From contig CANQNN010000002.1 in NCBI GenBank assembly GCA_947625205.1, forward strand, positions 186,001 to 250,000: a stretch of DNA of 64,000 nucleotides, written 5' to 3'. Below, piece by piece: positions 1 through 64,000 of the stretch. The first letter of the stretch is position 1. Each line of letters begins with the position of its first letter. The DNA comes from an uncultured Lachnospiraceae bacterium (GTDB taxonomy: Bacteria > Bacillota > Clostridia > Lachnospirales > Lachnospiraceae). The position numbers and the translations under genes are program-made. The notes under the pieces were generated by a model, which worked only from the letters and a program-made list of their open reading frames with translations, was not told the DNA's origin and did not search any database.

Positions 1-126
1 GTGGTAAGCTTTATGACACAGAAGATGAAGGTGGAATTTGCGGAGGGGGCAGACGAAAAATCTGTTATGAAGCAAGTCCTGAAAGCCTGTAGAAAAGTAG
101 AACCTGACTGCGTGATAGAGATCTGA
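1..126 (+). CDS. HMA-domain (heavy-metal-associated) protein, C-terminal fragment
   Basis: An open frame enters from the left edge and stops at 126, giving 41 residues. The pattern VSFMTQKMKVEF, then EGADE, then CRKVEPD and a final IEI resembles the last beta-alpha-beta part of an HMA copper/cadmium-binding ferredoxin-like domain (known family pattern: VSFxTQK...KKxEPDxxI). The metal-binding CxxC would lie upstream, outside the window. Because the frame stops right after the domain, this is either a small stand-alone metallochaperone or the C-terminal HMA repeat of a longer protein. The assignment rests on resemblance only. Confidence 0.5.
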   Translation: MVSFMTQKMKVEFAEGADEKSVMKQVLKACRKVEPDCVIEI

Positions 127-167
127 CATTCACGGCAGAGAAATTGAAACATGGGGGAACCGTTGCA

Positions 168-815
168 TTGAAAACTGTAAGGAAAATAGTCACAACGATT
201 GTATGCATAATGTGTATGTGGATCCTGACCGCCTGCGGAGAGGATGAGGAACTGACAGCGTACCAGGAAGATATGAATACTTTTTTTGAGAATATCGCGG
301 CATGTAACGATGGTATGAATGCCATCAACGCCTCCGACGAGGACGCCGTCGATCAGCTTTTGTCATATCTGGACCAGCTGCAGTCAGAAGTTACATGGAT
401 GGCACAGCTGGAAACGCCGGACGAGTTTTCGGCGGTTGACAGCCTGGCGGATGAAGCGGATGAAAACATGCAGCAGGCGGTTGCGCTGTATCACAATGCA
501 TACGAGGCGGTGCCTTATGACGATGTGACCGCGCAGGCGGCAAGGCAGTATTATGACAGGGCCAATCTGCGGATCCAGTATATTATCATGATCCTGCACG
601 GGCAGATCCCCGAGGGAGAGGGCATCACGTATATAGAGGACGAAGGTATTCTGGGCGGCGGTTATTTGAACAAGACGGATGACGAGTCGCAGGAAAGCGA
701 AGATGACGGTCCGGCGGAAGAGAACGGAGAGATGCCGGCAGATGAGTTTGATACGGATGATACAGTATTTGATGAAGAACCCGTAGAAGACGGTGCGCAG
801 GAGAACGTGCAGTAA
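168..815 (+). CDS. Putative lipoprotein with acidic C-terminal tail
   Basis: About 215 residues. The N-terminus has basic residues (KTVRK), a hydrophobic stretch and a lipobox ILTAC, so it is probably exported and lipid-anchored at the Cys. The middle (about 30-150) is predicted mostly helical, without a recognisable enzyme motif. The last 45 residues are very rich in Asp and Glu and look disordered. A TTG start at 168 is preferred because GGGGGA lies about 10 bases upstream; an in-frame TTG at 144 has a poorer ribosome site and would put eight extra residues before the signal peptide. The stop falls two bases before the metH start. Function unknown. Confidence 0.7.
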   Translation: MKTVRKIVTTIVCIMCMWILTACGEDEELTAYQEDMNTFFENIAACNDGMNAINASDEDAVDQLLSYLDQLQSEVTWMAQLETPDEFSAVDSLADEADENMQQAVALYHNAYEAVPYDDVTAQAARQYYDRANLRIQYIIMILHGQIPEGEGITYIEDEGILGGGYLNKTDDESQESEDDGPAEENGEMPADEFDTDDTVFDEEPVEDGAQENVQ

Positions 816-816
816 G

Positions 817-3291
817 ATGAACAGACAGGAATTCCGGACACTGACAAATGACAGGCTGATATATCTGGACGGCGCCACAGGGACGAATCTGCAGAAAAAG
901 GGTATGCCTGCAGGAGTATGCCCTGAAAAATGGATATTGGATAACCGTGAGGTTATGATACAGCTGCAGAGAGATTTCGTCGAAGCGGGGAGCAATATTG
1001 TATATGCCCCGACTTTTACGGCTAACCGGATCAAATTACAGGAATACGGCCTGGCGGACCGGATCCGGGAAATGAATCATGAACTGGTTGCGCTGTCTAA
1101 GGAAGCCGTTGGCGATAGAGCGCTGATCGCCGGAGACATTACTATGACGGGCCAGCAGCTTACGCCTGTGGGCCATCTGGATTTTGAGGAGCTGATCGGT
1201 ACTTATAAAGAACAGATCCTTTGTCTGGCGGATGCGAAAGTCGATCTTCTTGTCGTGGAAACGATGATGAGTCTTCAGGAGACCAGGGCAGCGCTCATTG
1301 CTGCCAGGGAAGTGTGCGATCTACCTGTGATGGCGACTCTGACTTTTAAGGAGAATGGAAGAACGCTGTACGGAACGGACGCGGTCACGGCTGCCGTTGT
1401 GCTGGAAAGTCTGGGAGCCAGCGCGGTGGGCGTTAATTGCTCCACCGGGCCTGACAGGATGGCGGATATTGTGCGCAGCATGGCGGATGTCACCTGCGTG
1501 CCTATCATAGCAAAGCCGAATGCAGGGCTTCCCTGTCTGGATGAAAGCGGAAATACGGTCTATGATATGGATGCTGCGACCTTCGGCGAACATATGAAGG
1601 CGCTGGTGGATGCGGGAGCGTCCATTGTGGGCGGCTGCTGCGGTACAACGCCCGAATATATCCGCATGACCAAAGAGGCTGTGGGCGGTATGCAGGTCAG
1701 AAAAAGGGAACCATCCGGCAGACGGTTTCTGGCAAGTGAACGCCGGACAGTTTCGTTTGGTCTGGACGACAGATTTATCATTGTGGGGGAACGCATCAAT
1801 CCTACGGGCAAGAAAAAGCTGCAGGAGCAGCTGAGAAACGGTTCTATGGAGATGGTTTCCGACTTTGCCAGAGAGCAGGAAGCTTGCGGTGCAGAGATAC
1901 TGGATATCAATATGGGTATGAGCGGCATAGACGAGAGAGCGGCGATGCTTGAAGCGATCGAAGCTGTGTCGGGCGTTACGGACCTTCCGCTGTCGCTGGA
2001 TTCCAGTCATGTGGACGTTCTGGAAGCGGCGCTTCGCCGATATCCGGGTAGGGCGCTGATCAATTCAATTTCTTATGAAAAAGTTAAGTTTGATAATCTG
2101 CTCCCAATCGCCCAAAAATATGGGGCTATGTTTGTGCTGTTGCCGCTCTCGGATGAGGGCCTTCCTAAGAACCTGGATGAGAAAAAAGCGATTATAGAAA
2201 AAATAGAGACAAAAGCGCTGGAACTTGGAATGCGCAGGGAAGATATCGTAGTGGACGGACTGGTAGCGACCGTTGGCGCCAACAGGAATGCAGCGTTAGA
2301 GACATTGGAAACGATACGGTATTGCAGGAAGCGCGGCCTGGCCACGATCTGCGGTCTGTCGAATATTTCCTTCGGCCTTCCCGAACGAAGCTATGTCAAT
2401 GCCGCATTTCTGGTCATGGCGATACGGGAAGGGCTCTCTATGGCGATTGCCAATCCGTCGCAGGAATTGCTGGTCAGCTGCGCTTTTGCATCGGATCTTC
2501 TGTTGAATAAAGAAAATGCGGACATTAAGTACATTCAGCTTATGGATGCGGTCAAGGACAGGCGTGAGGCGATGGGGACAGACGCGCGGCCTGTGAATAC
2601 AGGGATCCGTTTCCGCAATGCTCCGGACAGTCAGGAACAGACAAAGGCGGTGGGCGTTACGGACAAACTGTACGCCGATGTGCTCAGGGGAAACGGCAGT
2701 CATATCGTCGCAGACACGAAAAAGGCAATAGAGGAAGGACATACGGCGAGAGAGCTTCTGGATAATGTGCTGCTTCGCGCGATCAATGAAGTAGGCGAAT
2801 TGTTTGATAAAGGAAAATATTTCCTGCCGCAGCTTATTGCCAGCGCAGAAGCAATGAAGGCATCGATCGAGTATCTTGAACCGATGCTTATGACGGGACA
2901 GGCCGACAGAAAGATGCCAACGGTTGTGATCGCAACGGTGGAAGGCGATATACACGATATCGGTAAAAATCTTGTCGCTTTGATGCTGAAGAATTATGGT
3001 TTTAAGGTGATCGACCTGGGCAAAGACGTACCGAAGGAGCGGATCATTCAGGCGGCGCAGGAGCATAACGCACAGGTGATCGCCCTGTCTGCGCTCATGA
3101 CCACCACTATGCAGCAAATGCGGTATGTGATCGAGTATGCCAAAGAGAAAAAAGTAGACGCCAAAATTATCGTAGGCGGCGCCGTTATTACGCAGGAATA
3201 TGCGGATGAGATCGGCGCGGACGGTTATTCCAAAGATGCTGCGGAAGCTGTGAAGCTGACGAAAAAAATATTGAATATAAACGATATATAG
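817..3291 (+). CDS. metH: Cobalamin-dependent methionine synthase, short form without reactivation domain
   Basis: About 824 residues. Transfers the methyl group of methyltetrahydrofolate to homocysteine. The domain order is visible: homocysteine S-methyltransferase (about 10-290) with zinc-ligand cysteines in GVNCSTG and GGCCGTTP; pterin-binding barrel (about 310-570) starting at GERINPTG; B12 cap (about 600-690); and B12-binding Rossmann domain (about 700-820) with the DIHDIGKN motif whose His ligates cobalt. The protein ends after the B12 domain, so the C-terminal S-adenosylmethionine reactivation domain of E. coli MetH (about 1227 residues) is absent, as in many Clostridia. ATG 817 is chosen over GTG 793 because the latter overlaps the lipoprotein gene and adds residues before the conserved start. 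Confidence 0.93.
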   Translation: MNRQEFRTLTNDRLIYLDGATGTNLQKKGMPAGVCPEKWILDNREVMIQLQRDFVEAGSNIVYAPTFTANRIKLQEYGLADRIREMNHELVALSKEAVGDRALIAGDITMTGQQLTPVGHLDFEELIGTYKEQILCLADAKVDLLVVETMMSLQETRAALIAAREVCDLPVMATLTFKENGRTLYGTDAVTAAVVLESLGASAVGVNCSTGPDRMADIVRSMADVTCVPIIAKPNAGLPCLDESGNTVYDMDAATFGEHMKALVDAGASIVGGCCGTTPEYIRMTKEAVGGMQVRKREPSGRRFLASERRTVSFGLDDRFIIVGERINPTGKKKLQEQLRNGSMEMVSDFAREQEACGAEILDINMGMSGIDERAAMLEAIEAVSGVTDLPLSLDSSHVDVLEAALRRYPGRALINSISYEKVKFDNLLPIAQKYGAMFVLLPLSDEGLPKNLDEKKAIIEKIETKALELGMRREDIVVDGLVATVGANRNAALETLETIRYCRKRGLATICGLSNISFGLPERSYVNAAFLVMAIREGLSMAIANPSQELLVSCAFASDLLLNKENADIKYIQLMDAVKDRREAMGTDARPVNTGIRFRNAPDSQEQTKAVGVTDKLYADVLRGNGSHIVADTKKAIEEGHTARELLDNVLLRAINEVGELFDKGKYFLPQLIASAEAMKASIEYLEPMLMTGQADRKMPTVVIATVEGDIHDIGKNLVALMLKNYGFKVIDLGKDVPKERIIQAAQEHNAQVIALSALMTTTMQQMRYVIEYAKEKKVDAKIIVGGAVITQEYADEIGADGYSKDAAEAVKLTKKILNINDI

Positions 3292-3317
3292 ATGATATGA
3301 AGTAAGGAGAGAGATTT

Positions 3318-4934
3318 ATGTTAGGTGCGGATGCAATGGTAAAATGCCTTGAAGAAGAAGGCGTAAATTACGTATTCGGCTATCCGGGCGTAGCAATATG
3401 TCCGTTTTATAACAGCATATTAAGCTCGCATATCAACACGATCCTGATACGGACGGAGCAGAATGCGGCTCATGCGGCAAGCGGCCTTGCCCGTGTGACG
3501 GGCCGGGTTGGTGTGTGCGCTGTTACCTCCGGTCCCGGCGCGACCAATGTGATCACGGGTATCGCCACCGCCTTTGCTGACAGCATACCTCTTGTATGTA
3601 TCACCGGACAGGTCAACAGCGCGCTTTTGGGATCTGACGTTTTTCAGGAGGCGGATATCACCGGCGCCGTAGAGTCGTTTGTCAAATACAGTTATCTCAT
3701 CAAGGATGCAGAAGAGATCCCGAGGATATTTAAAGAAGCGTTTTATATCGCAAATTCCGGGAGAAAAGGGCCTGTGCTGATCGATGTACCCATTGACGTG
3801 CAAAATACGTCGGTCTCTAAGTTCAAATATCCGCAGGAAGTCAGCATGCGTACCTATAAGCCGACGATCAAAGGCCATTCGGTGCAGATCAAAAAGGTTG
3901 TAAAGGAATTGTCAAAGGCAAAGCGTCCGATCATCTGTGCGGGCGGAGGTGTGCTTCTTAGCGATGCGGAAAAAGAACTGCGTGCTTTTGCGGAAAAATA
4001 CCGTGTGCCGGTAGTCTCTACAATGATGGGGATCGGCGTGATGCCCACGCAACACCCGATGTACTACGGTATGGTCGGCAATAACGGCCATCCTTACGCC
4101 AACCGCGCCATGAACGAGTCCGATCTGCTCATTATGGTGGGAGCGAGAGTGGCAGACCGGGCGGTAAGCCAGCCCGATCTGATCACGGAGAATAAGATCC
4201 TTGTCCATATAGATGTGGATCCGGCGGAGATCGGTAAAAATGTAGGACCCACGATACCTCTTGTGGGGGACGCCAAACATATCATTGCGGATTTTATGGA
4301 GGAAGATTTTGACTGCGAGCACGAGGAATGGATCACGATCCTGAACGGGTACCGCGACACGATGGGGCGCGTCAGGAAGCCGGATCCCGCTTATGTCGAT
4401 CCCGCAGAGTTTATCCGCATGCTTTCCGAAGCAATGGACGATGACGCCGTGTATGTGGCTGATGTGGGACAGAATCAGATCTGGTCCTGCAATTATCATA
4501 TTGTGAAGAACGGAAGATTCCTGACGACCGGCGGCATGGGAACTATGGGATATTCTATTCCAGCAGCTATGGGCGCAAAGCTGGCAGATAAGGACAGACA
4601 GGTAGTGGCAGTGTGCGGCGACGGTTCTTTTCAGATGTCCATGATGGAGCTGGCCACGATGCGCCAGTTCAACATTCCGGTCAAGATCATTGTGATCAGG
4701 AACAATTATCTCGGCATGGTGCGCGAATATCAGCACTATACCTATAAAGATAATTACTCGGTGGTGGATCTGTCGGGCAGTCCGGATCTGGAAAAGCTTG
4801 CATCCGCTTATGATATGAAGTTCATGCGCCTTTGTACGATGCAGGGCGCACAGGAGACCATCGGTGAATTCCTGTCGGGCAATGAATCGGTGCTGTTAGA
4901 GTGTATTATCGATCCGATGGACCTTGTCAAATGA
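3318..4934 (+). CDS. ilvB: Acetolactate synthase large subunit
   Basis: A 538-residue thiamine-diphosphate enzyme condensing pyruvate with pyruvate or 2-oxobutyrate, the first common step of valine, leucine and isoleucine synthesis. The catalytic glutamate lies in RTEQNAAHAASGLAR near residue 50, followed by a central domain and the ThDP/Mg motif GDGSFQMS ... RNNYLGM near residues 430-470. The QEADITG segment is typical of acetolactate synthase rather than other ThDP enzymes. Length is slightly shorter than usual (550-590), with a short C-terminus. A GGAGAGAG ribosome site precedes the ATG. It follows metH by 26 bases and is followed by an ACT-domain regulatory subunit. Confidence 0.92.
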   Translation: MLGADAMVKCLEEEGVNYVFGYPGVAICPFYNSILSSHINTILIRTEQNAAHAASGLARVTGRVGVCAVTSGPGATNVITGIATAFADSIPLVCITGQVNSALLGSDVFQEADITGAVESFVKYSYLIKDAEEIPRIFKEAFYIANSGRKGPVLIDVPIDVQNTSVSKFKYPQEVSMRTYKPTIKGHSVQIKKVVKELSKAKRPIICAGGGVLLSDAEKELRAFAEKYRVPVVSTMMGIGVMPTQHPMYYGMVGNNGHPYANRAMNESDLLIMVGARVADRAVSQPDLITENKILVHIDVDPAEIGKNVGPTIPLVGDAKHIIADFMEEDFDCEHEEWITILNGYRDTMGRVRKPDPAYVDPAEFIRMLSEAMDDDAVYVADVGQNQIWSCNYHIVKNGRFLTTGGMGTMGYSIPAAMGAKLADKDRQVVAVCGDGSFQMSMMELATMRQFNIPVKIIVIRNNYLGMVREYQHYTYKDNYSVVDLSGSPDLEKLASAYDMKFMRLCTMQGAQETIGEFLSGNESVLLECIIDPMDLVK

Positions 4935-5015
4935 TTTGCGCTCTCTGCCGCAGCGGCAGGAACAGACCGAAGGAACGGCAGATCCGCAGAAGCTCAGAAA
5001 GGATAAAAAGCAGTT

Positions 5016-5504
5016 ATGAAAAAGATATATTCTGTTTTGGTGGAGAACAGGTCCGGCGTGTTGTGCAAGGTGGCGGGACTTTTTTCCAGACGGTGCTTTA
5101 ATATTGACAGCCTTGCAGTGGGCGAGACGGATGATCCGTCCACTTCCTGTATGACGATCGTTAGCAGCGGCGACCAGAGAACGATCGAACAGATCGAAAA
5201 GCAGCTTAACAAGAAACTGGATGTCATCAAGGTCAAAACATTTGACGAGAGCGCCAGCATCAGCAGGGAGCTTATGCTTATGAAGGTCAAATACAATAAG
5301 GGCAACAGACGGGAGATCATGGAGATCTGTGATGTCATGAAGGCGCAGATCGTCGATATGTCCAGGAAGACCATGATCATTCAGATATGCGATGTGCCGG
5401 AAAAGATCAAACTTCTGATGGATATGATGCAGTCCATCAGCATCGTGGAAGTTGCCAGAACAGGGACTCTGGCTTTACAGAAGTGCCTTGAGACGGATGT
5501 GTAG
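5016..5504 (+). CDS. ilvN: Acetolactate synthase small subunit / ACT-domain protein (first copy)
   Basis: 162 residues. The N-terminal ACT domain (about 1-75) starts MKKIYSVLVENRSGVLCKVAGLFSRR, the valine-sensing fold of IlvN/IlvH, and a C-terminal ACT-like half follows to about 155. It would bind IlvB and confer feedback inhibition. It sits 81 bases after ilvB with no terminator between. A second paralogue follows at 5588. This copy has TDDPSTSCMTIV where the other has TADPRFTRITIV; the second is closer to the usual family consensus, so the first may have a different ligand response. That difference in role is inference. Confidence 0.85.
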   Translation: MKKIYSVLVENRSGVLCKVAGLFSRRCFNIDSLAVGETDDPSTSCMTIVSSGDQRTIEQIEKQLNKKLDVIKVKTFDESASISRELMLMKVKYNKGNRREIMEICDVMKAQIVDMSRKTMIIQICDVPEKIKLLMDMMQSISIVEVARTGTLALQKCLETDV

Positions 5505-5509
5505 ACAGG

Positions 5510-5538
5510 TTGACTTTTTGTATCTGAGTTGATACAAT
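5510..5538 (+). promoter_or_regulatory. Promoter for second ilvN and ilvC, with embedded inverted repeat
   Basis: TTGACT (5510-5515), 17-base spacer, TACAAT (5533-5538), preceded by TG in the extended -10 position. A 7-bp perfect inverted repeat TTGTATC / GATACAA with 6-base centre (5518-5537) covers most of the spacer and the -10. This looks like an operator for a dimeric repressor. The regulator is not identified. Confidence 0.6.
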
Positions 5539-5587
5539 AATTGACAGTGCGTGACAGCAGACGGCCATGCGCGGAAAGGTTTGTATA

Positions 5588-6088
5588 ATGCAGAAGAAAG
5601 TGTTTCAGTTGCTGGTAGATAATACATCGGGTGTTTTAAGCCGCATATCGGGTCTTTTTTCCAGAAGAGGCTATAACATCGACAGTATCACGGCAGGCGT
5701 GACCGCCGACCCGCGTTTTACCCGTATTACGATCGTGACTTCCGGGGATGATGAGATCCTCGACCAGATCGAGAAGCAGGTGGCTAAACTGATCGATGTT
5801 AGGGATATCAAGGAGCTTAAGCCTTCGGAAAGCGTATACAGGGAGCTTGCCATGATCAAGGTAAAGGCTTCTGCCAGCGAACGCCAGGGTGTTATTGCCG
5901 TGGCGGATATTTTTCGTGCCAAGATCATCGATGTATCGAACGAGAGTCTTATCATCGAGCTGACAGGCAATCAGGATAAGATCGAAGCTTTTATCAGGCT
6001 TTTGAACGGCTATGAGATACTGGAACTGGCGAGAACCGGTATCGCGGGACTTGGGCGCGGTATCGAGAATGTGACGTATCTGGAATAG
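5588..6088 (+). CDS. ilvN: Acetolactate synthase small subunit (second copy)
   Basis: About 166 residues with two ACT-type halves. The start MQKKVFQLLVDNTSGVLSRISGLFSRRGYNIDSI matches the classical IlvN/IlvH N-terminus, and TADPRFTRITIVTSGD is the typical valine-site region. ATG 5588 is preferred over ATG 5567 because GGAAAGG lies 8 bases before it. It has its own promoter at 5510-5538, is followed by ilvC, and probably acts as the main feedback subunit of acetolactate synthase, binding valine at the dimer interface. Two small subunits next to one large subunit is unusual. Confidence 0.9.
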   Translation: MQKKVFQLLVDNTSGVLSRISGLFSRRGYNIDSITAGVTADPRFTRITIVTSGDDEILDQIEKQVAKLIDVRDIKELKPSESVYRELAMIKVKASASERQGVIAVADIFRAKIIDVSNESLIIELTGNQDKIEAFIRLLNGYEILELARTGIAGLGRGIENVTYLE

Positions 6089-6123
6089 GGTGATGCGAAA
6101 TGACCGTGGACAGAAACGTCCTG

Positions 6124-6141
6124 TCTGTATAATCATACAGA
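6124..6141. promoter_or_regulatory. Inverted repeat over a TATAAT box upstream of ilvC
   Basis: A perfect 7-bp inverted repeat TCTGTAT / ATACAGA with a 4-base centre overlaps a TATAAT (6128-6133). A TGGACA at 6107-6112 could be a -35 but would leave only a 15-base spacer, so promoter status is uncertain. The half-site TGTAT/ATACA is shared with the repeat at 5518-5537, though the half-site spacing differs by four bases. Confidence 0.4.
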
Positions 6142-6195
6142 TATGCTGCAATTATGTTCATCGGAGGGTTTCCCTCTTAAAATAGACGACGTTAA

Positions 6196-7251
<1,056 letters not shown>

Positions 7252-7266
7252 AGCAGACTTTTCATG

Positions 7267-7304
7267 CAGCAGCTTACGGACGATTCCGTAGGCTGCTGTT
7301 TTTT
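7267..7304 (+). terminator. Rho-independent terminator after ilvC
   Basis: A 14-bp stem (7267-7280 with 7285-7298, one G-U pair), a CGAT loop, then six T (7299-7304). Strong canonical terminator 15 bases after the ilvC stop. Confidence 0.9.
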
Positions 7305-7334
7305 ACGGCCAAAACTTGTTGCGGTTTCAGTCTG

Positions 7335-7362
7335 GGTCTGCCGTTTTACGGCAGACCTTTTT
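7335..7362 (+). terminator. Second tandem terminator after ilvC
   Basis: Perfect 9-bp stem GGTCTGCCG / CGGCAGACC, loop TTTTA, then five T. It lies 30 bases after the first terminator and insulates leuC from the ilv transcript. Confidence 0.85.
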
Positions 7363-7393
7363 GCAGGAGCCGGTACAGATTCCCGAAAAAAGA

Positions 7394-7422
7394 TTCTCAT
7401 ATCTGTTTTTTTATGCTACAAT
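7394..7422 (+). promoter_or_regulatory. Promoter for leuC-leuD
   Basis: TTCTCA (7394-7399), 17-base spacer, TACAAT (7417-7422) with extended -10 TGC. It lies just after the tandem terminators and 68 bases before leuC, so the leu genes have their own transcription start. Confidence 0.6.
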
Positions 7423-7489
7423 ACTATTCGTATCATTAATATATGGTGAATATTTCGGAAAATGAATGTAACGACAGGAGGTAACAGTC

Positions 7490-8752
7490 ATGGGAATGAC
7501 AATGACTCAGAAGATTCTCGCAGCTCATGCGGGACTGGACAAAGTGGAGGCAGGGCAGCTTATTGAGGCCAATCTGGATCTGGTGCTTGGCAACGATATC
7601 ACCAGTCCGGTAGCGATAAAGGAAATGGATAAGATGAATGTGAACGGGGTGTTTGATAAAGACAAGATCGCACTCGTGCCGGATCATTTTGTGCCGAACA
7701 AGGATATTAAATCTGCTGAACACTGTAAGTGTGTCAGAGAATTTGCGTATCGCAATCAGATCACCAATTATTTTGAAGTGGGCGACATGGGGATCGAGCA
7801 TGCGCTTCTTCCGGAAAAAGGTCTGACCGTTGCGGGTGACGTGATCATCGGCGCCGATTCCCATACATGTACATACGGCGCACTGGGCGCGTTTTCCACG
7901 GGTGTCGGCAGTACGGATATGGCTGCGGGCATGGCGACGGGCAAGGCGTGGTTCAAGGTGCCTTCTGCGATCAGGTTTAATCTGACCGGCAAGCCTTCTG
8001 AGTGGGTGAGCGGTAAAGATGTGATATTACATATCATTGGTATGATCGGGGTGGATGGCGCATTATACAAGTCTATGGAGTTTACAGGCGAAGGCATAAA
8101 GAATCTCACAATGGACGATCGCTTCACGATCGCCAACATGGCCATAGAGGCGGGCGGCAAGAACGGTATTTTTCCGGTGGACGATCTGGCGATCGCCTAT
8201 ATGAAGGAACATTCCAATAAGCCTTACACTGTATATGAAGCGGATGAAGACGCGGTTTATGATGAAACGTACACGATCGACTTAAGCGCTCTGAAGCCCG
8301 TGGTGGCATTCCCGCATCTGCCGGAGAATACAAAGACCATCGATGAGATCAAGGAAGACATTAAGATCGATCAGGTAGTGATCGGCTCCTGTACCAACGG
8401 ACGAATCAATGATATGCGTATCGCGGCGAAGGTGTTAAAAGGCAGACATGTAGCAAAGGGGCTGCGCTGTATTGTGATTCCTGCAACGCAGGCGGTCTAT
8501 ATGCAGGCGATGGACGAGGGATTGCTAAAGACTTTTATCGAGGCGGGTGCTGTGGTCAGCACACCCACATGCGGTCCCTGCCTTGGCGGATATATGGGCA
8601 TACTGGCGCAGGGTGAGAGATGCGTGTCCACGACGAACCGCAATTTTGTAGGGCGCATGGGACATGTGGAATCAGAGATCTATCTGGCAAGTCCTGCCGT
8701 TGCGGCAGCCAGTGCAGTGGCGGGTAAGATTACATGTCCGTGCCGTCTTTAG
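7490..8752 (+). CDS. leuC: 3-isopropylmalate dehydratase large subunit
   Basis: 420 residues, the short aconitase-superfamily form. With LeuD it isomerises 2-isopropylmalate to 3-isopropylmalate in leucine synthesis. The three [4Fe-4S] cysteines are visible: one in the [13 protein letters not shown] block and two in [10 protein letters not shown], with GSCTNGR as the substrate-binding motif. AGGAGG sits 8 bases before ATG 7490; further in-frame ATGs follow at 7496 and 7502. The family is shared with homoaconitase, but the pairing with a LeuD and the ilv neighbourhood support leucine synthesis. Confidence 0.93.
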
Positions 8753-8871
8753 TTGGCGGATATGTGATACAACATGCGCAGATTCAGCAATCTACGCTAA
8801 GAGAATCATTTCGTAATTCTCCCGGAATAATTTACGGTGCCGGCATCAGAGAATATGATGCTATAGCGCAT

Positions 8872-8923
8872 AACAGTATAGAACAGAATGGATAGAACAA
8901 GTATAAAACAAGTATAGAACAGA
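8872..8923 (+). repeat. Short imperfect direct repeats upstream of leuD
   Basis: Within the 189-base leuC-leuD gap, the unit AGTATAGAACAGA or AGTATAAAACA recurs about four times (around 8874, 8891, 8899 and 8911) directly before the leuD ribosome site. A+T rich, no coding potential. The rest of the gap (8753-8871) holds nothing recognisable. Confidence 0.5.
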
Positions 8924-8941
8924 AAGAGCGAGGTTAGTTAT

Positions 8942-9430
8942 ATGAAAGCGGCAAAAGGAACGGTTTTTAAATACGGCGACAATGTGGATACGGATGTGAT
9001 CATTCCCGCAAGATATCTGAACACTTCCGAACCGGCGGAGCTGGCAGCGCACTGCATGGAAGATATCGATAAAGATTTCATTAACCGGGTGTCAAAAGGG
9101 GACATCATCGTTGCAACTAAGAATTTCGGCTGCGGCTCGTCCAGAGAGCACGCGCCCATTGCAATCAAGGCGGCGGGGATAAGCTGTGTTATTGCGGAGA
9201 CGTTCGCCAGAATTTTTTACCGCAATGCCATCAACATCGGGCTTCCCATTATCGAGTGTCCTGAGGCGGCAAAGGGCATCGATGCGGGTGATACGGTGGA
9301 AGTGGATTTTGACAGCGGCGTGATCACGGATGTGACGAAAAACACCACTTATCAGGGCCAGGCGTTTCCTGAGTTTATGCAGAGGATCATCGATGCGGAG
9401 GGCCTGGTAAACTATATTAACGGTAAATAA
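8942..9430 (+). CDS. leuD: 3-isopropylmalate dehydratase small subunit
   Basis: 162 residues, the small swivelling domain of the two-subunit isomerase. Motifs: [17 protein letters not shown] at the N-terminus and [15 protein letters not shown] in the middle, both characteristic of LeuD. It partners LeuC encoded just upstream. leuA and leuB are not in the window, so the rest of the leucine pathway must be elsewhere. The next gene starts only three bases after its stop codon. Confidence 0.94.
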
Positions 9431-9433
9431 TGC

Positions 9434-10138
9434 ATGGTAAACAGAATTGATAACAATAATCCGTATGAATATCCCAGAACACAGAATGTCGATTCCGGCA
9501 ACAGAATCAATACGGAAGAAAAATTCAGTCTGGATTACGGAAACGGGACAAATCTTTCCGGCGAAAGCGCTAAAGAAAGTAACCGCAAAGACATATCTGA
9601 CCGGGAACAGGGGGACACTACGCTTCGCGATGGCGTCAGGCTGGAGCTGTCCGGACAGGGCCGTAAGGCGTATGACAGTGTAAAATCCCCCGGACATACG
9701 GACGGGCAGACCGGTGTAGAGCGATCCTCCTTATGGGATAGTCTGCGCGGTATCATGCGTTCCGTGGCGGACACTGTCAGGACGTTCCTGTACCGTCTTT
9801 GGTATGATACCCCGAAGGAGGAAGAGACGGATGTTCCGGAATCTTCTGCTTTCGTCTCTCCGGAGGCAGAGCAGCCGGCGGCTACCGCCGCTACCGCCGA
9901 GGAACTGGCGTTTCATATGCGCAGCGAGGAAGCGCGGATAGATAAAGAAATACAGCCGTATTTAAAGAGCGGAGATCTGCCGCGGGTGGTGAGCCTGCTC
10001 ACGGATAATGGCAGAAGGACCGTGGCGCATAATTCTACGCTTCTGACCTACTATGACCGAAACGGTAATGTGATCGAGCCGGACGCTTCCGACCGGGAAC
10101 GGATCCTGCACGGAGACAGAAACGTAAAACGGTTATAA
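9434..10138 (+). CDS. Unknown protein coupled to leuD
   Basis: 234 residues, not recognised. The N-terminal 100 residues are polar and Asn/Ser/Asp rich, containing DGVRLELSGQGRKAYDS, which resembles the short amphipathic elements seen in flagellar or anti-sigma type proteins, but similarity is too weak to assign. A short hydrophobic-aromatic segment (TVRTFLYRLWYD) follows near residue 115. The last 70 residues look like a folded helical domain (EEARIDKEIQPYLKSGD ... LLTYYDRNGN). There is no signal peptide. It starts three bases after the leuD stop, so translation is probably coupled. Its 3' end overlaps the convergent GGDEF gene by six bases. Confidence 0.7.
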   Translation: MVNRIDNNNPYEYPRTQNVDSGNRINTEEKFSLDYGNGTNLSGESAKESNRKDISDREQGDTTLRDGVRLELSGQGRKAYDSVKSPGHTDGQTGVERSSLWDSLRGIMRSVADTVRTFLYRLWYDTPKEEETDVPESSAFVSPEAEQPAATAATAEELAFHMRSEEARIDKEIQPYLKSGDLPRVVSLLTDNGRRTVAHNSTLLTYYDRNGNVIEPDASDRERILHGDRNVKRL

Positions 10139-11218
10139 AACGACTTTGTTTTTTCCGGTTCTCTTGCCGCGATACAGATTATAATCGGCTGTGTTGATCG
10201 TATCTTCTATGGAAACGCCGCTTTTATGAGCGGCGATGCCTATTGTGACAGAGCAGCGGATCAGTTTTTCACCGCATATAAAAATATGATTGGCGATACT
10301 GCGGCGTATTTTTTCCATTACTGTGTGAGTTTGATCTGCACTTACATTGCTTAAGATCAGAATTTCTTCGCCGCCCCAGCGACAGACATATCCAAGACCC
10401 TCTGTCTGCTGTTTCATGATCGCGGCAATATCCTTTAAAACAGTGTCTCCCGCATCGTGTCCGTAAGTATCGTTTACCTTTTTGAAATCATCTATATCAC
10501 ACATGGCAAGATAGAACTCTGTGCCTGATTCGGCTGCATGGTCCAGAAATACCTGCATACTCCTGCGATTGTACAGACCGGTGAGAGGATCGATGTTGGC
10601 AAGCCGCTCCAGCAATTCGTTCTGAACGTGCAGTTTATTGGCGGATATATGAATTTCCAGTAAAAAGATCAGAGAGAAGACGATCATGAAGATACAGGTG
10701 CTTATGGCGTTGAACATATAAACGAAGAATGAAAATAACGGTGAGAGGGACAAGCTGTATACCGGCGGTCTGAACAGAATGATCATCCGACATCCGGCGA
10801 AGGCAAGAAAAGCGATAAAGCCAAGCAGTGTTGCAACGGCATATTTTTTTCTGCCTTCCACAAGGTTGTTGCACATATAGTAACAAAACGGGATCAGCGC
10901 CAGTATATACATGGTAAAACCGTACTGCCATCCGATACATACCGCCGCCGCAAGGGAATGGAGCAGTATTTCAATGTAGGTTGTAAGGAAAACGTAAAAA
11001 AGCTGGCTGGGCTTGCGCAGCATCAGCCCGCATGTCACATAGGTCAACACGCTGAAAACATTAAAGATGACCATAGGCAGCACATGCAGATAAAGAAACA
11101 GAAAAAGAAACAGTGTATGCACTACACCGATCGAATATATCATCAGGGGAAACTTATGATCAGATAAAAATAATACGAAGCGGACGATACGCGCTTCCTG
11201 CGCCGTTGCTTTTTTCAT
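10133..11218 (-). CDS. Membrane diguanylate cyclase (GGDEF)
   Basis: 361 residues. About six hydrophobic segments occupy residues 15-190, then a linker helix leads into a GGDEF domain (about 205-360) with DPLTGLYNRRS, a metal-binding CDIDDFKKVND, NDTYGHDAGD and the active-site loop RWGGEEI. It probably makes cyclic di-GMP from GTP at the membrane; GGEE is an accepted variant of GGDE. The inhibitory I-site RxxD that usually lies five residues upstream of the loop reads EGLG here, so product feedback through that site is unlikely. The sensor part has no recognised domain. It is monocistronic on the minus strand. Confidence 0.88.
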   Translation of the reverse strand: MKKATAQEARIVRFVLFLSDHKFPLMIYSIGVVHTLFLFLFLYLHVLPMVIFNVFSVLTYVTCGLMLRKPSQLFYVFLTTYIEILLHSLAAAVCIGWQYGFTMYILALIPFCYYMCNNLVEGRKKYAVATLLGFIAFLAFAGCRMIILFRPPVYSLSLSPLFSFFVYMFNAISTCIFMIVFSLIFLLEIHISANKLHVQNELLERLANIDPLTGLYNRRSMQVFLDHAAESGTEFYLAMCDIDDFKKVNDTYGHDAGDTVLKDIAAIMKQQTEGLGYVCRWGGEEILILSNVSADQTHTVMEKIRRSIANHIFICGEKLIRCSVTIGIAAHKSGVSIEDTINTADYNLYRGKRTGKNKVVL

Positions 11219-11415
11219 GATAAATCCAAATCCTTCTTAACTGTGTAATGATAAGCAGGCGGCGTTTTGCAGATGCATGAGTAAAATGCAGGACCGCCTG
11301 TTTACGGAGTTGATTATATAACATATTTTATGCAATGTAAATTATAATTCCTTATGCTGTTTGCTGTATTTCTGCAAATGTATAAGATGAAAAACCGGAT
11401 AAACGGGAGATATAT
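11219..11415. other. Intergenic region between divergent genes
   Basis: About 200 A+T-rich bases between the divergent GGDEF gene and the next plus-strand gene. It holds an imperfect inverted repeat CAGGCGG / CCGCCTG (about 11256-11310) with inner complementary TTTTGCA/TGCA parts. No terminator T-run and no c-di-GMP riboswitch core could be recognised. Confidence 0.35.
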
Positions 11416-12162
11416 ATGGACAGGGAAGCTTTTGAACAGGCAAAATTGAGAGTCCTGCTCAAACAGAACGATCCACATGGGTTCGGGACGCTTAAGGAGA
11501 AGACGGTCCATGCGGTCATGAAGCTGTACTACGAGCCGGACGAAGATTACCACGAAGTGCCGATCGAGGGTTATATCGCGGATATTTATACCGGTGAGCG
11601 CATCATCGAGATACAGAACGGTAATTTCGGGAAATTGCGTCCCAAGCTGGAGGCGTTTCTTCCGTTATATCCCGTGACTGTGGTTTTACCGATCCCGCAT
11701 TATAAATGGGTCGTCTGGATGGATGAAAAATCCGGCGAATTGTCCGGGAAGCACAAATCGCCCATAACAGGCAGCGTATATCACGCCTTTCCGGAATTAT
11801 ACAAGATCAAACAGTATCTTGGGCATCCGAACCTGTCGTTTGCGTTTCCGTTGATCGACATCGACGAGTACAGGCTGCTCAACGGGTGGAGCAGGAACAG
11901 GAAAAGAGGTTCCAGCCGGTATGACAGGATGCCGCTCGCGCTGTACGATGAGGTCGTGATAGAGAGGGTGGAGGATTTTGCAAGTCTGGTCCCCTATGAG
12001 TTGGACGATGCATTTACCGTCAAAGAATTTGCGCGCGCCGTGGGCATCCGTAACGATCTTGCAAGCGTGACTCTGCCGCTGTTAGTGCACATGGGGATCC
12101 TTGTAAGACCGGGGAAACGAAACCGGGAATATCTGTACGAAGTCGCCGGACAGTACAGATAA
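11416..12162 (+). CDS. Unknown protein with possible PD-(D/E)XK-like core and C-terminal helical domain
   Basis: 248 residues, no assigned family. After an N-terminal helix, residues 45-80 read EGYIADIYTGERIIEIQNGNFGKL, a beta-hairpin with an Asp followed by E-I-Q, followed by VTVVLPIPHYKWVVW. This spacing resembles the D...ExK/Q core of PD-(D/E)XK nucleases such as the EIQ motif of CoiA-like proteins. The last 60 residues (FTVKEFARAVGI ... LLVHMGILVRPGKRNREYLYEV) look like a winged-helix domain. The start has GGGAG 7 bases upstream. No transposon features are near. Nuclease activity is only an inference from motif spacing. Confidence 0.65.
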   Translation: MDREAFEQAKLRVLLKQNDPHGFGTLKEKTVHAVMKLYYEPDEDYHEVPIEGYIADIYTGERIIEIQNGNFGKLRPKLEAFLPLYPVTVVLPIPHYKWVVWMDEKSGELSGKHKSPITGSVYHAFPELYKIKQYLGHPNLSFAFPLIDIDEYRLLNGWSRNRKRGSSRYDRMPLALYDEVVIERVEDFASLVPYELDDAFTVKEFARAVGIRNDLASVTLPLLVHMGILVRPGKRNREYLYEVAGQYR

Positions 12163-12169
12163 TTTAAGC

Positions 12170-12198
12170 TTGTTTCCGGACGTTTTGTCAGATATAAT
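12170..12198 (+). promoter_or_regulatory. Candidate promoter for the hybrid histidine kinase
   Basis: TATAAT (12193-12198) with a weak TTGTTT (12170-12175) 17 bases upstream, placed 60 bases before the kinase start. Confidence 0.4.
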
Positions 12199-12258
12199 AG
12201 AAAAGGTATATCAGTGTTTTAGTTATACTGGCATAATTATGGGATAAGAGGATATTGT

Positions 12259-14454
12259 ATGAATGCGATAGTTGTGCTTCACGGCGCAGGCATTATCATA
12301 GGCTTTATTCTGATGGCGCTTGTTTTCAGGGCGAAGCCGTCGGAACAACAGAAAATATTGTTCGCGGGATCGCTGTTTACGCTTTTAGATGTGATGGGAT
12401 ATTTCTATGAATTGCAGAGCCGGCAGCTTGAAGTGACCAGACTGGCGGTTAAAATAGAGTATCTTGGCACAACGATGGGACTCTTATGTTTTCTCATTTT
12501 TGTCTGTCTGTACAGTAACCATCAGCATAATAAAGGGCTCAGATTTATCAAGGGATTCTATGCCGTCAATAATGTTTTTATCCTGGTATTAGTGTTCACA
12601 ATGGATTATCACACGCTGTATTACAAGAGCATTGATTATTCCATAGAAGACGGTATATACCTGTGGGTATATGAGCCGGGTATTTTCTATTACTGGTGGA
12701 CTGTAAGCATTACCGTCATGGGTATCCTCATCGCACTGATCATGGTGCAGTCCGTTATGGATCATAAAGGGGAAAAGCGCCCCGAGCTGCGGCTTATTCT
12801 GGTGGCATCGCTTGTTCCCATAGTGATCTGGATCTTTCGCATGGCTGGGGTGTTTGGCAAATATGATTCCTATCCGCTGTCCATGCTGGTGGCGGAAATG
12901 TTTCTTGTTTTCGTTATGTTTCGTTACCGACTGTTTGACACGGTCAAAAGTGCGAAGGACAGGGTCGTCGATGAGATCAAGGAAGGGATCCTGGTGGCGG
13001 ATGAACTTGGCTCGATCGTTTACCACAACAAAGAGATCAATACGGTATTCCTGAATATTGATTGGAACGACAGGGACATGGTAGACGAGCAGGTGTTCCA
13101 TTTTATGGATCTGCATGCCGACGGCTTTATCATCAATGACAGATTTTACAAGTGGCAGAGCAACGAGATATTTGACGACAATCAGCGTAAAGCGGGTATC
13201 CTGTATCGTATTTTTGATATGACAGACAATTATCTGTACACCAAACAGCTGATTGAACTGAAGGAGGAGGCGGAGCGGGCAAACGAGGCGAAAAGCTCCT
13301 TCCTTGCAAGAATGTCGCACGAGATCAGGACCCCGATCAACGCAGTGCTGGGTATGAACGAAATGATCCTCAGGGAAGCAGATTCTGACAGCGTTAAAGA
13401 GTATGCGACCAACATACACAGCGCCGGCAAAGTTCTGCTGTCGATCATCAATGATATTCTGGATCTCTCCAAGATCGAATCAAGCAAGATGGAGATCATG
13501 GAGGCGGATTATAATTTAGGTAGCCTGCTGTTAGACATTGAAAATATGATTTCTCTGAGAGCGGAGGAGAAGAATCTTAATTTTAAGATCGTGACGGACG
13601 CCAGACTTCCCAAGGTGCTTTACGGTGATGAGAAACGTATCAAACAATGCATCACCAATCTGTTGACCAATTCGGTCAAGTATACAAAAGAAGGCTCTGT
13701 GACGCTTCAGGTCGATTTTGTAGACAATAAGGACGGTACGATCAATCTGTGGGTATCGGTATCTGATACGGGCATCGGTATCAAGGAAGACGAGCTGTAT
13801 ATGCTTTTCGATCCGTTTACAAGACTTGACCTGAATAGCAATAAGAACATAGAAGGCACGGGGCTGGGGCTGAGCATCACCAAGCGTCTGCTTGAGATGA
13901 TGGGCGGCAATCTTACAGTGGAAAGTCTGTATGGAAAGGGAAGCACATTCTCTTTTGTTATTCCTCAAAAGGTGACAGACGCCGAATGCCTGGGTGATTA
14001 TAAAACGGCGGTGGACGATGCGGATGCCGGCAAGGATAAGGACAGGAAGCAGTTTGTGGCGCCCAGGGCACGTATTCTGGCTGTCGATGATACCCGCGTA
14101 AATATCACGGTGGTAAAGGGACTGCTCAAGCGCCTTAAGGTACAGTTTGACTCCGCGTTAAGCGGACAGGAATGTCTTGATAAAGTGAAGGATAATCAAT
14201 ACGATATCATTCTTCTCGACCACATGATGCCTGAAATGGATGGGATCGAGACTTTACACCACATGCAGCGGATGGAAGAATATCAGAAGAATAAGCCTGT
14301 CGTGATAGCGCTGACGGCCAATGCGATCGTTGGGGCCAAGGAAGAGTATCTGCGGGAAGGTTTTTCGGATTACCTTTCCAAACCGATCGATTCGGCGCAG
14401 CTTGAAGAGATGATCCACAGATATCTTCCGGATGAGTTGATAGAATACATATAG
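12259..14454 (+). CDS. Hybrid sensor histidine kinase with 7TM input and receiver domain
   Basis: 731 residues. Seven hydrophobic segments in the first 225 residues resemble the 7TM input region found in some kinases. A PAS-like linker (about 235-330) follows; then HisKA (FLARMSHEIRTPINAVLGM, phospho-His near residue 354), HATPase (NLLTNSVKYT, DTGIGI, GTGLGLSI; about 450-575) and a C-terminal receiver (about 615-730) with acidic VDD, phospho-acceptor LLDHMMPEMDG, and ALTANAI ... YLSKPID. It should autophosphorylate and pass phosphate to its own receiver. No response regulator or Hpt protein is encoded next to it, so its output partner is unknown. Monocistronic. Confidence 0.92.
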   Translation: MNAIVVLHGAGIIIGFILMALVFRAKPSEQQKILFAGSLFTLLDVMGYFYELQSRQLEVTRLAVKIEYLGTTMGLLCFLIFVCLYSNHQHNKGLRFIKGFYAVNNVFILVLVFTMDYHTLYYKSIDYSIEDGIYLWVYEPGIFYYWWTVSITVMGILIALIMVQSVMDHKGEKRPELRLILVASLVPIVIWIFRMAGVFGKYDSYPLSMLVAEMFLVFVMFRYRLFDTVKSAKDRVVDEIKEGILVADELGSIVYHNKEINTVFLNIDWNDRDMVDEQVFHFMDLHADGFIINDRFYKWQSNEIFDDNQRKAGILYRIFDMTDNYLYTKQLIELKEEAERANEAKSSFLARMSHEIRTPINAVLGMNEMILREADSDSVKEYATNIHSAGKVLLSIINDILDLSKIESSKMEIMEADYNLGSLLLDIENMISLRAEEKNLNFKIVTDARLPKVLYGDEKRIKQCITNLLTNSVKYTKEGSVTLQVDFVDNKDGTINLWVSVSDTGIGIKEDELYMLFDPFTRLDLNSNKNIEGTGLGLSITKRLLEMMGGNLTVESLYGKGSTFSFVIPQKVTDAECLGDYKTAVDDADAGKDKDRKQFVAPRARILAVDDTRVNITVVKGLLKRLKVQFDSALSGQECLDKVKDNQYDIILLDHMMPEMDGIETLHHMQRMEEYQKNKPVVIALTANAIVGAKEEYLREGFSDYLSKPIDSAQLEEMIHRYLPDELIEYI

Positions 14455-14538
14455 TCTGTGCGCGTGATCCATATTATACATATAATCTATATCTATAGGT
14501 ATGATCTGCGCGGAGGCATATTGATACAGAGGTAAACT

Positions 14539-16470
14539 ATGGGAAAGACAAATTCAGAAAATATTTATGACGCTTCCAGCATTACTGTTCTGGAAGGGCT
14601 GGAGGCGGTGCGTGTAAGACCGGGTATGTATATCGGCAGCGTATCCACCAAGGGATTAAACCATTTGATCTACGAGATCATGGACAATGCCGTGGACGAG
14701 CACCTGGCCGGTTACTGTTCTACGATATGGGTGACGCTCGAGGCGGACGGTTCCGCTACCGTATCGGATAACGGGCGCGGGATCCCCGTTGGCATGCACG
14801 AGAAGGGGATCAGTGCGGAGAGGCTTGTCTTTACCACACTTCACGCGGGCGGCAAATTTGATAATGAGGCGTATAAGACGAGCGGCGGTCTGCACGGCGT
14901 CGGTTCGTCGGTGGTGAACGCTCTGTCTTCGCATCTGCACGTCACGGTAAAGACGGGCGGATTTATTTATGAGGACGACTACGAGCGCGGGATCCCGACA
15001 ATGGATCTGGAGAAGGGACTGCTCCCCGTGGTCGGCAGGACAAAAGAAACCGGAACGACCGTCAACTTTCTTCCGGACGATACCATATTTGACCGGACCC
15101 GGTTCAAAGAGGATGAGGTCAAGAGCAGACTTCACGAGACCGCTTACCTGAATCCTGCGCTGACCATCATTTATGAAGATAAAAGAGGCGGGGAGCCTGA
15201 ACGCATCGAATATCATGAGCCTGAGGGGATTGTGGGCTTTATCAAGGATATGAATAAGTCCAAGGAGACGATTCATGACGTGATCTATTACAAGGGCGAA
15301 GCCGAAGGGATCACCGTGGAGGTGGCTTTCCAGTATGTGAACGAGTTCCATGAAAATGTTCTGGGCTTTTGCAATAATATCTATAACGCCGAGGGCGGCA
15401 CACATCTGACCGGATTTAAGACAATGTTTACCAATGTGATCAACACCTATGCCAGAGGGTTGAATGTCTTGAAGGAAAAAGATGTCAACTTCACAGGCGC
15501 GGATGTTCGTAACGGTATGACGGCGGTAGTCTCTATCAAGCATCCTGACCCGCGGTTTGAGGGTCAGACCAAGACGAAGCTGGACAATCAGGATGCCGCG
15601 AAGATCGTGAGCAAGGTGACGGGAGACGAGATCGTAAGATATTTTGACCGCAATCTTGAGACGCTCAAAAGCATTATAGGGTGTGCGGAAAAAGCGGCCA
15701 AAATACGTAAGACGGAGGAAAAAGCCAAGACCAATCTGCTGACGAAGCAGAAGTTTTCTTTTGATTCCAACGGTAAGCTGGCAAACTGTGAGTCGAAGGA
15801 CGCTTCCAAGTGCGAGATCTTTATTGTGGAGGGCGATTCTGCCGGAGGCAGCGCGAAGATGGCGCGCAACCGTATGTACCAGGCGATCCTGCCGATCCGC
15901 GGTAAGATATTAAATGTGGAGAAGGCGAGTATAGACAAGATTTTGGCGAATGCCGAGATCAAAACGATGATCAATGCTTTCGGCTGCGGCTTTTCCGAAG
16001 GATACGGCAATGATTTCGATATCAGTAAGTTGCGTTACGACAAGATCATTATCATGGCTGATGCCGATGTGGACGGAGCGCATATCTCCAATCTGCTTCT
16101 GACGCTGTTTTATCGGTTTATGCCGGAACTGATCTATGAGGGACATATTTATATTGCCATGCCGCCTCTCTATAAGGCTATGCCGTCCAAGGGTGAGGAA
16201 GAATATCTGTACGACGACAAAGCGCTGGAGAAGTACCGTAAGAAGCATCACGGCCCTTTTACCCTGCAAAGATACAAAGGCCTGGGTGAGATGGATGCGC
16301 AGCAGCTTTGGGAGACGACGCTTGATCCCGATACCAGGATGCTTAAGCTGGTTGAGATAGAGGATGCCCGCATGGCGTCTGAGATGACAGAGCTTCTGAT
16401 GGGTACGGAGGTCCCGCCGCGTAAGGATTTCATCTACAGGCATGCACAGGATGCCGAGCTGGATATATAA
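14539..16470 (+). CDS. parE: DNA topoisomerase IV subunit B (GyrB/ParE family)
   Basis: 643 residues, the usual ParE length in Firmicutes. ATPase motifs: EIMDNAVDEHLAG, SDNGRGIPVG, GGLHGVGSSVVNALS. Transducer domain about 230-400. Toprim domain: FIVEGDSAGGSAK and the metal-binding IIMADADVDGAHI. C-terminal QRYKGLGEM ... DPDTRMLKL. GyrB and ParE are hard to tell apart by eye; ParE is preferred because the partner gene downstream encodes a GyrA/ParC protein lacking the GyrA box, and gyrB is normally beside recF and dnaN. It forms an operon with that subunit A gene, 27 bases apart. Confidence 0.85.
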   Translation: MGKTNSENIYDASSITVLEGLEAVRVRPGMYIGSVSTKGLNHLIYEIMDNAVDEHLAGYCSTIWVTLEADGSATVSDNGRGIPVGMHEKGISAERLVFTTLHAGGKFDNEAYKTSGGLHGVGSSVVNALSSHLHVTVKTGGFIYEDDYERGIPTMDLEKGLLPVVGRTKETGTTVNFLPDDTIFDRTRFKEDEVKSRLHETAYLNPALTIIYEDKRGGEPERIEYHEPEGIVGFIKDMNKSKETIHDVIYYKGEAEGITVEVAFQYVNEFHENVLGFCNNIYNAEGGTHLTGFKTMFTNVINTYARGLNVLKEKDVNFTGADVRNGMTAVVSIKHPDPRFEGQTKTKLDNQDAAKIVSKVTGDEIVRYFDRNLETLKSIIGCAEKAAKIRKTEEKAKTNLLTKQKFSFDSNGKLANCESKDASKCEIFIVEGDSAGGSAKMARNRMYQAILPIRGKILNVEKASIDKILANAEIKTMINAFGCGFSEGYGNDFDISKLRYDKIIIMADADVDGAHISNLLLTLFYRFMPELIYEGHIYIAMPPLYKAMPSKGEEEYLYDDKALEKYRKKHHGPFTLQRYKGLGEMDAQQLWETTLDPDTRMLKLVEIEDARMASEMTELLMGTEVPPRKDFIYRHAQDAELDI

Positions 16471-16497
16471 CATACTGGGAGGTTGTAAGATAGTTAC

Positions 16498-18744
16498 ATG
16501 GCTGCGATAAACGACAGGATCATTAAAACGGAATATTCCGAGGTAATGCAGAAATCTTTTATAGATTATGCCATGAGTGTCATTATTGCGAGGGCGCTGC
16601 CGGATGTGAGGGACGGGCTTAAACCCGTGCAGAGAAGAACGCTCTATGATATGTATGAGCTGGGAATACGCTACGACAGGCCGTACCGTAAATCGGCGCG
16701 TATCGTGGGCGACACGATGGGCAAATATCATCCCCACGGCGACAGCTCAATTTATGAGGCGCTCGTTGTGATGGCGCAGGATTTTAAGAAGGGGCTCCCC
16801 CTTATAGACGGGCACGGTAATTTCGGCAATATCGAGGGCGACGGCGCCGCCGCCATGCGTTATACGGAGGCAAGGCTTGAGAAGATCACGCAGGAGGCTT
16901 TTCTGGCGGATCTGGATAAAGATGTGGTTGATTTTATTCCCAACTTTGACGAGACGGAGAAGGAGCCCAGCGTGTTGCCGGTAAAGATACCGAATCTGCT
17001 CATCAACGGGTCGGAAGGCATTGCAGTCGGTATGGCGACCAGCATACCGCCGCATAACCTGGCGGAAGTGATAGATGCCACCAGGGCGTATATACTGGAT
17101 GAAAATATTACTACAAAAGAACTGATGCGCTATATAAAGGGACCCGATTTTCCGACAGGCGGCATCGTGATCAACGAAGATGAGCTCCCTGAGATCTACG
17201 AGACAGGCATGGGCAAGATCAAGCTGCGCGGCAAGGTGGAAGTGGAGAAAGCCAAAGGCGGCAGGACCAATCTGGTGATCACGGAGATCCCCTATACGAT
17301 GATCGGCGCCAATATCGGCAAATTTCTGCTGGACGTGGCGGCGCTGGCAGAGACAAAGAAGACACAGGACATCGTGGACATTACGAATCAGTCGTCCAAA
17401 GAGGGAATCCGCATCGTGATCGAGCTGAGAAAAGATGCGGATGTAGAGAACTTCAAAAATATGCTCTTTAAGAAGACCCGCCTGGAAGACACCTTCGGCG
17501 TCAATATGCTGGCCATCGTGGACGGCAGGCCGGAGACGATGGGCCTTAAACAGATCATACAGGAATGCGTTAAATTCCAGTATGAGGTTACTTCGAGAAA
17601 ATACAGCAATCTCTTGGAAAAGGAGCTGGAGCGCAGGGAGATACAGGAAGGACTTATTAAAGCATGCAACGTGATCGATCTGATCATCGAGATCCTGCGG
17701 GGCTCCAAGGATCGGGCAATGGCAAAAGCGTGTCTGGTCGAGGGTAAGATCGAAGGCATCAAATTTAAGTCCAAAGAGTCTAAGATCATGGCTGCGCAGC
17801 TCATGTTTACGGAAAAACAGGCAAACGCCATTCTGGATATGCGCCTATACAAGCTGATCGGTCTCGAAATAGAAGCCTTGATCAACGAGCATGAGGAGAC
17901 AATGGCCAATATCTACCGCTATGAGGATATTCTTGCGAGAAAAGATTCTATGGCGCAGGTTATCATCAACGAGCTGGATGAGATCAAGGAACAGTACAGG
18001 AAAGCAAGAAAAACCCGGATCACCACCGAGGAAGAAGCGGTCTATGTGGAGAAAAAGGTTGAAGAGATGGATATTGTCTTCCTGATGGACCGCTTCGGTT
18101 ATGCCAAGACGATCGATACCGCCACCTACGAGAGAAATAAGGAGGCGGCGGATAGCGAGAATAAATATGCTTTTGTGTGTAAAAATACGGGTAAGATATG
18201 TCTGTTTACCAATACAGGACAGCTGCACACGTTCAAAGTGATGGACCTTCCTATGGGAAAACTGCGGGATAAAGGCGTGCCGGTAGACAATATCAGCAAC
18301 TACGATTCTTCCAGGGAAAGTATCGTATTCGCCGCAAGCCAGAGCGACTTGAATCTTTGTCGTGTGATCTTCGCCACCAGACAGGCGATGCTTAAGGTAG
18401 TGGACGGGGGAGAGTTCGATGTGACGAAGAGAACGGTCGCGGCAACGAAGCTTCAGGACGGCGATGAAGTCATAAGCGTTGTGACGTTAAAGGAACAGCG
18501 CAACATTGTGCTGCAGTCGGCGGACGGCTATTTCCTGCGTTTCGCAGTGGAAGAAATACCTGAGAAAAAGAAAGGGGCCATCGGCGTGCGCGGCATGAAG
18601 CTGGGAGCAAAAGACAGTCTTGACGCGGTATATTATACAAGAAATGCAGTGGAACAGAGTATTGAGTACGGCGGAAGGGAGCTGGAACTGAATAAGATCA
18701 AGCTGGGCAGACGCGATGGCAAAGGAGTTAAGATCAGAGTATGA
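16498..18744 (+). CDS. parC: DNA topoisomerase IV subunit A (ParC)
   Basis: 748 residues. Winged-helix breakage-reunion domain with [15 protein letters not shown] (quinolone-resistance region with the wild-type-like Ser and Glu) and catalytic Tyr in [13 protein letters not shown]; coiled-coil tower; then a reduced beta-pinwheel C-terminal domain. The GyrA box (QRRGGKG) is absent and [10 protein letters not shown] occupies a similar place, favouring ParC, the decatenating enzyme. The start codon follows a GGGAGGTTG ribosome site. The stop overlaps the rsmD start as ATGA, so rsmD is translationally coupled. Confidence 0.88.
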
Positions 18745-19289
18745 GAGTCATAGCGGGTACTGCAAAAAGCCTGCGGTTAAAGACGCCGGCGGGCATGGCG
18801 ACCAGACCTACCACAGACAGGATCAAAGAGACACTTTTCAATATGCTGAGTCCCTGTATCCCCGGCGGTATATTTATCGATCTGTACAGCGGCAGCGGCG
18901 GTATCGGTATCGAAGCGCTGAGCCGCGGCGCAGAATATGCCTATTTTGTGGAGAACAATAAGGCCGCCCTCGAGTGCATTATGGAGAATCTTCGCTTTAC
19001 AGGATTCTCGGATCGCGCCACCGTCTTAAGACAGGATGTGCAGACAGCCTTGCGGAATATCAATGAGAAGGAAGCGGCTATTATTTTTATGGACCCGCCC
19101 TATGACCATGACAATGAACGGCGGGCGCTTGAGATCCTGAAGGATGCCCCCTATGTGACACGGCACACGCTGATCGTCATTGAGGCGTCGCTTGGCACTG
19201 ACTTTACATATCTTGCGAAGCTTGGTTTTATATTGGAGAAGGAAAAACGTTATAAGACCAATAAGCACGTGTTCTGCCGCAGAATATGA
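18741..19289 (+). CDS. rsmD: 16S rRNA (guanine-N2)-methyltransferase RsmD
   Basis: 182 residues. N-terminal [17 protein letters not shown] and RPTTDRIKETLFNML, SAM-binding FIDLYSGSGGIGIEALSRGA and catalytic MDPPYD are all diagnostic of RsmD, which methylates G966 of 16S rRNA during 30S assembly. It overlaps parC by four bases and is followed by coaD, the same rsmD-coaD order seen as ylbH-ylbI in Bacillus. Confidence 0.93.
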   Translation: MRVIAGTAKSLRLKTPAGMATRPTTDRIKETLFNMLSPCIPGGIFIDLYSGSGGIGIEALSRGAEYAYFVENNKAALECIMENLRFTGFSDRATVLRQDVQTALRNINEKEAAIIFMDPPYDHDNERRALEILKDAPYVTRHTLIVIEASLGTDFTYLAKLGFILEKEKRYKTNKHVFCRRI

Positions 19290-19345
19290 AAGACGGCTCG
19301 TGTATTAAGGGATTTGAAAAAATTTTAAAAATAGGTAGAGACATT

Positions 19346-19374
19346 TTGTAAAAAGTGATTTATGATGTTATAGA
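19346..19374 (+). promoter_or_regulatory. Candidate promoter for coaD
   Basis: TTGTAA (19346-19351), 17-base spacer, TATAGA (19369-19374) with extended TGT, in the A+T-rich 123-base rsmD-coaD gap. Confidence 0.5.
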
Positions 19375-19412
19375 ACCGCATTATAAATGAGGGAAGGGTA
19401 AAACGGTTACAT

Positions 19413-19901
19413 ATGAAAGCAGCGATCTATCCGGGCAGTTTCGATCCGGTAACATTTGGACATCTTGATATCATCAGGCGTGCGGCGGATATTTTTGACG
19501 AGCTGACAGTCAGCGTATTGAATAATAAAATAAAGACTCCATTGTTTTCTGTGGAAGAACGTGTTAAGATGTTAGAGGAGGCTGCAAAGGATCTGCCGAA
19601 TGTCAAGATAGATTCTTTCAGCGGTCTTTTGATCGATTATGCCAGAGAGCATGATATACATGTGGCGATCAGAGGACTTCGCGCCATCACGGATTTCGAG
19701 TATGAGCTGCAGATCGCGCAGACCAACAGGAAGTTCTCGGGCGGAGAGCTGGATACGATGTTTCTGACAACCAGTTTGGAATATGCGTATTTGAGTTCAT
19801 CCACGGTGAAAGAGATCGCCAGCTTCAACGGAGATATTTCCCAATGTGTGCCGGCGTTTGTAGCCAAATCGATTTATAATAAGTACGGGTATGACAGATA
19901 G
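19413..19901 (+). CDS. coaD: Phosphopantetheine adenylyltransferase
   Basis: 162 residues, standard length. Adenylates 4'-phosphopantetheine to dephospho-CoA. Nucleotidyltransferase motif [19 protein letters not shown] with the T/HxGH element, [17 protein letters not shown] and the C-terminal [14 protein letters not shown] are diagnostic. The next gene begins eight bases later. Confidence 0.95.
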
Positions 19902-19909
19902 GAGCAGAG

Positions 19910-20518
19910 ATGAGCAGTAGAATCGAACAGTTAATTGATGAAATCGAGGACTATATTGACGGATGCAAGTATCAGCCTTTGTCAAAGACCAATATTATCG
20001 TTAACAAGGAAGAGATCGACGAGCTTTTGCGGGAGCTTCGCATGAAGACGCCCGATGAGATCAAGCGTTATCAGAAGATCATCACGAATAAGGAAGCTAT
20101 TCTGAATGATGCACGTGCCAAGGCTGAGGCTCTTATCCAGGATGCCACGGTACAGACGACGGAGCTCATCAATGAACATGAGATCATGCAGCAGGCATAT
20201 GCGCAGGCAAATGAGGTAGTCAGGATGGCGACCCAGCAGGCGCAGGAGATCCTTAATACTGCAACTGCAGAGGCAAACGGCGTCAGGACGTCGGCCATGC
20301 AGTATCTTGACGATATGCTGGCCAATCTGGAGAGCGCAATGACCACAACGCTTGCAACAACGACGGAGCATTATGAAAGCTTTTATAATACGATCAGCAG
20401 TTATAATGAGACCGTCAAAGCAAACCGTGCGGAGCTGCGGCCTGTACAGGTAGAGCAGATGCTTAAAGAGGCTGAAGGCGATGGCGACGGAGAGCCCGCT
20501 GAGCTGAATCTTATGTAG
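19910..20518 (+). CDS. Coiled-coil protein, ATPase-subunit-like / DivIVA-like
   Basis: 202 residues. An N-terminal conserved region (SSRIEQLIDEIEDYIDGCKYQPLSKTNIIVNKEEIDELLRELR) is followed by about 110 residues of Ala/Glu/Gln-rich helix resembling V-type ATPase peripheral-stalk or DivIVA-type coiled coils (IQDATVQTTELINEHEIMQQ). The tail is acidic. There is no membrane segment. It follows coaD by eight bases and likely shares its transcript. The exact role is unknown; a scaffold role in division or envelope growth is a guess from the coiled coil. Confidence 0.65.
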   Translation: MSSRIEQLIDEIEDYIDGCKYQPLSKTNIIVNKEEIDELLRELRMKTPDEIKRYQKIITNKEAILNDARAKAEALIQDATVQTTELINEHEIMQQAYAQANEVVRMATQQAQEILNTATAEANGVRTSAMQYLDDMLANLESAMTTTLATTTEHYESFYNTISSYNETVKANRAELRPVQVEQMLKEAEGDGDGEPAELNLM

Positions 20519-20576
20519 TGGTCCGGTTAGCGCCACAGGCGCGGACCGGTGAGTATAAATGAGAGAATATAACTGA

Positions 20577-20603
20577 CAAGCCGGTTTTGAAAACCGGCTT
20601 GTT
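20577..20603 (+). terminator. Terminator-like hairpin after the coiled-coil gene
   Basis: A 12-base inverted repeat CAAGCCGGTTTT / AAAACCGGCTTG around one central G, followed only by TTT, so the U-tract is weak. A smaller GGTCCG / CGGACC hairpin lies just upstream (20520-20548). Confidence 0.5.
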
Positions 20604-20692
20604 TAGACTTATCTGCTGTGCAGAGGATACGGAACAGACAGGTATGACCCGGAGCACGGTTGTTAAAGGACAGTTATCAAAGGATGGTTGAT

Positions 20693-22117
20693 TTGAAAAA
20701 AAGAAAGCTCACATTGTTTCCGGCTACAAACAGAATGATCCTGTTTTTTCTGACCGGATTCATTATGTTATACTGTTTAACAGATCTCAATATACCCGGC
20801 GGCACGGTATATGCGGAGGAAACGCAGGAACCGGCGCCGGATGATGGATCTGTTGCAGATCCACCGATCTATGAGGAGCAACCGGTCGTGATCGTTATAG
20901 ATCCCGGACACGGCGGAGAGAATCTGGGCGGAGAATATGAGGACTATACCGAGAAGGACATGACTCTTGCCGTGGCGAAGGCCATGAAAGAGGAGCTGGA
21001 GAAATACGAGGGAGTCAACGTTTATCTGACAAGAACCGACGATACAGATCTGTCATTGGATGAACGGTGCGAATATGCCGAGAGCGTCGGTGCAGATTTT
21101 ATGTTCTGTCTTCATTTTAATCTCTCGGAATATCATACGCTGTTCGGCGCGGAATGCTGGGTATCGGCTTTTGGAGAAAATTACAGTAAGGGTTACAGCT
21201 TTGCGAGCATAGAGATCGGCATGCTTCAGGATATGGGGCTGTATTCGCGGGGGATCAAGACCAGATTGAACGACAGAGGTATAGATTATTACGGGATCCT
21301 TCGTCATTCCGTGGAACGTAATTTCCCCTGTGTGCTGATAGAACACTGTCATCTTGACCAGGAGAATGATAAACCCTTTTATGACCATGATGCGAAGCTG
21401 AAGGATTTCGGCGTGCTGGACGCGACTGCCGCAGCCAGATATTTCCGCCTGAAATCGGATGTGCTGGGCGTGGATTACAGTGATTACGACGTCCCGGAGG
21501 TGGCTGTGCCTTCCTATACGGTCGCGCCCGATAAGACGGAACCTGACATCAGTTTGATAGAAGTGCTGGACCAGAACATGGAAAACGGCGATGTTACGGT
21601 ACAGGTTTCAGCGGCGGACTATGACAGCGGTATGCTGTATTATACATACAGTTATGATAACGGAGAGCATTTTTCCGAATTGCAGAGATGGCCGGACAAA
21701 TCGGTTGACACCTTCAGCTTTACAATGAATGTTCCGCCGCATATTATACCGCAGATCGTTGTAAATGCATATAACGGTTACGATCTGTATACGACCAGCA
21801 ATATGATACCGCTTCCGTCGATGGATTATAAAACGGAGGAGGAGATCGCCGCTGAACTGGCGGAGAAAGAGGCGCTGGAGAGCGCGTCTAAGGCTGTGGA
21901 GTCTTCCGGTGTACCGGATAGCGCCGGACAGCAGGACCGGACAGAAAACGTGCGCGTCGGGGGATCGGATGCAGACCAGGACCGGCCGGTATCATTCGGA
22001 TATTTTCTGGCGGTATGCATTGTCTGTGCGCTTCTTGTCCTAAGCATGATACTGTCGGTGATCCTGATTTTGCGCGGCAGAAAGAAAAGACCGCGAAGAA
22101 GACGAAGACGCGGCTGA
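20693..22117 (+). CDS. N-acetylmuramoyl-L-alanine amidase with N- and C-terminal membrane segments
   Basis: About 474 residues. A hydrophobic segment at about 15-33 acts as signal or anchor. Amidase_3 domain (about 65-265): VIDPGHGGENLGG and YTEKDMTLAVAKAM give the zinc His and Glu, MFCLHFN the second His, CVLIEHCHLD the catalytic Glu; it would cut the MurNAc-L-Ala bond of peptidoglycan. A beta-rich domain follows (about 290-380), then a low-complexity acidic linker and a second membrane helix ending in a run of Lys/Arg. The start is uncertain: TTG 20693 has AAAGGA 8 bases upstream; ATG 20684 and TTG 20660 are in frame. It ends one base from the convergent YlbJ-like gene. Confidence 0.83.
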   Translation: MKKRKLTLFPATNRMILFFLTGFIMLYCLTDLNIPGGTVYAEETQEPAPDDGSVADPPIYEEQPVVIVIDPGHGGENLGGEYEDYTEKDMTLAVAKAMKEELEKYEGVNVYLTRTDDTDLSLDERCEYAESVGADFMFCLHFNLSEYHTLFGAECWVSAFGENYSKGYSFASIEIGMLQDMGLYSRGIKTRLNDRGIDYYGILRHSVERNFPCVLIEHCHLDQENDKPFYDHDAKLKDFGVLDATAAARYFRLKSDVLGVDYSDYDVPEVAVPSYTVAPDKTEPDISLIEVLDQNMENGDVTVQVSAADYDSGMLYYTYSYDNGEHFSELQRWPDKSVDTFSFTMNVPPHIIPQIVVNAYNGYDLYTTSNMIPLPSMDYKTEEEIAAELAEKEALESASKAVESSGVPDSAGQQDRTENVRVGGSDADQDRPVSFGYFLAVCIVCALLVLSMILSVILILRGRKKRPRRRRRRG

Positions 22118-22118
22118 T

Positions 22119-23069
22119 TCACAGGATATGAGAAGACCTGACGAAATATATTAAACAATAACAAAGCGCCGTGATCGCGGTCTGTACAAGCTTGTGAAAT
22201 ACGTAGGCGCGCATGGACAAGTCCGTATGGCTTATCATACTGTATGTCTGCGCGATACATGAGAAACCGCCAAATGGAAGCAATACCAGTACCGGATATA
22301 ATAACGACGGACCGGAATAGTTAATTCCGCTTGTGATCTCCAGAATACAGCGGTAGATATTTAGCAGTGCTTCCGGCGCATGATGAAACGGTACAAAGAC
22401 GATGTTCAGCAGATTGAAAAAAACCATATAGCCGCCGAGTTTTGCTATTCCGGTAAGACCCGACATAATGGACGCGTCAATAGCGGCAGGCAGCGGCATG
22501 CGGGCGACTCTGGATAAGACTGTGGAGCCGGTTAAACCGGACGCTCCTTGGTGAAAGAAAGGCGCTGCCCGAAACAGTACGAGCCCGTACAGCAAAGGAA
22601 CCCCGTACATGATAAGGAACGGGACAAGCGGCCTGTCTATGGCAAGGACCGGTATAACAAAGCTTAAGAAATAAATAGGGCCTATATTGTTGCAGAAGCA
22701 GAGAAGTCGGGCGCTTTCCTCACGCGACAGTCTTCCCGATGCGTAGAGCTCGCCGATAATGCGTGCACCCATCGGGAAACCGCACATAAATCCCATAATA
22801 ATAGTGTAAGAGCCGTTTTTTGTGGTGCCGAATAGGCAGTGTATCAGCGGATGGAGCAGACGGACAAAACTCTCTGTCAACTCCGTGCGGATCATAATAC
22901 CGGACAGGATCATAAACGGGAGCAGCGTAGGGACCATTCTGGTAAACCAAAGGTTTAGTCCGGTAAAAGCATAATCCAGTGAAAGCGCTGGGTATCGCAG
23001 CATAAGTATGATAAGATATAGGCAGAGCGTTGTTAAGAACAGGCGGTTTATTTTGTATAGTCTGGTCAT
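22119..23069 (-). CDS. ylbJ: YlbJ-like integral membrane protein
   Basis: 316 residues, hydrophobic throughout with about eight membrane segments. Signatures of the nucleoside-recognition/YlbJ family are visible: GFMCGFPMGARIIGELY, LLCFCNNIGPIYFLSF, the two short Gate-like re-entrant regions (ASIMSGLTGIAKLGGYMVFFNLL) and FGGFSCIAQTYSMI. In Bacillus YlbJ is a sporulation membrane protein encoded right after rsmD-coaD; here it is near them but inverted, and about 90 residues shorter. The transported ligand is unknown. Confidence 0.75.
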   Translation of the reverse strand: MTRLYKINRLFLTTLCLYLIILMLRYPALSLDYAFTGLNLWFTRMVPTLLPFMILSGIMIRTELTESFVRLLHPLIHCLFGTTKNGSYTIIMGFMCGFPMGARIIGELYASGRLSREESARLLCFCNNIGPIYFLSFVIPVLAIDRPLVPFLIMYGVPLLYGLVLFRAAPFFHQGASGLTGSTVLSRVARMPLPAAIDASIMSGLTGIAKLGGYMVFFNLLNIVFVPFHHAPEALLNIYRCILEITSGINYSGPSLLYPVLVLLPFGGFSCIAQTYSMISHTDLSMRAYVFHKLVQTAITALCYCLIYFVRSSHIL

Positions 23070-23165
23070 GGTGCAGATAACGGATCCGTCTTCAGGGATG
23101 TCTTAATAATGTATATTCCTGTAATGATCGCGGTATACATCATTGCGCTCTGATGCGGGTGAAAC

Positions 23166-23861
23166 ATGCGACTTGATAAATTCCTGTGTGATTGCGGCAT
23201 CGGTACTAGAAGCCGCATAAAGAAAGATATCAAAGCCGGACTTGTGACAGTCAACGGAGTCCGGATACAAAAAGCGGAGCAGCACATAGATGAGAATGCA
23301 GATGTTGTGTGCTATAACGGGCGGCCGTGCGTATATGAAAAGTATGTATATTATATGCTGAATAAGCCGGCAGGGGTAGTGTCCGCGACTGAAGACAAGG
23401 ACGGGAAAACGGTGCTTGACCTGTTGGGAGATGCTGCGGGAGAGGGTCTTTTTCCCGTGGGAAGACTGGATAAGGACACGGAAGGGCTGCTCCTTATCAC
23501 GAACGACGGCGCGCTGGCTCATGAGCTGCTATCACCGTCAAAACATGTGGAGAAGGAATATGAGTGCCGCCTGGCGTATCCTTTGACGGATGTACAGAAA
23601 ACGAAGCTGGAGCAGGGCGTGGATATCGGCGAAGGAATCGTCACACGACCTGCCGTTATTCACATTGAGGCTGAGGACAGGATCACACTTACGATCACAG
23701 AGGGTAAATTCCATCAGGTGAAGCGTATGCTGCATGCCGTGGGGAATGAGGTCGTATATCTTAAGCGGGTACGCATGGGGGACCTGGCGTTGGATGACGG
23801 GCTGGCGAAAGGCAGTTTTCGCAGGCTGACAGAGAAAGAAATGGAGATAATACGCAGATGA
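23166..23861 (+). CDS. RsuA/RluB-family pseudouridine synthase
   Basis: 231 residues. S4 RNA-binding domain (MRLDKFLCDCGIGTRSRIKKDIKAGLVTVNG) followed by a catalytic domain with the Asp-containing motif VGRLDKDTEGLLLITNDG and the FHQVKRML segment. Isomerises a uridine in rRNA. Length and lack of a long C-terminal extension fit RsuA (16S U516) better than RluB, but the target base is not certain. Its 3' end overlaps the next gene as ATGA. Confidence 0.88.
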   Translation: MRLDKFLCDCGIGTRSRIKKDIKAGLVTVNGVRIQKAEQHIDENADVVCYNGRPCVYEKYVYYMLNKPAGVVSATEDKDGKTVLDLLGDAAGEGLFPVGRLDKDTEGLLLITNDGALAHELLSPSKHVEKEYECRLAYPLTDVQKTKLEQGVDIGEGIVTRPAVIHIEAEDRITLTITEGKFHQVKRMLHAVGNEVVYLKRVRMGDLALDDGLAKGSFRRLTEKEMEIIRR

Positions 23862-24517
23862 TAGAGGCAGTCATATTTGATCTGGACGGTTCTATGGTGG
23901 ATTCCATGTGGATGTGGCGAACCATTGATATAGAATATCTGGGCAGGTTCGGAATAGAGCTTCCCGAGAATCTCCAGTCATGTATTGAGGGGATGAGTTT
24001 TAGCGAGACCGCGGTTTATTTTAAGAAACGGTTCGGTCTGCCTGATGACCTGGACACCATTAAGGCGGACTGGAACCGCATGGCATGGGATAAATATGCA
24101 TACGAGGTGCCTGTAAAGGATGGGGTCATGGAGCTGCTGCAATATTGCATGGAACACGGCATCAAGGCGGGGATCGCCACCAGCAATTCGAGAGAATTGG
24201 TTGATAATGTGATAAAAGTTCATGGGCTGGACGCTTATTTTGACTGTATCATGACAGGCTGCGACGTGGCGAAGGGAAAGCCTGCGCCGGATATCTATCT
24301 GGCTGTGGCGCGCTCTCTGGGCGTGGCGCCTGAGAACTGCCTTGTGTTTGAGGATATCATACCGGGCATACAGGCGGGAAAAGCAGCCGGTATGCAAGTC
24401 TGTGCGGTTTACGACAAATATTCGGAGCATCAGGATGACGTCAAGAGGGATTTGGCGGATTACTATACATATCAATTCAGGGAGTTAATGAAAGATGGGA
24501 TTCTTACCGGTTTCTAG
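23858..24517 (+). CDS. HAD-superfamily phosphatase/phosphomutase-like protein
   Basis: 219 residues. HAD motif I is FDLDGSMVDS with both catalytic Asp residues; motif II is IATSNSRE; motif III Lys is in GKPAPDIYL; motif IV is FEDIIPGIQAGKAAGM. The alpha-helical cap between motifs I and II places it with the beta-phosphoglucomutase/GPH-like subfamily. The substrate cannot be deduced. It overlaps its neighbours on both sides by 4 and 23 bases, so it is co-translated with the RsuA-like and YgiQ genes. Confidence 0.87.
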   Translation: MIEAVIFDLDGSMVDSMWMWRTIDIEYLGRFGIELPENLQSCIEGMSFSETAVYFKKRFGLPDDLDTIKADWNRMAWDKYAYEVPVKDGVMELLQYCMEHGIKAGIATSNSRELVDNVIKVHGLDAYFDCIMTGCDVAKGKPAPDIYLAVARSLGVAPENCLVFEDIIPGIQAGKAAGMQVCAVYDKYSEHQDDVKRDLADYYTYQFRELMKDGILTGF

Positions 24518-26384
24518 GGCCGATATGGAGGCACAGGGCATAGAGCAGCTGGATTTCGTCTATGTGATCGGGGATGCCTATGTGGACCATCCCTCGTTCG
24601 GACATGCCATTATCAGCAGAGTATTGCAGGCTCATGGCTACAGTGTGGGTATTATCGCACAGCCTGATTGGAAAAGAGCAGACAGCATTGCAATATTCGG
24701 CAGACCGCGTCTGGGATTTCTTGTCACCGGCGGTAATATGGATTCTATGGTCAACCATTACTATGTATCCGGGAAACACCGTCAGACCGATGCTTACTCG
24801 CCCGGCGGAGAACCGTATAAAAGACCGGATCATGCCGCGGTAGTCTATAGTAACTTGATACGCCGTACCTACAAGGACTGCCCGGTCATTCTCGGCGGCA
24901 TTGAGGCGAGCCTCAGACGTATGGCGCACTATGATTACTGGTCCGACAGTTTTAAACGGTCGATCCTGTTAGACAGTCAGGCCGATCTGATCTCCTACGG
25001 GATGGGAGAAAAATCGATTGTGGAGATCGCGGATGCCCTGGCAGCCGGTATTGCGGTCAAAGATATCACCTTTATCGCAGGAACGGTGTATAAGACCGGG
25101 AATATAGAAGGCATTTACAACGGTAAGCGCCTGCCATGCTTTGAGGATATGAAGGCGGATCCCGCAAAGTATGCGCAGAGTTTTCAGATACAATACCATA
25201 ACACTGACCCTTTTACCGGACAGACTCTGATCGAGGAATATGCGAATGGCTTATATGTGGTTCAGAATCCTCCGTCAAAGCCGCTTACGATGCAGGAGAT
25301 GGATGATATCTATGATCTGCCTTATATGCGGTCATATCATCCCTCTTATGAGAAACTGGGCGGTGTACCGGCGGTTGCCGAGATCAAGTTTTCGCTTGTA
25401 AGTAACAGAGGATGCTTTGGCGGCTGTAATTTCTGTGCACTGACTTTTCACCAGGGAAGGATCGTGCAGACAAGGAGCCATGACTCGATCATCAGAGAAG
25501 CCGAACGCATCATACAAGATCCTGATTTCAAGGGTTATATCCATGATGTGGGCGGACCTACGGCGAATTTCAGGCATCCTTCCTGTCATAAGCAGCTGAC
25601 GCGGGGTGTGTGCAGGAACAGGCAGTGCCTTTTTCCGAAGCCCTGTCCCAGTCTAGAGGTGGATCATTCCGATTACCTGGAGCTTCTTCGCAAGCTGCGG
25701 GCTCTTCCGGGGGTAAAAAAGGTTTTTGTGCGTTCCGGTATCCGGTTTGATTACCTGATGGCAGATCCGGACGATACTTTTTTTAGGGAGCTGGTGGAAC
25801 ATCATGTCAGCGGTCAGCTCAAGGTGGCGCCGGAGCATATTTCAGACGCCGTCCTCTCTGCGCTGGGAAAACCGTCAAAACAGGTTTATGAGGAGTTTGC
25901 AGAAAAGTTTTATAAGATCAACGGCAGGATGGGCAAAAAACAGTTCCTTGTGCCGTATCTGATGTCCTCGCATCCGGGGTCCACACTCAGGGAAGCGGTT
26001 GAGCTGGCAGAATATGTCAGGGATCTTGGGTATATGCCGGAGCAGGTGCAGGACTTTTATCCGACGCCGTCTACGGTATCGACGGTCATGTACTATACCG
26101 GTATCGATCCGATGAGCGGAAAGAAAGTGTATGTCTGCCGTAATCCGCATGAAAAGGCGATGCAGCGGGCGCTGATACAATACCGTGATCCGGCTAATTA
26201 TGAGCTTGTCAGGGAAGCGCTCATCAAAGCGGGGCGGCGGGATCTGATCGGTTTTGATTCAAAATGTCTTATCAAGCCGCGGCGGTTTGGCGCCAATACA
26301 TACGGTTCCCCAAAAACAAACAAGTCTGCCATGCCAAAGAAAAGAACGATACGCAACGTACATAAGAAAAAGAGACCGTCATAA
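24495..26384 (+). CDS. YgiQ-family radical SAM protein
   Basis: 629 residues. The N-terminal half (FGHAIISRVLQAHGYSVGIIAQPDW, a B12-binding-like Rossmann region) is followed by a radical SAM barrel with the CFGGCNFC cluster motif (CxxxCxxC) near residue 312 and a basic C-terminal tail. Length and motifs match the UPF0313/YgiQ family, whose reaction is unknown. The ATG has GGAG about 9 bases upstream and lies inside the end of the HAD gene. Confidence 0.9.
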   Translation: MGFLPVSRADMEAQGIEQLDFVYVIGDAYVDHPSFGHAIISRVLQAHGYSVGIIAQPDWKRADSIAIFGRPRLGFLVTGGNMDSMVNHYYVSGKHRQTDAYSPGGEPYKRPDHAAVVYSNLIRRTYKDCPVILGGIEASLRRMAHYDYWSDSFKRSILLDSQADLISYGMGEKSIVEIADALAAGIAVKDITFIAGTVYKTGNIEGIYNGKRLPCFEDMKADPAKYAQSFQIQYHNTDPFTGQTLIEEYANGLYVVQNPPSKPLTMQEMDDIYDLPYMRSYHPSYEKLGGVPAVAEIKFSLVSNRGCFGGCNFCALTFHQGRIVQTRSHDSIIREAERIIQDPDFKGYIHDVGGPTANFRHPSCHKQLTRGVCRNRQCLFPKPCPSLEVDHSDYLELLRKLRALPGVKKVFVRSGIRFDYLMADPDDTFFRELVEHHVSGQLKVAPEHISDAVLSALGKPSKQVYEEFAEKFYKINGRMGKKQFLVPYLMSSHPGSTLREAVELAEYVRDLGYMPEQVQDFYPTPSTVSTVMYYTGIDPMSGKKVYVCRNPHEKAMQRALIQYRDPANYELVREALIKAGRRDLIGFDSKCLIKPRRFGANTYGSPKTNKSAMPKKRTIRNVHKKKRPS

Positions 26385-26438
26385 AAGAAACGGCAGCGTA
26401 GGCAGTATGAGAGTAATGCGGAAGAAATGGAGATTAAA

Positions 26439-27191
26439 ATGAACATTGCAGTTATTACCGGGGCATCCTCCGGAATGGGAATGGAATTTGCGCGGCAGAT
26501 AGACAGTCAGTTGTCAAAGACCGATGAGATATGGCTGCTTGCGCGCAGAAGAGAGCCGATGGAGGAGACGGCGCGCTCCATGAAGCTGAAAACGCGGATC
26601 ATTCCCATTGACATGACAAACGAACGGGAGATGGCGCAGTTTTCAGAAGTGCTTGCGATCAGCGCGCCCAAGATCACGTTGCTTGTCAATTGTGCGGGCG
26701 TGGGCTTTCATGGAAGCTTTGCAGGACAGGAGAGCGAAGAGATAGCCAGAATGATGCGTCTCAATATATATGCGCTGACCATGATGACCCGGATCTGTCT
26801 GCCTTATATGCGTAAAGGCAGTAGGATCGTGCAGTTTGCGTCCGGAGCGGCATTTTTGCCGCAGGCCGGTTTTGCGGTCTATGCTGCATCCAAAGCCTAT
26901 GTGTATTCGTACAGCCGTGCGCTTGGCAGGGAGCTTAAACAGCATGGCATCTGCGTGACATCTGTCTGTCCGGGACCGGTCAGAACGCCTTTTCTGGAAA
27001 ATGCCTATAAGGATATGTCCGGGATAAAAGGGATCAAGAAGCTAACGATGGCATATGCAGCCGATGTCGTGGCGCAGGCTATCAGAGACTGTAAGCGAAA
27101 CAGAAAGGTTTCCCTGTACGGTACGCCGATGAAGCTGCTGTACTGCGCAACGCAGAGCGTGCAGAACATGATCGGTATATTTGCACAATAA
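26439..27191 (+). CDS. Short-chain dehydrogenase/reductase (SDR)
   Basis: About 250 residues, classical SDR. Cofactor motif TGASSGMGMEFA, NCAGVG after beta-4, catalytic Tyr and Lys in YAASKAYVYSYS, and PGPVRTPF after beta-6. An NAD(P)-dependent oxidoreductase with unknown substrate; the FLENAY... C-terminal part resembles DltE/YqjQ-type SDRs. ATG 26439 is chosen because GGAG lies 7 bases before it, in preference to ATG 26427. Confidence 0.88.
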   Translation: MNIAVITGASSGMGMEFARQIDSQLSKTDEIWLLARRREPMEETARSMKLKTRIIPIDMTNEREMAQFSEVLAISAPKITLLVNCAGVGFHGSFAGQESEEIARMMRLNIYALTMMTRICLPYMRKGSRIVQFASGAAFLPQAGFAVYAASKAYVYSYSRALGRELKQHGICVTSVCPGPVRTPFLENAYKDMSGIKGIKKLTMAYAADVVAQAIRDCKRNRKVSLYGTPMKLLYCATQSVQNMIGIFAQ

Positions 27192-27214
27192 GATTACCAT
27201 GAACGGAGAGCGCT

Positions 27215-27787
27215 ATGAGGAATATAATCATTAAGAAAGGCTGTTACGGTTATATTCGAAATCGTAAGGCTGTTACGGCAGTCAGAACGGCTGCCTACAT
27301 TATACTGAGTGTCAGTCTGTATATTGCGGGGTACGTTACCACAGGGACCAGCAGAAATCTTCTGACAATCGTTGCGATCCTGGGATGTCTGCCAGCCTGT
27401 AAGAGCATGGTGAACTTCATTCTCTTTCTTAAGGCTTCGGGATGCAGCGGGAAGCTGAAGGAGCAGGTAAGCCCATATGACGGGAAGCTTACCGTCTTTT
27501 ATGATATGTATTTTACATCCTATCAGAAAGATTATCCGATCAGTCACATGGCATTAAAAGGCGGCATCCTATATGGGATCACAGAAAAACCAAAATGTGA
27601 CTGCGGCGGGGCGGAAAAGCACATTGAACAGCTTCTTGCGCAGGAGGGGATCAAAAATGTGGCGGTTAAGATCTACTCTGAACCGGACGAATATATTGAC
27701 CGACTAAGTCAGTTATCAAGTATGGATGTGGACGAACACAGGAAACGTGATAAGATAATAAATATGCTATACTCTGTAACGATTTAG
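27215..27787 (+). CDS. Unknown protein with two membrane segments
   Basis: 190 residues. Basic N-terminus (RNIIIKKGCYGYIRNRK), two hydrophobic helices (about 22-42 and 47-70), then a cytoplasmic-type domain of about 110 residues. That domain contains ITEKPKCDCGGAEKHIEQLLAQEGIKNVAVKIY, with a CxC pair that might bind metal. No family recognised. It sits 24 bases after the SDR gene and 15 bases before an RluA-type synthase, so it is probably in their operon. Confidence 0.65.
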   Translation: MRNIIIKKGCYGYIRNRKAVTAVRTAAYIILSVSLYIAGYVTTGTSRNLLTIVAILGCLPACKSMVNFILFLKASGCSGKLKEQVSPYDGKLTVFYDMYFTSYQKDYPISHMALKGGILYGITEKPKCDCGGAEKHIEQLLAQEGIKNVAVKIYSEPDEYIDRLSQLSSMDVDEHRKRDKIINMLYSVTI

Positions 27788-27802
27788 AGAAAAGGGAACA
27801 GG

Positions 27803-28894
27803 ATGATACAGATCAGAATAACCCCGGGTGACGCCGGACAGCGTCTGGACAAATATCTGCACAGGATCTTACCGAAAGCAGGCAGCGGATTTATCTATAA
27901 GATGCTGCGAAAAAAGAATATTACGCTAAACGGCAGGAAGGCTGAGGGCGGCGAAAAGATTGCGGACGGGGATAATGTGACGCTTTTCCTTGCAGAAGAT
28001 ACGCTTATAAAGTTCATGGGCTCCGGCATATATGACAGCCTGAAACAGTGTTCCGGCGAAAGAAAACGGGATTCAGCCGGTTCCCGGGGATCTGCGGGGC
28101 CCAGTATTATACACAGCACTGCCGCCGAATATGAGGCGGCCCGGCGAAAAATATCCGGCGTTCATATTCTGTATGAAGATCAGCATATTCTCCTGGCGGA
28201 TAAGCCGGCGGGTATCTTGACCCAGAAGGCGGCGCCGGCCGATCTGTCTCTGAACGAATGGTTGATCGGTTATCTTCTTGCGTGCGGGGCGGTAACACCG
28301 GCAAGCCTGGCTGTCTATAAACCGTCCGTCTGTAACCGTTTGGACCGCAATACAAGCGGGATCGTGCTTTGCGCTAAATCGCTGCAGGGCGCACAGCTTT
28401 TGGGGCGGCTGCTGAAAGACAGGACGCTTCATAAATATTACCGGCTGTATGTGAAGGGAAATATTGCCGAAGAGAAGCTGGTCGAGGGTTATCTGATAAA
28501 GGATGCAGAACAGAACAAAGTCCGTATAGTATCCGTAAAACCGCAGGAGCCGGAAGCCTTTTACATTAAGACTGCCTACAGACCGGTAAAGCAGGAAAAG
28601 GATAAGACGCTGCTTGAAGTGGAGCTCCTGACTGGGAGAACGCATCAGATCAGGGCGCATCTGGCAAGCATCGGGCATCCGCTCTTAGGCGATTATAAAT
28701 ATGGCGACAGGGAATGGAATGAGATATACCGCGCCAGATATCAGGTGCGGTCACAGCTTTTACATGCTTATAAAGTGGTTTTTCCGTCTCTGGAGGCGCC
28801 ATTTGAGGATATAAGCGGCAGAACGATCACATCCAGAGTGCCTGAGATATTTGAAAGGGTTTCCGAACCGGAAGAACCGGCCGGTACGGTGTAA
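27803..28894 (+). CDS. RluA-family pseudouridine synthase (RluC-like) with S4 domain
   Basis: 363 residues. S4 domain at 10-70 (QRLDKYLHRILPKAGSGFIYKML), a variable linker at about 75-115, then the RluA catalytic core with VCNRLDRNTSGIVLCAK (catalytic Asp in RLDRNTSG) and LLTGRTHQIRAHL. The linker is longer than usual and Gly/Ser rich. Probably acts on 23S rRNA; the precise uridine is not determined. A second RluA-type gene lies at 58873. Confidence 0.88.
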   Translation: MIQIRITPGDAGQRLDKYLHRILPKAGSGFIYKMLRKKNITLNGRKAEGGEKIADGDNVTLFLAEDTLIKFMGSGIYDSLKQCSGERKRDSAGSRGSAGPSIIHSTAAEYEAARRKISGVHILYEDQHILLADKPAGILTQKAAPADLSLNEWLIGYLLACGAVTPASLAVYKPSVCNRLDRNTSGIVLCAKSLQGAQLLGRLLKDRTLHKYYRLYVKGNIAEEKLVEGYLIKDAEQNKVRIVSVKPQEPEAFYIKTAYRPVKQEKDKTLLEVELLTGRTHQIRAHLASIGHPLLGDYKYGDREWNEIYRARYQVRSQLLHAYKVVFPSLEAPFEDISGRTITSRVPEIFERVSEPEEPAGTV

Positions 28895-28953
28895 CGCCGG
28901 GACAGCCCTAAAAATCCGGCTGTGTGGGCGAAGATAAGAAAGAGGATATTAAA

Positions 28954-29490
28954 ATGGCGACTTGGAATTCACGCGGTCTCAGAGGCTCCACTTTAGAGGA
29001 CCTGATAAACCGCACCAACGATAAATATCTGGAAAGCGGACTGGCTCTTATTCAGAAAATACCGACGCCGATCACGCCCATCAACATAGATAAGGAGAGC
29101 AGACACATTACGCTTGCCTATTTTGAACAAAAGAGTACTGTGGACTATATCGGTGTGGTACAGGGCATTCCGGTGTGCTTTGACGCGAAGGAATGCGCCG
29201 TGGACACCTTTTCCCTGCAAAATATCCATGCGCATCAGGTGGAGTTTATGGGACAGTTCGAGAAACAAAAAGGAATCGCCTTTTTCCTGATCTACTATTC
29301 CCACAAAGACGTCTTTTATTATCTGCCGTATGAAATGCTGCGCTATTTCTGGGACCGGGCAAGGGACGGCGGCAGAAAAAGCTTCCGGTATGAGGAACTG
29401 AATCCCGAATATATTCTTCCGAAAAAACACGGCATTCTCGTTCCGTATCTGGATATTTTGCAGAAGGATCTGGACGACAGGGCAGACTAG
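28954..29490 (+). CDS. recU: Holliday junction resolvase RecU
   Basis: 178 residues, the Gram-positive resolvase. Visible family blocks: NSRGLRGSTLEDLINRTNDKYLESGLALIQKIPTP, then QKSTVDYIGV and FDAKE (metal-binding Asp and ExK-type nuclease core), then NIHAHQVEFM and GIAFFLIYY. Resolves recombination intermediates and aids chromosome segregation. ATG 28954 has AGAGG 8 bases upstream; the GTG at 28924 is not supported. No ponA gene, its usual partner, is adjacent. Confidence 0.88.
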   Translation: MATWNSRGLRGSTLEDLINRTNDKYLESGLALIQKIPTPITPINIDKESRHITLAYFEQKSTVDYIGVVQGIPVCFDAKECAVDTFSLQNIHAHQVEFMGQFEKQKGIAFFLIYYSHKDVFYYLPYEMLRYFWDRARDGGRKSFRYEELNPEYILPKKHGILVPYLDILQKDLDDRAD

Positions 29491-29514
29491 TCATGAGCGG
29501 GCTGTTTTGTGTGG

Positions 29515-29543
29515 TTGACAAAAGAGTGCATTTAAGTTATAGT
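29515..29543 (+). promoter_or_regulatory. Promoter of the histidine operon
   Basis: TTGACA (29515-29520), 17-base spacer, TATAGT (29538-29543): near-consensus housekeeping promoter. The remaining leader to the hisZ start is about 77 bases and shows no T-box or His-rich leader peptide. Confidence 0.8.
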
Positions 29544-29620
29544 AGAAAAAGTTTAGTATGCTAATCAAGTAATGAATCACCGCTTTAACGTGATAAATTG
29601 CAGCGGAAAGGGAGCTTAAG

Positions 29621-30745
29621 ATGAACGCTAAGCTGGTACATACCCCTGAGGGAGTCAGGGACATCTATGGAGATGAGAAAGCAAAAAAAACTGTCGTTGA
29701 GGGATTGCTGCGCAAGGTGATAGCAGGGTACGGTTACCGGGATATACAAACGCCGACATTTGAATTTTTTGATGTTTTTTCCAGGGAAGTCGGTACGACA
29801 CCGTCGAAAGAGCTGTACAAATTCTTTGACAAAGAAGGCAATACACTGGTTCTGCGGCCTGATTTTACCCCTTCGATAGCCAGATGCGCGGCAAAGTATT
29901 TTATGGACGAGGATGTGCCGATCCGTTTTTGCTATCAGGGCAACACATTCACGAATACATCGGAGCTTCAGGGAAAACTGAAGGAAGTCACCCAGATGGG
30001 GGCGGAACTGATCGGGGATGCGTCTGTGCAGGCAGATGCGGAGATGATCGCTGTGACGATCGAGGCGTTATGGTACGCGGGACTCAACGATTTTCAGATC
30101 AGCATCGGCAATCTGGAGTATTTTAAAGGGATCTGCGCGGAGGCAGGACTGGACGAGGATACGGAGCTGGAGCTGCGGGAATATATTTCCGGCAAGAATT
30201 ATTTCGGCGCCGAAGAGCTGCTTGATAAAACAAACGCGGACAGGAAGGATAAGGAATTGCTGCTCAAGGTGAGCGATCTGTTCGGCCCGGCATCCATACT
30301 GGATGACGCAAAGAAGGCGGCAACGAACAAGCGCTCCCGCGATGCGGTTGAAAGACTGGAAAAAGTATACAGGGTATTGTGCGATTACGGCGTTGAGAAA
30401 TACGTTTCTTTTGACCTCGGCATGTTAAGCAAGTATAATTATTATACCGGCATTATCTTTAAGGGCTATACTTATGGCGTGGGCGATGCTATCGTCAAGG
30501 GCGGCAGGTATGATAATCTGCTGAAGCGTTTCGGCAAGGATTCGCCGGCGATCGGCTTTATGATAGTTGTGGACGACCTTTTATCGGCAATGAACAGACA
30601 GCACGTTGAGATCCCATGTGATGACGGTATCACGAAGCTGTATTACAGTGAGAAGGATTTCGGCGAGAAGCTAAGAGAAGCCCGTCAGATGCGCGGGGCA
30701 GGCAAGAGAGTAGAATTGCTGCCGGAAAGTGTGTTAAAAAGATGA
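29621..30745 (+). CDS. hisZ: ATP phosphoribosyltransferase regulatory subunit HisZ
   Basis: 374 residues, a catalytically inactive class II His-tRNA-synthetase paralogue. N-terminal HTPEGVRDIYGDE, motif 2-like LRPDFTPSIARCAAKYF and motif 3 region DAIVKGGRYDNLLKRFG are seen, while the synthetase anticodon-binding domain is missing. It assembles with the short HisG as an octamer and confers histidine inhibition. The ATGA overlap with hisG supports coupled synthesis. Confidence 0.92.
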   Translation: MNAKLVHTPEGVRDIYGDEKAKKTVVEGLLRKVIAGYGYRDIQTPTFEFFDVFSREVGTTPSKELYKFFDKEGNTLVLRPDFTPSIARCAAKYFMDEDVPIRFCYQGNTFTNTSELQGKLKEVTQMGAELIGDASVQADAEMIAVTIEALWYAGLNDFQISIGNLEYFKGICAEAGLDEDTELELREYISGKNYFGAEELLDKTNADRKDKELLLKVSDLFGPASILDDAKKAATNKRSRDAVERLEKVYRVLCDYGVEKYVSFDLGMLSKYNYYTGIIFKGYTYGVGDAIVKGGRYDNLLKRFGKDSPAIGFMIVVDDLLSAMNRQHVEIPCDDGITKLYYSEKDFGEKLREARQMRGAGKRVELLPESVLKR

Positions 30746-31386
30746 GTGAAGACAGATACTTAACATTTGCCCTCGGGAAAGGGCGGCTTGCCAATAAGAC
30801 AATGGAATTGTTTGAGAGAGTCGGCATTACATGCGAAGAGATGAAAGACAAGGATTCCCGCAGGCTGATCTTTGTAAACAACGAATTAAAGCTTAAGTTT
30901 TTCCTTGCGAAGAGTCCGGATGTGCCAACCTACGTAGAGTACGGCGCCGCCGATATCGGCGTGGTCGGTAAAGATACCATCATGGAAGAAAACAGGCGCG
31001 TCTATGAGGTGCTTGACTTAGGATACGGCAAATGCCGTATGTGCGTCTGCGGACCCGGGAGCGCAAAGGAACTGTTAAAGCATCACGAAATGATCCGTGT
31101 GGCGAGTAAATATCCTGCTATTGCGAAAGATTATTTTTATAATAAAAAGCATCAGACGGTGGATATCATTAAACTGAACGGTTCCGTGGAGCTGGCGCCT
31201 ATCGTCAAGCTTGCCGATGTGATCGTGGATATCGTGGAAACAGGTTCCACGCTGCGCGAGAACGGGCTGGAAGTATTGGAAGAGATCTGTCCTCTGTCGG
31301 CGCGTATGATCGTTAATCAGGTCAGTATGCAGATGGAGCCGGAGCGGATCAGGAAGTTGATACAGCGACTGAAGGAGAATCTGTGA
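30742..31386 (+). CDS. hisG: ATP phosphoribosyltransferase catalytic subunit (short form)
   Basis: 214 residues, the short HisG lacking the C-terminal regulatory domain, which fits the presence of hisZ. Motifs: FALGKGRLANKTMELF, ADIGVVGKDT and the PRPP-binding VDIVETGSTLRENGLEV. Catalyses the first step of histidine synthesis. Starts within the last codons of hisZ. Confidence 0.95.
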   Translation: MSEDRYLTFALGKGRLANKTMELFERVGITCEEMKDKDSRRLIFVNNELKLKFFLAKSPDVPTYVEYGAADIGVVGKDTIMEENRRVYEVLDLGYGKCRMCVCGPGSAKELLKHHEMIRVASKYPAIAKDYFYNKKHQTVDIIKLNGSVELAPIVKLADVIVDIVETGSTLRENGLEVLEEICPLSARMIVNQVSMQMEPERIRKLIQRLKENL

Positions 31387-31402
31387 TCGAAAGGAGAAAG
31401 CT

Positions 31403-32209
31403 ATGGAGAATAATGAAACAAACAGGACCGCAGAAAATAATTCCGGAAAAGAAAGAAGAGGCGGCATAAAGGAATGGAAGGGCATCATCATTGCGCTGAT
31501 CGCAGGGATATGCGCGATCCTGTGCATATGTATCATGTCGGACCGTCTTGTTACTTATAAGCAGACGGCAGGCGGGGGACTTACGGCTACCGGTTCCGCA
31601 AGCTGCGATTTTGAATCGGATCTGATCGTATGGCGAGGCAGTTATACAGCCTTTGATACGACAACGCAGGCAGCCTACCGGAAGCTTGCCAAAGACGGGG
31701 AAGCTGTCAAAAAATACCTTCTCGATAACGGCGTGACAGAGGATGAGATGACCTTCGGTTCTGTCAGCATCTCCCAGAGATGGCAGACCGAGTACAATGA
31801 TGCCGGATACGAGATCGGTAGCTATCTGGAAGGATACGACCTGTATCAGCAGATCACCATTACGTCATATGATGTGGATAAGGTGGACGCGATTTCCAGA
31901 GATGTCACTCAGCTGATTGAATCCAATGTGGAGTTTACCTCCTATGAGCCGGAATATTTCTATACGAAGCTGGACGAGTTAAAATTACAGCTTGTGGACG
32001 AGGCGACACAGAACGCCAAAGCCCGGATCGATATTATGGCGTCAGGAACGGGCGCGGAGCTTGGCGAACTGTTAAATGCCAACCTGGGTGTTTTCCAGAT
32101 CACTGCCCAGAACACAAGCTCCGAATACAGCTACGGCGGCGCTTTTGACACGAGCTCCAGGTTTAAGACCGCGTCCATTACCGTAAAGTTAAATTACAGC
32201 GTACAGTAA
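31403..32209 (+). CDS. SIMPL-domain (DUF541) protein, membrane-anchored
   Basis: 268 residues. A polar basic N-terminus precedes one membrane segment (about 28-46, WKGIIIALIAGICAILCICIM), so the rest is outside the cell. The SIMPL/DUF541 fold follows: LTATGSASCDFESDLIVWRGSY, AVKKYLLDNGVTEDEMTF and a C-terminal ITVKLNYSV strand. The family occurs in all kingdoms without a defined reaction. It lies between hisG (16 bases) and hisD (about 60 bases) with no terminator or promoter, so it is co-transcribed with histidine enzymes although no biochemical link is known. Confidence 0.82.
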   Translation: MENNETNRTAENNSGKERRGGIKEWKGIIIALIAGICAILCICIMSDRLVTYKQTAGGGLTATGSASCDFESDLIVWRGSYTAFDTTTQAAYRKLAKDGEAVKKYLLDNGVTEDEMTFGSVSISQRWQTEYNDAGYEIGSYLEGYDLYQQITITSYDVDKVDAISRDVTQLIESNVEFTSYEPEYFYTKLDELKLQLVDEATQNAKARIDIMASGTGAELGELLNANLGVFQITAQNTSSEYSYGGAFDTSSRFKTASITVKLNYSVQ

Positions 32210-32271
32210 CCGCCTGATAACAGGCAAAACGGCTACTTTACAATAATTCGACAGGAGGCTTGCAGAAAGCT

Positions 32272-33570
32272 ATGAGAACCGTACAACTGAACGAACAGAA
32301 TAAAGCCAGTCTGTTGCAGAATCTGTTAAAAAGAAGCCCGAACAATTACGGACAGTATGAGGAAACTGTGGCAAAGATCATCGCAGATGTAAGGGAACGG
32401 GGCGACAAAGCGGTCTTTAATTATACCAGACAGTTTGATAAATGGGACATCGGCGAAGATTCCGTCCGTGTGACGCAGCGTGAGATCGACGAGGCCTTTA
32501 ACTCCATCGAGCCGGAATTTGTCGAAGTGCTTAAGAGAGCCGCTGCGAATATTGAAGATTTTCATCGTAAACAGCTTAGAAACAGTTGGATCGATACCAA
32601 ACCGGACGGAAGCATTCTGGGACAGAGAATATTACCTATTGCAGTTTCGGGCGTCTATGTGCCCGGCGGCAAGGCGGCTTACCCCAGTAGCCTTCTGATG
32701 AATGTGATACCGGCAAAGGTTGCGGGCGTTAAGAAAGTCATTCTGACAACGCCTGCGGGTGCGGACGGAAAAGTCAATGCGGGTACGCTCGTTGCCGCCA
32801 GGATCGCGGGCGTGGATGAAATCTATAAAGTAGGCGGCGCGCAGGCGATCGCGGCGATGGCGTTCGGAACGGAGAGTATACCCAAGGTAGACAAGATCAC
32901 AGGCCCCGGCAACATTTTTGTGGCGCTTGCCAAGAAAGCCTGCTTCGGATATGTAAGCATAGACTCCATAGCGGGTCCCAGTGAGATACTGGTGCTTGCG
33001 GACGAGACAGCTAACCCGCGCTATGTGGCGGCGGATCTGCTGTCCCAGGCGGAGCATGACGAGCTCGCAAGCGCGATCCTGATCACCACGGATGCAAAGC
33101 TTGCAAAAGAGGTAGAGGCGCAGATCGAGGTCTTCCTAAAAGACTTGTCCAGAGCGGAGATCATAGAAAAGTCGCTCACACAGTACGGTTATATATTGCT
33201 TGCGGATTCTATGGATGAAGCTGTAGATGCGGCAAACGCGATCGCATCGGAGCATCTGGAGATCCTGACAAAAGACCCCTATGCGGTCATGACAAAGATA
33301 CAAAATGCCGGCGCTGTCTTTTTGGGCGAATATTCATCGGAGCCGCTGGGCGATTATTATGCAGGGCCGAATCATATTCTGCCTACAAACGGTACAGCAA
33401 GGTTTTTCTCACCGCTCAATGTAGATGACTTTATGAAGAAGACGAGCATTATCTCGTATTCAGAGGATGCGCTCAGGCGGGCGCATAAGGATATTGAGCT
33501 TTTCGCGGAGAAAGAAGGGCTTACGGCGCACGCAAACTCTATCAGGGTCAGATTTGAAGAAAGAGGGTAA
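32272..33570 (+). CDS. hisD: Histidinol dehydrogenase
   Basis: 432 residues, normal length. Oxidises histidinol twice to histidine with NAD. Motifs: PGGKAAYPSSLLMNVIPAKVAGV, GPGNIFVALAKK, IDSIAGPSEILVLAD, LLSQAEHD and YAGPNHILPTNGTARF, containing the zinc ligands and catalytic Glu-His. ATG 32272 has an AGGAGG 13 bases upstream; the TTG at 32260 is too close to that site. Confidence 0.95.
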   Translation: MRTVQLNEQNKASLLQNLLKRSPNNYGQYEETVAKIIADVRERGDKAVFNYTRQFDKWDIGEDSVRVTQREIDEAFNSIEPEFVEVLKRAAANIEDFHRKQLRNSWIDTKPDGSILGQRILPIAVSGVYVPGGKAAYPSSLLMNVIPAKVAGVKKVILTTPAGADGKVNAGTLVAARIAGVDEIYKVGGAQAIAAMAFGTESIPKVDKITGPGNIFVALAKKACFGYVSIDSIAGPSEILVLADETANPRYVAADLLSQAEHDELASAILITTDAKLAKEVEAQIEVFLKDLSRAEIIEKSLTQYGYILLADSMDEAVDAANAIASEHLEILTKDPYAVMTKIQNAGAVFLGEYSSEPLGDYYAGPNHILPTNGTARFFSPLNVDDFMKKTSIISYSEDALRRAHKDIELFAEKEGLTAHANSIRVRFEERG

Positions 33571-33572
33571 TT

Positions 33573-34160
33573 ATGGCAAGAACAGCAGATATAAACCGCA
33601 AAACCAAAGAGACTGATATCAGACTGTCGCTTGCGGTCGACGGCAAAGGGACAAGTGATATAAAGACGGGCATCGGATTTTTTGACCATATGCTGGAAGG
33701 GTTTTCCAGACACGGATTTTTTGATTTGACTCTCAGAGTCAATGGGGATCTTGACGTGGACGGACACCACACGGTGGAAGACACGGGGATCGTGCTGGGC
33801 ACGGCGATCAGGGAAGCGCTGGGCGATAAATCGGGAATAAAGCGCTACGGTTCCTTTATCCTGCCGATGGACGATGCGCTCTGCCTGTGCGCCATAGACC
33901 TGTGCGGAAGGCCCTATTTTTCTTTTGACTGCAAATTCCCCACAGAGCGCGTGGGCGGTCTGGAGACGGAGCTTGTCCGTGAATTTTTCTATGCGGTCAG
34001 CTACAGCGCCGGTATGAATCTGCATATCAGGATGCTTGACGGCGTCAATACGCATCACATGATCGAGGCTGCCTTTAAAGCATTTGGCAAGGCGCTTGAC
34101 GAGGCGGTATCTTACGATGAGAGAGTTACGGGCGTACTCAGCACCAAAGGCGCGCTGTAA
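33573..34160 (+). CDS. hisB: Imidazoleglycerol-phosphate dehydratase
   Basis: 195 residues, the monofunctional IGPD. The manganese-binding motifs are present: FFDHMLEGFSRHG, DGHHTVEDTGI and THHMIEAAFKAFGKAL. It starts two bases after hisD and precedes the fused hisIE gene by 51 bases. Confidence 0.95.
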   Translation: MARTADINRKTKETDIRLSLAVDGKGTSDIKTGIGFFDHMLEGFSRHGFFDLTLRVNGDLDVDGHHTVEDTGIVLGTAIREALGDKSGIKRYGSFILPMDDALCLCAIDLCGRPYFSFDCKFPTERVGGLETELVREFFYAVSYSAGMNLHIRMLDGVNTHHMIEAAFKAFGKALDEAVSYDERVTGVLSTKGAL

Positions 34161-34211
34161 AATCGTACGGGTACAGCATAAGAAACATCAGAAAGGGCAA
34201 GACATACAATT

Positions 34212-35495
34212 ATGAGTTACAAAAAATTTATCCCATGTATCTATCTGTACAGAGGGGACGCCGTAAAAAGCTTCACAGACCGGACTATCATTGACACAAA
34301 CCCGGCGGCGCTGGCTAAATTTTATGGCGACAACAACGCGGATGAACTGATCGTTTACGATATGTCGGAGGGTGATGCGGAGCATGAGGCGGCGCTGGAT
34401 ATCATTAAAGCGATCTGCTGTGAGGCAGAAATTCCGGTAACTGGCGCCGGCAACGTAAAGCGCATGGAAGACATTAAGAAATTGCTCTATGCGGGGTGCA
34501 GAAAAGCGGCGCTCAACTATTCTAAGCCGGATAATGTTGCGCTTACCGAAGGGGTATCAGGGAAGTTTGGCAAAGACAGGATAGCGGCATGCGTGACGGA
34601 GGCCGCAACGATCAGTGAGAATGCGGATATTCTGGAGCAGTATGTGACAGAAATCATCCTTGTAAAAGAAAAAGAGCTGAAGGATGCTATCCGCGTGTCG
34701 TCCCAGCCTGTCATTGCCTCCATACCGGACGTTTCGCTGGATAAGATACTGGAGCTTCTGTCAAATGACAATATCTGCGGAATATCCGGAAACGCCATCA
34801 ATGAGAATGCAAAGGAGCTGCCCGCGATCAAGCAGTTTTGCCGCAATAACGGTATCTGCGTGAATACCTTTGAACCTGCGGTCAGATGGGATGAGTTCAA
34901 GTTAAATTCCGACGGCCATGTAACGGTGGTGGTACAGGACTACAGGACCGATGAAGTTCTGATGGTGGCCTACATGAACGAGGAGGCCTACAATACGACG
35001 CTGCAGACCGGCAAAATGACCTATTACAGCAGAAGCCGTAAGGAATTGTGGGTCAAAGGAGAGACGAGCGGTCATTACCAGTATGTCAAGTCTATGACGG
35101 CAGACTGCGATAAAGACACCATACTTGCTAAGGTGTCGCAGGTCGGTGCGGCCTGCCATACCGGTTCGCATTCCTGTTTCTTTAATGAGATCATGTCCAA
35201 AGAGTATGAGGCATCGAATCCGCTTAAGGTCTTTGAACAGGTATTCGACGTCATCAAGGACAGGAAGATACATCCGAAGGAAGGTTCCTACACCAACTAT
35301 CTGTTCGATAAGGGCATCGACAAGATACTGAAAAAGCTTGGCGAAGAGGCAACGGAGATCGTGATCGCCGCCAAGAATCCCAACGCCAATGAAGTAAAAT
35401 ATGAGATCGCCGATTTCCTGTATCATATGATGGTTCTGATGGCGGAAAAGAACGTGACATGGGAGGAGATCACTGCGGAGCTGGCGCGAAGATAA
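34212..35495 (+). CDS. hisIE: HisF/HisA-like barrel fused to phosphoribosyl-AMP cyclohydrolase/phosphoribosyl-ATP pyrophosphatase (HisIE)
   Basis: 427 residues in three parts. Residues 1-220 are a HisA/HisF-like (beta-alpha)8 barrel: [14 protein letters not shown] aligns with the IPCLDVKDGxVVKG start of His[14 protein letters not shown] with [29 protein letters not shown] with the VGGGIRSVEDARxLLxAG phosphate site. The catalytic Asp of CLD is Tyr here (CIY), and the second Asp region reads AACVTEA, so this part looks inactive. Residues 225-330 are HisI with zinc cysteines in TADCDKDT and [12 protein letters not shown]. Residues 335-427 are HisE ([14 protein letters not shown] ... FLYHMMVLM). 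No hisA, hisF, hisH or hisC is in the operon. Confidence 0.88.
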
Positions 35496-35529
35496 GACGT
35501 GATATCTGTCCTTGTTATCATGGAGTATA

Positions 35530-35555
35530 GAACGGGTTGACGCCCGTTCTTTTTT
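35530..35555 (+). terminator. Terminator of the histidine operon
   Basis: Perfect 7-bp stem GAACGGG / CCCGTTC, 6-base loop, then six T (35550-35555), 35 bases after the hisIE stop. Confidence 0.88.
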
Positions 35556-35607
35556 ATTAACAGTATGCATACAATTAACCAACACGATCGTGGATAGGCA
35601 GTATGCA

Positions 35608-36018
35608 ATGGAACGAAAAGCTTCTCTGGACAAAAAGCTGGCGCTTGCGCAATACATAAGGGAGGAAAATCACGGAAACCGTATGAAGATCAGGCAGCGG
35701 GAGAAGGTTCTGTATGGGACGGACACACAGCCGCCGCTTTACGATACGGGAAAATTATATACGATGGATCAACCGGGCGGTATTTCGCCGGAGAATGGCG
35801 TGGCGCCGGGATTTTCTACGGGCACGTTTAAATACCGCATGGCTTTGGCGATTCTTTTGTTTGTATTATTTCTTTTCTGTGACACCGGCGGTAATAAGAT
35901 AGGCGGTTATACTACCGCGCAGATACATGATATGATCATGGCGGACACCTTTAACCTGTACGGTGAGGAAAGCGGGACTTCCGGCGGGCTGGCAGCTTTG
36001 CTTGATTTCGGACAGTAA
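35608..36018 (+). CDS. Unknown small protein with one membrane segment
   Basis: About 136 residues from ATG 35608. The N-terminus is charged (ERKASLDKKLALAQYIREENHGNRMKI), a single hydrophobic helix is present near 77-93 (MALAILLFVLFLFCD), and about 40 residues follow outside it. There is no signal peptidase site, so it is likely a single-pass protein. No family recognised. The frame is open further upstream, but the histidine terminator makes an earlier start unlikely. It precedes the radical SAM gene by 45 bases. Confidence 0.6.
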   Translation: MERKASLDKKLALAQYIREENHGNRMKIRQREKVLYGTDTQPPLYDTGKLYTMDQPGGISPENGVAPGFSTGTFKYRMALAILLFVLFLFCDTGGNKIGGYTTAQIHDMIMADTFNLYGEESGTSGGLAALLDFGQ

Positions 36019-36063
36019 ATCTTATATACTAAAATGAAAGCAGATCATTGAAGGATTACGAGT

Positions 36064-37938
36064 ATGAGAAAACTTGCGCTTAGCGATGAGATATTGATGC
36101 AGATAGAGAAACCCGCCCGCTATATCGGCAACGAGGTCAACTCCGTCATGAAGGATAAAGAACATGTGGCTGTGCGGTTTGCCATGTGTTTTCCCGATGT
36201 ATATGAGATCGGTATGTCCCATCTGGGGATCCAGATCCTATATAGTATGCTGAATGAATGGGATGACGTGTGGTGCGAGCGCGTCTATTCGCCGTGGGTG
36301 GATCTGGATAAGATCATGAGGGAGCAGCGCATCCCTCTTTTTGCGTTAGAATCACAGGAACCCGTGAAGGACATGGATTTTCTAGGCATTACGATCCAGT
36401 ATGAAATGTGTTATACCAATATCCTGCAGGTGCTCGACCTGGCGCAGATACCGGTCTATGCCGGGGACCGCGGCGAAGATGTTCCGATCGTGATCGGCGG
36501 CGGACCGTGTACATATAATCCTGAGCCCATTGCTGATTTCTTCGATCTGTTCTATATCGGCGAGGGAGAGACGCAGTATAGGAATCTGTTTGACTGCTAT
36601 CTTGAAAACCGTAAGGGTGGCGGATCGAGACATGATTTTCTGCGAAAAGCCGCAAAGCTTCCGGGTATTTACGTACCACAGTTTTATGAAGAACAGTATA
36701 ATGAGGACGGCACGATACGCGGCCGTCGTAAATTATATGAGGACATTCCGGATACGATCTTAAAACAACTGGTGACGGATATGGATAACGCTTATTATCC
36801 GCTCAAACCCGTTGTGCCCTTTATTAAAGTGACACAGGACAGAGTGGTGCTGGAAATTCAGCGGGGTTGTATACGGGGCTGCCGTTTCTGTCAGGCGGGA
36901 CAATTATACCGCCCGGTGCGTGAACGCAGTGCGGACAGGCTTAAAGAGTATGCAAAGCAGCTGCTCGCCAATACGGGCCATGAAGAAATCTCATTAAGTT
37001 CCTTAAGCTCCAGCGATTACACGCAGTTAAACGAGCTGCTGGATTTTCTGATAGACGACTGCGACAAGAGACACGTCAATATATCCCTGCCGTCTCTTCG
37101 GATCGATGCCTTTTCACTGGATGTGATGAGTAAGGTACAGGATGTGAAGAAAAGCAGTCTGACTTTCGCGCCGGAGGCGGGCAGCCAGCGCCTGCGGGAT
37201 GTCATCAACAAAGGATTGACCGAAGAAGTCATCTTAAAAGGTGCGGCGCTTGCCTTTAAAGGCGGCTGGACCAGAGTAAAGCTGTACTTTATGCTCGGTC
37301 TCCCCACAGAGACGGATGAGGATATCAAGGGGATCGGCGATCTATCCAATAAGATCGCGGCGGTCTTTTTCGACACAGTGCCGAAGGACAAGCGTGTGAA
37401 CGGAAGGGTACAGATCGTGACAAGCACATCCTTCTTTATTCCCAAGCCTTTTACGCCTTTTCAGTGGGCTTCCATGTGCACGAAGGAGGAATTCATTGAT
37501 AAGGCTTATCTGACCAGACAGGGCATTATGGAGCAGCTGAACCAGAAAAGCATCAAATATAACTGGCATGAGGCTGATATAAGCGTACTGGAGGGCGTCT
37601 TTGCCAGAGGCGACCGCCGGATCGCAAAAGTCATATATGAAGCTTATAAAAAGGGCTGTCTGTTTGATTCGTGGAGCGAGTATTTCCGCAATGATGTATG
37701 GCTGGAGTGTTTCGAGGCGTGCGGCGTGGATATCGGTTTTTACACGACGAGAGAACGCGCGGATAATGAGATATTTCCGTGGGATTTCTTAGACTGCGGC
37801 GTGACGAAAGAGTTCCTGTTAAGAGAATGGAAAAAGGCGCAGACCCAGACCGTATCCAAAAACTGCAGGGAACAGTGCCAGGGATGCGGTGCCAACCGGT
37901 TCGGCGTGGGGATATGCTATGATAAAAATGCGGGCTGA
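36064..37938 (+). CDS. B12-binding-type radical SAM protein (TIGR03960 family)
   Basis: 624 residues. N-terminal Rossmann-like region (VRFAMCFPDVYEIGMSHLGIQILY), then a radical SAM barrel with RGCIRGCRFCQAG (CxxxCxxC) near residue 270, and a C-terminal region with the Cys-rich CREQCQGCGANRFG. In Firmicutes this family is always next to the DUF2344 protein and the RNase G-L21 genes, as here. The reaction is unknown; a link to RNA or ribosome modification is inferred from context. Confidence 0.9.
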   Translation: MRKLALSDEILMQIEKPARYIGNEVNSVMKDKEHVAVRFAMCFPDVYEIGMSHLGIQILYSMLNEWDDVWCERVYSPWVDLDKIMREQRIPLFALESQEPVKDMDFLGITIQYEMCYTNILQVLDLAQIPVYAGDRGEDVPIVIGGGPCTYNPEPIADFFDLFYIGEGETQYRNLFDCYLENRKGGGSRHDFLRKAAKLPGIYVPQFYEEQYNEDGTIRGRRKLYEDIPDTILKQLVTDMDNAYYPLKPVVPFIKVTQDRVVLEIQRGCIRGCRFCQAGQLYRPVRERSADRLKEYAKQLLANTGHEEISLSSLSSSDYTQLNELLDFLIDDCDKRHVNISLPSLRIDAFSLDVMSKVQDVKKSSLTFAPEAGSQRLRDVINKGLTEEVILKGAALAFKGGWTRVKLYFMLGLPTETDEDIKGIGDLSNKIAAVFFDTVPKDKRVNGRVQIVTSTSFFIPKPFTPFQWASMCTKEEFIDKAYLTRQGIMEQLNQKSIKYNWHEADISVLEGVFARGDRRIAKVIYEAYKKGCLFDSWSEYFRNDVWLECFEACGVDIGFYTTRERADNEIFPWDFLDCGVTKEFLLREWKKAQTQTVSKNCREQCQGCGANRFGVGICYDKNAG

Positions 37939-37970
37939 AAGGACAGCTCAAAAAAGACAGGATATATTTT

Positions 37971-38666
37971 ATGAAAATACGCATTAAATTCGCCAAGTAT
38001 GGCGTTATGAAGTTCATAGGGCATCTGGACATGATGCGCTATTTCCAGAAGGCGGTCAGAAGAGCCGGTATTGATATCCGGTATTCTGAGGGCTTCAGTC
38101 CCCATCAGATCATGTCTTTTGCCGCGCCTCTCGGCGTAGGGATCGAAAGCTTCGGAGAATACATGGATATCGAGGTGCTTTCCATGACTTCTGCAGAAGA
38201 CATGAAACAGGCGCTTGACCGCGTTATGGTGGAAGGCGTCAGGATCCTCTCGGTGAACGTGATGCCCGATCATGTCAAAAACGCTATGGCAAGCGTGGCG
38301 GCAGCGTCCTACAGGATCGCCATGAAAAACAGAGCTTTCCCGATAAATGAGCTGGACGAAAAATTGCGGGCGTTTTACGCGCAGGAGACGATTCCGTACA
38401 CGAAAGAGACGAAGAAGGGCATTGCGGAACTGGACTTAAAGCAGGGATTATATAAAATCGAGGCTGACGAAAGCGGCGCTGTCTGTATGCTTGTAAATGC
38501 CAGCAGCAGCGGGAATATTAAACCGACTGTGATATTTGAAAAATTCTGTGAATTTACAGGCGTTTCTATTCCGCAGACAGCTTATCAGGTGACACGTTTA
38601 GAGACGTATGCGGATATGGCAGAAGAGGGAGAGGCACATAAATTTGTGCCTCTGTCAGAGGTATAA
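37971..38666 (+). CDS. DUF2344 (TIGR03936) radical-SAM-linked protein
   Basis: 231 residues. Starts MKIRIKFAKYGVMKFIGHLDMMRYFQKAVRRAGIDIRYSEGFSPHQIMSFAAPLGVGIES, the characteristic start of the family. It has no cluster motif of its own. It partners the preceding radical SAM enzyme, being found fused to it or adjacent in many genomes. The RNA-binding-like N-terminal fold suggests substrate recognition, which is inference. Confidence 0.9.
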   Translation: MKIRIKFAKYGVMKFIGHLDMMRYFQKAVRRAGIDIRYSEGFSPHQIMSFAAPLGVGIESFGEYMDIEVLSMTSAEDMKQALDRVMVEGVRILSVNVMPDHVKNAMASVAAASYRIAMKNRAFPINELDEKLRAFYAQETIPYTKETKKGIAELDLKQGLYKIEADESGAVCMLVNASSSGNIKPTVIFEKFCEFTGVSIPQTAYQVTRLETYADMAEEGEAHKFVPLSEV

Positions 38667-38687
38667 TATAAGCAAGGCGCAGTTTGA

Positions 38688-39938
38688 TTGAGAAGGATTT
38701 CGAATAATCAGATCAACGGTATGACGACAGACAGCGGTAAGATACTTATACTAAAACTGAACAACAGGCTTATGTCCCTGCTGATAAGAGATAATTGCAT
38801 TTTGTCTGCGCAGGTGCAGCATGAGAATGAATGTGCGGTAGGAAATATATATATAGGCAAGGTACAGAGCATATCCGACAGTATATCCGCCGCCTTTGTG
38901 GATATCGGCCAGGGGCATCCTGTTTTTCTGTCTCTTGCCGAGACGAAGCATGCGGTCGTTACTACAAACCGTAAGTATGACGGAAGGCTGAAGGCAGGGG
39001 ATGAGATTCTCGTCCAGGTATCCAGCGAGCCCGTTAAGACGAAGCTTGCCGGAGTGACGGCGAAGATCTCACTTGCGGGAAAATACGTTGTTGCACAGAT
39101 GCATACGACCGCGTCCCTCAATAAACCCTTGATCCAGGTTTCTTCTAAATTATCCAGGAAACAGCAGGAGCATTTTCGTGATATTGACGCACTTAAGCGT
39201 CTCATGCCGGCAGTGCAGCTTACCATACGCACAAATGCAGGAGAGCTTTCCGATGAAACCCCGTTGATCGAGGAAGCGGAGGAGCTGGCTGAGCAGCTCA
39301 CGCATATTTTGCAGACAGCCGGACAGCGCACCTGTTTCAGCTGCCTGTACCGCGAGAAGCCGGACTATCTGCATTTTATTGAAAACACCTATACCTCGGA
39401 ATACGATGAGGTGATCACGGATATTCCCGAAATCTATGACAGGATCAAGGCATATCAGGCGCAGAACGCTATTCCTGTCCGGCTCTATGAAGACCAAATG
39501 CTGCCTCTTTATAAATTATATGCCATAGAAGCGCGCATCCAGGAGCTTTTGGATAAGAGAGTCTGGCTTAAATCCGGCGGTTATCTTGTCATAGAGCCTA
39601 CGGAGGCGCTTATTTCCATCGATGTGAACAGCGGAAAATATGAGCGCGGTAAAGACAAAGAGGAGACCGCTCTCAAGATCAATATGGAAGCCGCGGAAAT
39701 GATCGCCATACATCTGCGGGCAAGAAATCTGTCCGGCATGATCCTGGTGGATTTTATCAACATGAAAACAAAAGAACATAATCAACGGCTCATGGACTAT
39801 ATGCGCGGTCTGCTTAAAAAGGACAGTGTGACGGCGGATATAGTGGATATGACGGGACTTGGACTTGTGGAGATCACGCGCCGGAAGATCAGTCCTTCCT
39901 TTAGGGAACAATACGGGCGGGAGGAAAAACAGCCATGA
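38688..39938 (+). CDS. rng: Ribonuclease E/G family endoribonuclease
   Basis: 416 residues. An S1-like RNA-binding region (about 45-125, VGNIYIGKVQSISDSISAAFVDIGQGHPVFLSL) is followed by the RNase H-like catalytic domain with the metal-binding Asp pair in ISIDVNSGKY and ILVDFINM. The zinc-link Cys pair and C-terminal scaffold of RNase E are absent. Processes rRNA and mRNA. The start is uncertain: TTG 38688 has AAGG 10 bases upstream, ATG 38721 has no ribosome site. It overlaps the Nudix gene as ATGA. Confidence 0.87.
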   Translation: MRRISNNQINGMTTDSGKILILKLNNRLMSLLIRDNCILSAQVQHENECAVGNIYIGKVQSISDSISAAFVDIGQGHPVFLSLAETKHAVVTTNRKYDGRLKAGDEILVQVSSEPVKTKLAGVTAKISLAGKYVVAQMHTTASLNKPLIQVSSKLSRKQQEHFRDIDALKRLMPAVQLTIRTNAGELSDETPLIEEAEELAEQLTHILQTAGQRTCFSCLYREKPDYLHFIENTYTSEYDEVITDIPEIYDRIKAYQAQNAIPVRLYEDQMLPLYKLYAIEARIQELLDKRVWLKSGGYLVIEPTEALISIDVNSGKYERGKDKEETALKINMEAAEMIAIHLRARNLSGMILVDFINMKTKEHNQRLMDYMRGLLKKDSVTADIVDMTGLGLVEITRRKISPSFREQYGREEKQP

Positions 39939-40483
39939 AGCTTTTAGGCATGAAAAAAGTAAGAGACGGCATGTATCTGAAGAATTATGAACTGACTTAC
40001 ATAAACAAAGCGGGCAGAGAGAAAAAGTATGAAATTGTAAGCCGCAGTGAGATCGAAGGGCCACAGGCGCTGGGAAAAGGTGTAAACGGCGTATCGATCG
40101 TAGCTTATCATGAAGATAAAATGCTGCTTCTAAGAGAATTCCGCATGGGTGTAAACCGTTTCGTATATAATCTTTGCGCGGGAATGCTCAACGCCGGCGA
40201 ATCTATGGAAGCGTGTATACAGCGGGAGCTTTATGAGGAGACTGGTCTCAGCGTCAAAAGAATTCGAAATATCCTGCCGCCTTCCTTTGCGGCGGTGGCA
40301 TTCTCCGATGTGAAAACACAGATCGCTTTTGTGGACGCAGAGGGCGTTTTTGAAGATCATACTTCGGAAAATGAGCAGATCACAGCTGATTTTTACACGA
40401 GGGATGAGGTGCGTAAGCTGCTGGAAACCGAAGAATTCAGTTCAAGGGCACAGCTTGCGGCATATTATTTTACGGTCTTGTGA
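39935..40483 (+). CDS. Nudix hydrolase (ADP-ribose pyrophosphatase-like)
   Basis: 182 residues. The Nudix box is complete: GMLNAGESMEACIQRELYEETGL (G-x5-E-x7-REUxEExGU, split here by eye). The LREFRMGVNRFVYNLCAGML context is typical of ADP-ribose pyrophosphatases. Substrate is likely a nucleoside diphosphate sugar. It starts inside the rng stop codon and is the last gene before the rplU promoter. Confidence 0.88.
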   Translation: MKLLGMKKVRDGMYLKNYELTYINKAGREKKYEIVSRSEIEGPQALGKGVNGVSIVAYHEDKMLLLREFRMGVNRFVYNLCAGMLNAGESMEACIQRELYEETGLSVKRIRNILPPSFAAVAFSDVKTQIAFVDAEGVFEDHTSENEQITADFYTRDEVRKLLETEEFSSRAQLAAYYFTVL

Positions 40484-40537
40484 CCGGATAACCCGGATTT
40501 TCCGATAGTTTTTTTGATATTTTTTACAGGGAATCCA

Positions 40538-40566
40538 TTGACAAATATGCCCAAAACAGGTATGAT
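40538..40566 (+). promoter_or_regulatory. Promoter of rplU-prp-rpmA
   Basis: TTGACA (40538-40543), exactly 17 bases, TATGAT (40561-40566). Near-consensus promoter typical of ribosomal protein genes. Confidence 0.85.
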
Positions 40567-40693
40567 ATTCGAGTATGCCGCATAGCGAGGTACAAGTATA
40601 TCCTTTTTTCGTATGCGCAGAAGCGTTCTGAAGGCTGGGTATCACCGAAGCTAGCGAGTAAATGAACTTAGGTTCATGAATAGGAGGTGCCAT
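40567..40693 (+). ncRNA. Probable L21 leader (structured 5' UTR of rplU)
   Basis: About 120 bases of leader separate the promoter from rplU, far longer than needed for translation. It contains several complementary pieces, for example TATGCCGCATA and GTATGCGCAG, and a hairpin TGAAC-TTA-GGTTCA (40662-40675) just before the AGGAGG. Firmicutes rplU genes are known to carry an L21 leader that represses by binding L21. The exact secondary structure was not computed. Confidence 0.5.
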
Positions 40694-40999
40694 ATGTACG
40701 CAATTATTGCAACAGGTGGAAAGCAGTACAAGGTTTCCGAGGGCGATGTCATCAGAATTGAAAAGCTTGATGTTGAAGTCGGAGCTTCTGTAACGTTTGA
40801 CCATGTTTTAGCCGTTAGCGATAAAGAGCTTAAGGTTGCGGGCGATGTTGAGAAAGCAACCGTTACCGGAACCGTGATGGATCAGGGCAAAGCACGCAAG
40901 GTCGTTGTATACAAATACAAGAGAAAAACCGGCTATCACAAGAAAAACGGTCACAGGCAAGCATACACTCAGGTTAAGATTGAAAAGATCAACGCATAA
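40694..40999 (+). CDS. rplU: 50S ribosomal protein L21
   Basis: 101 residues. MYAIIATGGKQYKVSEGDVIRIEKLD and the C-terminal KYKRKTGYHKKNGHRQAYTQVKI are diagnostic of bL21. ATG 40694 follows AGGAGGTG. It is followed by prp and rpmA, the invariant Firmicutes order. Confidence 0.97.
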   Translation: MYAIIATGGKQYKVSEGDVIRIEKLDVEVGASVTFDHVLAVSDKELKVAGDVEKATVTGTVMDQGKARKVVVYKYKRKTGYHKKNGHRQAYTQVKIEKINA

Positions 41000-41020
41000 G
41001 AGTATGTGCAAAGGTGTGAG

Positions 41021-41353
41021 ATGACACAGATCACATTTTATAGAACAGCAGCAGCGGAATATACAGGCTTTACATGCAGCGGACATGCAGGATATGCCAA
41101 CCGCGGTAAAGATATCGTATGTGCGGCCGTATCGGTCCTTGTGATCAATACCGTCAATTCTCTTGAACAGATCGCACATGAGAAAATACATGTGGAAACG
41201 GACCAAGACAGCGGTGTGATCCGATGCTGTTTTCTCGACCGCCCTTTGAAGGAAACTTCCAGAGCGCTTGTGGAGTCGCTGGTGCTGGGACTTAGCCAGA
41301 TTGAAAAACAATATGGAAAGAATTACTGCAAATTGATATTCGAGGAGGTGTAA
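41021..41353 (+). CDS. prp: Ribosomal-processing cysteine protease Prp
   Basis: 110 residues. The catalytic pair is visible: His in [11 protein letters not shown] and Cys in [14 protein letters not shown]. Prp removes the N-terminal extension of ribosomal protein L27 in Firmicutes. ATG 41021 is preferred to GTG 41006 because AAGGTG lies about 7 bases upstream. Always between rplU and rpmA, as here; the L27 target site is present in the next gene. Confidence 0.92.
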
Positions 41354-41357
41354 TACC

Positions 41358-41642
41358 ATGTTAAATATGAACCTTCAATTTTTTGCACATAAGAAAGGTG
41401 TGGGCTCTACAAAGAACGGCAGAGATTCCGAATCCAAGAGATTAGGTGCAAAGAGAGCTGACGGACAGTTCGTTAAGGCCGGAAATATCTTATACAGACA
41501 GCGTGGAACCAAGATCCATCCCGGTGTGAATGTGGGAATCGGCGGTGACGATACCCTGTTTGCTCTGGTTGACGGTGTTCTCCGTTTCGAGAGAAAGGGA
41601 AGAGACAAGAAACAGGCTTCTGTATATCCTGTAGAAAAATAG
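41358..41642 (+). CDS. rpmA: 50S ribosomal protein L27 with cleavable N-terminal extension
   Basis: 94 residues. The protein begins [24 protein letters not shown]: nine residues ending in LQFF precede the mature AHKKG start. This LQFF-A motif is the known Prp cleavage site. The remainder ([25 protein letters not shown]) is standard bL27, whose N-terminus reaches the peptidyl transferase centre. Confidence 0.97.
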
Positions 41643-41654
41643 GATGTTTGGTCC

Positions 41655-42992
<1,338 letters not shown>

Positions 42993-43047
42993 ACTTATTA
43001 CTGCCGGGATTTTCTATACACAACATATTTAAGAACAGAGGTATATT

Positions 43048-43347
43048 ATGACAAGTAAACAGAGAGCCTATTTAAAGAGCCTTGCAAGTACGTTAAACTC
43101 CGGTTTTCAAGTTGGAAAAGCAAGCCTGACCCCGGAATATATCGCTGCGATCGATGAAGCATTCAATAATAAAGAACTTATTAAGATCACTGTATTAAAA
43201 AACTGCATGGATGACCCGAATGAAATAGCAGAGACGATCGCCGAGCGTACTCATTCGCAAGTCGTTCAGGTGATCGGTAAAAAGATCGTATTGTATAAAC
43301 CTGACAGAAAGAATCCTAAGATTATTTTGCCTGGAGAGAAAGCGTAA
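43048..43347 (+). CDS. yhbY: YhbY/CRM-domain RNA-binding protein
   Basis: 99 residues, a single CRM domain: SKQRAYLKSLASTLNSGFQVGKASLTPEYIAAIDEAF and the C-terminal QVIGKKIVLYKPDRKNPKI. Associates with pre-50S particles. One base separates it from nadD. Confidence 0.92.
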   Translation: MTSKQRAYLKSLASTLNSGFQVGKASLTPEYIAAIDEAFNNKELIKITVLKNCMDDPNEIAETIAERTHSQVVQVIGKKIVLYKPDRKNPKIILPGEKA

Positions 43348-43348
43348 T

Positions 43349-43951
43349 TTGAAGAAAACAGGAATTATGGGCGGTACTTTTAACCCGATTCACAACGGAC
43401 ATCTTATGTTGGCAAGAGAAGCATTGAGGCAGTTTCAGCTTGATGAGGTGCTTTTTATGCCCTGCGGCGTCCCTTATATGAAATTAAACCAGACTGTGGA
43501 ATCCGGACAGACGCGGGCTGAAATGACAGCGCTTGCAATTCAGGACGATCCCCGCTTTTTCCTTTCAACGATAGAACTGGAGCAGCCTGGCAGCACCTAT
43601 ACCTACCAGACGCTGGAGCGGCTCAACAGCGAACATCCCGATACAGAATATTTCTTTATCGTAGGAGCGGATAGCCTTCTGCATATGACGGACTGGAAAT
43701 GCCCGGAACGGATCTTTGCTTCCTGCTGTGTGCTGGCGGCGTTGCGCGGAGATATAACCGGCGCAGAAATGGAAGCGCAGATCCATATGATGCAGCGCAA
43801 TTACGGCGCCGATATCAGGCTGCTTAGAACCCCGTACATCAACATATCTTCATCCGGTATCCGCCGCAGGGTGGCGGCCGGAGAATCCATTGAAAGCGAT
43901 GTGCCGCCGTCTGTAAAGACTTATATTGAAAAGAGAGGATTGTACCGGTGA
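43349..43951 (+). CDS. nadD: Nicotinate-nucleotide adenylyltransferase
   Basis: 200 residues. Motif GIMGGTFNPIHNGHLMLAREAL with the T/HxGH site and the C-terminal ISSSGIRRRVAAGES are diagnostic. Makes deamido-NAD from NaMN. It uses a TTG start (43349) with GGAGAG about 9 bases upstream. Overlaps yqeK as GTGA. Confidence 0.94.
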   Translation: MKKTGIMGGTFNPIHNGHLMLAREALRQFQLDEVLFMPCGVPYMKLNQTVESGQTRAEMTALAIQDDPRFFLSTIELEQPGSTYTYQTLERLNSEHPDTEYFFIVGADSLLHMTDWKCPERIFASCCVLAALRGDITGAEMEAQIHMMQRNYGADIRLLRTPYINISSSGIRRRVAAGESIESDVPPSVKTYIEKRGLYR

Positions 43952-44568
43952 AGTCAATAAATCTCGCTAAAATAAGAAAAGAGATGGAAAAGACGCTTGA
44001 GCCTAAACGTTATGAGCATACTTTAAGCGTGGCATACACAGCGGCCAATCTTGCCATAGTACACGGCGCAGATGTCGATGCGGCGCTTACGGCTGGAATG
44101 CTCCATGACTGTGCGAAGTGTCTGGGGTACAAGAAACAATTATCAATATGTAAAAAACGGCATATACAGCTGTCGGAATTTGAAAAAAAGGAGTATTCGC
44201 CAATCTTACATGCCAAAGCGGGCGCTGTGCTTGCAAAAGAAAAATATGGCATAGAGAGTGAAGATATTCTTAACGCTATTTTTTATCATACTACCGGCAG
44301 ACCGCAGATGAGTATGCTGGAAAAGATCATCTATATCGCGGATTACATCGAACCCGGACGCAGGCATGTCAAAGGGACCGTTTTACAGGCGGAGGACGAC
44401 AAATTAACAAGAGCGCGCAGGATGGCTTATAAAGACCTGGACGAAGCTCTTATCATGATATTGCAGGATACCTTGTCATATCTTGAAAGCAAAGGCGGAA
44501 GGATCGATCCCATGACAAGGGAAACATACGAATATTACAGGAAAGGAAACACTGCGCATGAACAGTAA
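43948..44568 (+). CDS. yqeK: HD-domain hydrolase YqeK (Ap4A hydrolase-type)
   Basis: 206 residues. The HD motif is visible: RYEHTLSVAYTAA, GMLHDCAKCLG, HAKAGAVLAKEKYG and DYIEPGRRH. The Bacillus and Staphylococcus homologues split diadenosine tetraphosphate symmetrically. It begins with GTG 43948 inside the nadD stop, and its end overlaps rsfS. Confidence 0.93.
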   Translation: MKSINLAKIRKEMEKTLEPKRYEHTLSVAYTAANLAIVHGADVDAALTAGMLHDCAKCLGYKKQLSICKKRHIQLSEFEKKEYSPILHAKAGAVLAKEKYGIESEDILNAIFYHTTGRPQMSMLEKIIYIADYIEPGRRHVKGTVLQAEDDKLTRARRMAYKDLDEALIMILQDTLSYLESKGGRIDPMTRETYEYYRKGNTAHEQ

Positions 44569-44905
44569 TGAAATCGCAAAGCTTGCCATTACGGCACTGG
44601 AAGATAAGAAAGCGGAGGACATCAGGATCATCGATATAAGCGAAGTATCCGTTATCGCCGATTATTTTATCATTGCAAACGGCACAAACCGCAGTCAGAT
44701 ACAGGCTTTGTCGGATCACGTGGAAGAAACGCTCGGCAGAGCGGGCATAGCACTCAAACAGGTGGAGGGTTATGATAATGCAAACTGGGTCCTCCTTGAT
44801 TTCCGCGATGTGATCATCCATATATTTGATAAAGAGAACCGGCTTTTTTACGATCTGGAACGCATCTGGCGTGACGGGAAAATAGTGGAAGCCGACAGCT
44901 TATAA
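44558..44905 (+). CDS. rsfS: Ribosome silencing factor RsfS
   Basis: 115 residues. IIDISEVSVIADYFIIANGTNRSQIQALSDHVEE and WVLLDFRDVIIHIFDKENRLFYDLERIW match RsfS/RsfA (Iojap). It binds L14 and blocks subunit joining under starvation. The start is 11 bases inside yqeK. Confidence 0.96.
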   Translation: MNSNEIAKLAITALEDKKAEDIRIIDISEVSVIADYFIIANGTNRSQIQALSDHVEETLGRAGIALKQVEGYDNANWVLLDFRDVIIHIFDKENRLFYDLERIWRDGKIVEADSL

Positions 44906-44948
44906 TATTATTCCGATATAAACATATATATCCATATATTGCAGACAT

Positions 44949-44986
44949 AAAAACCGGCATAGCTGTAACAGACAATGCCGGTTTTT
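44949..44986. terminator. Bidirectional terminator between rsfS and the DUF378 gene
   Basis: A 12-base inverted repeat AAAAACCGGCAT / ATGCCGGTTTTT with a 14-base loop. The flanking A5 and T5 parts serve as U-tracts in either direction, and the genes converge here. Confidence 0.8.
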
Positions 44987-45003
44987 GTGTTTTGTCCGGT
45001 AAG

Positions 45004-45225
45004 TTACGAATTTGCTTCCCGTGTCTCGCCGCCCGCATACATATAGAATGTGATGATATAAAGGCCGGCAATACCTACCAGAGCGTAAATGATCCTTGAA
45101 AGCCATGACATATTACCAAAAATAAATGCCACGAGGTCAAAACTGAAAAGACCGATTAACCCCCAGTTAATAGCACCGATAATGGCAATCGTCAGGGCAA
45201 GGCAATCTAAACCTTTATTTTTCAT
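45004..45225 (-). CDS. DUF378 small membrane protein
   Basis: 73 residues with two membrane segments: LDCLALTIAIIGAINWGLIGLFSFDLVAFIFG and LSRIIYALVGIAGLYIITFYM. The AINWGLIGLF...D signature is that of DUF378 (Bacillus YuzA). Function unknown. A good GGGGAAAAG ribosome site lies upstream. Monocistronic. Confidence 0.85.
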   Translation of the reverse strand: MKNKGLDCLALTIAIIGAINWGLIGLFSFDLVAFIFGNMSWLSRIIYALVGIAGLYIITFYMYAGGETREANS

Positions 45226-45310
45226 GTTTCTTTTCCCCTTTCCATAAGAACCTTCAAGTCTTGTTTGATGCTCATAAAAACTCCAATTTCTATAAAGTTC
45301 TATAAAGCAA

Positions 45311-45377
45311 AATAGTAACTGTCTGATGTAAGTCAGCCATAAAGATATATGGACAGCATTACAGGACAGTTACTATT
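45311..45377 (-). terminator. Long-loop inverted repeat downstream of lexA
   Basis: A perfect 13-base inverted repeat, AATAGTAACTGTC (45311-45323) and GACAGTTACTATT (45365-45377), with 41 bases between. Read from lexA (minus strand) the stem is followed by a short T-rich run, so it may terminate lexA. The rest of the gap 45226-45415 shows only a small direct repeat TCTATAAAG (around 45291 and 45300). Confidence 0.45.
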
Positions 45378-45415
45378 ATTATCCCAAACATAACATCGGC
45401 TATACTGGAAAATCA

Positions 45416-46036
45416 TTACTGACGGTAAAGCCTGAACACGCCAAACACTTTTCCCAAAATCTGGCAATTGTCAACAATGATAGGTTCCATAGTATCATTT
45501 TCGGGCTGGAGACGTATATGTCCGTTTTCTTTATAAAAAGTCTTTACCGTAGCGGAATCGTCAATAAGCGCAACGACCGTGTCTCCGTTGTTGGCAGTCT
45601 GGCAGCATTTGACAAAAATCTGATCGCCGTTAAATATGCCTGCGTTGATCATGGAATCACCCTTTACCTTTAAAACAAATGATTCGCCATTCGGAACAAT
45701 ATCGGCAGGAACCGGGAAATAGCTTTCGATATTCTGCTCCGCTAAAATAGGCTCTCCGGCAGCGACTTGACCGACTACCGGAAGGGATACCATCTCGGTA
45801 CGGACCATCTGGAAATTGTCATCGCAGATCTCAATTGCGCGCGGTTTAGTGGGGTCCCGCCTGATATAACCGTTCTTCTCAAGCGTCTCAAGATGAGAGT
45901 GAACGGAGGAGGTGGATTTCAGATTGACAGCCTCACAGATCTCGCGAACTGCCGGCGGATATCCACGCTTTAAAATCTCTTCTTTAATATAGTCAAGTAT
46001 CTGCTGCTGCTTTGCGGTGATCTTACCATATCCCAT
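45416..46036 (-). CDS. lexA: SOS repressor LexA
   Basis: 206 residues. Winged-helix DNA-binding domain (about 1-70: [47 protein letters not shown]) and S24 peptidase domain with the Ala-Gly self-cleavage site in [10 protein letters not shown], catalytic Ser in [10 protein letters not shown] and Lys in [13 protein letters not shown] 46036 has AAGGA upstream; the longer upstream frame lacks support. Divergent from the yneA-like gene, with LexA boxes between. Confidence 0.96.
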
Positions 46037-46082
46037 AAATAATATCCTTGTCCTTTCTAACAAAATATATTCTGTTAGTATC

Positions 46083-46111
46083 AGCATAGCACACTCTGTT
46101 ATAAAAAGCAA
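46083..46111 (-). promoter_or_regulatory. Candidate lexA promoter
   Basis: On the minus strand TTGCTT (46106-46111), 17 bases, TATGCT (46083-46088) with an extended TGC. Weak -35, but two LexA-box-like sites (46109-46135) overlap it. A separate inverted repeat CTAACA / TGTTAG (46057-46078) lies between it and the gene. Confidence 0.5.
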
Positions 46112-46135
46112 ACATATATTCAGAATATTTGTTCG
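46109..46135. promoter_or_regulatory. Two adjacent LexA-box-like sites at the lexA promoter
   Basis: CAAACATATATTCA (46109-46122; 11 of 14 to CGAACATATGTTCG-type boxes) and AGAATATTTGTTCG (46122-46135; 12 of 14) share one base. The placement over the lexA -35 fits autorepression. Confidence 0.55.
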
Positions 46136-46154
46136 ATTTTATTAAAAAAAGGGG

Positions 46155-46183
46155 TTGACATGCGAAAGTATGTTCGATATAAT
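46155..46183 (+). promoter_or_regulatory. Consensus promoter of the yneA-like gene with LexA box in the spacer
   Basis: TTGACA (46155-46160), 17 bases, TATAAT (46178-46183): perfect consensus. The LexA box CGAAAGTATGTTCG (46163-46176; 13 of 14) fills the spacer, so bound LexA would block RNA polymerase completely. Confidence 0.85.
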
Positions 46184-46193
46184 TCAAGCATAA

Positions 46194-46220
46194 AGAACAT
46201 TTGTTCGCAACATACGTTCT
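46194..46220. promoter_or_regulatory. Further LexA boxes downstream of the yneA-like promoter
   Basis: AGAACATTTGTTCG (46194-46207; strong GAAC-N4-GTTC) sits just after the expected transcription start, followed by the weaker GCAACATACGTTCT (46207-46220). Confidence 0.65.
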
Positions 46221-46247
46221 GATATTGGGAAGGATACAGGTGATTAT

Positions 46248-46646
46248 ATGAATAATAGTATTAACCGGATGAGAATAGAAGATGTGCGAAGTGAGAGAAG
46301 GATCATAAAGAATAAGATCAGAAGGCAGCGTGAGATGAGAAAGAATTTTCTTATTTTTGTTATGACTGTATGCCTTATTGTAACTTTTTCTCTTACATGC
46401 AGCGCTTTTCGTGCAAATGCAAAGGAAGATTCCGATGCTGTTTCTTATAAATATTATAAGAGTATTGCGATAAACCGGGACGATACGCTCTGGTCTATTG
46501 CGGAAAAGTATATGGATGAAGACCATTATGATTCTGCTGAGGACTATATAAGGGAAGTCAAAGATATGAATTCCCTGCAGGATGACGTTATTCATTATGG
46601 TGAGTATCTGGTCATTCCGTATTATACAAATCAATTTACAGGATAA
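46248..46646 (+). CDS. YneA-like SOS cell-division suppressor (LysM type)
   Basis: 132 residues. Basic N-terminus, one membrane segment (about 32-54, NFLIFVMTVCLIVTFSLTCSAF), then a LysM-like domain (about 68-130: IAINRDDTLWSIAEKYM ... YLVIPYY) exposed outside. Size, topology and divergent placement from lexA match YneA of Bacillus, which delays division after DNA damage. The very strong LexA-controlled promoter supports this. Sequence identity to YneA was not measured. Confidence 0.78.
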   Translation: MNNSINRMRIEDVRSERRIIKNKIRRQREMRKNFLIFVMTVCLIVTFSLTCSAFRANAKEDSDAVSYKYYKSIAINRDDTLWSIAEKYMDEDHYDSAEDYIREVKDMNSLQDDVIHYGEYLVIPYYTNQFTG

Positions 46647-46708
46647 GATAGAACATTTCATAATAAACGGAGAGAAAGGAAGGACCTGTAGCTGTCTGCA
46701 TGGCATGC

Positions 46709-47779
46709 TTACGGGTTCTTTCTGTTCTCACGCAATTTTACTTTGTCGGCTGCATAGCGCCGCCGCTCGTCCTCAAGCGCCGCATAGTGTTTCTTTGTAG
46801 TATTGACATCCTTGTGCCCCAATACATCCGCCACCAGATATATATCGCCGGTTTCGCGATACAGGGATGTGCCATAGGTGCTCCTTAATTTGTGCGGCGT
46901 GATCTTTTTCAGGCTCGTGACCGTGGAAGAGTACTTTTTTACCATATTTTCCACAGCGCGCACGGATATCCTGCGATCCTGCATGGACAGGAACAGGGCA
47001 TTCTCATGTCCGGTCTGCGGGATAATATGCTGGCGCTCATCGAGATATTCATGAAGAGCTTGCTCAACCTCCTCACCGAAATAGATAACGGCTTCATAAC
47101 CGCCTTTTCTTCGTATCTTAATGCCGTTATTTTTAAAATCCACATCGCTGATGTCAAGGCCAACGCATTCCGACACACGGATGCCGGTGCCAAGTAACAG
47201 CGTCAATATCGCCACGTCTCTTGTCCTAGTAACTTTGTGAAAACGCTGTTGTGTAGAAGTCAGACCTGTTCCGTCTTCCACCTGGTCCAATAGAGTGGCC
47301 ACTTCGTCTGCATCCAGCCGGATGATCTCTTTCTCGTGAAGCTTCGGCAGCGGAACAAGGACGGCCGGATTTTTCTCGATCAGCTCCGCCTGAAAATAAT
47401 AGTTATAGAAGCTTCTGAGGGCTGCCAGTTTTCTCTTTTTACCGCGCTCGTCATTGGTATAGATCTTGCCGTCTTTTTCATAATAAGACAGGTACTCGAT
47501 ATATTCTTCTATATCTTCTCTGGTAAGCTGCTCCAGGATAGAGATCGGAAAGTCGGTGATCTCCATTTTGCTGCAGTAGGCGTTCCTTTCATGCAGATAT
47601 TCAAAGAAGACGCGGATATCATAGGCATATGCCAGCCGTGTCCTGGCGGAAGTATACTCGCTGATGCCCCGGAAAAACTGCTTGCAAAAAGAGGGGAGCG
47701 TCATAAGAACATCCCTCATTTTCTGAACATTTCCAATATTCTGCTGGTCATGATAATTATTGTTGTTTTTGGCATCCAT
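46709..47779 (-). CDS. Tyrosine recombinase (XerC/XerD-like)
   Basis: About 356 residues. Core-binding domain (about 25-140) and catalytic domain with all residues visible: Arg in GTGIRVSECVGL, Lys in IRRKGGYE, HKLR, LGHKD and the nucleophile Tyr in KHYAAL. Unlike XerC (about 300) it has some 20-30 extra residues at the N-terminus and an insertion near 105-120. It starts by TAATG overlap with the TtcA-like stop, so the two are co-translated. The housekeeping neighbourhood argues against a phage integrase; no att repeats were seen. Confidence 0.87.
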   Translation of the reverse strand: MDAKNNNNYHDQQNIGNVQKMRDVLMTLPSFCKQFFRGISEYTSARTRLAYAYDIRVFFEYLHERNAYCSKMEITDFPISILEQLTREDIEEYIEYLSYYEKDGKIYTNDERGKKRKLAALRSFYNYYFQAELIEKNPAVLVPLPKLHEKEIIRLDADEVATLLDQVEDGTGLTSTQQRFHKVTRTRDVAILTLLLGTGIRVSECVGLDISDVDFKNNGIKIRRKGGYEAVIYFGEEVEQALHEYLDERQHIIPQTGHENALFLSMQDRRISVRAVENMVKKYSSTVTSLKKITPHKLRSTYGTSLYRETGDIYLVADVLGHKDVNTTKKHYAALEDERRRYAADKVKLRENRKNP

Positions 47780-48495
47780 TACAATTCCCATCCTTCCAGT
47801 TTACCGTTCTGAATGGCTGTAAACATTCTTTCCTTCACTCCCGGAGACTCGGAATTGATCTCCCGGATCAGATTTTTAATATATTCACGCTTAGTATGCC
47901 CGTCCGCCGGACATGGACTTTTTACGACAGGAACATTGTATTTGTGCACAAACCCGATCACATCCGCCTCATTCATATAGATTAACGGACGGATCACGGT
48001 AATGCCGGTGCGGTCCAGATAGGTGACGGGACGAAAGGTGTGAAATCTTCCCTCATAGACTAAGGACATCATCATTGTATCCACCACATCGTCTTTGTGA
48101 TGCGCATATGCCACTTTATTACATCCTGCGGCATTCATAGCGTTATTCAGCGCACCCTTACGCATCTTGGCGCACAGAGAGCAGGGATTGGTTTCCTTGC
48201 GGTCGTCAAAAACAATTTTCGCTATATCCGTTTTCACTATATGGTATTCCACATCAAGCGATATGCACAATTCTTTGATTTTATCCAGATCAAGATTATC
48301 GAATCCCAAATCTACTGTAACTGCACACAATTCAAAAGGAACCGGATAAAACCGCCTAAGCCCCTGCATGGCATAGAGCAGCGTCAGACTGTCTTTACCG
48401 CCCGATATGCCAACAGCGATCTTATCGTGCGGGGCGATCATGTGATAATCGTCTATTGCTTTTCTTGTCAGACTGTAAACCTGCTGCAGTTTCAT
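47779..48495 (-). CDS. ttcA: TtcA/TilS-family PP-loop protein, probable tRNA 2-thiocytidine synthetase
   Basis: 238 residues. PP-loop SGGKDSLTLLYAM near residue 35, the CSLCAKMRKGAL segment whose CxxC matches the TtcA cluster ligands, AHHKDDVVDTMMM and a third conserved Cys in KSPCPADGHTKR. Such enzymes thiolate C32 in certain tRNAs using an Fe-S cluster. ATG 48495 has AAAGGA 6 bases upstream; longer upstream frames carry no conserved residues. Ends in the start of the recombinase gene. Confidence 0.83.
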   Translation of the reverse strand: MKLQQVYSLTRKAIDDYHMIAPHDKIAVGISGGKDSLTLLYAMQGLRRFYPVPFELCAVTVDLGFDNLDLDKIKELCISLDVEYHIVKTDIAKIVFDDRKETNPCSLCAKMRKGALNNAMNAAGCNKVAYAHHKDDVVDTMMMSLVYEGRFHTFRPVTYLDRTGITVIRPLIYMNEADVIGFVHKYNVPVVKSPCPADGHTKREYIKNLIREINSESPGVKERMFTAIQNGKLEGWEL

Positions 48496-48744
48496 TTCCG
48501 GTCCTTTCATGATATCCTGTAATTCACTAAACCGTAAAACACTATTTTTATTATACAAAATATTTGTTTTATTGGCACTAGATTTTTTTACATGAGTGGT
48601 AAAACCGGGATCGCCTTTATTAAATAGTGCAGTTCTTAAAAATATATTATACACAGCATGAAAAAAATGGTATACTGGAATATGTACAAGGCACAGGCGA
48701 AAGTGCGCGTACGACAATATATCCAATGGAAACGGAGCATATCT

Positions 48745-50070
48745 ATGAAGTTTAAATTTGATAAGAAATATTTATACTGGGGTATTACGGCTTTTCTGGT
48801 GATCGCCGCGAGTATCCTTTTTTATTATATTGTGTTTCACAGATCCAATCTGTCAAATGGTTTGGGAACGATGATAGGCATCGCCATGCCGATCATTGAC
48901 GGCTTTGTGCTGGCATATCTGATGACGCCGGTATTAAACAAAATAGAGCGGTCGATCATCAAACCCCTGTATCATATGGCTAAAGTGCCTGAGACGGCCA
49001 AAAGTAAGCGCCGTATGCGCAGCTTGTCGATCCTGGTAACGGTTGTGCTGATACTGGTCGTTTTATATGAATTTTTCGGGCTGATTATTCCACAGGTGAT
49101 TCGAAGCATACAGAGTATTATTTTCCAATTTCCAATTTATATCAATAATCTGAGCAACTGGGCTATGGGACTGTTAAAGAATAATCCCGATCTGGAGCAG
49201 GTAGTTGATTCGCTGATCGACCAGTATTCCTCCAAGATACTGGACTACGTCAACAGCAATCTTTTACCCAATATCAATAATCTGATCAAAACGCTGTCAT
49301 CCAGCGTGATAGGCATATTTAAAGCGCTATGGAATTTCATCATCGGCTTTATCATATCGATCTATGTCCTGGGAAGCAAGGAGAAATTCGCCGGACAAGC
49401 CAAAAAGATAGCCTATGCCCTGTTTGATCATAAGACAGGCAATGAGATCATTTCCGGATTCCGTTTTGTACACAGTACTTTTATCGGATTTATTGGCGGT
49501 AAAATAGTGGATTCCATCATTATAGGAATTATCTGCTTTATCTGTACAACCATTATCGGAACGCCCTATGCAATATTGGTGAGCGTTATCGTAGGCGTAA
49601 CAAATGTGATCCCGTTTTTCGGTCCGTGGATCGGCGGCGTGCCAAGCGCATTGCTGGTTCTGATGGTCGATCCTGTGCAGGCGCTGTATTTTATTATACT
49701 GATTCTGGTGATCCAGCAGTTTGACGGCAATATTCTCGGTCCAAAGATACTGGGTGATTCCACGGGCTTATCCGGCTTCTGGGTTATCTTTTCTATTACG
49801 ATCTTCGGCGGACTGTTCGGAGTACTCGGTATGGTAGTCGGCGTGCCCATCTTTGCGGTATTCTATGCGGCGGTTAAAGCTTCTGTAAACAGAGCGCTTG
49901 CCAAAAAGAATCTCCCCACAATACTACAGCCGTATCTGACTGTTGGGCAGATCGATGAAGAAATGAATTTTACAGAGTACGTACCGCCCGTAAAGAAGAA
50001 AAAAAAGAAAGGATCGGCGGGACAGCAGAAGGAGAGCGGCAGTGAGATTTCTGATTCAGAGGGTAAATAG
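48745..50070 (+). CDS. AI-2E/PerM-family transporter
   Basis: About 441 residues with eight hydrophobic segments. Typical family blocks: [75 protein letters not shown], and a Lys-rich cytoplasmic tail. The family includes AI-2 exporters and Na+/H+ antiporters; substrate here unknown. ATG 48745 follows GGAG; the open frame extends upstream to 48658 without a ribosome site. Confidence 0.87.
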
Positions 50071-50488
50071 TGCAAGTGTAGAGATCGATCATAACGTTGT
50101 TGGTTCTATTGATAAAGGTTACTGCGTTTTTGTCGGAATATCAGATACCGATACAAAGGAAACAGCTGATAAAATGATACATAAAATGGTTAATCTGCGT
50201 ATTTTCGATGATGAAAACGGTAAAACCAACCTTGATCTGGCGACTGTCGGCGGTAGCTTGTTAATTATTTCACAATTTACGCTGTATGCGGATTGTCGGC
50301 GCGGAAACCGCCCCTCCTTTACGGATGCAGGGAAACCAGACCCATCAAAAGAATTATATAACTATATCATTGACAAATGCAGAGAAAATGTACCTATAGT
50401 TGCACACGGAGAATTCGGCGCCGATATGAAGGTATCCCTTGTAAATGACGGACCATTCACAATATGGCTCGACTCAGATAAATTATAG
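50042..50488 (+). CDS. dtd: D-aminoacyl-tRNA deacylase
   Basis: 148 residues. [37 protein letters not shown] (catalytic Thr region SQFTL) and [11 protein letters not shown] near the C-terminus are diagnostic of DTD. It removes D-amino acids from tRNA. GTG start 29 bases inside the transporter gene, with GGAGAG upstream. Confidence 0.95.
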
Positions 50489-50796
50489 AAGATGGCATAA
50501 CCAAACTGTGTGTACGGGCGTTGTATAAAAGGGTTTCCAAAGGGGCTTGCCCCTTGGCAAGATAAGCGAGCAGGCCTCTGGTATGCGAGCGTTACCATGT
50601 TTGGGCTGTCTTTTTAGCACAAACTTGGTATATCTTGTATCGCAACCCTAACTTTTACGGGAATGAGGGAAAACCCGTATATACCAAAGTTTTTCTTGGT
50701 ATATACGGATTTGACCGGACTTGGCAAAGAATGAGCCGACTGTTCGTTAAACTTGTGTTTTGCGCATAGTTATATGTCAGGTAAAACACTACCCAT
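50489..50796. other. Gene-free gap with several hairpins
   Basis: About 300 bases without coding signal between convergent genes. Two overlapping, mutually exclusive hairpins occur at 50550-50580 (GGGGC-TT-GCCCC and CTTGCC-CCTT-GGCAAG). A perfect 13-base inverted repeat CCGTATATACCAA / TTGGTATATACGG with an 8-base loop lies at 50675-50708, and a third TTGGTATAT copy at about 50626. It may act as a terminator region for both genes. Confidence 0.5.
50675..50708. repeat. Perfect 13-base inverted repeat
   Basis: CCGTATATACCAA (50675-50687), loop AGTTTTTC, TTGGTATATACGG (50696-50708). No T-run follows on either strand, so it is not a standard terminator. Confidence 0.65.
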
Positions 50797-52215
50797 TCAA
50801 TCACTGACGTTGCGTTTTGCCCCGATGACCATACGCAGCTTCTTCATAAACATCAGGAACAACGCAATGTAAAACAGAGGCATATTATAGATTGCATAGC
50901 GTGTCTGACAGAAAATCACCATAGAGACTACGGCAACATTGACTACGATCGATGCCAAAACATACAACGCCAGAAAAGACAATTTACCGGTTGTGTCTTT
51001 TACAACCAGCCACACGGTCAAAAACAGATACAAAGCATAGACAAATACCGCATATACGATCAGTATCGGGCTGCGTTTTGAGACGGTCGTGATAAATCCG
51101 GAAAGACAGTTATCGATGAAGCATCCTGCAACTTTTACCCACACATCAGGCAATACTCCCCGGATGATCTGATTGGTTATCTCATCTACCTTCTCTTCCA
51201 GATCGACCGGATTCCCTTCATAGTTCGCATAGACATACTGCTGTATCGCAGGCCACATTGTATTGATCTGAATGTGGTCATAATGATCACCGAAATGTGT
51301 GACTCTGTTATACCAGCCTTTTTGCGCCGAATGTTTCAGAAAGCCCTGTGCGTCACAGGCATCATAGATTTGGTAAAACAACTCGCGGGCCTCTTTATCT
51401 TCTATCCGCTCTCCGCTTTCCCGCTCAGCTGTATAGAAACACATAGTAGCAAAAAAGCGGTTGTCGCTGGAGTGCGTACCGGCTTCCCCGCGAACGATAT
51501 AGTTATATCCGTTATCCAGAATCAGATTGCCGCCGACAATAAAAAGCACGCACACCACCAGACAAATACCATCCTTCAGGATATTCTTCTTCTGCCGGAT
51601 ACATACCGCGCAAGCTACACAGAAAAGTAAAATCAGAGTTATATACATCTGCTTTCTTGTAGCAATCAGCAGAAAAGATAACACAGAAGCAAGGATCAAG
51701 GCTTTTTTTCGCCGGTTGTAATAGAAATCCAGTAAATATCTGGTAAAAATGAGAAAAAGGGAACAGGCTATGCCCTCCGTCATAATACTGTTGGAATACA
51801 TGGATGCCCTTTTTGCGGCAAAACGACACAGCAAAGAAGTCAGCAGAGGTATACACATCACAACGGCTGTTTCAAAACGACCAAGCGAAAATTCCTTATA
51901 AAGATATTTTGCCAGGCACCATGCCGCGAACGCCGCCAGAACGCTTTGAATGTATACGGCAACCGTCAGGGACAGCATATCATTTCTGGTACAGAACAGC
52001 ACCGCTAAATCGGCATGGGAAAACACAGTCCTCAAAAGCGCCAGAAAGATACAATACAGGGGCTCTCTTGATATGTGCATATTGATATAACTGGGCGAAT
52101 CGGCACAGATCACCACGCCGTCATATACCGCAAAAAACAAGTAAAACAGAAGGCTTGCGCAGAACAACAACGCTAAATATACTTTTTCTGAAGCTTTATA
52201 ATGCATACTTACCAT
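50797..52215 (-). CDS. Multi-pass membrane protein, GT-C glycosyltransferase-like
   Basis: About 472 residues with 10-12 hydrophobic segments. The first external loop reads CADSPSYINMHISREPLYCIFLALLR, where an acidic residue and the RxPLYxxFLALL pattern resemble GT-C (ArnT/PMT-type) lipid-linked sugar transferases. A long soluble stretch (about 275-375) lies between the later helices. No closer family recognised. The start is uncertain: ATG 52215 is used, a GTG at 52275 and ATG 52206 are in frame. It follows the cytidylate-kinase-like gene on the same strand. Confidence 0.7.
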   Translation of the reverse strand: MVSMHYKASEKVYLALLFCASLLFYLFFAVYDGVVICADSPSYINMHISREPLYCIFLALLRTVFSHADLAVLFCTRNDMLSLTVAVYIQSVLAAFAAWCLAKYLYKEFSLGRFETAVVMCIPLLTSLLCRFAAKRASMYSNSIMTEGIACSLFLIFTRYLLDFYYNRRKKALILASVLSFLLIATRKQMYITLILLFCVACAVCIRQKKNILKDGICLVVCVLFIVGGNLILDNGYNYIVRGEAGTHSSDNRFFATMCFYTAERESGERIEDKEARELFYQIYDACDAQGFLKHSAQKGWYNRVTHFGDHYDHIQINTMWPAIQQYVYANYEGNPVDLEEKVDEITNQIIRGVLPDVWVKVAGCFIDNCLSGFITTVSKRSPILIVYAVFVYALYLFLTVWLVVKDTTGKLSFLALYVLASIVVNVAVVSMVIFCQTRYAIYNMPLFYIALFLMFMKKLRMVIGAKRNVSD

Positions 52216-52296
52216 TGCGTTTCTACCGTTACCTCTCCCCTGTACTTCTCTCCTCACTGACCCGTATTTTCCCACGAATCTATCAATTATATCAAT

Positions 52297-52923
52297 CTAC
52301 CGGTTCTCAAAATCCTCCACAAACTGTGCGATCAGCTTAACCGATCCGTCTATGCCGAGTATACCGCTGTTGATAGACAGGTCATAGCTGTCTGCACGGC
52401 CCCATTTCTTGGATGAATAATAATTGTAATAGCTCTGGCGCGATTTATCCTTCTTATTCATCATGTCGATTGCCTTCTGTTCCGTGGTAACGTCCTCATA
52501 ACGCTCCATGATGCGCTTTACTTTACTCTGCTGGTCCGCATGGATAAAAAGGTTGATGCAGTTTTGATAGTCATGCAAGGCATAATCCGCGCATCTGCCG
52601 ACAATCACACAGGGACCTTCGCTGGCGATCTTCTTGATCGTATCAAACTGTGCCAGGAACACTTTGTGGCTGATCGGCATATCCACAAATGATGAGGAAT
52701 TATAACCGAAAGAATAGGTGTCCATCACCAGATTATAGAGAAAAGAATTGGTGGGACGCTCATCGTGATTCTGTATCATCTCCTCACAGAATCCGCTCTC
52801 CTTCGCTGCTCTTGACAAAAGCTCTTTATCATAAAATTTAATTCCAAAATGTTCTGCTACCTTCCGCCCGATTTCACGGCCTCCGGAACCGAACTGACGG
52901 CCAATTGTAATAATCGTATTCAT
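52297..52923 (-). CDS. Cytidylate kinase-like family protein
   Basis: 208 residues. A P-loop-type start ITIGRQFGSGGREIGRKVAE, then FYDKELLSRAAKESG, VIVGRCADYAL, FIHADQQSKVKRIMERY and DLSINSGILGI match the cytidylate_kinase2 family, which is distinct from Cmk. Phosphorylation of a nucleotide is likely, but the substrate is unproven. GGGGAGATC ribosome site upstream. Tandem with the membrane protein gene. Confidence 0.88.
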   Translation of the reverse strand: MNTIITIGRQFGSGGREIGRKVAEHFGIKFYDKELLSRAAKESGFCEEMIQNHDERPTNSFLYNLVMDTYSFGYNSSSFVDMPISHKVFLAQFDTIKKIASEGPCVIVGRCADYALHDYQNCINLFIHADQQSKVKRIMERYEDVTTEQKAIDMMNKKDKSRQSYYNYYSSKKWGRADSYDLSINSGILGIDGSVKLIAQFVEDFENR

Positions 52924-53058
52924 ATAGAATGATCTCCCCTTTCTGTCATATAGTTTTGTTCCTATACAGGAGCGATAACCGCACCTGTCTGGATATTTAT
53001 ATTATATACAGTTTACCATGAAAACGCAAATAAGGTTTTATTCTCCTATATACTAAGC

Positions 53059-53086
53059 GGAACCTGCCGTTTCACCGGCAAGTTCC
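53059..53086 (-). terminator. Hairpin downstream of the Rpn-family gene
   Basis: An 11-bp stem (53059-53069 with 53076-53086, one G-T pair) with 6-base loop, ending 9 bases from the gene end. No T-run follows, so terminator function is only likely. Confidence 0.45.
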
Positions 53087-53094
53087 CAATGATC

Positions 53095-54159
53095 TTACAT
53101 ATTTTGCTCGAACTCCGCAATGCTGCCCGCTCTGGCTGCCAGCTTATGCCATCTGCTTAAGACCGCTGGATCGTCCTGTGCCTGTATCAGCTCCATGACC
53201 CGCTGCGGGATGTGCCCCAGGTCCTCCAGAAGCTCCGTAATGGCATTGATCATGCCCTGTCCAACACCCTGTTCAATCCCTTCTCTGCGTCCTCTCTCGA
53301 TCAGCTCTTTTATCGCTTTGCACATGTCTACTTTACCCTCCTTCTCTCCGAAGGTCTTCACCTTCATCAGTTCCGTTGTCCTCGTATACTCTGCGATCAC
53401 GTCGTAGGTGTCAGGCTCCATCGCCCGATAGGACGGGTCGTTCGCTGTCAGTTCATACAGCTTATCGGGATCTCCCGCATACTTCAGGCAGTCAAACACC
53501 TGCTTCACATCCGTCTTAAAGACGTCTGTATCCCCAAATTTCCGCACCTCACACACGTGGATCTTATAGTCGTTTACCTCATTTTTTAACTCCGGCGGAA
53601 TGTCCGTAAAGTCCAGGATGTCATGAAGGGCCGTCGCCCCGTCCCAGTCTTCCCCGTAATAGAGCACCACCGTCACGCAGGGCGACAGTCTGCTGTCCTG
53701 CGCAAAGCCAGACAGGAACTCCGCTTTCGTGACATCCTTCCTGTCTCTGATCTTCTTTCCGATCTGCGCCGCCTGCTTCTCGTATTCCGCCGTGTCATAG
53801 GACATGCACCGCAGCGGCATCAGATAGTCCGTCTCTCCCTGGTTTTCCAGGCCGATCACCATGAAATTGACGCCGAAGGCCGCCCGGCGCACCAGATCTC
53901 GATGTCTGTCCTTCAGGAAGATGTTTTTCCTTATGCGCATGTCTCTGCCGGAATCTGTGCTGCTTCCGCCGCTGTCATCCTTGTCTTCCATCATCCTTCC
54001 ATACCCCGCGACATCGAACTGTCCCGTCTGGCTGTCCAGCTCCGTAAGATCCTCCGCCGTAAGCACCTGTCTGCCCTCACACAGCAGGCCATTGATCAGG
54101 TCGGCGAACCGCCCGGCGTCATGGAAATAGCCCTTCTTCTGCAGGTCTCTTCTTCCCAT
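53095..54159 (-). CDS. Rpn-family recombination-promoting nuclease / PD-(D/E)XK putative transposase
   Basis: 354 residues. Family blocks: DRHRDLVRRAAFGVNFMVIGLENQGETDYLMPLRCMSYDTAEYEKQ (nuclease core with E-x-Q) and TVVLYYGEDWDGATALHDILDF, with a C-terminal helical tail (EGIEQGVGQGMINAITELLEDLG). Rpn proteins promote recombination and vary in copy number. It is richer in G+C than the flanking gaps and isolated between hairpins, suggesting a mobile or recently gained gene. No terminal repeats were found. Confidence 0.86.
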   Translation of the reverse strand: MGRRDLQKKGYFHDAGRFADLINGLLCEGRQVLTAEDLTELDSQTGQFDVAGYGRMMEDKDDSGGSSTDSGRDMRIRKNIFLKDRHRDLVRRAAFGVNFMVIGLENQGETDYLMPLRCMSYDTAEYEKQAAQIGKKIRDRKDVTKAEFLSGFAQDSRLSPCVTVVLYYGEDWDGATALHDILDFTDIPPELKNEVNDYKIHVCEVRKFGDTDVFKTDVKQVFDCLKYAGDPDKLYELTANDPSYRAMEPDTYDVIAEYTRTTELMKVKTFGEKEGKVDMCKAIKELIERGRREGIEQGVGQGMINAITELLEDLGHIPQRVMELIQAQDDPAVLSRWHKLAARAGSIAEFEQNM

Positions 54160-54266
54160 TCTTCTTCCTCCCTTATGAAATTAGTGTTACATATAAGGGA
54201 TCCTTTCAGAACAGAAATACAAGACGTGCATTCAGAACCACAGATTCCCCAGATATGTTTGTGGAT

Positions 54267-54295
54267 ATAATAACACATGTCAAGAAGGATTGCAA
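54267..54295 (-). promoter_or_regulatory. Promoter of the Rpn-family gene
   Basis: Minus strand TTGCAA (54290-54295), 17 bases, TATTAT (54267-54272) with extended TGT, about 110 bases before the start. Confidence 0.55.
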
Positions 54296-54349
54296 CAGGA
54301 TTTTTAGATAAAAATAAACGGTATTTCATTTATTCGAATGGCGATTATT

Positions 54350-54623
54350 TCACATAACAGGCATTTCTTCCTTAATATTCCAATATTGCCAGATACCCCG
54401 CCTGATCCATATAGTGTGCATGCCTGTTTGTTTAGCCGGAACAATATGTCCGGTTTGGCAACACCCTCTTCTGCCGAAGCGACAATTAAATCGATATATT
54501 TTAAAATGCCTTGCCGGTTTAATCTTTCTTCTGTACCTGGCGACTGGTTTGCAATGCCCTGGCTGCTTCCAGATCGCCCTTTTTATTCAGCTTATAATAA
54601 GCCATAGCCGTTTCATATAACAT
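54350..54623 (-). pseudogene. Decayed HAD-hydrolase gene (frameshifted, truncated, internally deleted)
   Basis: Reading the minus strand in three successive frames recovers pieces of one HAD hydrolase in correct order: LYETAMAYYKLNKKG (frame 1, about 54575-54620), then GIANQSPGTEERL and KYIDLIVASAEEGVAKPD (frame 2, about 54440-54567), then MHTIWIRRG and YWNIKEEMP (frame 3, 54350-54421). These match HAD motif II (ANQSPGTEERL), motif III (EEGVAKPD) and the segment after motif IV. Motif I and the GDRxxND motif IV are lost. No open frame covers it, and the remaining 54160-54681 gap has no gene. Confidence 0.7.
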
Positions 54624-54681
54624 CAAGCAATAACTCCTCTGCCATTAAATCTGTCCAGTTCTTTTTACTCTACATATATTT

Positions 54682-55896
54682 TTAATGAAATCCATTCTGT
54701 TTTGGGTCATAGTTGATCCCTTCTGCTATCATGTCAGCTGCACCCCGCAGTCCGATTTTTATTAATCCGTCAATATAATCTCTCGTGTTTTTCTGTTTTA
54801 ACCGGCTGAAACATTTGACGATTTCGACCATAGTGTCATATCCATATTTTTGGTAAATCCGATAAAATAAAACAGTTCCCTTTTCATGTACACCGTTGGG
54901 ACGGGAACCATCTGAGGTTTTTATTGCAGGCAATTTATCGTAAAGTTCAATTTTGGGCTTTAAAATGTTCTCAAAAAGGGTTCTGTCGTTCCTGTATAAC
55001 GCAAATAGCAAAGCCGACCAATCTGCTGTCGTTTCATTAAGCCAATCCTCCCAGCTTCCGCTGTCCGCTCCGCAACACCAAATATGTGCGACCTCATGCG
55101 CAAAAAGGTATGTGCGCCCCGCTTCGTCAGAATTCGGAACCGTACACCACACTAAATTTTCCCTTTGGTACGCTCCACCCGTTTTTATATACGGATATGC
55201 ACATACAACATCCATCTTTGAAATGAACTTTTTATCAAACAATATATTATTATAATATTGCAGGATACTATTGTATATATCTACACATTTTTCCGCCGTA
55301 TCTTTTATGCTTTCGTCAATATAGAAAATATCTACAGTCGGACTTGTAACTGTATGCAGTTTTTCTTTTGAAAACGCCACGATATTACAGCGGTCCGATT
55401 CCTGATTTCCATATATCCAGACATCGTCAGCATCATGATATTCTCCCTTTACAACAAACCATTTGTGTCCATTTTTTATTATGACTTTATCACCTGAAGT
55501 ATTTACAGATAAATGATCGGGGAACCAAACAGAATACCAGTTCAGCGAAACGAAATCTTCAGTGATTTCATTATGCCAGTTTTTTTGACCGGCTTCGTCA
55601 AAATGTATGCTTCCATTATATCGTATATTAATCTCTGACATCGGAAAGCTGCTCGCTGCAACTATCTTCTGTGACAACGGTCTAAACATCTGTTCAACGG
55701 TTTCCTGTTTGTAAAAGGATACGCTTCGGTTTGAAGAAGTTATTGATTCAATACACAGATCATTGTTTAAAATGAAGGATATTTCCCTTGCCGGATTATC
55801 TAAAAACTTAATATGGGCTTCTGCTTCAAATGAATCATTAAATAATTCTAATGTTATTGTCATTGTTCCGTTAATATTCATTTTAGTATTTTTCAT
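54682..55896 (-). CDS. M1-like (gluzincin) metallopeptidase
   Basis: 404 residues, no signal peptide or membrane segment. An N-terminal beta-rich half (about 1-190) is followed by a zinc-peptidase domain with HEVAH near residue 267 and WLNE 16 residues beyond the second His; classical M1 aminopeptidases have 18. A GGAYQREN element stands where M1 enzymes have GxMEN. It is therefore probably a zinc aminopeptidase-like protein of M1 ancestry. The gene is markedly more A+T-rich than its neighbours and lacks a clear ribosome site, both hints of transfer. Confidence 0.75.
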   Translation of the reverse strand: MKNTKMNINGTMTITLELFNDSFEAEAHIKFLDNPAREISFILNNDLCIESITSSNRSVSFYKQETVEQMFRPLSQKIVAASSFPMSEINIRYNGSIHFDEAGQKNWHNEITEDFVSLNWYSVWFPDHLSVNTSGDKVIIKNGHKWFVVKGEYHDADDVWIYGNQESDRCNIVAFSKEKLHTVTSPTVDIFYIDESIKDTAEKCVDIYNSILQYYNNILFDKKFISKMDVVCAYPYIKTGGAYQRENLVWCTVPNSDEAGRTYLFAHEVAHIWCCGADSGSWEDWLNETTADWSALLFALYRNDRTLFENILKPKIELYDKLPAIKTSDGSRPNGVHEKGTVLFYRIYQKYGYDTMVEIVKCFSRLKQKNTRDYIDGLIKIGLRGAADMIAEGINYDPKQNGFH

Positions 55897-55906
55897 ATTC
55901 TATGAG

Positions 55907-55941
55907 GAAAATCAGGCACCCGCCTTTATGACGGATGCCTG
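55907..55941 (-). terminator. Terminator of the cstA gene
   Basis: A 12-bp stem (55913-55924 with 55930-55941; two G-T pairs) and 5-base loop, followed on the minus strand by ATTTTC. It lies 44 bases after cstA and just before the peptidase start. Confidence 0.7.
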
Positions 55942-55984
55942 TTTATGCAATCATATAAGTATTACGTAAATACTCTGACCGACA

Positions 55985-57685
55985 TTATGCCTCTTTCTTC
56001 TTAGACTGTGCTGCGAAGGTCTGAATACCCTCGATTACAAGGATAACAGCCAGAACGACCATAGCGGCTGCAAAGAGCATCTGGAACCAGTCGCCCCATA
56101 CTGCCGCCCCGCCTGCAACAACTTTGATCTTTGCGATCACGGTCATTACCAGGCTGGTGATTGTTGCAACAAGCATAAATGCCATAGGGATGTAGAACAT
56201 CTTATTGTTCTTGCCCGCATTGCCGAGCCATGCGCAGACTGCCATCAGCGCAATACCTGCAAGGAGCTGGTTAGCAGCACCGAACAGGCCCCAGATCTGG
56301 CTCAGGCTCAGTCCGCCGAGTATACAGCCGATCACTACCATAAGCAATGTACCCGTCAGAGGATAAGCAAGCACTTTGCGGATACCCTTCGCATCTTTGT
56401 AGGTTGCCTCATCCTTCTTTAAGAACAGCTCGGAGAACATGAAACGGCTCAGACGGGTACCCGTATCCAGACTGGTCAGTGCAAATACGGAAACAGCCAG
56501 TGTCAGCAGCGCATAAATGGTGTTATAAATGGTAGATGTAGATGTACCAAACATGGTTGCGATACCTGCCGCAAACGCTGCCGCCGGAGAACCGAATTCA
56601 CCGCCGGTATATGCCTTATATACCATACCTACCGCGATCAGGGAGATGATACCCAGCGCAGACTCGATCAGCATGGAGCCGTAACCGATGGGCTTTGCAT
56701 CTTTCTCGTTGGCAAGCTGTTTGGATGATGTACCGGTGGAGATCAGGCTGTGGAAACCGGAGCATGCGCCGCAGGCAACCGTGATAAACAGTGCCGGGAA
56801 CAGTGTACCGATGCTGGTCTTCCATCCTGTAAATACAGGAATTTCAAAGGTTGCTGTTCCGGTAAACGCGGAAGCGAAAATACCGATCAGGGCAACCCCC
56901 ATCATTGCATAAAGAAGAAAACTGGATAAGTAGTCACGAGGCTGCAGCAGGATCCATACCGGAACCAGTGAAGCGATCGTGATATAGGCGCCGATCGTAA
57001 CGATCCATGCGGTACGGCTCATGGCAAAACCAAAGTTTAAGCCGAGCACGATCATAAGAACGATACAAACAATGCCGCCGATGCTGGCAGGAAGCGTCTT
57101 GACGCCCAGACGGTTAGTAACCAGGCCGTAAATAATAGCCAGGACGATAAATAACAGGGAAATAATAGCCGTTGTCTCGTTTCCTGTAGGCCCGTTTGTG
57201 AAGCCGAACGGATTCGTGGAAGCGAATGTCCCGGCCACTACGTTTACAAAGGATGCGATAACCAGGATCAGCACCAGAAGCGCAAAGATAATGAAAAGCT
57301 TCTTCGCTCTCTCGCCCATAGAATCCTTGATGATCTCACCTACGGATTTACCGCCGTGACGGATCGAAGCAAACAGGGAACCGAAGTCCTGCAAGCCGCC
57401 GAAGAAAATACCTCCGATCACACACCATAAAAATACAGGAAGCCATCCGAATACGGATGCCTGGATAGGTCCGTTGATAGGACCCGCACCTGCGATGGAT
57501 GAAAAATGATGTCCCATCAGCACAGCCGGTTTAGCGGCCACATAATCGACACCGTCCTCCATCTCGATTGCAGGCGTTTTTCTGTCAGGGTCAATGCCCC
57601 ACTGCTTTGCAAGCCATGAGCCGTAGAATACATAACCCAGCACAAGCAAAACGATTGCTGCTACGATAATCAGAATCGCAGTCAT
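55985..57685 (-). CDS. cstA: Carbon starvation protein CstA-family transporter
   Basis: 566 residues with about 14-16 membrane segments, shorter than E. coli CstA (701). Family blocks: HHFSSIAGAGPINGPIQA, FFGGLQDFGSLFASIRHGGKS, ACGACSGFHSLISTGTSSKQLANE and SLDTGTRLSRFMF. CstA proteins import peptides or pyruvate when carbon is scarce. GAGAGAGGTG is the ribosome site. A GAGGT-AACCGT / ACGGTT-ACCTC hairpin (57745-57773) precedes it, overlapping the end of the upstream gene. Confidence 0.93.
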   Translation of the reverse strand: MTAILIIVAAIVLLVLGYVFYGSWLAKQWGIDPDRKTPAIEMEDGVDYVAAKPAVLMGHHFSSIAGAGPINGPIQASVFGWLPVFLWCVIGGIFFGGLQDFGSLFASIRHGGKSVGEIIKDSMGERAKKLFIIFALLVLILVIASFVNVVAGTFASTNPFGFTNGPTGNETTAIISLLFIVLAIIYGLVTNRLGVKTLPASIGGIVCIVLMIVLGLNFGFAMSRTAWIVTIGAYITIASLVPVWILLQPRDYLSSFLLYAMMGVALIGIFASAFTGTATFEIPVFTGWKTSIGTLFPALFITVACGACSGFHSLISTGTSSKQLANEKDAKPIGYGSMLIESALGIISLIAVGMVYKAYTGGEFGSPAAAFAAGIATMFGTSTSTIYNTIYALLTLAVSVFALTSLDTGTRLSRFMFSELFLKKDEATYKDAKGIRKVLAYPLTGTLLMVVIGCILGGLSLSQIWGLFGAANQLLAGIALMAVCAWLGNAGKNNKMFYIPMAFMLVATITSLVMTVIAKIKVVAGGAAVWGDWFQMLFAAAMVVLAVILVIEGIQTFAAQSKKKEA

Positions 57686-57766
57686 AGTTAAACACCTCTC
57701 TCTTCTCTCTTTTTATTGCTTGAAGAACCGTTCAAGGTTCCTGCGAGGTCAACCGTCTGACGGTTT

Positions 57767-58261
57767 TCACCTCATTATATTGCGAAAGAGCTTCTTAAGG
57801 CTTTTTCCCCGCCTGTTACAGATAAATTGCCCTGTAGAAGTCTCCAATGCAACCAAAGAATAATGGCTCCACCCCTGTAATGTGAAACGGTAGCTCTTAT
57901 ATCTTTTCGCCTTCTTAATATAGTCGGCGGCATCCTGTGTAATATGCTTAGCCAGTATGATCAGCACGATGTCCGTACTGCGGTGATTGGAATGCGGCGC
58001 TACCCTCGATAATCCCTCGTTCCATGCCCTGTCGTCCAGCTCCTGCACCTGCGCAGCCCCGATGCTGTCCGCTGTCGCAAAAAAAACATATTCATGAGCG
58101 TCGGCCTCGGATAACGTGGCCCGTTTAGTGAGAAAATACTGCTCGTCATGGGTATGGAATACAGCCTCCGCCGCAAACGGCTCCGCGACATCCACGGTTG
58201 TGATGTTATAATAGCGTTTGTAGGATTTTAACAGTGCCTGAAGCGCTTCATCGACAGTCAT
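57767..58261 (-). CDS. Unknown protein (first of a coupled pair)
   Basis: 164 residues. A small alpha/beta protein: DEALQALLKSYKRYYNI, AEAVFHTHDEQYFLTKRATLSEADAHEYVFFA, STDIVLIILAKHITQDAADYIKKAKRYKSYRFTLQGWSHYSLVALET and a basic C-terminus. No enzyme motif or membrane segment. The pattern suggests a soluble PD-(D/E)XK-free alpha/beta fold, but no family was recognised. It overlaps the next gene upstream by four bases (ATGA). Confidence 0.68.
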   Translation of the reverse strand: MTVDEALQALLKSYKRYYNITTVDVAEPFAAEAVFHTHDEQYFLTKRATLSEADAHEYVFFATADSIGAAQVQELDDRAWNEGLSRVAPHSNHRSTDIVLIILAKHITQDAADYIKKAKRYKSYRFTLQGWSHYSLVALETSTGQFICNRRGKSLKKLFRNIMR

Positions 58262-58674
58262 TCGGTATTATCCTCCTCCGCCGCTCCCTCTTCCCCGGAG
58301 CCGTCCGGTTCTTTATCCGGCATACCCACTATAGCGTCGGGCGCAAGCACAAGCATACGTTCCATCAGTACTTTTGCCGCATGGGAACCCGGCAGCTGTA
58401 TCTGCGCCAGCTCTTTGTCCGCATCGCAGATCACAAGATGCTCTATCGCGAAATCGCCCCTGCCGCAGCACAGTTTGGCCGGGACAAGCATGACACGGCG
58501 AAAATAACGGTAAATATCAGTATAAGGTATGTAATAAACCCTGTGTGCAGAACGGAAATAGAACTGCTCGAAGCCAAGACGGATCTTGCCAATTTCCTGT
58601 GCATTCCTGTATTCCGTACGAAGCGCATCTTCTGTTTTACTGCTGTCTGATTTCGTCAAAGCATAAAATTTCAT
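58258..58674 (-). CDS. Unknown protein (second of a coupled pair)
   Basis: About 138 residues from ATG 58674, which has GGGAG 6 bases upstream. MKFYALTKSDSS, KIRLGFEQFYFRSAHRVYYIPYTDIYRYFRRVML and FAIEHLVICDADKELAQIQLPGSHAAKVLMERM suggest a small PH-like or beta-rich fold, followed by an acidic tail. No known domain. Transcribed before and translationally coupled to the 57767 gene, so the two probably work together. Confidence 0.66.
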   Translation of the reverse strand: MKFYALTKSDSSKTEDALRTEYRNAQEIGKIRLGFEQFYFRSAHRVYYIPYTDIYRYFRRVMLVPAKLCCGRGDFAIEHLVICDADKELAQIQLPGSHAAKVLMERMLVLAPDAIVGMPDKEPDGSGEEGAAEEDNTE

Positions 58675-58712
58675 GATCGCTCCCAAATCTATGCATATAT
58701 ATTAATTTAACA

Positions 58713-58740
58713 AAATAAAACACACGGTGAGCCCGTGTGT
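58713..58740 (-). terminator. Terminator of the rluD operon
   Basis: Minus strand: perfect 8-bp stem ACACACGG / CCGTGTGT, 5-base loop, then TTTTATTTTG. About 130 bases after rluD; the A+T-rich gap between shows nothing else. Confidence 0.75.
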
Positions 58741-58872
58741 TCGCGCTCGCCTTTGAGCACCTATAATTTTTATAAAACATATAATATCATAAAACCGCAT
58801 TTTTTACAACACATAGGAGAAAAAACATTTTTTATGGCAGATTATATACCTGTTTGTATTCTGAAAAAAAAA

Positions 58873-59793
58873 TTATCGTTGCATAATATGCAACAGATGT
58901 TCAAAATATTCAGGTAACGGCGCTGTAACTTCTATATACTCTCCCGTTGAGGGATGAACGAATCCGGCGACCATCGCATGAAGCGTCTGTCCCTGAAGCT
59001 TATAAGGCGATTTGCGTCTGCAATATACTTCGTCGCCCAGAACCGGATATCCGATGCTCGCCATATGAACGCGGATCTGATGGGTTCGCCCGGTTTCAAG
59101 CCGGCATTCAATATACGTATACTCTTTAAACCGCTCCAGCACCGTATAGTGCGTAACGGCGTCGCGTCCTCCGGCTACGCCTGCGGCCATTTTTTTCCTG
59201 TCCTTAGGATCCCTGCCGATAGTTGACTGTATAACGCCGGTATCCTGTGCCACCACACCGTGTACGATAGCACGGTATCTGCGCGTGATACTGTGTTCTT
59301 TGAGTTGCGCGGCGATGGCGTTGTGGGAATGATCGTTTTTACATATGATAAGTGCGCCGGTCGTGTCCCTGTCGATCCGGTGTACAATACCGGGGCGGAG
59401 ACTCCCGTTGATCCCTGATAGTTCATTCTTACAATGGTACATGACGGCGTTGACAAGCGTTCCGCTGTAATGTCCCGGAGCCGGATGCACGACCATTCCT
59501 TTTGGCTTATTCACAACAAGGACATCCTGATCCTCATACAGAATGTCAAGCGGAATGTCCTCCGCCTCTATAGAAGGCGCAACGGCCTCCGGAATGGAGA
59601 ATACGATCCCGTCATCTACCTTAAGGCGGTATCCGGCCTTCTGCGGCTTGTCGTTTACGAGCACAGCGTTGTCTCTAATGCACTTCTGAATATAGGATCT
59701 GGACAGACCGGGCAGCGCATCGGCTATCCATTTATCCAGCCGGCAGTCATCCTCACCCAGTCCGATCTGATAAATAAACTGTTCCATAATCAC
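58873..59793 (-). CDS. rluD: RluA-family 23S rRNA pseudouridine synthase (RluD-like)
   Basis: 306 residues. S4 domain (CRLDKWIADALPGLSRSYIQKCI) then catalytic core with HRIDRDTTGALIICKN (catalytic Asp) and RLETGRTHQIRVHMA. Position right after lspA matches Bacillus ylyB. Translation starts at GTG 59793 overlapping the lspA stop (GTGA), with GGGA 6 bases upstream; ATG 59787 is the alternative. Confidence 0.92.
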   Translation of the reverse strand: MIMEQFIYQIGLGEDDCRLDKWIADALPGLSRSYIQKCIRDNAVLVNDKPQKAGYRLKVDDGIVFSIPEAVAPSIEAEDIPLDILYEDQDVLVVNKPKGMVVHPAPGHYSGTLVNAVMYHCKNELSGINGSLRPGIVHRIDRDTTGALIICKNDHSHNAIAAQLKEHSITRRYRAIVHGVVAQDTGVIQSTIGRDPKDRKKMAAGVAGGRDAVTHYTVLERFKEYTYIECRLETGRTHQIRVHMASIGYPVLGDEVYCRRKSPYKLQGQTLHAMVAGFVHPSTGEYIEVTAPLPEYFEHLLHIMQR

Positions 59794-60317
59794 TTAAGTT
59801 CCCGGTAGCGTTTCTGTTTGAAGCTGATGAAATTCAGGTCGCTCTCTTTATATACAAACAAAAGCAGAATTACGAGTACCGCTGTTGAGATCGTCACATA
59901 CATATCTGCAATGTTAAAGATCGGGAAGTTTATCAGTACAAAATAAATAAAATCAACCACATAATTAAGACGGATACGGTCTATCATATTGCCTATCGCG
60001 CCCGCCGCGATCAGGCTAAGAAGCAGATGAAGTATTCTGTATTTTTTATGATCGGGCGTCTTAAAAAGAACATAACAGATCACACTCAGGATCACCACCG
60101 CGACAAATATAAAGAATACCTTCTGGTTCTGCAGCATGCCGAACGCCGCGCCTTTATTCTCAAGATAATTCAGTTCCAGAACGCCGTTTATGATGATGTA
60201 CGCAGGTTTGTCCTTCAGATGGACCACTGCAAGATATTTCGTATACTGGTCCAGCGCCACAAACGCACATATAAGAATAAAATCAAGCATCAGCCACAAC
60301 TTTCTTCTCAGTTTCAT
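59790..60317 (-). CDS. lspA: Lipoprotein signal peptidase (signal peptidase II)
   Basis: About 175 residues with four membrane segments. Catalytic Asp residues are in GNMIDRIRLNYVVDFI and FNIADMYV; LENKGAAFGML is also conserved. Cleaves prolipoproteins ahead of the lipid-modified Cys, which would include the lipoprotein at 168. ATG 60317 follows GGGGA; ATG 60329 is less likely. Confidence 0.95.
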   Translation of the reverse strand: MKLRRKLWLMLDFILICAFVALDQYTKYLAVVHLKDKPAYIIINGVLELNYLENKGAAFGMLQNQKVFFIFVAVVILSVICYVLFKTPDHKKYRILHLLLSLIAAGAIGNMIDRIRLNYVVDFIYFVLINFPIFNIADMYVTISTAVLVILLLFVYKESDLNFISFKQKRYRELK

Positions 60318-60356
60318 TTCAATCCCCATTCCGGAGCGCCTGTGTGAAAAATCCTA

Positions 60357-61466
60357 TCACGCTTTTGCATCCTCATCACTATAATAAATTTCATGAATCG
60401 CTTCCAATATTTCCGCATCCGTTACGGTCCTGTCAATAACTGCTTTTCCCACTTTTTTCAGTAGGATGAACTTGATCTGTCCGTTTTCCATCTTCTTGTC
60501 GGACCGGATAAACTGCAGGATCTCGTCCGGCTCGATCGAATCAATACTGATAGGAAGATTGAACGGGACAAACATATCCCTTACCTCGTAGTACTCATCC
60601 ATTGACAGCCAGTTATGCTTCCATGAGATATACGCCGCAGCGACCATGCCGAGCGCAATACATTCGCCGTGCAGCATCTCAAAATTCATATATTTCTCGA
60701 TCGCGTGACCGATCGTATGACCGAAATTTAAGAGCGCACGATCTCCCTGCTCTTTCGGATCCTTTTCCACCACCAGTTTTTTGACCGTACAGCTGCGGAT
60801 GACCATTTCGGTAAGGACTTCAATATTTCTGTCCTGGATCTCGTACATATTGTCGAGAAGCCATTCATAAAACATGGAATCTTTGATCAGTCCATGCTTC
60901 ATGACTTCCGCAAACCCGGCATAGAACTGTCTGTCATCCAGCTCCTTCAGCACGGAAATATTCATGTATACCAGTTTGGGCATATAAAAAGCCCCGACCA
61001 TATTTTTATAGCCGTCGAAATCCACACCCGTTTTGCCGCCGATACTGCTGTCCGACTGCGCGATCAGCGTGGTCGGGATCTGAATGAAATCAACGCCTCT
61101 CAAGTAGGTGGCGGCCGCATAACCGGTAATGTCGCCCACAACGCCGCCTCCCAGCGCGACAAGCAGGTCCTTGCGGTCATAATGGGCTTCGATCAGAGCT
61201 TTGTATATTTCTTTGACGGTATCGAGCGTTTTGCTGTCCTCTCCCGCCGGAAATGAATGAATAAGCACCTGTTTGCAATGTCCTGTCAGAAGTCCGCGTA
61301 TTGTATCGCCAAACAATTTCTCCGTATGGGAATCTGCTATGACAGCCACTTTTCTGTTCTCAATATCAAGTGTCTGCAACTCGTCTAAGAGCATGTCAAA
61401 GCTGTCCGTAAAAACAATATCATAACAGGGCTTCTTCTCATAATGGATCGTCAACCTCTCAGCCAT
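60357..61466 (-). CDS. aroB: 3-dehydroquinate synthase
   Basis: 369 residues. NAD-binding GGGVVGDITGYAAATYLRGVDFIQIPTTLIAQSDSSIGGKTGVD and zinc ligands in NFGHTIGHAIE and ...LHGECIALGM are diagnostic. Second step of the shikimate pathway. ATG 61466 has GGAGGAGA upstream. It lies between the sepF terminator and lspA, which is unusual since aroB is usually with other aro genes. Confidence 0.95.
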   Translation of the reverse strand: MAERLTIHYEKKPCYDIVFTDSFDMLLDELQTLDIENRKVAVIADSHTEKLFGDTIRGLLTGHCKQVLIHSFPAGEDSKTLDTVKEIYKALIEAHYDRKDLLVALGGGVVGDITGYAAATYLRGVDFIQIPTTLIAQSDSSIGGKTGVDFDGYKNMVGAFYMPKLVYMNISVLKELDDRQFYAGFAEVMKHGLIKDSMFYEWLLDNMYEIQDRNIEVLTEMVIRSCTVKKLVVEKDPKEQGDRALLNFGHTIGHAIEKYMNFEMLHGECIALGMVAAAYISWKHNWLSMDEYYEVRDMFVPFNLPISIDSIEPDEILQFIRSDKKMENGQIKFILLKKVGKAVIDRTVTDAEILEAIHEIYYSDEDAKA

Positions 61467-61501
61467 AGATCTCCTCCACAATATAGTATCCGAAAACATG
61501 C

Positions 61502-61535
61502 AAAAAACTTCCTGACAGCAGCGCCAGGAAGTTTT
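61502..61535 (-). terminator. Terminator after sepF
   Basis: Minus strand: perfect 11-bp stem AAAACTTCCTG / CAGGAAGTTTT, 10-base loop, then further T. Separates yggS-sepF from aroB-lspA-rluD. Confidence 0.85.
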
Positions 61536-61546
61536 CATTCACTGGA

Positions 61547-62038
61547 TCAGATTCCGTTGTTGATCGGCACATCAAAAGAGCCGGATAAAATTTCCTGAAA
61601 ATCACCGGAAATATCAACGCTCGCAGGCGTTATGATAAAGATATAATGGGATATCTTCTGCAGGTTGCCGGAGATCGCAAAACATGATCCTGATGTAAAA
61701 TCAATGATCCTTTGCGCAATATCCACATCCAGACCCTCCAGATTCAACACGACCGTTCTGTTGGCAAGAAGCGTCTCCGTGATCTCTCTTGCATCCTCTA
61801 CCGTAGTGGGCTTGATCACGCACACTTCCATTCCTGTCCCCGGCATTTTCTTCATCTGCCGCATGGGCGTCACTTTCGGAGCGGGTTTTCTGACCGGTTC
61901 ATCCGCAGCGCTGTCCTCCCTCGTAGCGCTTTGTTTCCTGGCCGGTTCCGGCTCATCGTCATAATAATCGTCATCATAGTAATCGTCTTCTTCCGGATTC
62001 AGCTTCATGGCATTCAGAAACTTGTCCATCACACTCAT
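61547..62038 (-). CDS. sepF: Cell division protein SepF
   Basis: About 163 residues. N-terminal amphipathic helix MSVMDKFLNAMKL, a linker with many Asp/Tyr and Pro/Lys residues (about 15-75), and the C-terminal SepF core (about 80-163: VCVIKPTTVEDAREITETLLANRTVVLNLEGLDVDIAQRIIDFTSGSCFAISGNL). Anchors FtsZ at the membrane. ATG 62038 is 8 bases after GGAGGG. Follows yggS, as in Bacillus. Confidence 0.95.
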   Translation of the reverse strand: MSVMDKFLNAMKLNPEEDDYYDDDYYDDEPEPARKQSATREDSAADEPVRKPAPKVTPMRQMKKMPGTGMEVCVIKPTTVEDAREITETLLANRTVVLNLEGLDVDIAQRIIDFTSGSCFAISGNLQKISHYIFIITPASVDISGDFQEILSGSFDVPINNGI

Positions 62039-62089
62039 CACATATACCCTCCGTCACTTTGAGTTGTTTCGTTCTATTACTTATGTTTA

Positions 62090-62785
62090 CTAAACAGATG
62101 TATATTGTCTTTCTCCAAATATACCTGTGCCGACACGGATGTATGTCGCACCCTCTTCTATTGCAGTCTGATAATCCCCTGTCATACCCATAGAAAGTTC
62201 TTCCATACAAACATTATCAATGTTTTTATGTATTATGTCAACATATATTTGCTTTAATTTTGCAAAATATAGTCTGTTTTCCTCCGGATCATCTACATAT
62301 GGTGCTATTGTCATCAAACCTTTAACGACAATATTCGGCAATTTTGCTATTTCTTCCACAAGAGATACCGCTTCGTCCGGGCTTGTGCCAAACTTGCTTT
62401 CCTCCCCGGCAACGTTTACCTCTGCAAGAACGGACACGGTCACGTTTTTCTTCACGGCCTCTCGGCTGATTTCTTCCGCAAGGCGCACAGAATCTACGCT
62501 GTGTATCATATAGACCTTGTCAACGATATATTTGACCTTGTTGCGCTGCAGATGCCCGATCATATGCCAGCGTATGTCCTTTGGCATCTGCTCATATTTT
62601 TCCACAAGCTCCTGTACCTTGTTCTCTCCAAAATCCCGACATCCGCAATCGTATGCCTCCTGCAGCATAGATACCGGCTTGGTCTTGCTGACCGCGATCA
62701 GCCTTACATCTTCCGGATTTCTGCCGCTTATGTCACACGCTCTTTTCATACGCTCTTTGACGGTTTTGATATTATCTTGTATCAT
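62090..62785 (-). CDS. yggS: YggS/YlmE-family PLP-binding protein
   Basis: 231 residues. PLP Lys in LIAVSKTKPV, then FGENKVQELVEKY, WHMIGHLQRNKVKYIVDKV, MSMGMTGDYQTAIEEGATYIRVGTGIFGER. Involved in PLP homeostasis. ATG 62785 fits the normal family length; the longer upstream frame overlaps the HlyD-like gene. Precedes sepF. Confidence 0.94.
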   Translation of the reverse strand: MIQDNIKTVKERMKRACDISGRNPEDVRLIAVSKTKPVSMLQEAYDCGCRDFGENKVQELVEKYEQMPKDIRWHMIGHLQRNKVKYIVDKVYMIHSVDSVRLAEEISREAVKKNVTVSVLAEVNVAGEESKFGTSPDEAVSLVEEIAKLPNIVVKGLMTIAPYVDDPEENRLYFAKLKQIYVDIIHKNIDNVCMEELSMGMTGDYQTAIEEGATYIRVGTGIFGERQYTSV

Positions 62786-62864
62786 ACTGTTTCGTGCACC
62801 CTGCTTTCCGCTGCTTTGCTCTTTGACCCGAATGCCGGGCATTCCTCCCGGCGTCCGCCGCAAC

Positions 62865-64000
62865 TTATTCATAAATAAACTGGTTGTCATTGACGGTAGT
62901 GGCGTCCAGCACAATATAATCATAAACGTTCAATCCATACGCGGTGTTGGATTCCACAATGGAATACTCGTCGTTTTGATACAGGACGGTCACCTGCTTA
63001 AAATCGGCGTATCCTTTATTGATATTGTACACCCCGGTCAGCGACCCGGTCTTGCTGATAGCGTATTTTTCCGTTGAATCAGGTTTCACAATATAATTGC
63101 CGGGCTGAAGCACGGAATCATCCAGATAGTACTCCGTGTCCGTGGCATCGTAGATCGTTGTCGCAACAAACTGCGTAGTAATATTGCCTTCCTCGTCAAG
63201 CGTCTCCAACAGAACGCCGTCATTGGCTCCGTCGCCGCCTTTTGTCAGATAGGCTCTGGGCACGATAAAGAATTCTTTCTCCACAATAGCGGAATTGGGT
63301 ATCTTGAGTCCTTTCTCGTCCTCCAGAAGCAGTTCGATATCAATAAAGCGGTCCGTACAAAACGTAATCATGGAATTGGTGAAGGTCAGCGACACAAAAA
63401 CATCGCCGCCCCCGTTCGTATAGGAAGACACTTCGCCCCATGAAGTATACTGGTTTTTCAAAAATCTTACTTCCACATACTCTTTTTCAAGAAGCTCCTG
63501 CGCAAGCGCTTCGTCAACCTGTATGACGATAGACCAGTCTTCGTCCATTGAAAGCTTATAGACGGGGTCGCCGCTCGCGACCAGCTCATTGTTGGTAAAG
63601 TGCGTCTTCTCATAGTTTTTCTGGTCAAATAGCTCTTCGGTCATATCCTCAAGCTTAAGATCCTCATACCCGTCGACATAAAAAGTAACAATACCGCTCT
63701 TAGGCGAATTGCGGTAGTTGATAAACGTTGATTCCGAAGCGCTGTTGAGCGCGTTGGCATTGGCAAGAATATTATAATTGGAAAGCTGTAACGCGGTTCC
63801 CTCCACACTGTATTTGAAATTGTATACGTCCGCAAAATGCGTCTTGTCAAAATCGTTCACAAAGGATGTGATCTCTGTTTTCAGTTCGTTCAGGTCCGCA
63901 TCCGACAGTGTATTTTCTCCGCTTTCGCTTGTGTTTACATAGTCGGCCAGACGTCCGGTCTCGTCTACGGTATAGACAAGATCCCCTGCGGCGACTTTCT
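62865..64000 (-). CDS. HlyD-family membrane-fusion-like protein, C-terminal part
   Basis: The minus-strand frame is open to the right edge, so the N-terminus is outside the window; 378 residues are visible. Biotinyl-lipoyl-like strands occur at both ends (VAAGDLVYTVDETG, ELVASGDPVYKLS), followed by beta-barrel-like segments (VEVRFLKNQYTSWGEVSSYTNGGGDVFVSLTF) and the fold-back element GLKIPNSAIVEKEFFIVP. This is the HlyD/efflux adaptor pattern used in Gram-positives for secretion or envelope roles. It lies directly upstream of yggS and sepF, which suggests an envelope or division role; that is inference. Confidence 0.75.
   Translation of the reverse strand, partial: KVAAGDLVYTVDETGRLADYVNTSESGENTLSDADLNELKTEITSFVNDFDKTHFADVYNFKYSVEGTALQLSNYNILANANALNSASESTFINYRNSPKSGIVTFYVDGYEDLKLEDMTEELFDQKNYEKTHFTNNELVASGDPVYKLSMDEDWSIVIQVDEALAQELLEKEYVEVRFLKNQYTSWGEVSSYTNGGGDVFVSLTFTNSMITFCTDRFIDIELLLEDEKGLKIPNSAIVEKEFFIVPRAYLTKGGDGANDGVLLETLDEEGNITTQFVATTIYDATDTEYYLDDSVLQPGNYIVKPDSTEKYAISKTGSLTGVYNINKGYADFKQVTVLYQNDEYSIVESNTAYGLNVYDYIVLDATTVNDNQFIYE

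Follow-up and report, generated by a model that had tools for sequence, protein, structure and literature searches.

A putative pseudo-HisF barrel fused to HisIE in Lachnospiraceae, and a face of its helix alpha3 that accompanies the neighboring HisE domain

The his operon of an uncultured Lachnospiraceae bacterium raises the question of why a protein with both a HisI and a HisE domain should begin with some 222 further residues that resemble the HisF/HisA barrel but lack its catalytic aspartates. Here we report an analysis of this gene, of its relatives, and of the other histidine biosynthesis genes in the same genome, and ask from which enzyme the barrel descends, whether it can still be active, and what it may be kept for. 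The whole stretch of DNA analyzed, called the window below, comprises 64,000 nucleotides (G000:C2:186001-250000) of a genome of 2.9 Mb in 44 contigs; G and L numbers denote the genomes and loci compared.

The his operon and the domains of its barrel-HisI-HisE gene

The operon in the window has the order hisZ-hisG-(SIMPL)-hisD-hisB-pseudo-HisF-HisI-HisE gene. Its genes, and the predicted parts of the last of them, are the following.

29621..30745, + strand, hisZ (TIGR00443 over the cut-off)
30742..31386, + strand, hisG (TIGR00070 over the cut-off)
32260..33570, + strand, hisD (TIGR00069 over the cut-off)
33573..34160, + strand, hisB (NF002111 over the cut-off)
34212..35495, + strand, pseudo-HisF-HisI-HisE gene, 427 aa plus stop (translation and Pfam/NCBIfam)
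34212..34877, + strand, putative pseudo-HisF barrel, residues 1-222 (PF00977; HisF profile match of residues 1-131)
34242..34244, + strand, Y11, which aligns with catalytic Asp11 of HisF
34299..34595, + strand, conserved half-barrel core, residues 30-128
34461..34499, + strand, alpha3 signature, residues 84-96 (R84, E86, D87, K89, K90, Y93, G95, C96)
34596..34598, + strand, T129, which aligns with catalytic Asp130 of HisF
34887..35216, + strand, HisI domain, residues 226-335 (PF01502, NF002747)
35217..35492, + strand, HisE domain, residues 336-427 (PF01503, TIGR03188)

The preliminary description of this gene as a HisF/HisA-like barrel fused to HisIE holds, in that the reading frame is real, the protein strings quoted there occur in its translation, and PF00977 (His_biosynth) matches residues 7-127 with 59.9 bits, over the Pfam cut-off of 23.6. 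Pfam places PRA-CH (PF01502) at residues 251-324 and PRA-PH (PF01503) at residues 344-427, and the protein belongs to the bifunctional HisIE family by score (NF002747, 261.9 bits, cut-off 187). The HisI residues D298, C299, D300, D302, C315, H316, and C322 and the acidic HisE residues E378, E379, E382, E398, and D401, which we take to be site residues of the two enzymes, are invariant in 30 aligned relatives including the window protein. Both partner domains, described earlier as keeping their sites, are accordingly intact by these residues, and both activities are predicted.

No hisA, hisF, or hisH reading frame lies within the operon or directly after it in the window, as had been noted. The search of the genome for separate copies that had been proposed located hisF on contig 24 (387.4 bits, cut-off 294.55) adjoining a hisH-like frame, and a eukaryote-type HisA gene on contig 1 (TIGR02129, 319.8 bits, cut-off 229.3); nothing in this genome scored over the cut-off for canonical HisA (TIGR00007). 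Since separate hisA and hisF genes exist, this is not a genome without them, the case in which the barrel was to be regarded as active. Contig 3 also encodes an AglZ/HisF2-type barrel over the cut-off (L002) beside a HisH-like frame, and a further frame nearby is presumably the partner amidation enzyme.

Within the operon, a SIMPL (DUF541) gene stands between hisG and hisD (31403-32209), and the 168-aa frame 3' of the operon (35512-36018) has no Pfam or NCBIfam match. There was no Rfam match at E <= 0.01 in positions 27000-37000, so that no T-box or other catalogued RNA element is seen around the operon. The same split of his genes is described in Roseburia, where the gene is called hisEI and no barrel is mentioned in the accessible part of the report (PMC7478625).

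Distribution, catalytic residues, and origin of the barrel

The full-length fusion is present in 25 of 25 same-genus genomes, our own included, at 75-100% identity, and a further same-genus fusion (G100) begins at a contig end. Relatives of the barrel number 481 in named genomes; the best 80 of these 481 mostly bear Lachnospiraceae titles, Kineothrix alysoides being one, while a few are metagenome bins that carry other names. Of 250 genomes from the family, at least 237 match the whole protein and at least 243 match the barrel profile, both being counts that include cross-matches to HisF and HisIE and not counts of fusions. Across 146 genomes of the order, the barrel profile is matched at E <= 1e-22 in 51, with 14 in the family and 37 outside, and the frames that hold 36 of these 37 outside matches are 252-309 aa long, similar to HisF in size. 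A match outside the family at G389:C2:10856-11254 belongs to a 478-aa frame and is possibly another HisF fusion. A weak, shortened relative of the barrel occurs in another family (L033 in G027). On a HisD tree, barrel presence needs 11 changes, 3 of them forced by supported branches.

In the profile alignment to HisF, Y11 falls on Asp11 and T129 on Asp130. None of the 150 distinct barrels carries Asp at the first site (129 have Tyr, 8 Phe, 3 gaps, and the rest other residues), 18 carry it at the second, and none has both. Among the rows classed as HisF, the first Asp is found in 28 of 28 and the second in 27; the one row that lacks it, L033, is a barrel relative to judge by its context. HisA rows have the first Asp in 34 of 38 (4 gaps) and the second in all 38. 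Over residues 1-221, the window protein reaches 55.7 bits with TIGR00735 (hisF, cut-off 294.55) and 33.7 bits with TIGR00007 (HisA, cut-off 228.95), far from either family threshold. With the catalytic Asp pair gone, the barrel is predicted to be catalytically dead, in agreement with the earlier remark that its first catalytic Asp is Tyr. That it still catalyzes the HisA or HisF reaction through other residues is scarcely credible for a domain that, although over the PF00977 cut-off, has no Asp at site 11 in 150 barrels (3 being gapped there) and never both catalytic aspartates, and that coexists with a separate hisF and a eukaryote-type hisA in its genome.

The likeness to HisF and HisA that had been described stands and goes well beyond chance, and scores, tree, and operon position sharpen it to a predicted descent from HisF. 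In a PDB search with a profile of 30 barrels, the best matches are HisF structures (9.8e-31 for HisF-LUCA, then 9.5e-28), and the best HisA follows at 7.1e-14. The NCBIfam families matched by residues 1-221, all below their cut-offs, are led by WbuZ (71.0 bits) and AglZ/HisF2 (58.7 bits), both relatives of HisF, before hisF and HisA with the scores given above. In a tree of the N-terminal half, the 22 barrels group together (one clade, 100/99) and fall with HisF across a 95/87 branch from HisA, in an analysis whose bootstrap was not settled and in which six rows have long branches; its 65 rows comprise 22 of the 150 distinct barrels, 22 HisF, 19 of the 38 HisA, one WbuZ, and one eukaryote-type HisA.

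The order hisA-hisF-hisI(E) is found in operons of the order, in some family members, and in plasmid records. A canonical hisA lies directly 5' of the barrel-HisI(E) gene in L183, L213, L214, and the weak relative L033, where the latter gene thus occupies the place of hisF. In L210 (904-2826), HisA, a short pseudo-HisF, HisI, and HisE are joined in one 641-aa frame with two His_biosynth stretches. L190 is a full-length HisF-HisI fusion, which means that such a first fusion step does occur. Scores, tree, and gene order together make the barrel a putative pseudo-HisF and not a pseudo-HisA.

An origin from HisA had been suggested by the contrast in HisA type among genomes and by active HisA-HisI fusions. 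It was rejected because the barrel and canonical HisA coexist (L183, L213, L214, and L210) and because score and tree point to HisF. The type of HisA is a trait separate from the barrel. It was surveyed in 76 family genomes, picked by whole-protein and barrel-profile matches, of which 40 have strong fusions and 36 do not. The eukaryote-type enzyme, which fungi use, is over the cut-off in 40 of 40 genomes with strong fusions, none of which has canonical HisA, and in 22 of the 36 others, 14 of which have the canonical type. Throughout this sample the two types are mutually exclusive (62 eukaryote-type and 14 canonical, exactly one in each genome). In L184, L185, L186, and L187, a canonical HisA is fused in frame to HisI, and their genomes gave no HisE match. 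A foreign origin of the working HisF was considered and found unsupported: the 21 HisF proteins encoded apart, in family genomes with or without the barrel, form one clade (100/99) beside the HisF of the order.

The helix alpha3 face and the state of HisE

The barrel is under purifying selection. In the 300 pairwise comparisons of 25 same-genus sequences, mean pN divided by mean pS gives 0.126 for residues 1-128 and 0.245 for residues 129-222, compared with 0.077 for HisI and 0.058 for HisE, values that are rough because synonymous sites are saturated in 176-247 of the 300 pairs, depending on the region. By weighted conservation over the 150 barrels, the well-kept residues outside the HisF consensus include Y11, S52, D55, H58, R84, K89, Y93, C96, S116, and K123, and position 90 is Lys in 90% of barrels vs 33% of HisF. 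The signature of helix alpha3, a helix assigned from the alignment to HisF, has the pattern E86-D87-x-K89-K90-x-x-Y93, and helical wheel angles group E86, K89, K90, and Y93 on one side, with I88, L91, and L92 opposite.

This signature outlasts other conserved positions. Among proteins with intact HisE, the 43 whose barrels have diverged most (core below 110 bits) retain K89, K90, and Y93 in 41 cases each, compared with 18 for D50, 19 for G80 of the phosphate loop, and 22 each for S52 and D55; the best-kept element of the barrel therefore appears to be the outward face of alpha3, not the active site. In many relatives, the C-terminal half is eroded or almost absent. Proteins with intact HisE have a median of 98 residues between core and HisI, compared with 16 in L294 and 21 in L293, distances so short that the second half of the barrel must be nearly gone there, and both of these keep RRLEDVKKYLYAG. 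Because the alpha3 face is kept in eroded barrels, and given the wheel angles, the constrained part looks like an outward helix face and not a ligand pocket.

Conservation of this face was then compared with the state of the HisE domain in 195 distinct reading frames in which a barrel-like core precedes HisI. Eight of them were excluded ahead of the counts, namely five full-length HisF/HisA fusions, L142 and L216 at contig ends, and L213 with a break in HisE. The acidic motif of HisE is intact in 177 of the remaining 187 and changed in 7, and HisE is absent from 3. Of R84, K89, K90, and Y93, three or more remain in 174 of the 177 proteins whose HisE is intact, in 3 of 7 with damaged HisE, and in none of 3 without HisE (Fisher's exact test, 2.1e-5 for intact vs lost and 2.5e-5 for intact vs damaged, with only 3 lost and 7 damaged proteins entering the tests). 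At similar divergence (core below 110 bits), the signature is found in 40 of 43 proteins with intact HisE vs 0 of 3 without HisE (p 0.0013). The three misses among the 177 are L302 (a contig-end fragment), L033 (distant, with TKYY), and L222 (KRKS), whose HisE passes the motif test but has diverged (113.7 bits).

All three HisE-less barrels keep G80, G95, G120, D50, and E86, and none keeps K89, K90, or Y93; they have diverged overall (59-89 bits), so that general relaxation explains part of the loss of the signature. L274, L275, and L277, with damaged HisE, keep KKY. When each of the 10 proteins with absent or damaged HisE is paired with its nearest intact relative, KKY is missing only on the former side in 7 pairs, only on the latter in 0, with 3 ties (p 0.016). 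HisE-linked events are few and the trees poorly resolved, with 10 changes of HisE state on the HisI tree and a single independent pair on supported branches, which leaves the independent-pairs test underpowered. L219 (1713-2972) is a barrel-HisIE protein in which the HisI site residues are lost and HisE is intact, and it keeps RKRY. Taken over these sequences, the alpha3 face appears to be kept together with an intact neighboring HisE and to be lost in most other cases.

HisE itself was searched for in 35 genomes. There was no HisE match in any of the 26 examined genomes that have neither the barrel nor the ordinary hisA-hisF-hisI(E) order, a set picked before the search and partly by low whole-protein score, which favors HisE-less genomes. 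The possible counterexamples examined, G149, G115, and G207, with HisE and short frames, all proved to have ordinary hisA-hisF-hisI(E) operons, in G149 with separate HisI and HisE; G068 and G070, which also combine HisE with low whole-protein scores, are further candidates for HisE without a barrel. HisI-only genomes (e.g., those of L198-L202) have no recognizable HisE, which was found in 0 of 29 chosen genomes (the 26 without a barrel and 3 with HisE-less barrels, the latter included for looking HisE-less) vs 6 of 6 others. There was no HisE match in 49 of the 250 family genomes, some of which may lack the pathway. In Desulfovibrio, a MazG protein performs the HisE step, according to the available portion of PMC5764234.

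Two further candidates were set aside. Replacement of a missing HisE catalytic residue by the barrel was considered, and no such loss was seen in fused HisE. As possible contacts with HisI, W226 and Y244 were considered because fused proteins conserve them better than HisI-only proteins do, a comparison confounded by relatedness and left unused.

Possible role of the barrel and comparison with known systems

The reading we prefer, and to which we give about an even chance, is that the barrel is a second copy of hisF, fused, catalytically dead, and kept as an architectural domain whose alpha3 face packs on HisE. The second copy would have stayed between hisA and hisIE, the working hisF lying apart with hisH, and would then have fused to HisI(E) and lost catalysis. 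The outward face formed by E86, K89, K90, and Y93, with R84, would pack on HisE, either within one chain or across to the partner chain, and keep HisE and HisI fixed relative to each other; this should favor the transfer of PR-AMP from the former to the latter. The sites of HisE and HisI are more than 40 A apart in plant HISN2, and the orientation of PRA-PH differs by about 40 degrees between HISN2 and Shigella HisIE, as given in the accessible text of PMC8102479; passage of PR-AMP by proximity channeling without a tunnel is argued for in the part of PMC10242683 consulted. This distance, the variable HisE orientation, and channeling are what a clamp would act on. A bolder version, which we regard as tentative and rather doubtful, is that K89, K90, and Y93 clamp HisE over HisI and enforce the transfer, so that loss of HisE would free the barrel to decay and disappear. 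Among the roles of scaffold, channel, or sensor offered in the preliminary description, scaffold is probably the likeliest, whereas ligand sensing is unsupported.

It is unlikely, though it would fit the same association of alpha3 with HisE, that the face serves to dock a different pathway enzyme (HisG/HisZ, the maker of the HisE substrate, or HisA/HisF) in a way that pays only when HisE is present. In its favor, hisG was seen in the operons of several HisE-less relatives (e.g., L183, L189, and L198); against it, a partner still present after the signature has been lost does not alone explain the pattern.

A ligand sensor or allosteric domain, with the old active site binding a phosphate ester of the pathway, seems to us quite unlikely. 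In its favor, 144 of 150 barrels retain the HisF-like D50 and 117 of 150 have Asn at the site of HisF N103, but the position of HisF G82 is Asn in 125 of 150, the divergent barrels with intact HisE lose D50 and G80 far more often than K89, K90, or Y93, and the second half of the barrel is nearly gone in L293 and L294. The same substitution at G82, the erosion of the C-terminal half in many relatives, and the survival of the outward helix face without D50 and G80 argue against the earlier suggestion that the domain binds ProFAR/PRFAR-type ligands.

Passive carriage of a functionless relic by the fusion is improbable. Many relatives do have a shortened barrel and others none, with the changes of presence on the HisD tree noted above, but such a relic would hardly have a pN/pS of 0.126 in its N-terminal half, or near-invariant K89, K90, and Y93 in barrels stripped of most other conserved sites.

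The sequences are already public in genomes, and a like operon layout is in print. Our literature search, outside which most subscription journals fall, returned no paper describing the dead barrel, its origin from HisF, or the HisE-linked helix, which suggests that these three are new.

Compared with HisIE proteins (NF002747), the window protein shares the HisI and HisE domains with their site residues and differs in its approximately 222 extra N-terminal residues, a predicted dead HisF barrel; elsewhere, HisIE usually has no barrel. The plant enzyme HISN2 and HisIE of Shigella are dimers of PRA-CH plus PRA-PH, and the available part of PMC8102479 mentions no barrel. With HisF (TIGR00735) the barrel has in common the sequence of residues 1-131 and the place in the operon, whereas its catalytic Asp pair is gone, it is fused to HisIE, and its second half is degenerate. 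The HisF-HisI fusion L190 and the HisA-HisI fusions L184-L187 of the same family likewise place a barrel from the superfamily immediately ahead of HisI within a single frame; that of L190 is of full length (287.7 bits to PF00977), with HisE separate, and those of L184-L187 are full-length HisA, 60-100% identical to the G057 copy, in genomes where HisE was not found. Fungal HIS4 also has a domain before HisIE, of 160-220 residues and of unknown function in the accessible text of PMC1963479. Homology of that region to the barrel found no sequence support, the hhalign probability for two sequences being no higher than 1.2 with the barrel profile and 3.8 with HisA.

For the passage of PR-AMP from HisE to HisI, the family offers a natural series, from active HisA/HisF fusions through dead full barrels, half barrels, and barrel-less forms to HisE-less forms, in which it can be tested whether a non-catalytic domain sets the geometry between HisE and HisI. 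Domain atrophy (PMC4432964), in which a domain loses core elements, has that loss in common with the barrel, whereas here the remaining element appears to track the state of the fused partner domain. The barrel may also be a case in which the elements spared by erosion reveal the function left to a pseudoenzyme.
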